Positions 1 to 16,118 of a stretch of DNA of 16,118 nt are shown here, in pieces. Source of the stretch: Magnetococcales bacterium (lineage in GTDB: Bacteria; Pseudomonadota; Magnetococcia; Magnetococcales; DC0425bin3); NCBI GenBank assembly GCA_015229045.1, contig JADGCJ010000009.1, forward strand, positions 50,108 to 66,225. Reading direction: 5' to 3'. Numbering within the stretch: the stretch's first letter is position 1; the number at the start of each line of letters is the position of its first letter. The translations under genes and the position numbers were made by a program. The notes under the pieces are model-generated. The model saw only the letters and a list, made by a program, of their open reading frames with translations. It did not search any database and was not told where the DNA came from.

Positions 1-1
1 A

Positions 2-56
2 CTGTCTCGTCGCTCATTCGTTGTCGCCTCGCATCCATCTTGATCTGGAATTGGAA
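2..56. repeat. Dispersed repeat, copy A (right end of a longer element)
   Basis: These 55 bases match 4934-4988 at 51 of 55 positions with no gaps (constant offset 4932). The four differences are single substitutions. The match ends one base before the stop codon of the SemiSWEET gene, so the element abuts that gene. In the second copy this segment is the right arm of a larger element whose left arm is its inverted complement. The left part of this copy would lie beyond the window edge. Conservation of noncoding sequence between two unrelated gene contexts suggests a mobile or REP/MITE-like repeat. Confidence 0.75.
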
Positions 57-332
57 TTACCCTTGTGCCTGCAAGCGGGTGAACCTGATTTTCATGACCA
101 GCATGGACATCGACAGTAACAAGATGGCGCCATTGGTGGCGATGATGGGCAGAGATTTGACCCGGAAACCATACCACAACCACAACCCCGCCCCGAGACA
201 GTTCAGCAAAAACATGCCCAGGGAGATATCCTTGACCGACCGGCTGCGCCACGTATGAACCACCTGGGGCAGAAAAGCGATGCACGACAGCAGACCGGCA
301 ACGTACCCCAGCATGTCAAGTCCGACGGTCAC
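57..332 (-). CDS. SemiSWEET / PQ-loop family small membrane transporter
   Basis: This is a 91-residue protein with about three hydrophobic segments (roughly residues 5-25, 38-56 and 62-82), the size of a bacterial SemiSWEET, which works as a homodimer moving sugars or similar small solutes across the inner membrane. The PQ-loop signature is visible as AFLPQV near residues 19-24, followed by the polar stretch RSRSVKDIS and a second helix ending LWLWYGF. The chosen start is GTG at 332, because an AAGGA sits 8-9 bases upstream and overlaps the hisA stop codon. The internal ATG at 314 has no good ribosome site. The gene begins 7 bases after hisA and is probably co-transcribed and translationally coupled with the his genes. 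The substrate is unknown. A role linked to histidine synthesis is possible but rests only on position. Confidence 0.82.
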   Translation of the reverse strand: MTVGLDMLGYVAGLLSCIAFLPQVVHTWRSRSVKDISLGMFLLNCLGAGLWLWYGFRVKSLPIIATNGAILLLSMSMLVMKIRFTRLQAQG

Positions 333-339
333 CCGAATC

Positions 340-1080
340 TCATCCTTTGGTAAGGGCCACGGCATCGGCAAGATCGAGACCACCGTCATAGATGGCCTTG
401 CCGGTGATCACTCCGGATATCTTGCCGCCGTTGGGGAAAGGCCCTGCATTGGCCATCACCTCGCGGATGTCTTGCAGAGAGGAGATGCCTCCCGACAGGA
501 TGATGGGCACGTTGACATGGCCGGCCAGCGAGCGGGTTGCCGGAATGTTGGGGCCTTTGAGGACACCATCGCGGCTGATGTCGGTAAAGATGATCTCCGT
601 TGCCCCGGCATCTTCGAGGCGATGCGCCAGATCGAGGGCGGAAATATCCGTCGTCTCCGACCAGCCTTCCACGGCCACGCGACCGGCACGGGCATCGATG
701 CCCACCGAAATGCGTCCGGGAAAGGTTTTGCAGGCCTCACGAACAAAATCCGGATTGCGGCAGGCCACCGAGCCTAAAATGGCGATGGAGACTCCCATCG
801 TGAAGCACTCTTCGATGATTTTCAGGCTGCGCAACCCGCCGCCCAGCTGCACCGGAATGGAGACCGCACCGAGGATGGCCCGAATGGCCTCCAGGTTGAC
901 CGGATGACCGGCAAAGGCACCATTGAGATCCACCACATGCAGCCGTTCGGCGCCCACCTCCTGCCAGCGGGCCGCAGTACCCCCCGGGTCGTTTGAATAG
1001 ACGGTATCGAGATCCATGGCCCCCTGATAGAGGCGCACACAGAGTCCATCCTTGATGTCGATTGCGGGAATGACGATCAT
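340..1080 (-). CDS. hisA: HisA, ProFAR isomerase (histidine biosynthesis)
   Basis: This 246-residue TIM-barrel enzyme is 1-(5-phosphoribosyl)-5-[(5-phosphoribosylamino)methylideneamino]imidazole-4-carboxamide isomerase, the fourth step of histidine synthesis. The catalytic aspartates are in place: Asp8 in PAIDIKDG and Asp129 in SVGIDARAG. Phosphate-binding glycine motifs are seen as QLGGGLRS (about 78-85), and near the C-terminus IFTDISRDGVLKGPN and ILSGGISS. The length matches the family. The ATG at 1080 lies one base after the hisH stop, and the true N-terminus is MIVIPAID, so any longer reading upstream is a shadow. HisF, its half-barrel paralogue and the next pathway enzyme, does not follow. 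A SemiSWEET gene occupies that place. Confidence 0.97.
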   Translation of the reverse strand: MIVIPAIDIKDGLCVRLYQGAMDLDTVYSNDPGGTAARWQEVGAERLHVVDLNGAFAGHPVNLEAIRAILGAVSIPVQLGGGLRSLKIIEECFTMGVSIAILGSVACRNPDFVREACKTFPGRISVGIDARAGRVAVEGWSETTDISALDLAHRLEDAGATEIIFTDISRDGVLKGPNIPATRSLAGHVNVPIILSGGISSLQDIREVMANAGPFPNGGKISGVITGKAIYDGGLDLADAVALTKG

Positions 1081-1081
1081 G

Positions 1082-1717
1082 TTACGTTGACCACTCCAAA
1101 AAGTTGTGGAGGAGCCGCAAGCCATGTCTCTGGCTCTTTTCCGGATGGAATTGGGTGGCAAACAGGTTGTCCCTGGCCACTGCGGCGGTAAAAGTGATGC
1201 CGTAAACGCTGGATCCGGCCACGACCGACGGGTGTGTCGTCTGACCGTGGAAGGAGTGAACGAAGTAAAAATGCGCGGCGTCCGGAATGCCCTTCCACAA
1301 CGGGTGACTTTGCTCCTGGCGCACCTGGTTCCAACCCATGTGGGGCACTTTGAGGCATCGTTCCTGGTCAGCGGGATCAATCATGTCCCGGGAGAAGGGA
1401 ACCACATGACCTGGTATCAGGTTCAGTCCCGCATGGTAACCGAACTCTTCACCGGCAGCAAAAAGCAGCTGCATACCGACGCAGATGCCCAAAAAGGGCT
1501 TTCCCGTCCGGATATGCTCCAGGACCGGCTCCGTGAGGCCCCTGGCGTCCAGGTTGGCGCGACAATCGCCGAAAGCTCCGACCCCGGGCAGCACGAGGTG
1601 CCTTGCCTGAGCGATCGTGTGCGGATCGGCGCTGACCCGCACCTCCCCTCCGGCATGCTCCAGGGCTTTGGCCACGGAACGCAGGTTCCCGGAGCCATAA
1701 TCTACGACAATGATCAT
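1082..1717 (-). CDS. hisH: HisH, glutaminase subunit of imidazole glycerol phosphate synthase
   Basis: This class I glutamine amidotransferase of 211 residues releases ammonia from glutamine and channels it to HisF to make imidazole glycerol phosphate and AICAR. The nucleophile Cys79 lies in [11 protein letters not shown], and the other two triad members are His191 and Glu193 in QFHPEKSQ. The N-terminal [10 protein letters not shown] and the [10 protein letters not shown] segment are typical. Its ATG overlaps the hisB stop as ATGA, and an AAAGGA precedes it by about 10 bases inside hisB, which implies translational coupling. Its obligate partner HisF is not in this window. Confidence 0.97.
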
Positions 1718-2313
1718 GGATTCAAGGTTCCTTTAGTGCTGGGAACCCGGTCTCCCAGGCGTGGATCGGGAGCGCAGGCCATGCGCAGTGCCCGGGCCAG
1801 GGCCTTGAAACAGGATTCAATCACATGGTGGTCATTGTGGCCATACAGGCTGGTGACATGCAAGGTCATGCCGACATTATGGGCAAAAGCCATGAACCAT
1901 TCGCGAAACAATTCGGTCTCCATGCTGCCGAGCCGCGGCGAGGCAAAAGTCACCTCCCAGATCAGACAGGGGCGGTTGGAAAGATCGACGACCACACGGG
2001 ACAGAGCCTCGTCCAGGGGCACATAGGCGTGACCAAAACGGTTGATGCCGCGTCGATCCCCCAAAGCCTGCCGAAAAGCCTGGCCCAGAACGATACCGAC
2101 ATCCTCGGCAGTATGGTGGCCATCGATGTGCAGATCCCCTTCGGCCCGGATGGTCAGATCAAAAAGACCGTGCCGCCCCAACTGGTCGAGCATGTGATCC
2201 AGAAAACCCAGCCCGGTCTGAATCCCGGTTGCACCGCTGCCATCCAGGGTGACCTCTGCCCGGACCTGAGTTTCGCGTGTTTTTCGTTCCACGGTGGCTG
2301 TACGGATGATCAT
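1714..2313 (-). CDS. hisB: HisB, imidazoleglycerol-phosphate dehydratase (monofunctional)
   Basis: This 199-residue dehydratase converts imidazole glycerol phosphate to imidazole acetol phosphate. The manganese-binding and active-site motifs are intact: [13 protein letters not shown] (about 40-52), [24 protein letters not shown] and [19 protein letters not shown]. It has the length of the stand-alone enzyme, without the histidinol-phosphatase domain found in the enterobacterial fusion. The ATG at 2313 was chosen because AGGAAGG lies just upstream and the residues before it ([12 protein letters not shown]) do not belong to the family. It is the first gene of the visible his cluster and overlaps hisH by 4 bases. 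Confidence 0.96.
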
Positions 2314-2653
2314 AACCTTCCTGTCGATCAACAACGTTCCAGCAGTCGCCCGACCCCGCCCATCAGGCCCGGGCACCTCTGCTCTCTACACTAGGGCAGG
2401 ATAGCACCCCGCTCAAAAAATCGTCCAGGATTCAAACGTCAGCGACCCTTCCATGCCTCCATTTTCTTTCGAGGGGGTCACATGGAACATTATGTCCTCA
2501 GACTCATCACACAACTGTGTAGCATGAAACAAAATGTCCTGCGAATCGTGAATCTCTCCGCCTTGGGATCAAAATTCCAACACCCATCGTCAAAGTGGCA
2601 ACCCGCACCCCTTCCGGATCCTGATAATATACCCCATAAAAATCAATATTATG
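2314..2653. other. Intergenic region upstream of hisB
   Basis: About 340 bases carry no convincing gene. The his promoter must lie here or further upstream, reading leftward, but no clear -35/-10 pair or attenuator-like run of histidine codons could be picked out. The part around 2620-2660 is AT-rich. A plus-strand reading frame starting at 2482 has a GAGGGGG ribosome-site-like run but runs antisense into the neighbouring gene and does not look like protein, so it was not called. Confidence 0.5.
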
Positions 2654-2941
2654 CTATTCTTTGGCTACAGAAAAGGGCAGAAAGAGGGAGGCGTTCCCTG
2701 GCGCGCTTTCACGACGCTCCATAAGCGTGATCAACTGATCGGCAAACTGGACCGACAAACAGTGATCCACCCAGGATTGCAGGGCCACAATGGCCGTTGC
2801 AGAAGGGGTTTCGGGCAGTTCGCGGAACTGGTCCACCACCCAGTTTTCAGCATAGAGACGGTAGGTTTCAATCAGGTCGCGGACCAGGCCATGCAGGGTG
2901 TGAAAATTCTCTTCCGTGACCGTGATGCTGCGACGTTTCAT
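2654..2941 (-). CDS. Small hypothetical protein, 95 residues
   Basis: No family is recognised. The protein begins MKRRSITVTEENFHTLHGLV, which resembles the N-terminus of small regulatory or antitoxin-like proteins, then runs as predicted helices with a mixed charge pattern (DLIETYRLYAENWVVDQF, IVALQSWVDHCLSVQFADQLITLMERRE) and ends in a hydrophobic LFLPFSVAKE. It has no signal peptide or membrane segment. The ATG at 2941 has AGGTG about 8 bases upstream. It stands alone: hisB starts 340 bases downstream on the same strand and the small membrane-protein gene diverges on the other side. A toxin partner is not visible next to it, so an antitoxin role is not supported. Confidence 0.6.
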   Translation of the reverse strand: MKRRSITVTEENFHTLHGLVRDLIETYRLYAENWVVDQFRELPETPSATAIVALQSWVDHCLSVQFADQLITLMERRESAPGNASLFLPFSVAKE

Positions 2942-3194
2942 GGCGAGACACCTGGATAAAACAAGTTAAAACAGATAGATAGATTGATGGAATCGCTGTT
3001 TTTAACACGATCCGGCACGACTCGTCACCCCCGGAGTCAATCATGGCTCGATGCTTGCGTTATACATTTCTAAATATAACTTTCACTGCCGGTCCGCCAC
3101 CCTTTTCTTCGGACTCCGGTCAAACCACGGTGGAGAACCCTTTTTTTCAACGATGCCAGTCAGCATCCAGTCAAACCCTTACAGGAGAGAGACC

Positions 3195-3338
3195 ATGAGT
3201 ACAGTCAATACCAACAAACAAAATCTGCGCGAGAAAATTTTGGAAAATGCCGGCATGATTGCCATTATGGGATTGGTTTTCGCTGCGGTTCCTCTGCTGA
3301 CAGCATGGTCGGTCAAAGGATTGATCCAGATTTTCTGA
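3195..3338 (+). CDS. Small single-span membrane protein, 47 residues
   Basis: A very strong ribosome site (AGGAGAGAG) lies 5-12 bases before the ATG at 3195, which selects this start within a longer open frame. The protein has a charged, polar N-terminal 18 residues (STVNTNKQNLREKILENAG) followed by one hydrophobic segment from about residue 20 to 40 (MIAIMGLVFAAVPLLTAW), and ends KGLIQIF. The positive charges before the helix predict N-in topology in the inner membrane. No family is recognised. Stand-alone proteins of this kind often are accessory subunits or regulators of larger membrane complexes, but nothing here names a partner. The upstream stretch 3050-3090 is AT-rich and could hold the promoter. 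Confidence 0.62.
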   Translation: MSTVNTNKQNLREKILENAGMIAIMGLVFAAVPLLTAWSVKGLIQIF

Positions 3339-3424
3339 GGCAAGCCTGATCGTCTGAATTGCATGGGGTCTTGACGGAGGCACGCGGCGTTCGTCCCCTG
3401 AACAAGGCCCCCGGTCAGGCTTCG

Positions 3425-3459
3425 TTCCCCGCACACAGGTGAGTCCTGTGTGCGGGGAA
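3425..3459. terminator. Perfect 15-bp hairpin between convergent genes
   Basis: Arms 3425-3439 (TTCCCCGCACACAGG) and 3445-3459 (CCTGTGTGCGGGGAA) pair perfectly with a 5-base loop. It lies between the small membrane-protein gene and the EAL-CZB gene, which converge on it, so a bidirectional terminator is the simplest reading. No T-run follows on either strand, so it is not a classical intrinsic terminator. It could instead protect mRNA 3' ends. Confidence 0.6.
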
Positions 3460-3478
3460 TGGTGTGACTGTGGCTTGA

Positions 3479-4693
3479 TCATGTCGTTTGGCTTGCCAGG
3501 GAGTTTCTGTGCACCTCGTTTTCCAAATCCTGGAGGAGACGTATCATCTCTCCGGACAGTGAATTCAGTCTGTCCAGAAGATTGAACAGTCGATGATCAA
3601 ATTTGTCGACTGTGACGCTTCTGAGCAGGTCACGTCCTGTCTTGTGCAGGTCCTCGTGGTGTTTTTCAATCTCTTGGTATGCCTTGTAGTTTGCATAATC
3701 TTTTCCATCGCTGTAATACCACTTGCCCAGGTTGCATTCGGTATGGTCGCCGAGCATCTCCTTGAACTCCGCATCGTCTTCGATACCTTCGGGAATATCG
3801 TTGCTGCGCAGATGGTAGAAGAGCTCCATCATGTCCTTGCGCCACTGGATATGATCCACCTGGGCCTGATAAACCAGTCCTATGGGTTTCCCTTCCCATC
3901 TTTTGCCTGATTCGACCAGGTCGATGAAGGCGTTCAGTGGAAGAGGCCGTGACATGTAGAAACCCTGCCCCTGGTGACAGCCACTGTAAAGCAATTTCTT
4001 ATAGGTGCATAAATCTTCAACACCTTCTGCCACAACACGCATGCCGAGTCTCTGCGCCATCCTGATATTGGAGCTGACAATCTTGTTGCCCTTGCCTGTG
4101 GTGACCTTGTTGTCGACACACATATGGCTCACCAGGCTCTTGTCCAGCTTGAGCGATGAAAATGGAAAAGTGGAGAGGACTTCGAGAGAGGAGTACCCCG
4201 TTCCAAAATCATCAAGCGAGAGTTTGATGCCCAGTTCGTGCAGATCGTGCATGGTTTGAATCGACTGCAACGACATATCAACCAATGTTGTTTCGGTCAT
4301 TTCAAATATTATCTTTTTATCGTCAAATCTTCCCGATGCAAAAATACTTTCAACCTGATCGCGGAAGCTTGGAATTTTCAAATCATGGCTGGAAATATTG
4401 AAAGAGAAACTCAGACCGGAAAAAGATCGCCGATCAATTGTAATATCTGCCATGAATTTTGGAAGCATTTTCTCAGTTATAACAGTAATATATCCCGTCT
4501 CTTCCGCCAACGGTATAAAATCATTCGGTTGGATGAATACCGACTCCTTCTTCCACCGGATCAAAGATTCAGCACCGATAATCCTGCCGGTCATGAATGA
4601 GATTTTTGGTTGATAGTAGAATATAAACTCATCATTCTCGAGACCGTTTTTTATATCGTGCAGCATGAGACCACTCGCGCCATGACGACTCAT
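3479..4693 (-). CDS. EAL-domain c-di-GMP phosphodiesterase with C-terminal CZB zinc-binding domain
   Basis: This 404-residue cytoplasmic protein has an EAL domain at about 12-265 and a CZB domain at about 278-352, with no membrane segment. The signature EAL triplet reads ESL (Glu42), but the catalytic and metal residues are present: Asn99 in FNISS, Glu131/Glu134 in FEMTET, Asp161-Asp162 in LDDFGTGYSS, Lys182, Glu223 in VVAEGVED and Gln243 in GCHQGQGFY. It should therefore hydrolyse c-di-GMP to pGpG. The CZB motif fits HxxW (His281), CxLGxW (Cys320) and HxxxH (His346/His350), though the stretch between the first two is longer than usual. CZB domains bind zinc and are redox or zinc sensors in chemoreceptors and in the cyclase DgcZ, so zinc or oxidant control of activity is inferred. 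The ATG at 4693 is preceded by AAAAGG. Confidence 0.9.
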   Translation of the reverse strand: MSRHGASGLMLHDIKNGLENDEFIFYYQPKISFMTGRIIGAESLIRWKKESVFIQPNDFIPLAEETGYITVITEKMLPKFMADITIDRRSFSGLSFSFNISSHDLKIPSFRDQVESIFASGRFDDKKIIFEMTETTLVDMSLQSIQTMHDLHELGIKLSLDDFGTGYSSLEVLSTFPFSSLKLDKSLVSHMCVDNKVTTGKGNKIVSSNIRMAQRLGMRVVAEGVEDLCTYKKLLYSGCHQGQGFYMSRPLPLNAFIDLVESGKRWEGKPIGLVYQAQVDHIQWRKDMMELFYHLRSNDIPEGIEDDAEFKEMLGDHTECNLGKWYYSDGKDYANYKAYQEIEKHHEDLHKTGRDLLRSVTVDKFDHRLFNLLDRLNSLSGEMIRLLQDLENEVHRNSLASQTT

Positions 4694-4824
4694 GATCGTG
4701 ACCTTTTAAAGCAATAGTTATCCAACAGGAGCCAAAGCCCTGATCGAAACATCATGGAGAAGACGTCACTCCCTCTTATCGTGACAAGGAGACTTCCGGA
4801 TACAACTCCCCAGCTCTCTTTTTA

Positions 4825-4988
4825 TTCCAATCCCAGATCAAGCGTCTGCTTCGTCGACTGTCTCATGCCAATTCCAGATCAAGCGTCTGCTTCGTTGACT
4901 GCCTCACTCACTCCTCGCCGTACCCAACACGTCCTGTCTCGTCGCTCACTCGTTATCGCCGCGCATCCATCTTGATCTGGAGTTGGAA
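4825..4988. repeat. Repeat element with inverted ends, copy B
   Basis: Within the 418-base gap between the EAL-CZB and ankyrin genes, this segment begins with TTCCAATCCCAGATCAAG (4825-4842) and ends with its near-perfect inverted complement, CTTGATCTGGAGTTGGAA (4971-4988; 16 of 18 match). Its right 55 bases match 2-56 at the left window edge. The left arm is duplicated in tandem. No open frame fits inside. This is the form of a MITE or REP-derived element. Flanking target-site duplications were not evident. The rest of the gap (4694-4824 and 4989-5065) shows nothing else. Confidence 0.7.
4827..4908. repeat. Tandem 41-base direct repeat, two copies
   Basis: Copies at 4827-4867 and 4868-4908 agree at about 36 of 41 positions. 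Each begins with the arm of the larger element (CCAAT[C/T]CCAGATCAAG) and continues with CGTCTGCTTCGT[C/T]GACTG. The duplication lies inside the left half of the repeat element. Confidence 0.8.
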
Positions 4989-5065
4989 CCATGCCACGAC
5001 GCACGGCGACGTTGCACCACTCCTCCCTACCGGCGATCCCAGGGCACGACAGGGGGATTCGCGTT

Positions 5066-5101
5066 CTCCAGGAAGGGCCTCTGCCCCGGCCCTTCCTGGA
5101 G
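5066..5101. terminator. 14-bp hairpin downstream of the ankyrin gene
   Basis: Arms 5066-5079 (CTCCAGGAAGGGCC) and 5088-5101 (GGCCCTTCCTGGAG) are perfect complements with an 8-base loop. It lies 10 bases beyond the stop codon of the ankyrin gene, the last gene of the molybdoenzyme operon, so it probably marks the 3' end of that transcript. There is no T-run after it. Confidence 0.6.
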
Positions 5102-5111
5102 CGTCACAGAC

Positions 5112-6128
5112 TCAATAGCAGGTACCGCCGGCCTCCTGGAGAAGCATTTCCACCTCTTCGTGATGTTTTTCCAGGGCCATCAGGCGGGAGGTGACACCTT
5201 TGTTGTCGCGTTCGTTGACCCGCGCCCCTTTGGCCAATAAAAACTTGACGATTTCCGCATGTCCGTTGGCCGAGGCAAACATCAGGGCATTCAAACCATC
5301 TTCGTTTTTGACATGGACATCCGATCCATGCTCCACCAACATTTTAACGATCTCCGTATGGCCTTTTTCGGATGCAATCAGAAGCGCTGTGCAACCGCAT
5401 TGGTGGTTGCGTTCGATGCTGGCTTTTTTCTCTATCAGCAGGTGGGCAGCCTGGATATCACCATATTGGGCAGCCAACATGAGGGGAGTGTTGCCCTCCT
5501 TGTCCTGGGCGTTGATGTCCGCTCCGGCAGCGATCAGGGCAGGCAACAACTGCGCATTGCCATACTGGATCGCCAGATGCACGGCTGTACGCAACTTTTG
5601 GTTCGTCGCCTTGACATTGGCCCCCTTGGCAAGCAATTTCTCCAGTATCTTCAGGCGAGTGGCCTGCTCAGACGGATCCTTCAACCGCACGGCGACTATT
5701 TTCAACAACGGGGTCCAGAACCCCTTGGTCTGAAAATTGACATCCGCTCCGTGGTCGATCAGAGCGTCCACCAGCTCGGGGTGCATCCATTCGGCGGCCA
5801 GAAACAGGGCCGTACACCCAGCCCGCAGGTGCTGAGCGTTGACATCAACCCCTTTTTTCAAGAGCAGGTCGACGACTTCCGCATGGCCTTCCTGGGACGC
5901 CATCATGAGCAGTGACATGCCCACCTGGCTGTATTGATTGGGATCGGCCCCCTTGTTCAGAGCGTCCCGGACGGCTGCCCAATCCCCCTTGTAGGCGGCA
6001 TCCCAGACCTTGGATTCAGGTGCAGCGGCGGCACCTTGGGCAGCACCCGATTGTGCCCGGGCATCGGTCGCGACGAGACCACCGGCCAACAACAACGTCA
6101 TGCAGAACATGGCAACACTTTTTTTCAT
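5112..6128 (-). CDS. Exported ankyrin-repeat protein, last gene of the molybdoenzyme operon
   Basis: This 338-residue protein starts with a Sec signal peptide (MKKSVAMFCMTLLLAGGLVA, probable cleavage after ATDARA at about residue 25), then an Ala/Gly/Gln-rich linker, then about nine ankyrin repeats of about 33 residues to the C-terminus. Repeats carry the usual pattern, for example NTPLMLAAQYGD and LNALMFASANGHAEIVKFLL, with the fourth repeat expanded. The ATG at 6128 was preferred over an upstream in-frame ATG because AAAGGTGG precedes it and the signal peptide begins there. It starts 20 bases after the HybE-like gene and is likely in the same operon. Ankyrin repeats bind proteins. A periplasmic partner or protector of the exported catalytic subunit is an inference. 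Confidence 0.88.
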   Translation of the reverse strand: MKKSVAMFCMTLLLAGGLVATDARAQSGAAQGAAAAPESKVWDAAYKGDWAAVRDALNKGADPNQYSQVGMSLLMMASQEGHAEVVDLLLKKGVDVNAQHLRAGCTALFLAAEWMHPELVDALIDHGADVNFQTKGFWTPLLKIVAVRLKDPSEQATRLKILEKLLAKGANVKATNQKLRTAVHLAIQYGNAQLLPALIAAGADINAQDKEGNTPLMLAAQYGDIQAAHLLIEKKASIERNHQCGCTALLIASEKGHTEIVKMLVEHGSDVHVKNEDGLNALMFASANGHAEIVKFLLAKGARVNERDNKGVTSRLMALEKHHEEVEMLLQEAGGTCY

Positions 6129-6148
6129 GATGGACCACCTTTGATTTG

Positions 6149-6703
6149 TCACCCTTTTGCCAGACGAAAACTGCCAAAAATCTCCCGACGGGTCAAATCT
6201 TGTTGCCAGCGACACTCCATGGAGCGTTCCTTGCGGATGGTATCGCGAAACCGGACGACATCGGTCCAGGCGGCAAACACCTGGTCGCCGGTCTGGTAGC
6301 GCGACAAACCAACCACCAGGGGCTGAATATAAAAAAATCCGAGCTGCGGATCATATTGTGTATGGGCCTCCTGGGTCTGTCCCAGAATGGTCAAGCTGGT
6401 TCTCGGACCCAAGGTGGGCAGAGAAACCCTCTCCCGACCATCCGGAATGGCTGTCCGGGGCGTCTCCGGCACCAGAACCCGACACAGCATCCAAGGCGTC
6501 AATTGCAAAAACAGAGTCCACCCTTCAAGATGTCGGCAGGCCCTGGTTTCATGGCCAAGGGCCAGGTTGAGAAAATCTGCCTCCAGGCCGGGAAGAACCT
6601 GCTCCCGGCGCAACCCCTCCGTAGCCGCCTCGAAGAGTACACGAAACCTAGCATGGAATTCTACCTCACCCGGGTCACCAGGTTCCAGATCGATTGTTGA
6701 CAC
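6149..6703 (-). CDS. HybE-like assembly chaperone
   Basis: This is a 184-residue cytoplasmic protein whose centre resembles the HybE family of hydrogenase maturation chaperones: WTLFLQLTPWMLCRVLVP corresponds to the conserved TPWML segment of HybE, followed by a short loop and VSLPTLGPRTSLTILGQ, then FFYIQPL where HybE has a Ser-Pro-Leu-type motif. In Escherichia coli HybE binds the Tat signal of the hydrogenase-2 small subunit. Here no hydrogenase genes are visible and the neighbours encode a Tat-exported molybdoenzyme, so the protein likely serves that enzyme (inference). The GTG start at 6703 has GGGAGAGG just upstream and gives a 29-base overlap with the TorD-like gene. An ATG at 6748 would need a longer overlap. 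Confidence 0.68.
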   Translation of the reverse strand: MSTIDLEPGDPGEVEFHARFRVLFEAATEGLRREQVLPGLEADFLNLALGHETRACRHLEGWTLFLQLTPWMLCRVLVPETPRTAIPDGRERVSLPTLGPRTSLTILGQTQEAHTQYDPQLGFFYIQPLVVGLSRYQTGDQVFAAWTDVVRFRDTIRKERSMECRWQQDLTRREIFGSFRLAKG

Positions 6704-7220
6704 GCCCCTCTCCCGACAGATCCAAAAACCTCGCGCCCAGCGAACCATAAAGAATCAGGGATGAAGAGTCCCTGAGTCTGGCTGCAAATTGAGGAACCCA
6801 GACCAGCAAATGCTCCTGCCACAGCTCCTGTTCCACATCGGCCAACCGGCCATGCTGTAAACGCAGATGCACAGCCAGATCCAACAGGGAACCCAAAAAA
6901 TCCGGAGCGATGTCCGGGTCTGCCTCAACTCCCGCCCGCCTGTAGAGTCCGGCGATGGCCTGCACACAACTTCCCCCCAGAGATCCGTGCCGCCAGTAAC
7001 TCTCGAAAGGCGGACAGATCGTCTTGGGGATACCATTGACAAAAAGGCGGGTATGTTCGGCCTGCCACTCCTCCAACGGGGTTGTCCGCAGTTGTGGACA
7101 GGCCGCTTGCAGCCAGGGAAGCCCGGCGGCCATTTCGTCGACGGCTTCCAGCGAGTCCGGCCCGGGTTGCCCAAGCAACCCGGCCAGTAAAGTCAATTCA
7201 CGTTCCGATACCGCGTCCAT
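6675..7220 (-). CDS. TorD-family molybdoenzyme chaperone
   Basis: This 181-residue all-helical cytoplasmic protein belongs to the TorD/DmsD/NarJ group that binds the Tat signal of a molybdoenzyme and holds it for cofactor insertion before export. The family motif is visible as EHTRLFVNGIPKTICPPFESYW (about residues 53-74), equal to the usual EYxRLF...PPYES. The ATG at 7220 lies 10 bases after the NrfD-type gene. Its ribosome site is weak, so translation is probably coupled to the gene before it. The likely client is the catalytic subunit encoded at the head of this operon. Confidence 0.87.
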   Translation of the reverse strand: MDAVSERELTLLAGLLGQPGPDSLEAVDEMAAGLPWLQAACPQLRTTPLEEWQAEHTRLFVNGIPKTICPPFESYWRHGSLGGSCVQAIAGLYRRAGVEADPDIAPDFLGSLLDLAVHLRLQHGRLADVEQELWQEHLLVWVPQFAARLRDSSSLILYGSLGARFLDLSGEGRVNNRSGTW

Positions 7221-7230
7221 GGGGGCAAGT

Positions 7231-8187
7231 TTACCATGGATAGGCGTAAACACCAGCCGCCATAAAGTAGTGCCGCAGGAGATACCCTCCGGAAAGCACC
7301 AACACCGACGCCGTGACGATGGGCACCTTGCCCGCCCACTTGCCAAAGACACACTTCAGCTCCATGGCCAGGGGGATCATCAAGCCGCACACGACAAAGC
7401 CCATCACCCAGCCCGAGTCGTTCCACAGCAACTCCGCCGAACGATAACCGGATTCCGAACCGGAAAGGGTATAGTTGAAAAAGGAGAAGATGACCACCAG
7501 TTCGGCGGTAATCAAGCCAATGTCCACCCGCTCATACAGGGCGCGAATGGTATGGTCCACCCGATGGTAGATGAACATGTACATGACGATGAGCAACCAG
7601 GCCATCGAGGTGGAAAAGGCCGAAACCGTGAACAGGATCGGTACCCCCGGGTTGTGCCACAGGGCCACTGCCGGAAAACTTTGCAGGAGCAGACCCGTAT
7701 AGACAGCCGTGCCCAGACCCGTGACGATAGCGATCCAGCCCAGGATAGGCTGGAATTTTTGCGCCGTTTCGGCAACGTCGCGGGTGATTTTCATTTTCAG
7801 GAAAGCACCCATGACGGGCCAGTGCAGAAGGCGCGGCTTTTCCACCATGAATGGGAGGGCAAACAGCACCGCCGCGATCTGGAGCCAGAGAATGAACTGC
7901 GATCCCCAGGCAATCCAGGAGTCGGGTTTGTGAAAAATGCCCCAGGGGGTGAGGATGTAAATGGCTGCCCACTTGTGCAACAGATGCAGAAAGAGCAGGC
8001 CCGATCCAACGCCCAGCATGGCCGTGCCGGAAAGCGCCCCCCACATCACCAACTCTTTCTCTTCCCGCAAATACATGTGGGTGAGAAAACTGACCACAAT
8101 GACGGCAGCTCCCATGCCTCCCAGAAAGAGATACAACGCGAACCACCACGTCCACAGGTTTTGCGTGGTGTAGGTCATGATTTCCAT
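7231..8187 (-). CDS. NrfD/PsrC-type membrane subunit of a molybdoenzyme complex
   Basis: This 318-residue integral membrane protein has about eight hydrophobic helices, the NrfD/PsrC/TtrC fold that anchors a catalytic and a ferredoxin subunit and exchanges electrons with the quinone pool. Typical segments include ALYLFLGGMGAAVIVVSF near the N-terminus, and YTGLLLQSFPAVALWHNP with the downstream FTVSAFSTS, matching the PsrC core. No haem ligand pattern typical of NarI-type subunits is needed or seen. The ATG at 8187 follows the ferredoxin stop by 9 bases, and its ribosome site (AGGAGAG) overlaps that stop codon. The order catalytic-ferredoxin-membrane is standard for PsrABC-like complexes. Confidence 0.92.
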   Translation of the reverse strand: MEIMTYTTQNLWTWWFALYLFLGGMGAAVIVVSFLTHMYLREEKELVMWGALSGTAMLGVGSGLLFLHLLHKWAAIYILTPWGIFHKPDSWIAWGSQFILWLQIAAVLFALPFMVEKPRLLHWPVMGAFLKMKITRDVAETAQKFQPILGWIAIVTGLGTAVYTGLLLQSFPAVALWHNPGVPILFTVSAFSTSMAWLLIVMYMFIYHRVDHTIRALYERVDIGLITAELVVIFSFFNYTLSGSESGYRSAELLWNDSGWVMGFVVCGLMIPLAMELKCVFGKWAGKVPIVTASVLVLSGGYLLRHYFMAAGVYAYPW

Positions 8188-8196
8188 GCGGCTCTC

Positions 8197-8796
8197 CTAC
8201 CGTTGGGGAATGTAGTAGACATTGGGGCGCGTCCCCAGATGGGCCATCAGCGGCTTGGCCGTGCCGTTGCGCACCAGCTCGGTAACCGGATGGGTCGCGC
8301 TGTCGAGGTCGCCCACCATTCTGGCCTCCCCCGGACAGGTGCGTACACAGGCCGGCAACTCGCCCACCTTGAGTCGATGATGGCAAAAAGAGCACTTGTC
8401 CATGCTGGGAGCCTTGCGTTTCAATACCCCATAGTACTCCTTGCCGATTTTGATATCGGCGTGAGTGTAGGGGAAGCGCGCCTTGTAGGGACAGGCCAGG
8501 GCGCAAGCCCCGCACCCCATGCACAAGGCCTCCTCCACCAGGACCACCCCATCCGAGGTGCGATGGGTCGCCCCCGTGGGACAAACGGTCATGCAGGGAG
8601 GGTTTGAGCAGTGGTTGCACAAACGGGGAATGAAATGCCGACGTACCGAGTTGCCGGAGCCGACTTCCCGGTCATGAACATAGGTTCGCCATTGATCCGA
8701 CCAGACCGGGGTCTGGTTTTCCAGCGAACAGGCAGCCATGCAGGCGTTGCAGCCCACACAGGTGTTCATATCGATTACCATGACATAACGGGTCAC
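8197..8796 (-). CDS. Four-cluster ferredoxin subunit (PsrB/TtrB/DmsB type)
   Basis: This 199-residue electron-transfer subunit carries four [4Fe-4S] cysteine sets: CVGCNACMAAC (Cys13, 16, 19, 23), CNHCSNPPCMTVC, CMGCGACALAC, and CSFC with a later CVRTC. It passes electrons between the molybdenum subunit and the membrane quinone subunit. It has no signal peptide, consistent with export in a complex with the Tat-bearing subunit, as in related enzymes. The start is GTG at 8796, supported by AAGGAG 8 bases upstream. The gene lies 15 bases after the catalytic subunit gene. Confidence 0.95.
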   Translation of the reverse strand: MTRYVMVIDMNTCVGCNACMAACSLENQTPVWSDQWRTYVHDREVGSGNSVRRHFIPRLCNHCSNPPCMTVCPTGATHRTSDGVVLVEEALCMGCGACALACPYKARFPYTHADIKIGKEYYGVLKRKAPSMDKCSFCHHRLKVGELPACVRTCPGEARMVGDLDSATHPVTELVRNGTAKPLMAHLGTRPNVYYIPQR

Positions 8797-8811
8797 GATG
8801 CCACTCCTTTA

Positions 8812-11574
8812 TCAGATTTTTTGGATCCGCACGGTAAATTCCTGGGAACGGAATCCCGCAACGACAGGTTCAACCAGGTAGGGGATCAGTTTATTGGTGG
8901 CCGTGCCAATACCCACGCTGAGACGCAGAGCCTTGTTTTCGACACCGAATGAGGAGTGCAAAAAGATGGAATCCGGATGCAACTGGTTGGTCACATAGGC
9001 CGTCCCCTCGGCCTGCTGGCCAGAGAAGGTGTTGGTCATGAGGATGCGATCACCGGAGCCGATCTCCAGGGCATTGGCCCGATCGGGGTGGATCCATACC
9101 CCCGTGTAGATATCCTTCTTGAAACGGTTGATGGCCGCCAGCACCGGGTTGTTGCTGTTGGTGGAACCGTAGGAGATGGTCGGCGTCTTGCCGTAGGTGA
9201 AGTAAAACTCGTCCTTGTCCAGGGGTTGATCCATGGTCTTGCCCACCCGACAGGTCGCCGGTATGGATGCCGCCAGCACGTTGAAGGAGGAGCCCTTTCC
9301 ACCCATGCCATCCCGCAGCCACACAAAGAGCGTACCGTAGAACTCCAGACGACCGCTGGTCGTCGGCAAAGCCATTTGGCGGGGCATGGAGTGGTGCGCC
9401 AGAATCTCCTCGGCGGCAATCTCCAGGTGCACACCATGGCGTTTGAGGCTGTCACGCAGCTCGCGGGGAGTGGTATGAATCCTGGCGGCGGTCTGTTCAA
9501 AGGCGACATCACGACACGCCTTCGAGTAGGGACTCTTGGCCCCCAGAGCGCGATGTTTATCATAGGCGGCCATCGTGGCTTTGGCCGGAATGCCGCTCAA
9601 CGCCTCCAGGGTTTTGACAAACGGCTCTGTGGTTCCTGAAATGACCCTGCTCAGACCCAACAGGATATCCGGGGTTTCCAGCGTGTCGTACAAGGGATCG
9701 ATGGCACTGAAGCGGGTCGTCAGGGCCAGGTCGTGATTGACCCCGTTGCCATAGATGGTTGGCTCGTCCCGCTCCAGGTAGGTCGGGTTGGGCAGGATGA
9801 CATCGGCGTAGGGTACGGTGTCGGAAGGAAGCACATCCACCACCACCACCAGTTCCATGTTGGCATGGGTGAGGATGGTTTTCCACTGGGTGTCCGGATA
9901 GTAGTGGCGCACCGGATTGGCTGCGTTGATGACGATGGCCCGGGTCAGGTACGGTTCGCCATTGTAGATCAACTTGCCGGTGACCGATTCCAAAAGACCC
10001 GTGTCGGCCAGAGCCGGTACGGCCACGGCCTCGCGACCGGCGGCCCGTTCCTGGGCAGCGAAGGCGAAGGCCCAGGCCGGATGATTGTGCGGAAAGGTCT
10101 TCGGATTGGAGATGGCCTTGATCAGCTCGCTGACAAAGGGTATCCCGGCCAGAGTCGTCATGAGGGGTCCGGGCAGGGTGCGATTGGCCTTGTGCCAATT
10201 GGCCACCTTGTGGTGGTACTCGCCGCTCATGATCCAGCCACCCTTGCGGTCGATGCCTCCCACCAGGGCCTGCAACATCGCCTGTACACGACGCAGCATG
10301 TTGATGTTGGTATAGCGGGCGCCGTGCCAGCCCGGATCGACGATCGGACGTCCGGCCTGGGCGAAGTCCCGCGCCGTCTTGATGATGGTCGCCGACGAAA
10401 CGCCGGTGGTTTTGGCCGCCCATTGCGGCGTGTTGCTGGCAATTTCGGCCATCTGCGCCTGCAAAACCGTCAACACGGGACGCCCTTCCAGGATCAGGCC
10501 ATCCGGGGCAAACAGGGAGGGGTGAACCGGACCACCCTGAATATCCACCACATTCTGATGGCTGTACGGCGGGATGGAGACAATCTCCCCGGTGCGCTCC
10601 TGAATGACACGCGGATTGCCCTTCGCATCGGTGACAATGGCCCAGGCTCCATGCGCATCCCGGGTCAGCAGGAAGGGCATGTTGGTGTGTTTCTTCAGAA
10701 AATCCTCATCGTAGAGCTTTTCCGTCAGCATCACGTGCAGCATGGCCACCATGAAATCGAGGTCGGTGCCGGGGCGGATACGAATCCACTCATCGGCCTT
10801 GGCCGCCGTCTCGGAAAGACGCGAATCCAGGGCGACGACCCGGGTGCCCTTCTTGCGGCCCTCGGCAAAGCGCACCATGCGCGAGGTGGAAATGGCCCCG
10901 ATGGAGGCATTGTTGGCAACAAAAAGGATATAGTTGGCATTGTCGTAATCGGGCAGGACTTCGTCGTGAATATTGAAGTTCCCGGTCACCGAATCGGTCC
11001 CCAGATGCCCGGAGGCCACACAATGCTGCATCGGCGAGGCGACAATGTTGGGGATCCCGTTGGCCAGAGCAAAGGGGACAGCCCAATACATGTAAAAAAC
11101 ACAAGAAGTCCAGCCACCCACCATGGTCCACTCCCATGGCTGGATTTTCTTGGCCTTGGCCTTGGACTCGATGTAGGCCCAGGCTTCCTCCCAAGTGGCC
11201 GCGCGAAATTTGCCCTCTCCGCGCTCGCTTCCTTCCACCCGGATCATGGGACCCTTGATACGGTCCACTTCATAGACCTGGCGCATACCGGCTTGACCCC
11301 GGGCGCACATTTTACCCCGGTTCAAGGTAGAGTGGGGGTTGCCATCCAGTTTGACAATACGCTTGACCCCGTTTTCCGTCTCGGTGGTCACCTGGACATT
11401 ACACAACGATGAGCAAAAGTTACATATGCTGTAAACCTGCTCCCTGGTGACATCCTTGTCACTCTTGACCTCGCTGCCGACGAGGCCGGTCGGGGCCAAT
11501 AAAGACAACCCCGCAACTCCCCCACTGGATTGAAGAAATCTACGTCTGGTCAACTTTGGGAATCGCCAGGACAT
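8812..11574 (-). CDS. Molybdopterin oxidoreductase catalytic subunit with Tat signal
   Basis: This 920-residue DMSO-reductase-superfamily protein begins with a Tat signal (LTRRRFLQS at about 8-16, then a hydrophobic GLSLLAPTGLVG), so it acts in the periplasm. A [4Fe-4S] site is formed by Cys51, Cys54, Cys58 and Cys90, with Lys88 between cluster and pterin. Cys185 in SPMQHCVASGH is the probable molybdenum ligand, as in PsrA, TtrA, ArrA and Nap rather than serine enzymes. The C-terminal half has the second pterin-binding domain (LPNPTYLERDEPTIY and a final substrate-channel region). Length and partners suit a tetrathionate, polysulfide/thiosulfate or sulfite-type enzyme, but the substrate cannot be fixed from the sequence. 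The ATG at 11574 is chosen for GGAGAGGAG upstream and for the Tat motif. Confidence 0.93.
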   Translation of the reverse strand: MSWRFPKLTRRRFLQSSGGVAGLSLLAPTGLVGSEVKSDKDVTREQVYSICNFCSSLCNVQVTTETENGVKRIVKLDGNPHSTLNRGKMCARGQAGMRQVYEVDRIKGPMIRVEGSERGEGKFRAATWEEAWAYIESKAKAKKIQPWEWTMVGGWTSCVFYMYWAVPFALANGIPNIVASPMQHCVASGHLGTDSVTGNFNIHDEVLPDYDNANYILFVANNASIGAISTSRMVRFAEGRKKGTRVVALDSRLSETAAKADEWIRIRPGTDLDFMVAMLHVMLTEKLYDEDFLKKHTNMPFLLTRDAHGAWAIVTDAKGNPRVIQERTGEIVSIPPYSHQNVVDIQGGPVHPSLFAPDGLILEGRPVLTVLQAQMAEIASNTPQWAAKTTGVSSATIIKTARDFAQAGRPIVDPGWHGARYTNINMLRRVQAMLQALVGGIDRKGGWIMSGEYHHKVANWHKANRTLPGPLMTTLAGIPFVSELIKAISNPKTFPHNHPAWAFAFAAQERAAGREAVAVPALADTGLLESVTGKLIYNGEPYLTRAIVINAANPVRHYYPDTQWKTILTHANMELVVVVDVLPSDTVPYADVILPNPTYLERDEPTIYGNGVNHDLALTTRFSAIDPLYDTLETPDILLGLSRVISGTTEPFVKTLEALSGIPAKATMAAYDKHRALGAKSPYSKACRDVAFEQTAARIHTTPRELRDSLKRHGVHLEIAAEEILAHHSMPRQMALPTTSGRLEFYGTLFVWLRDGMGGKGSSFNVLAASIPATCRVGKTMDQPLDKDEFYFTYGKTPTISYGSTNSNNPVLAAINRFKKDIYTGVWIHPDRANALEIGSGDRILMTNTFSGQQAEGTAYVTNQLHPDSIFLHSSFGVENKALRLSVGIGTATNKLIPYLVEPVVAGFRSQEFTVRIQKI

Positions 11575-11678
11575 GTGTACTCCTCTCCGTTGTTCGATGG
11601 ACACATCCGCTACTGGAAACCCGCTCGCCGAACGACTATCATCCCCCGTCGCGGTGAGTCGGCCTTGCTGCCATAAGG

Positions 11679-11692
11679 GCAACAATCGTGCC
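11679..11692 (-). promoter_or_regulatory. Sigma-54 (-24/-12) promoter of the molybdoenzyme operon
   Basis: On the minus strand the sequence reads GGCACGATTGTTGC, matching the core TGGCACG-N4-TTGC consensus with GG and GC at the required spacing. Only the base before GG (A instead of T) and the last base (C instead of A/T) deviate. Transcription would start near 11668, about 94 bases before the catalytic subunit ATG. A sigma-54 activator is encoded divergently next to it. Confidence 0.75.
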
Positions 11693-11722
11693 TCTTCTCT
11701 AACCAATTGTGACAGGATATTA

Positions 11723-11735
11723 TAACAAACTGTAA
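11723..11735 (-). promoter_or_regulatory. AT-rich IHF-like site
   Basis: TAACAAACTGTAA read on the plus strand matches the IHF consensus WATCAANNNNTTR at 7 of 9 defined positions. It sits in an AT-rich run (about 11715-11755) between the sigma-54 promoter and the probable activator sites, where a DNA bend is expected. The assignment is tentative. Confidence 0.3.
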
Positions 11736-11813
11736 TTTTTCGCCTATTTTTTTACACAGACGTCACCGTCCTGAAAAATTGCTGGGCAACGCGCCAGGAT
11801 TCCTTGCCAAGAA

Positions 11814-11851
11814 TGACAAACATGGCACCCTCTGATTGTCACGGATGACAA
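11814..11851. promoter_or_regulatory. Candidate enhancer (activator-binding) sites
   Basis: TTGTCA-cgga-TGACAA at 11836-11851 is a perfect dyad. A further TGACAA half-site lies at 11814-11819. The group sits about 120-170 bases upstream of the -24/-12 promoter and upstream of the activator gene, where a sigma-54 enhancer would be expected and where it could also allow autoregulation. Confidence 0.45.
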
Positions 11852-11982
11852 GTTTGTGCAACAATGTCGCTCCTGATTGTACCGTGGAGGTCGCGCAGCG
11901 ATTCTCACGCTTGGGAGGGTGGAGGAAGATTTCCCCCATCCACGCATCGTCAGCCTCTTTCCCACCCGCCAAGGTTCCCTGT

Positions 11983-13407
11983 ATGACAGTCGCTCCGACC
12001 CATGCCATCCCCTCCATCGATGCAGCGGCCTTCCTGAGCATTCACGCCGTGCCAGCCATTCTCGTCGATCTGGAGTACCGGGTTCTGGCCTGCAATCAAC
12101 TCTACGAAGAGACCTATGGACCCATCGTCGCCATGGGAGAGATCCGTTGCTACGAAATATCCCACGCCTATACGAGACCGTGCGACCAGGAGGGTGAATC
12201 CTGTCCCTTGCATGCCTGTCTGGAAACCGGCCTGAGTCAACGTCTGCTGCACGTCCATCAGACATCGGAGGGAAAAGAGTATGTGGATGTGGAAATTCGT
12301 CCCATCCACGACCGGGATGGTCGGATCACCCATTATCTGGAAATTCTGACCCCAGTTCGCATCGCCTCCGCCGATCCGGCTCCGGTGGGGCTGGTTGGGT
12401 CATCGCCGACGTTTCAATACATGCTGCGCATGATCCAGCGGGTGGCGGCCAGCAAAGCCTCGGTCCTGCTGCTCGGCGAGTCGGGCACGGGCAAGGAGGT
12501 GGTGGCCAGGGCCATTCATCAAGCCAGTCCCAGGGCCAACATGCCCTTCGTCCCGGTCGAGTGTTCCGGATTGACCGAGAGTCTGTTTGAAAGCGAGTTG
12601 TTCGGTTACGAACGGGGTGCCTTCACCGGGGCACACTTGCGCAAAACCGGACTGGCGGAGGTGGCCCACCAGGGAACCCTGTTTCTGGACGAGATCGGTG
12701 ATATTCCCCTTTCGCTTCAGGTCAAACTGCTGCGCCTGCTGGAAACGAAGAGTTTTCGCCGGGTGGGTGGGGTCAATACCCATTATGCCAATTTTCGCCT
12801 GATCTGCGCGACCAATCGCGACTTGTCGGCCATGGTGGCACGGGGCGAATTTCGCCTGGACCTCTACTACCGCATTGGCGTTTTTCCCATTCACATGCCC
12901 CCTCTGCGGGAACGCCGCGACGATCTCCCCCTGCTTGTCCAATCACTCCTCGACCGCATGGAAGGCGGCCAGAAGATTCAACTGGCACCCGAGACCATGG
13001 CCTGGTTCATGAGCCATCCTTTCCCTGGCAACATTCGGGAGCTGATGAATATTCTGGATCGAGCCATTCTGATGATGGATGGCCCTGTCATGTTACCCGA
13101 ACATCTTCCCCATCCCATGTACCCCATCCCCTCCTCCACCCGGGAGAGACTCGCGACCTCTCCCGCCGTGACACCCTCCTCCCCCTGGCAGGCGGGTTTG
13201 ACATCGGACGAACCTGTCTCCTTTCGCTTGCAGCGTGTCCTGCCGCTGGATCATGTGGAGAGGCTTTATCTGAGCCAGGTCATGCGCCAGTTTGGAACCG
13301 ACAAGGCCTGGTTGGCGCAGGAGTTGGGAATCAGCCTGCGCACACTGTATCGCAAAATTGAGATCATGGAAGAGCACCAAAGCGAAATGACCGATCCGGA
13401 AACATGA
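11983..13407 (+). CDS. Sigma-54-dependent transcriptional activator (PAS-AAA+-HTH)
   Basis: This 474-residue protein has an N-terminal PAS-like domain (about 12-125), an AAA+ sigma-54 interaction domain (about 137-365) and a C-terminal Fis-type HTH ([17 protein letters not shown]). The ATPase is complete: Walker A GESGTGKE (165-172), the sigma-54 loop GAFTGA (212-217), Walker [10 protein letters not shown], and the arginine-finger region [21 protein letters not shown]. The PAS part carries four cysteines, Cys56, Cys67, Cys74 and Cys79 (the last three as [14 protein letters not shown]), a pattern seen in other PAS sensors and suggestive of redox or metal sensing. It has no receiver domain. The ATG at 11983 has AAGG 8 bases upstream; in-frame starts further left are possible. 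It probably activates the divergent operon. Confidence 0.92.
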
Positions 13408-13436
13408 ATCGGCGACGGCAATGATCACCCGTTTTT

Positions 13437-13477
13437 TTGATCCAGATCATGGCTGCCCGTTTCAGGATCGGGAGAAT
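13437..13477 (+). promoter_or_regulatory. FNR/Anr-like promoter upstream of the secreted helical protein
   Basis: TTGATCCAGATCAT (13437-13450) matches the FNR box TTGAT-N4-ATCAA at 9 of 10 positions. A -10-like GAGAAT at 13472-13477 falls within one base of where a class II FNR promoter (site centred at -41.5) would put it, giving a start near 13485. No -35 is needed in this class. The sequence alone supports it moderately. Confidence 0.42.
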
Positions 13478-13536
13478 GGGGGGGATGATCTTGAAATGAC
13501 TGATCTCCCTCTTTTACTCTTCATTGGAGAACACGC

Positions 13537-13935
13537 ATGAAAAAATTGTTTTTGCTTGGTGTGTTGGGTCTGGGTCTCTCCTTTTCAGCTGCTGCCGTCT
13601 TTGCCGGTCCTGTGGCCGATTCTGTGAAGGCTGCCATGGGTGAAGCGCGCGAAAATCTCGTTGCCATGCTCGGCACTACCGACAAGGCCGCCCAGGCCAA
13701 ACATGAAGAGGCTGTCAAGGCCAGCACAGCCAAGGTGGATGAGATTATTGCCAAACACGCCGGTGCCTTCAAAGAGTTCGCTGCCATTTGGACAGAGTTC
13801 AAGGCAACCCGCGACGGGCAGATCATACCCAACGTCAAAGCAGGCAAGCTGGACGAAGCCAAAACCATATCGTCGACCGTTCAAGCCGAACGCATCAAGA
13901 AAATGGCTGGAATTCTGGGTACCATGGCCCAATAA
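13537..13935 (+). CDS. Secreted four-helix-bundle protein resembling a chemoreceptor ligand-binding domain
   Basis: This 132-residue protein has a clear Sec signal peptide (MKKLFLLGVLGLGLSFSAAA, cleavage after VFA at about residue 23). The mature 109 residues are helical, Ala/Lys-rich, with no cysteine. The last part (FKEFAAIWTEFKATRDGQIIPNVKAGKLDEAKTI, split by a short turn) resembles the 4HB_MCP sensory domain of methyl-accepting chemotaxis proteins, where a w..f...r....i.....g...A pattern is usual. Unlike those receptors there is no membrane anchor or signalling domain, so it would be a free periplasmic bundle. It could bind a ligand or partner; the function is not known. GGAGAA sits 8 bases before the ATG. 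It is followed by its own terminator and so is probably monocistronic. Confidence 0.8.
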   Translation: MKKLFLLGVLGLGLSFSAAAVFAGPVADSVKAAMGEARENLVAMLGTTDKAAQAKHEEAVKASTAKVDEIIAKHAGAFKEFAAIWTEFKATRDGQIIPNVKAGKLDEAKTISSTVQAERIKKMAGILGTMAQ

Positions 13936-13956
13936 TGCCTCTTTGCGAACTCTGTG

Positions 13957-14004
13957 CAACCTCCTCCCCCCGCATCTGTCACGCTCTTGCGGGGAGGAGG
14001 GTTG
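13957..14004 (+). terminator. GC-rich intrinsic terminator-like hairpin
   Basis: Arms 13957-13974 and 13988-14004 form a long GC-rich stem (CAACC...CCCCGCA with TGCGGGGAGGAGGGTTG) with a small bulge and a 13-base loop. TTCTCT follows the stem. It lies 22 bases after the stop codon of the secreted helical protein. Confidence 0.7.
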
Positions 14005-14182
14005 TTCTCTGACAATCACCTTATTTTCATTGACAATTCCCCTGTTCTTATGGAATCTGCCATCCTGGAGGCTGGACTGAAAGACCACACTGTCGCGTCG
14101 TTCCCATGGTTTTGATCGTAACCAGATGGATCTTCGATGGAATGACCACGTAACCTGCGGGTCAATGGATGGGGAGTTCACT

Positions 14183-15184
14183 ATGTTCTGTGCAAAGTGC
14201 GGGGCAAAGTTGCCCGATGATTCGGAAACCTGTCCTCAGTGTGGTGAGCATGGCGCCTCGCCGCGTCCCAAGGCACCCCTGCCGGAAGGTGGTGACTCCC
14301 GGCCTGCCGCCAATCCCATCAGTTATGCCGGTTTTTGGGTTCGACTCTCCGCCACGTTCTACGATCAACTGGTCCTCATCATCCCTTCCATGATCGTCGG
14401 TGGTATTGTTGGTTATTTTTATATCCTGACAACTCACCAGGCCTCCGGTGTCGAGACTCTTGGTAATATTATCGGAGCCATCATCGGCTGGCTCTATGCA
14501 GCATTCATGGAAAGCTCCGCAAAACAGGCCACCCTCGGCAAGATGCTCCTTAAAATCAAAGTGACCGATTTGTCCGGCAATCCTGTCTCGTTTGGCAAGG
14601 CGTCGGGACGCTACTTTGGCAAAATCGTTTCATTGCTGACCTTGTGTATCGGATTTTTCATGGCCGGTTGGACCGAAAAAAAGCAGGGGTTGCATGACAA
14701 AATGGCGGGATGCCTGGTCGTCAATCGGCAAGATACCCAGGGACGCACGGTTTGGGTCGTCATCGCCTTACTGGCGACGCTCCTGATTCCAGTTTTGGGT
14801 ATAACGGCTGCCATATCCATTCCGGCCTATCTCAATATAACGGTTCGTTCCCAGGTCTCGGAGACCTTGTCAGACCTCCAGGCACATAAGCCGGTGCTGA
14901 CGGCATGGTACACGAGTCATGGTTACTGGCCCGACCAGGGAACGGATATACCCTCCATCGATCCCGGCAAATATGCCGCCACCATCGTGCTCAGCCAATC
15001 CGGTCCCTCCGCCACCACTCCCGACCTGATGGTGACCGCCACGTTCAAATCGGAGGGTGTTGCCCAGGGAATTGCAGGCAAGGGCGTTCGCCTGTCCACG
15101 ACGGATGGCGGCAAAACCTGGACTTGCGGTCCGGGAGTCTTTAATGGCGTGAATACGGAATATTTGCCGACAGAGTGCCGTTAA
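14183..15184 (+). CDS. Zinc ribbon-RDD-pilin-like fusion membrane protein
   Basis: This 333-residue protein has three parts. Residues 1-21 form a zinc ribbon (Cys3, Cys6, Cys17, Cys20: CAKCG...CPQCG). Residues about 45-185 are an RDD domain, with membrane helices around FYDQLVLIIPSMIVGGIVGY and the motif TLGKMLLKIKVTDLSGNPVS ending in KKQGLHDKMAGCLVV. Residues about 188-333 look like a type IV pilin without its leader: hydrophobic LLIPVLGITAAISIPAYL, then VRSQVSETL, and the C-terminal WTCGPG...EYLPTEC with Cys315 and Cys332 placed like the pilin disulfide loop. The pilin part would face the periplasm. No prepilin peptidase site is visible, so assembly into a pilus is doubtful. The ATG at 14183 is chosen for GGGGAG upstream. 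A TTGACA at 14030-14035 may belong to its promoter. The function is unknown. Confidence 0.85.
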   Translation: MFCAKCGAKLPDDSETCPQCGEHGASPRPKAPLPEGGDSRPAANPISYAGFWVRLSATFYDQLVLIIPSMIVGGIVGYFYILTTHQASGVETLGNIIGAIIGWLYAAFMESSAKQATLGKMLLKIKVTDLSGNPVSFGKASGRYFGKIVSLLTLCIGFFMAGWTEKKQGLHDKMAGCLVVNRQDTQGRTVWVVIALLATLLIPVLGITAAISIPAYLNITVRSQVSETLSDLQAHKPVLTAWYTSHGYWPDQGTDIPSIDPGKYAATIVLSQSGPSATTPDLMVTATFKSEGVAQGIAGKGVRLSTTDGGKTWTCGPGVFNGVNTEYLPTECR

Positions 15185-15271
15185 ACCGCGTCCGCTTTAC
15201 ATCTCGAAATGGATTTGGTTCAAGAGCCCGTCATCGATAAACAAGACCGTGGCACGAAGGAAAGCAGGGTC

Positions 15272-16015
15272 ATGGTTCCACGCCTCTTTGTCGCCGGTGG
15301 ACTGCACCCCACCGAGGAGAGTCATCGACCGGAGGCTCGGATCGGGCACTATCTGTTGCGCGTCTTGCGTTTGGCCTCGGGGGACGAAGTCCGCCTCTTC
15401 GATGGCTCCGGCGGAGAGTGGGAGGGAACCCTCCATGTGAAAGGCAGTTCAGTCGAGGTTCATCTGATCCGACATTGGCCCGAAGAGCGGGAATCCCCCC
15501 TGGCAGTCACCCTGGTTCATGGCCTGTCGCGCTCCGCCTCGATGGACCTGGTGGTCCAAAAAGGGGTGGAATTGGGCGTGACGGCCATCATGCCTTTGCT
15601 GACACAGCGCAGTGTCAGCCGCCCGGACGCCCGGCAGGCTATCCATAAAACCGAACGCTGGCAACGCATCGCCATAGAGGCCACCGAACAGTGTGGCCGC
15701 ACCCGGGTGCCCCATATTCACCCCCCTGCCTCCTGGGAGGAGATCGCTGCCACCATCCCCGACGGCAACCGCCTGCTCTTCTGGGAAGAGCAACGCAATG
15801 GCAAACGACTCGGTTCCCTGACTCCTCCCCCACTCGGCTCGGCCCTGACCCTGCTGACCGGCCCGGAAGGGGGGCTGTCCACCGAAGAGGTTCGCTTTGC
15901 CCAGGAGAGATTGGGCTTTGTCACCGTTGGCCTGGGACCGCGTATTCTGCGCACCGAAACCGCTGCCCTGGCCGTCCTGACCATGGTGCAAACCCTCTGG
16001 GGCGATATGGGGTGA
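15272..16015 (+). CDS. rsmE: RsmE, 16S rRNA (uracil-1498-N3)-methyltransferase
   Basis: This 247-residue SPOUT-family methyltransferase modifies U1498 of 16S rRNA using S-adenosylmethionine. The N-terminal PUA-like part begins PRLFVAGG and contains HYLLRVLRLASGDEVRLFDG. The trefoil-knot motifs are LLTGPEGGLSTEEV and LGPRILRTETAALAVL at the C-terminus. The KGVELGVTAIMPLLTQRS and ATEQCGRTRVP segments are also typical. The ATG at 15272 gives the usual family N-terminus and length and has AAGGAAAG upstream; an in-frame ATG at 15209 would add 21 residues not seen in the family. It starts 87 bases after the RDD-pilin gene. Confidence 0.95.
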   Translation: MVPRLFVAGGLHPTEESHRPEARIGHYLLRVLRLASGDEVRLFDGSGGEWEGTLHVKGSSVEVHLIRHWPEERESPLAVTLVHGLSRSASMDLVVQKGVELGVTAIMPLLTQRSVSRPDARQAIHKTERWQRIAIEATEQCGRTRVPHIHPPASWEEIAATIPDGNRLLFWEEQRNGKRLGSLTPPPLGSALTLLTGPEGGLSTEEVRFAQERLGFVTVGLGPRILRTETAALAVLTMVQTLWGDMG

Positions 16016-16032
16016 GGAGTGGACTGGATCAG

Positions 16033-16118
16033 TCACAAAACAAAAACATCCTCCAGAGAGTGGGCAAAAACAAAGTTCTCGCTCCATTTTTCAATGTGTT
16101 CCAGGCTGGCTGCGTTGA
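16033..16118 (-). CDS. C-terminal end of a gene running in from the right edge (partial)
   Basis: Reading leftward, an open frame enters from the right edge and ends with TGA at 16035-16033, encoding the last 27 residues of a protein (ending LEDVFVL). The pattern EHIEKWSENFVFAHSLEDVF resembles the C-terminal ends of Rpn/DUF4351-type proteins of the PD-(D/E)XK nuclease group, but so short a piece proves little. It converges on rsmE with 17 bases between the stop codons and no hairpin seen there. Confidence 0.35.
   Translation of the reverse strand, partial: NAASLEHIEKWSENFVFAHSLEDVFVL

Follow-up and report, generated by a model that had tools for sequence, protein, structure and literature searches.

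A Psr-like molybdoenzyme operon of Magnetococcales with TorD-type and HybE-like partner proteins and a divergent FisR-like sigma-54 activator

Introduction

According to one account, the Psr, Phs and Sre enzymes are indistinguishable by sequence, and the direction in which the psr-like enzymes of sulfur oxidisers operate is unclear (PMC8359478). For the SoeABC complex a location of SoeA on the N-side has been hypothesised (PMC8076601). Concerning maturation, HybE is described in PMC4464133 as specific for hydrogenase-2, and concerning regulation, another report describes that FisR of Cupriavidus pinatubonensis forms a Cys53–Cys64 tetrasulfide with sulfane sulfur (PMC9495516). When we searched the open-library literature by title and by the start of the abstracts, we found no description of a molybdoenzyme linked to HybE.

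Here we analyse a stretch of 16,118 nucleotides from a Magnetococcales bacterium (the window), in which a candidate sigma-54-controlled molybdoenzyme operon had been recognised by eye. Our favoured reading, which we hold to be somewhat more likely than not, is that its product is a quinone-linked Mo-bisPGD oxidoreductase of the periplasm with sulfane sulfur as its substrate (polysulfide, or stored sulfur once mobilised), most likely working in the reductive direction, which would be under FisR-like control and matured by TorD and the HybE-like protein.

Results

The six genes are tightly packed on the minus strand from 11574 to 5112, as initially annotated, and Pfam confirmed the type of each. 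From MoA to the ankyrin gene the intergenic spacing is 15, 9 and 10 bases, followed by an overlap of the TorD-like and HybE-like genes and a gap of 20 bases. The features are:

2654..2941, minus strand: neighbour protein of 95 aa without Pfam match
3479..4693, minus strand: neighbouring EAL phosphodiesterase with CZB domain (Pfam)
5112..6128, minus strand: exported ankyrin-repeat protein, 338 aa (PF12796/PF00023; signal peptide by eye)
about 6149..6703, minus strand: HybE-family protein, about 184 aa (PF11939, fold and MoA co-occurrence; presumed start codon)
6675..7220, minus strand: TorD/NarJ-type chaperone, 181 aa (PF02613, 72.3 bits; core neighbour elsewhere too)
7231..8187, minus strand: NrfD/PsrC-type membrane subunit, 318 aa (PF03916 NrfD, 88.5 bits)
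8197..8796, minus strand: FeS, four-[4Fe-4S] ferredoxin subunit, 199 aa (Fer4 domains)
8812..11574, minus strand: MoA, Tat-exported Mo-bisPGD catalytic subunit, 920 aa (PF00384/PF04879/PF01568)
11678..11693, minus strand: sigma-54 -24/-12 site AGGCACG-N4-TTGCC, located 103 bases ahead of the start of MoA
11804..11819, no strand: proximal candidate activator site, dyad TTGYCA-N4-TGRCAA
11836..11851, no strand: distal candidate activator site, dyad TTGTCA-N4-TGACAA, 32 bases from the proximal dyad
11980..13407, plus strand: FisR-like sigma-54 activator with C-x10-C-x6-C (Sigma54_activat, PAS_4, HTH_8 in Pfam; presumed start)

The EAL/CZB gene also adjoins the operon in some other Magnetococcales (L077, L093, L085), and the gene of the 95-aa protein recurs beside it in eight loci (L077, L078, L093, L008, L002, L082, L083, L085). 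A scan of positions 4600–12300 for sigma-70 promoters stayed at chance level (4 found, 3.1 expected), and a terminator scan gave 14 hits against 6.8 in shuffled sequences (sd 2.8), several of them inside operon genes.

In an alignment of 38 homologues MoA shows no variation in the Tat pair R10/R11, in the N-terminal cluster C51/C54/C58/C90 or at C185. The counterpart of C185 in PsrA (2vpw) is a Cys which we take to be the Mo ligand. The FeS subunit has, as read from its sequence, 16 Cys in four clusters, and its nearest curated models are DsrO and TtrB, both below cut-off. The proposed respiratory Mo-bisPGD complex of Psr-like build is supported. The structural model of MoA (pLDDT 78) has the Mo-bisPGD (MopB) fold with PsrA 2vpw as the top Foldseek match, which is nearly tied with others; as many members of the family tie, we dropped the fold as a guide to the substrate.

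MoA scores below every NCBIfam cut-off. The best curated model is PhsA with 309.5 bits against a cut-off of 694, a strict threshold, given that two Psr-like rows, L096 with 530 and L099 with 524, miss it as well. We also computed a tree of 59 rows, a quick one with few references and flagged long branches, in which 45 MoA rows form one side of a branch with SH-aLRT 100. The PhsA/PsrA, Soe-like, TtrA and DmsA rows lie outside this clade, the Soe label resting on build and not on a curated SoeA model, and the six Phs/Psr rows outside do not form one clade themselves. The cut-offs of PhsA and TtrA together with the tree led us to reject an identity of MoA with PhsA, TtrA or SoeA, and the description of the enzyme as uncharacterised agrees with its own clade and its scores. 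The placement among reference enzymes which the initial annotation had proposed is thereby achieved in part, for the PhsA/PsrA, TtrA and Soe-like rows; ArrA, SrrA and archaeal SreA are absent from the tree. A thiosulfate or tetrathionate reductase, for which sulfane sulfur would be a signal only, is rather improbable: PhsA is indeed the top model, and genes for an octaheme cytochrome of the tetrathionate reductase family and a cytochrome b561 are found downstream of the operon in L083 and L085, but MoA stays far below the cut-off of PhsA, reaches only 38.8 of the 1750 bits required for TtrA and forms a separate clade.

The gene order recurs in other genomes, so the operon arrangement is not due to chance. 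Complete in 20 of the 26 carrier genomes examined, the conserved unit comprises the five genes MoA, FeS, NrfD, TorD and HybE. The view of the last three genes as one unusual combination is not supported: TorD and HybE are part of the core, whereas the exported ankyrin protein, seen only in Magnetococcales loci and missing even in G001 and G048, would be a lineage accessory.

The HybE-like protein matches PF11939 with 31.5 bits (cut-off 25), and 18 of 20 relatives match the family at E ≤ 0.01. E. coli HybE (2kc5) is the sole PDB match of its model at E ≤ 0.001, with E 5e-4 and probability 1.00, but with a TM score of 0.45–0.50 and an rmsd of 6.1. A twin-arginine motif is present at the C-terminus, TRREIF here and GRRALLFG in E. 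coli HybE. A strong match (E ≤ 2e-35) occurs in 20 of 22 genomes with MoA and in none of 395 genomes without it, the co-occurrence being assessed by Fisher test; the association of the HybE-like protein with MoA is strict. Two apparent TorD–HybE fusions, an ORF of 347 aa in L001 and one of 316 aa in L008, were rejected, as the extra length is upstream sequence in the frame of HybE, and TorD lies in another frame of that sequence.

One might argue that the HybE-like gene serves a hydrogenase or another Tat substrate and merely travels with the operon, given the reported specificity of HybE and the occurrence of other HybE-like genes in other contexts. We regard this as improbable, as the strong match is missing from all 395 genomes without MoA and as TorD and HybE stay paired in G006 though detached from MoA. 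In addition, no match to E. coli HybC, HybO or HybD was found in 31 MoA loci or the window, to which this search was confined, while the control was found. These results suggest that HybE chaperones are not limited to hydrogenases and that their C-terminal twin-arginine motif is conserved.

The divergent activator ORF spans 11836–13407 and probably starts near 11980, because alignable sequence begins there. The motif C-x10-C-x6-C, made up here of C105, C116 and C123 when the 523-aa ORF from 11836 is numbered, is present in 15 of 15 sequences, and the spacing of the Cys pair, 11, is the same as in the sulfane-sulfur sensor FisR. The activator is 48% identical to a protein of Cupriavidus metallidurans which also has the Cys motif and whose gene is divergent from SQR-like and persulfide-dioxygenase-like genes; this homologue and that of Pseudoalteromonas have the PAS_4/AAA+/Fis HTH build. 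To judge from its sequence the activator is FisR-like and may sense sulfane sulfur.

Sigma-54 control, as first proposed, is supported by the -24/-12 site before MoA and by the Sigma54_activat domain of the divergent activator. With one mismatch allowed the -24/-12 pattern is expected 1.65 times in the whole window and was found three times, so that the weight lies on its conserved position; the site recurs 101–114 bases before MoA in L077, L078 and L093. Five loci (L080, L082–L085) are missed by the strict scan and by eye have TGGCA[CT]A-N4-TTG[AT]C. In each of the 14 Magnetococcales regions flanked by the activator, the window among them, dyads lie 201–282 bases upstream; the corresponding regions of C. 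metallidurans and Pseudoalteromonas show no more than a weak half-site likeness to the dyad (best relaxed score 10/12).

The FisR-like activator points to sulfane sulfur. The substrate, initially judged not identifiable among polysulfide, thiosulfate, tetrathionate, sulfite and arsenate, can thus be narrowed, also in view of the TtrA and Soe-like rows outside the clade and of the low TtrA and ArrA scores (92.8 of 1600 bits for ArrA). The genus Sedimenticola, one of the carriers, includes a selenate reducer. Moreover, the wider Psr/Arr/Srr group reduces arsenate, selenate or selenite (PMC10100899). Still, a metalloid reductase is highly improbable with FisR-like control and such an ArrA score, the tree containing neither ArrA nor SrrA.

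Most of the bacteria with the MoA operon possess dsrA as well. Outside Magnetococcales a dsrA match was obtained for all eight close carriers, two of these matches being fragments below cut-off; within Magnetococcales dsrA is useless as a discriminator. In the class sample dsrA is present in 4 of 4 close carriers, as against 113 of 362 non-carriers. This is a modest result (0.010 in a one-sided Fisher test), with three distant carriers (0/3 with dsrA) left out and the close/distant split made after seeing the data. Named carriers, with the names given by the sources, include Kentrum, Thiomargarita, Sedimenticola, Sulfuricella and Sideroxydans, all known as sulfur or iron oxidisers; Sedimenticola hydrogenitrophicus and Thioalkalicoccus limnaeus are cultured examples among the carriers. 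The sulfur and iron oxidisers would suit an enzyme working oxidatively, that is, a periplasmic dehydrogenase of polysulfide or persulfide which delivers electrons to the quinone pool alongside SQR and ahead of Dsr. In the same sense, FisR activates sulfide-oxidising genes in Cupriavidus (title of a 2017 paper cited in PMC9495516), and a reversed operation of the psr-like enzymes found in sulfur oxidisers is considered quite possible (PMC8359478). On the other side, PhsA, the best curated match, is a reductase, and in the Rhodospirillales assemblies L009 and L012 the operon is followed by a gene for a regulator of the Crp/Fnr family, so that we consider the oxidative direction unlikely, albeit a serious alternative. 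Two Rhodospirillales assemblies with the operon measure only 1.3–1.4 Mb; if these genomes are truly small, retention of the operon would fit a role worth keeping.

Discussion

We infer substrate, direction and sensing of the MoA system from the above evidence and suggest that it is probably a reductase. A build-up of persulfide or polysulfide might switch the FisR-like activator via its Cys pair; the activator would bind the paired dyads about 110–160 bases upstream of the -24/-12 site and allow sigma-54 transcription. TorD would guard the Tat signal of MoA, and the HybE-like protein may be a second obligate maturation factor which controls cofactor or export readiness. MoA–FeS would then be exported by Tat and dock on NrfD, and, where oxygen is limiting, electrons would most likely pass from quinol to polysulfide, the reverse flow being less likely.

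More tentatively, MoA could represent an unnamed respiratory molybdoenzyme which is widespread, belongs for the most part to sulfur bacteria with dsrA and reduces or oxidises stored or mobilised polysulfide, in Magnetococcales with a persulfide-sensing sigma-54 switch. TorD and HybE would be its obligate Tat chaperones, the C-terminus of HybE mimicking the Tat motif and serving perhaps as a built-in signal-peptide placeholder. The clade is recognisable by its HybE partner, the FisR-like switch in Magnetococcales offers a direct test of the inducing signal, and the C-terminal twin-arginine motif makes the question of Tat proofreading testable.

Compared with known systems, the complex resembles PsrABC and PhsABC in its Tat-exported Cys-type Mo-bisPGD subunit, four-cluster ferredoxin and membrane subunit as well as in the best curated model and the top structural match of MoA. 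Yet MoA is about 155 residues longer than 2vpw (765), lies outside the Phs/Psr rows and below the PhsA cut-off and has a HybE-like partner. SoeABC is likewise a three-subunit quinone-linked complex of sulfur oxidisers, but the Soe-like rows start without a Tat signal and belong to another clade, whereas the RR pair is invariant in the 38 MoA rows. The 'bisC-hybA-nrfD' operons share the TorD-type chaperone beside a Mo enzyme, ferredoxin and NrfD, but no HybE is reported for them in the accessible part of PMC4464133. With E. coli HybE the HybE-like protein shares the PF11939 family, the fold and the C-terminal twin arginine; it differs in being the strict partner of a molybdoenzyme, at loci without HybC, HybO or HybD matches. 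Finally, the activator shares the PAS_4/AAA+/Fis HTH build with its C. metallidurans and Pseudoalteromonas homologues, and the Cys spacing and divergent gene order with FisR, but is divergent from a Mo operon and not from sqr/pdo.

Gene content and distribution of the operon

The six same-strand genes described in the initial annotation were borne out, on the minus strand, as was a divergent sigma-54 activator. Among the matches listed in a protein search, the closest relatives of the catalytic subunit, the Tat molybdoenzyme MoA, come from metagenome-assembled genomes of Magnetococcales (89 and 88% identity); 7998 candidates were scored, 823 matched at E ≤ 0.001, and the best 120 of these 823 span 59–89% identity. 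The neighbourhoods of the window and of locus L077 agree from the PQ-loop and his region as far as the RDD gene. Both observations put the window in a Magnetococcales-like genome. MoA is found at E ≤ 1e-100 in 15 of the 48 genomes of the order Magnetococcales, and relatives with 48–64% identity occur in 7 of 369 genomes of a class sample centred on G006, a Thiomargarita genome, where the next matches have 38% identity or less. Together with G004, G005, G009 and G012 these are the 26 carrier genomes.

The complete five-gene core (MoA, the four-cluster ferredoxin FeS, the membrane subunit NrfD, TorD and the HybE-like protein) is present in 13 of the 15 Magnetococcales carriers and in 7 of the 11 other carriers. 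G011, counted as complete, has its MoA cut by a contig end. Of the six remaining carriers, G053, G005 and G261 reach a contig edge, and in G004 only 298 bases of contig lie beyond TorD, with the HybE match on a different contig. In Thiomargarita the TorD–HybE pair is located on a contig separate from MoA, and in G007 (loci L015 and L023) the operon extends over several contigs, the NrfD–HybE–Ank end occurring twice and TorD in one copy. The gene of the exported ankyrin protein (Ank) gives a strong match in 9 of the 15 Magnetococcales carriers, G007 included, and a shorter 39% match in G046 and G052; there is no match in G001 and G048, and G050 and G053 allow no judgement. Of the six-gene order to be sought in other genomes, the five-gene core stands (20 of 26 carriers), whereas none of the seven complete loci outside Magnetococcales has the ankyrin gene at E ≤ 1e-3.

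Two neighbours of the operon recur beside it in several Magnetococcales, an EAL-CZB phosphodiesterase (window 3479–4693) and a 95-aa protein without Pfam match (2654–2941). In a single protein at 14126–15184 a zinc ribbon and an RDD membrane domain are joined to a pilin domain at the C-terminus, and a small protein at 13537–13935 has a signal-like N-terminal stretch and a sub-threshold match to a four-helix-bundle MCP sensory domain (24.0 vs 27 bits). The MoA reading of L044 (from G261, a metagenome-assembled genome) contains an in-frame TAG, and MoA is divided between two ORFs in L007.

Phylogenetic position of the catalytic subunit

All 24 NCBIfam matches to MoA are under the cut-off, the top one being PhsA (309.5 vs 694 bits). 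A quick tree of 59 rows comprised 36 of 120 listed proteins (picked for spread), 8 locus proteins, the window and 14 references. The 45 MoA rows lie on one side of a branch with an SH-aLRT support of 100; outside are six Phs/Psr, four Soe-like, TtrA, DmsA and two other rows. The label Soe-like for L100–L103 is our own reading (943–964 aa, without Tat signal), there being no curated SoeA model. DmsA joins beside the MoA clade (support 89) and the Psr row L098 is separate from the other five Phs/Psr rows; as both positions were flagged as possible long-branch effects, the placement of the MoA clade among the references is unsure. The separation of the clade from the reference rows is firm within the 59 rows used. 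Of the superfamily tree proposed in the initial annotation, the part with Phs/Psr, Soe-like and TtrA rows sets MoA apart from these; ArrA, SrrA, SreA and ArxA were outside the tree. According to the available part of one report Psr, Phs and Sre cannot be separated by sequence (PMC8359478), and part of another notes PsrA-like hits in lineages that seem to be novel (PMC10100899).

The HybE-like partner

A profile was built from 60 HybE-like relatives, and a strong match was defined as E ≤ 2e-35, a threshold set after the gap had been seen (next match 3e-18). Strong matches were found in 14 of 15 Magnetococcales genomes with MoA and in 0 of 33 without, and in the class sample in 6 of 7 and 0 of 362, respectively (both samples pooled, Fisher p = 4e-32, not corrected for kinship). 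The two exceptions, G053 and G261, have weak matches only, and their MoA contigs end before HybE. Weak matches (3e-18 to 8e-6) in genomes without MoA (6 Magnetococcales, 14 in the class sample) represent HybE proteins of a different type or partial ones.

The structure predicted for the HybE-like protein (pLDDT 85) has E. coli HybE (2kc5) as its sole PDB match at E ≤ 0.001 (E 5e-4, TM 0.45–0.50). According to the available part of PMC4464133, HybE goes with hydrogenase-2 and some TorD/DmsD proteins sit in nrfD operons. E. coli HybC, HybO and HybD gave no match at E ≤ 0.01 in the window or in 31 MoA loci, which total 480 kb and represent some genomes twice, in a search that recovered the control locus.

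In several Magnetococcales a second HybE-like protein, ending SRR(G/Q)(L/M)F, directly follows a gene resembling thiG by eye, which would put a HybE in a thiazole context:

L168, 7255–7788, second HybE-like protein
L169, 7588–8121, second HybE-like protein
L170, 7787–8332, second HybE-like protein
L171, ~7252–8217, second HybE-like protein
L173, ~5688–6458, second HybE-like protein

HybE-like proteins with the end SRRDLFRGLLGRR occur in L166 (8044–8598) and L167 (end of 6554–8443), behind ORFs that by eye resemble RNase H, DnaQ and a membrane protein of 407 aa.

Activator and promoter region

Pfam assigns PAS_4, AAA+ and Fis-type HTH domains to the activator. C-x10-C-x6-C is invariant in all 15 operon-flanking activators (window, 13 Magnetococcales and locus L004) and occurs in 36 of the 1328 ORFs of at least 200 aa across all loci, these activators counted in. 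The third cysteine of FisR is Cys71. In C. pinatubonensis FisR, sulfane sulfur leads to a Cys53–Cys64 tetrasulfide (PMC9495516, available part). A. baumannii FisR reportedly lacks the Cupriavidus cysteines (PMC7315123, available part); proteins named FisR thus do not all have the motif. The best activator match among plasmid and chromid records, from C. metallidurans (48% over 94%), has the motif and is divergent from persulfide-dioxygenase-like and SQR-like genes, both under their model cut-offs (390 vs 625 and 182 vs 525). The motif is also present in a Pseudoalteromonas homologue, whose gene is divergent from those of a cytochrome bd; a Shinella homologue (33%) is without it.

All 14 activator-flanked Magnetococcales regions, window included, have at least one TTGTCA-N4-TGACAA-like dyad (at least 9/12) 201–282 bases upstream of MoA, the motif having been taken from the window and counted afterwards, with a chance expectation from shuffles of 0.17–0.42 per 700-base region. 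The same 14 regions carry a −24/−12-like site, scoring 9 or 10/12 in eight and 8/12 in L007; in five, with TTGA or TTGT at −12, it was spotted by eye. L004 has a −24/−12 site (11/12) and no dyad. Among eight other loci scanned, all without this activator, five have no dyad-like hit and L089, L009 and L012 have hits of 9/12.

Sulfur context and proposed function

All 8 close carriers outside Magnetococcales have a dsrA match (below cut-off fragments in G006 and G261), as do 14 of the 15 carriers in Magnetococcales (one a fragment), with none in G008. The match is absent from the three distant carriers, and 29 of the 33 Magnetococcales genomes without MoA also have one over the cut-off. In L009 and L012 HybE is followed by a Crp/Fnr-family gene (top curated model Fnr, 65.6 vs 228 bits). 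An octaheme cytochrome of the tetrathionate-reductase family, over cut-off, lies downstream of the operon in L085 (2425–5084) and L083 (3517–6177). In both loci this gene adjoins a cytochrome b561–response-regulator fusion. In the available part of PMC8269255, psr/phs genes of Ca. Thiosymbion oneisti, which may or may not belong to the MoA clade, are up in anoxic sulfidic conditions.

The gene set and its linkage, the motifs, the membership in families and folds, and the co-occurrence are observed. We suggest that the operon product is a quinone-linked polysulfide oxidoreductase induced by sulfane sulfur, polysulfide being the putative substrate and reduction the more likely direction. The activator would sense sulfane sulfur, and the MoA enzyme would be exported and form a complex.

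The HybE-like protein would probably serve this enzyme, and its C-terminal tail may be a signal-peptide mimic. Each of the best 120 of 223 HybE-like proteins (120/120), that of the window among them, carries [ST]RRE close to its C-terminus with F, L, I, M or W after it, a pattern very similar to the Tat motif of MoA; the tail is modelled with low confidence (block pLDDT 62, 54, 48). In a wider alignment of 20 rows RR is invariant and the flanks vary (SRRG, SRRD, TRRD, DRRA). The E. coli hydrogenase chaperone HybE itself ends in GRRALLFG plus nine residues, and the twin arginine is thus a feature of the wider family and not of the MoA-linked subfamily alone.
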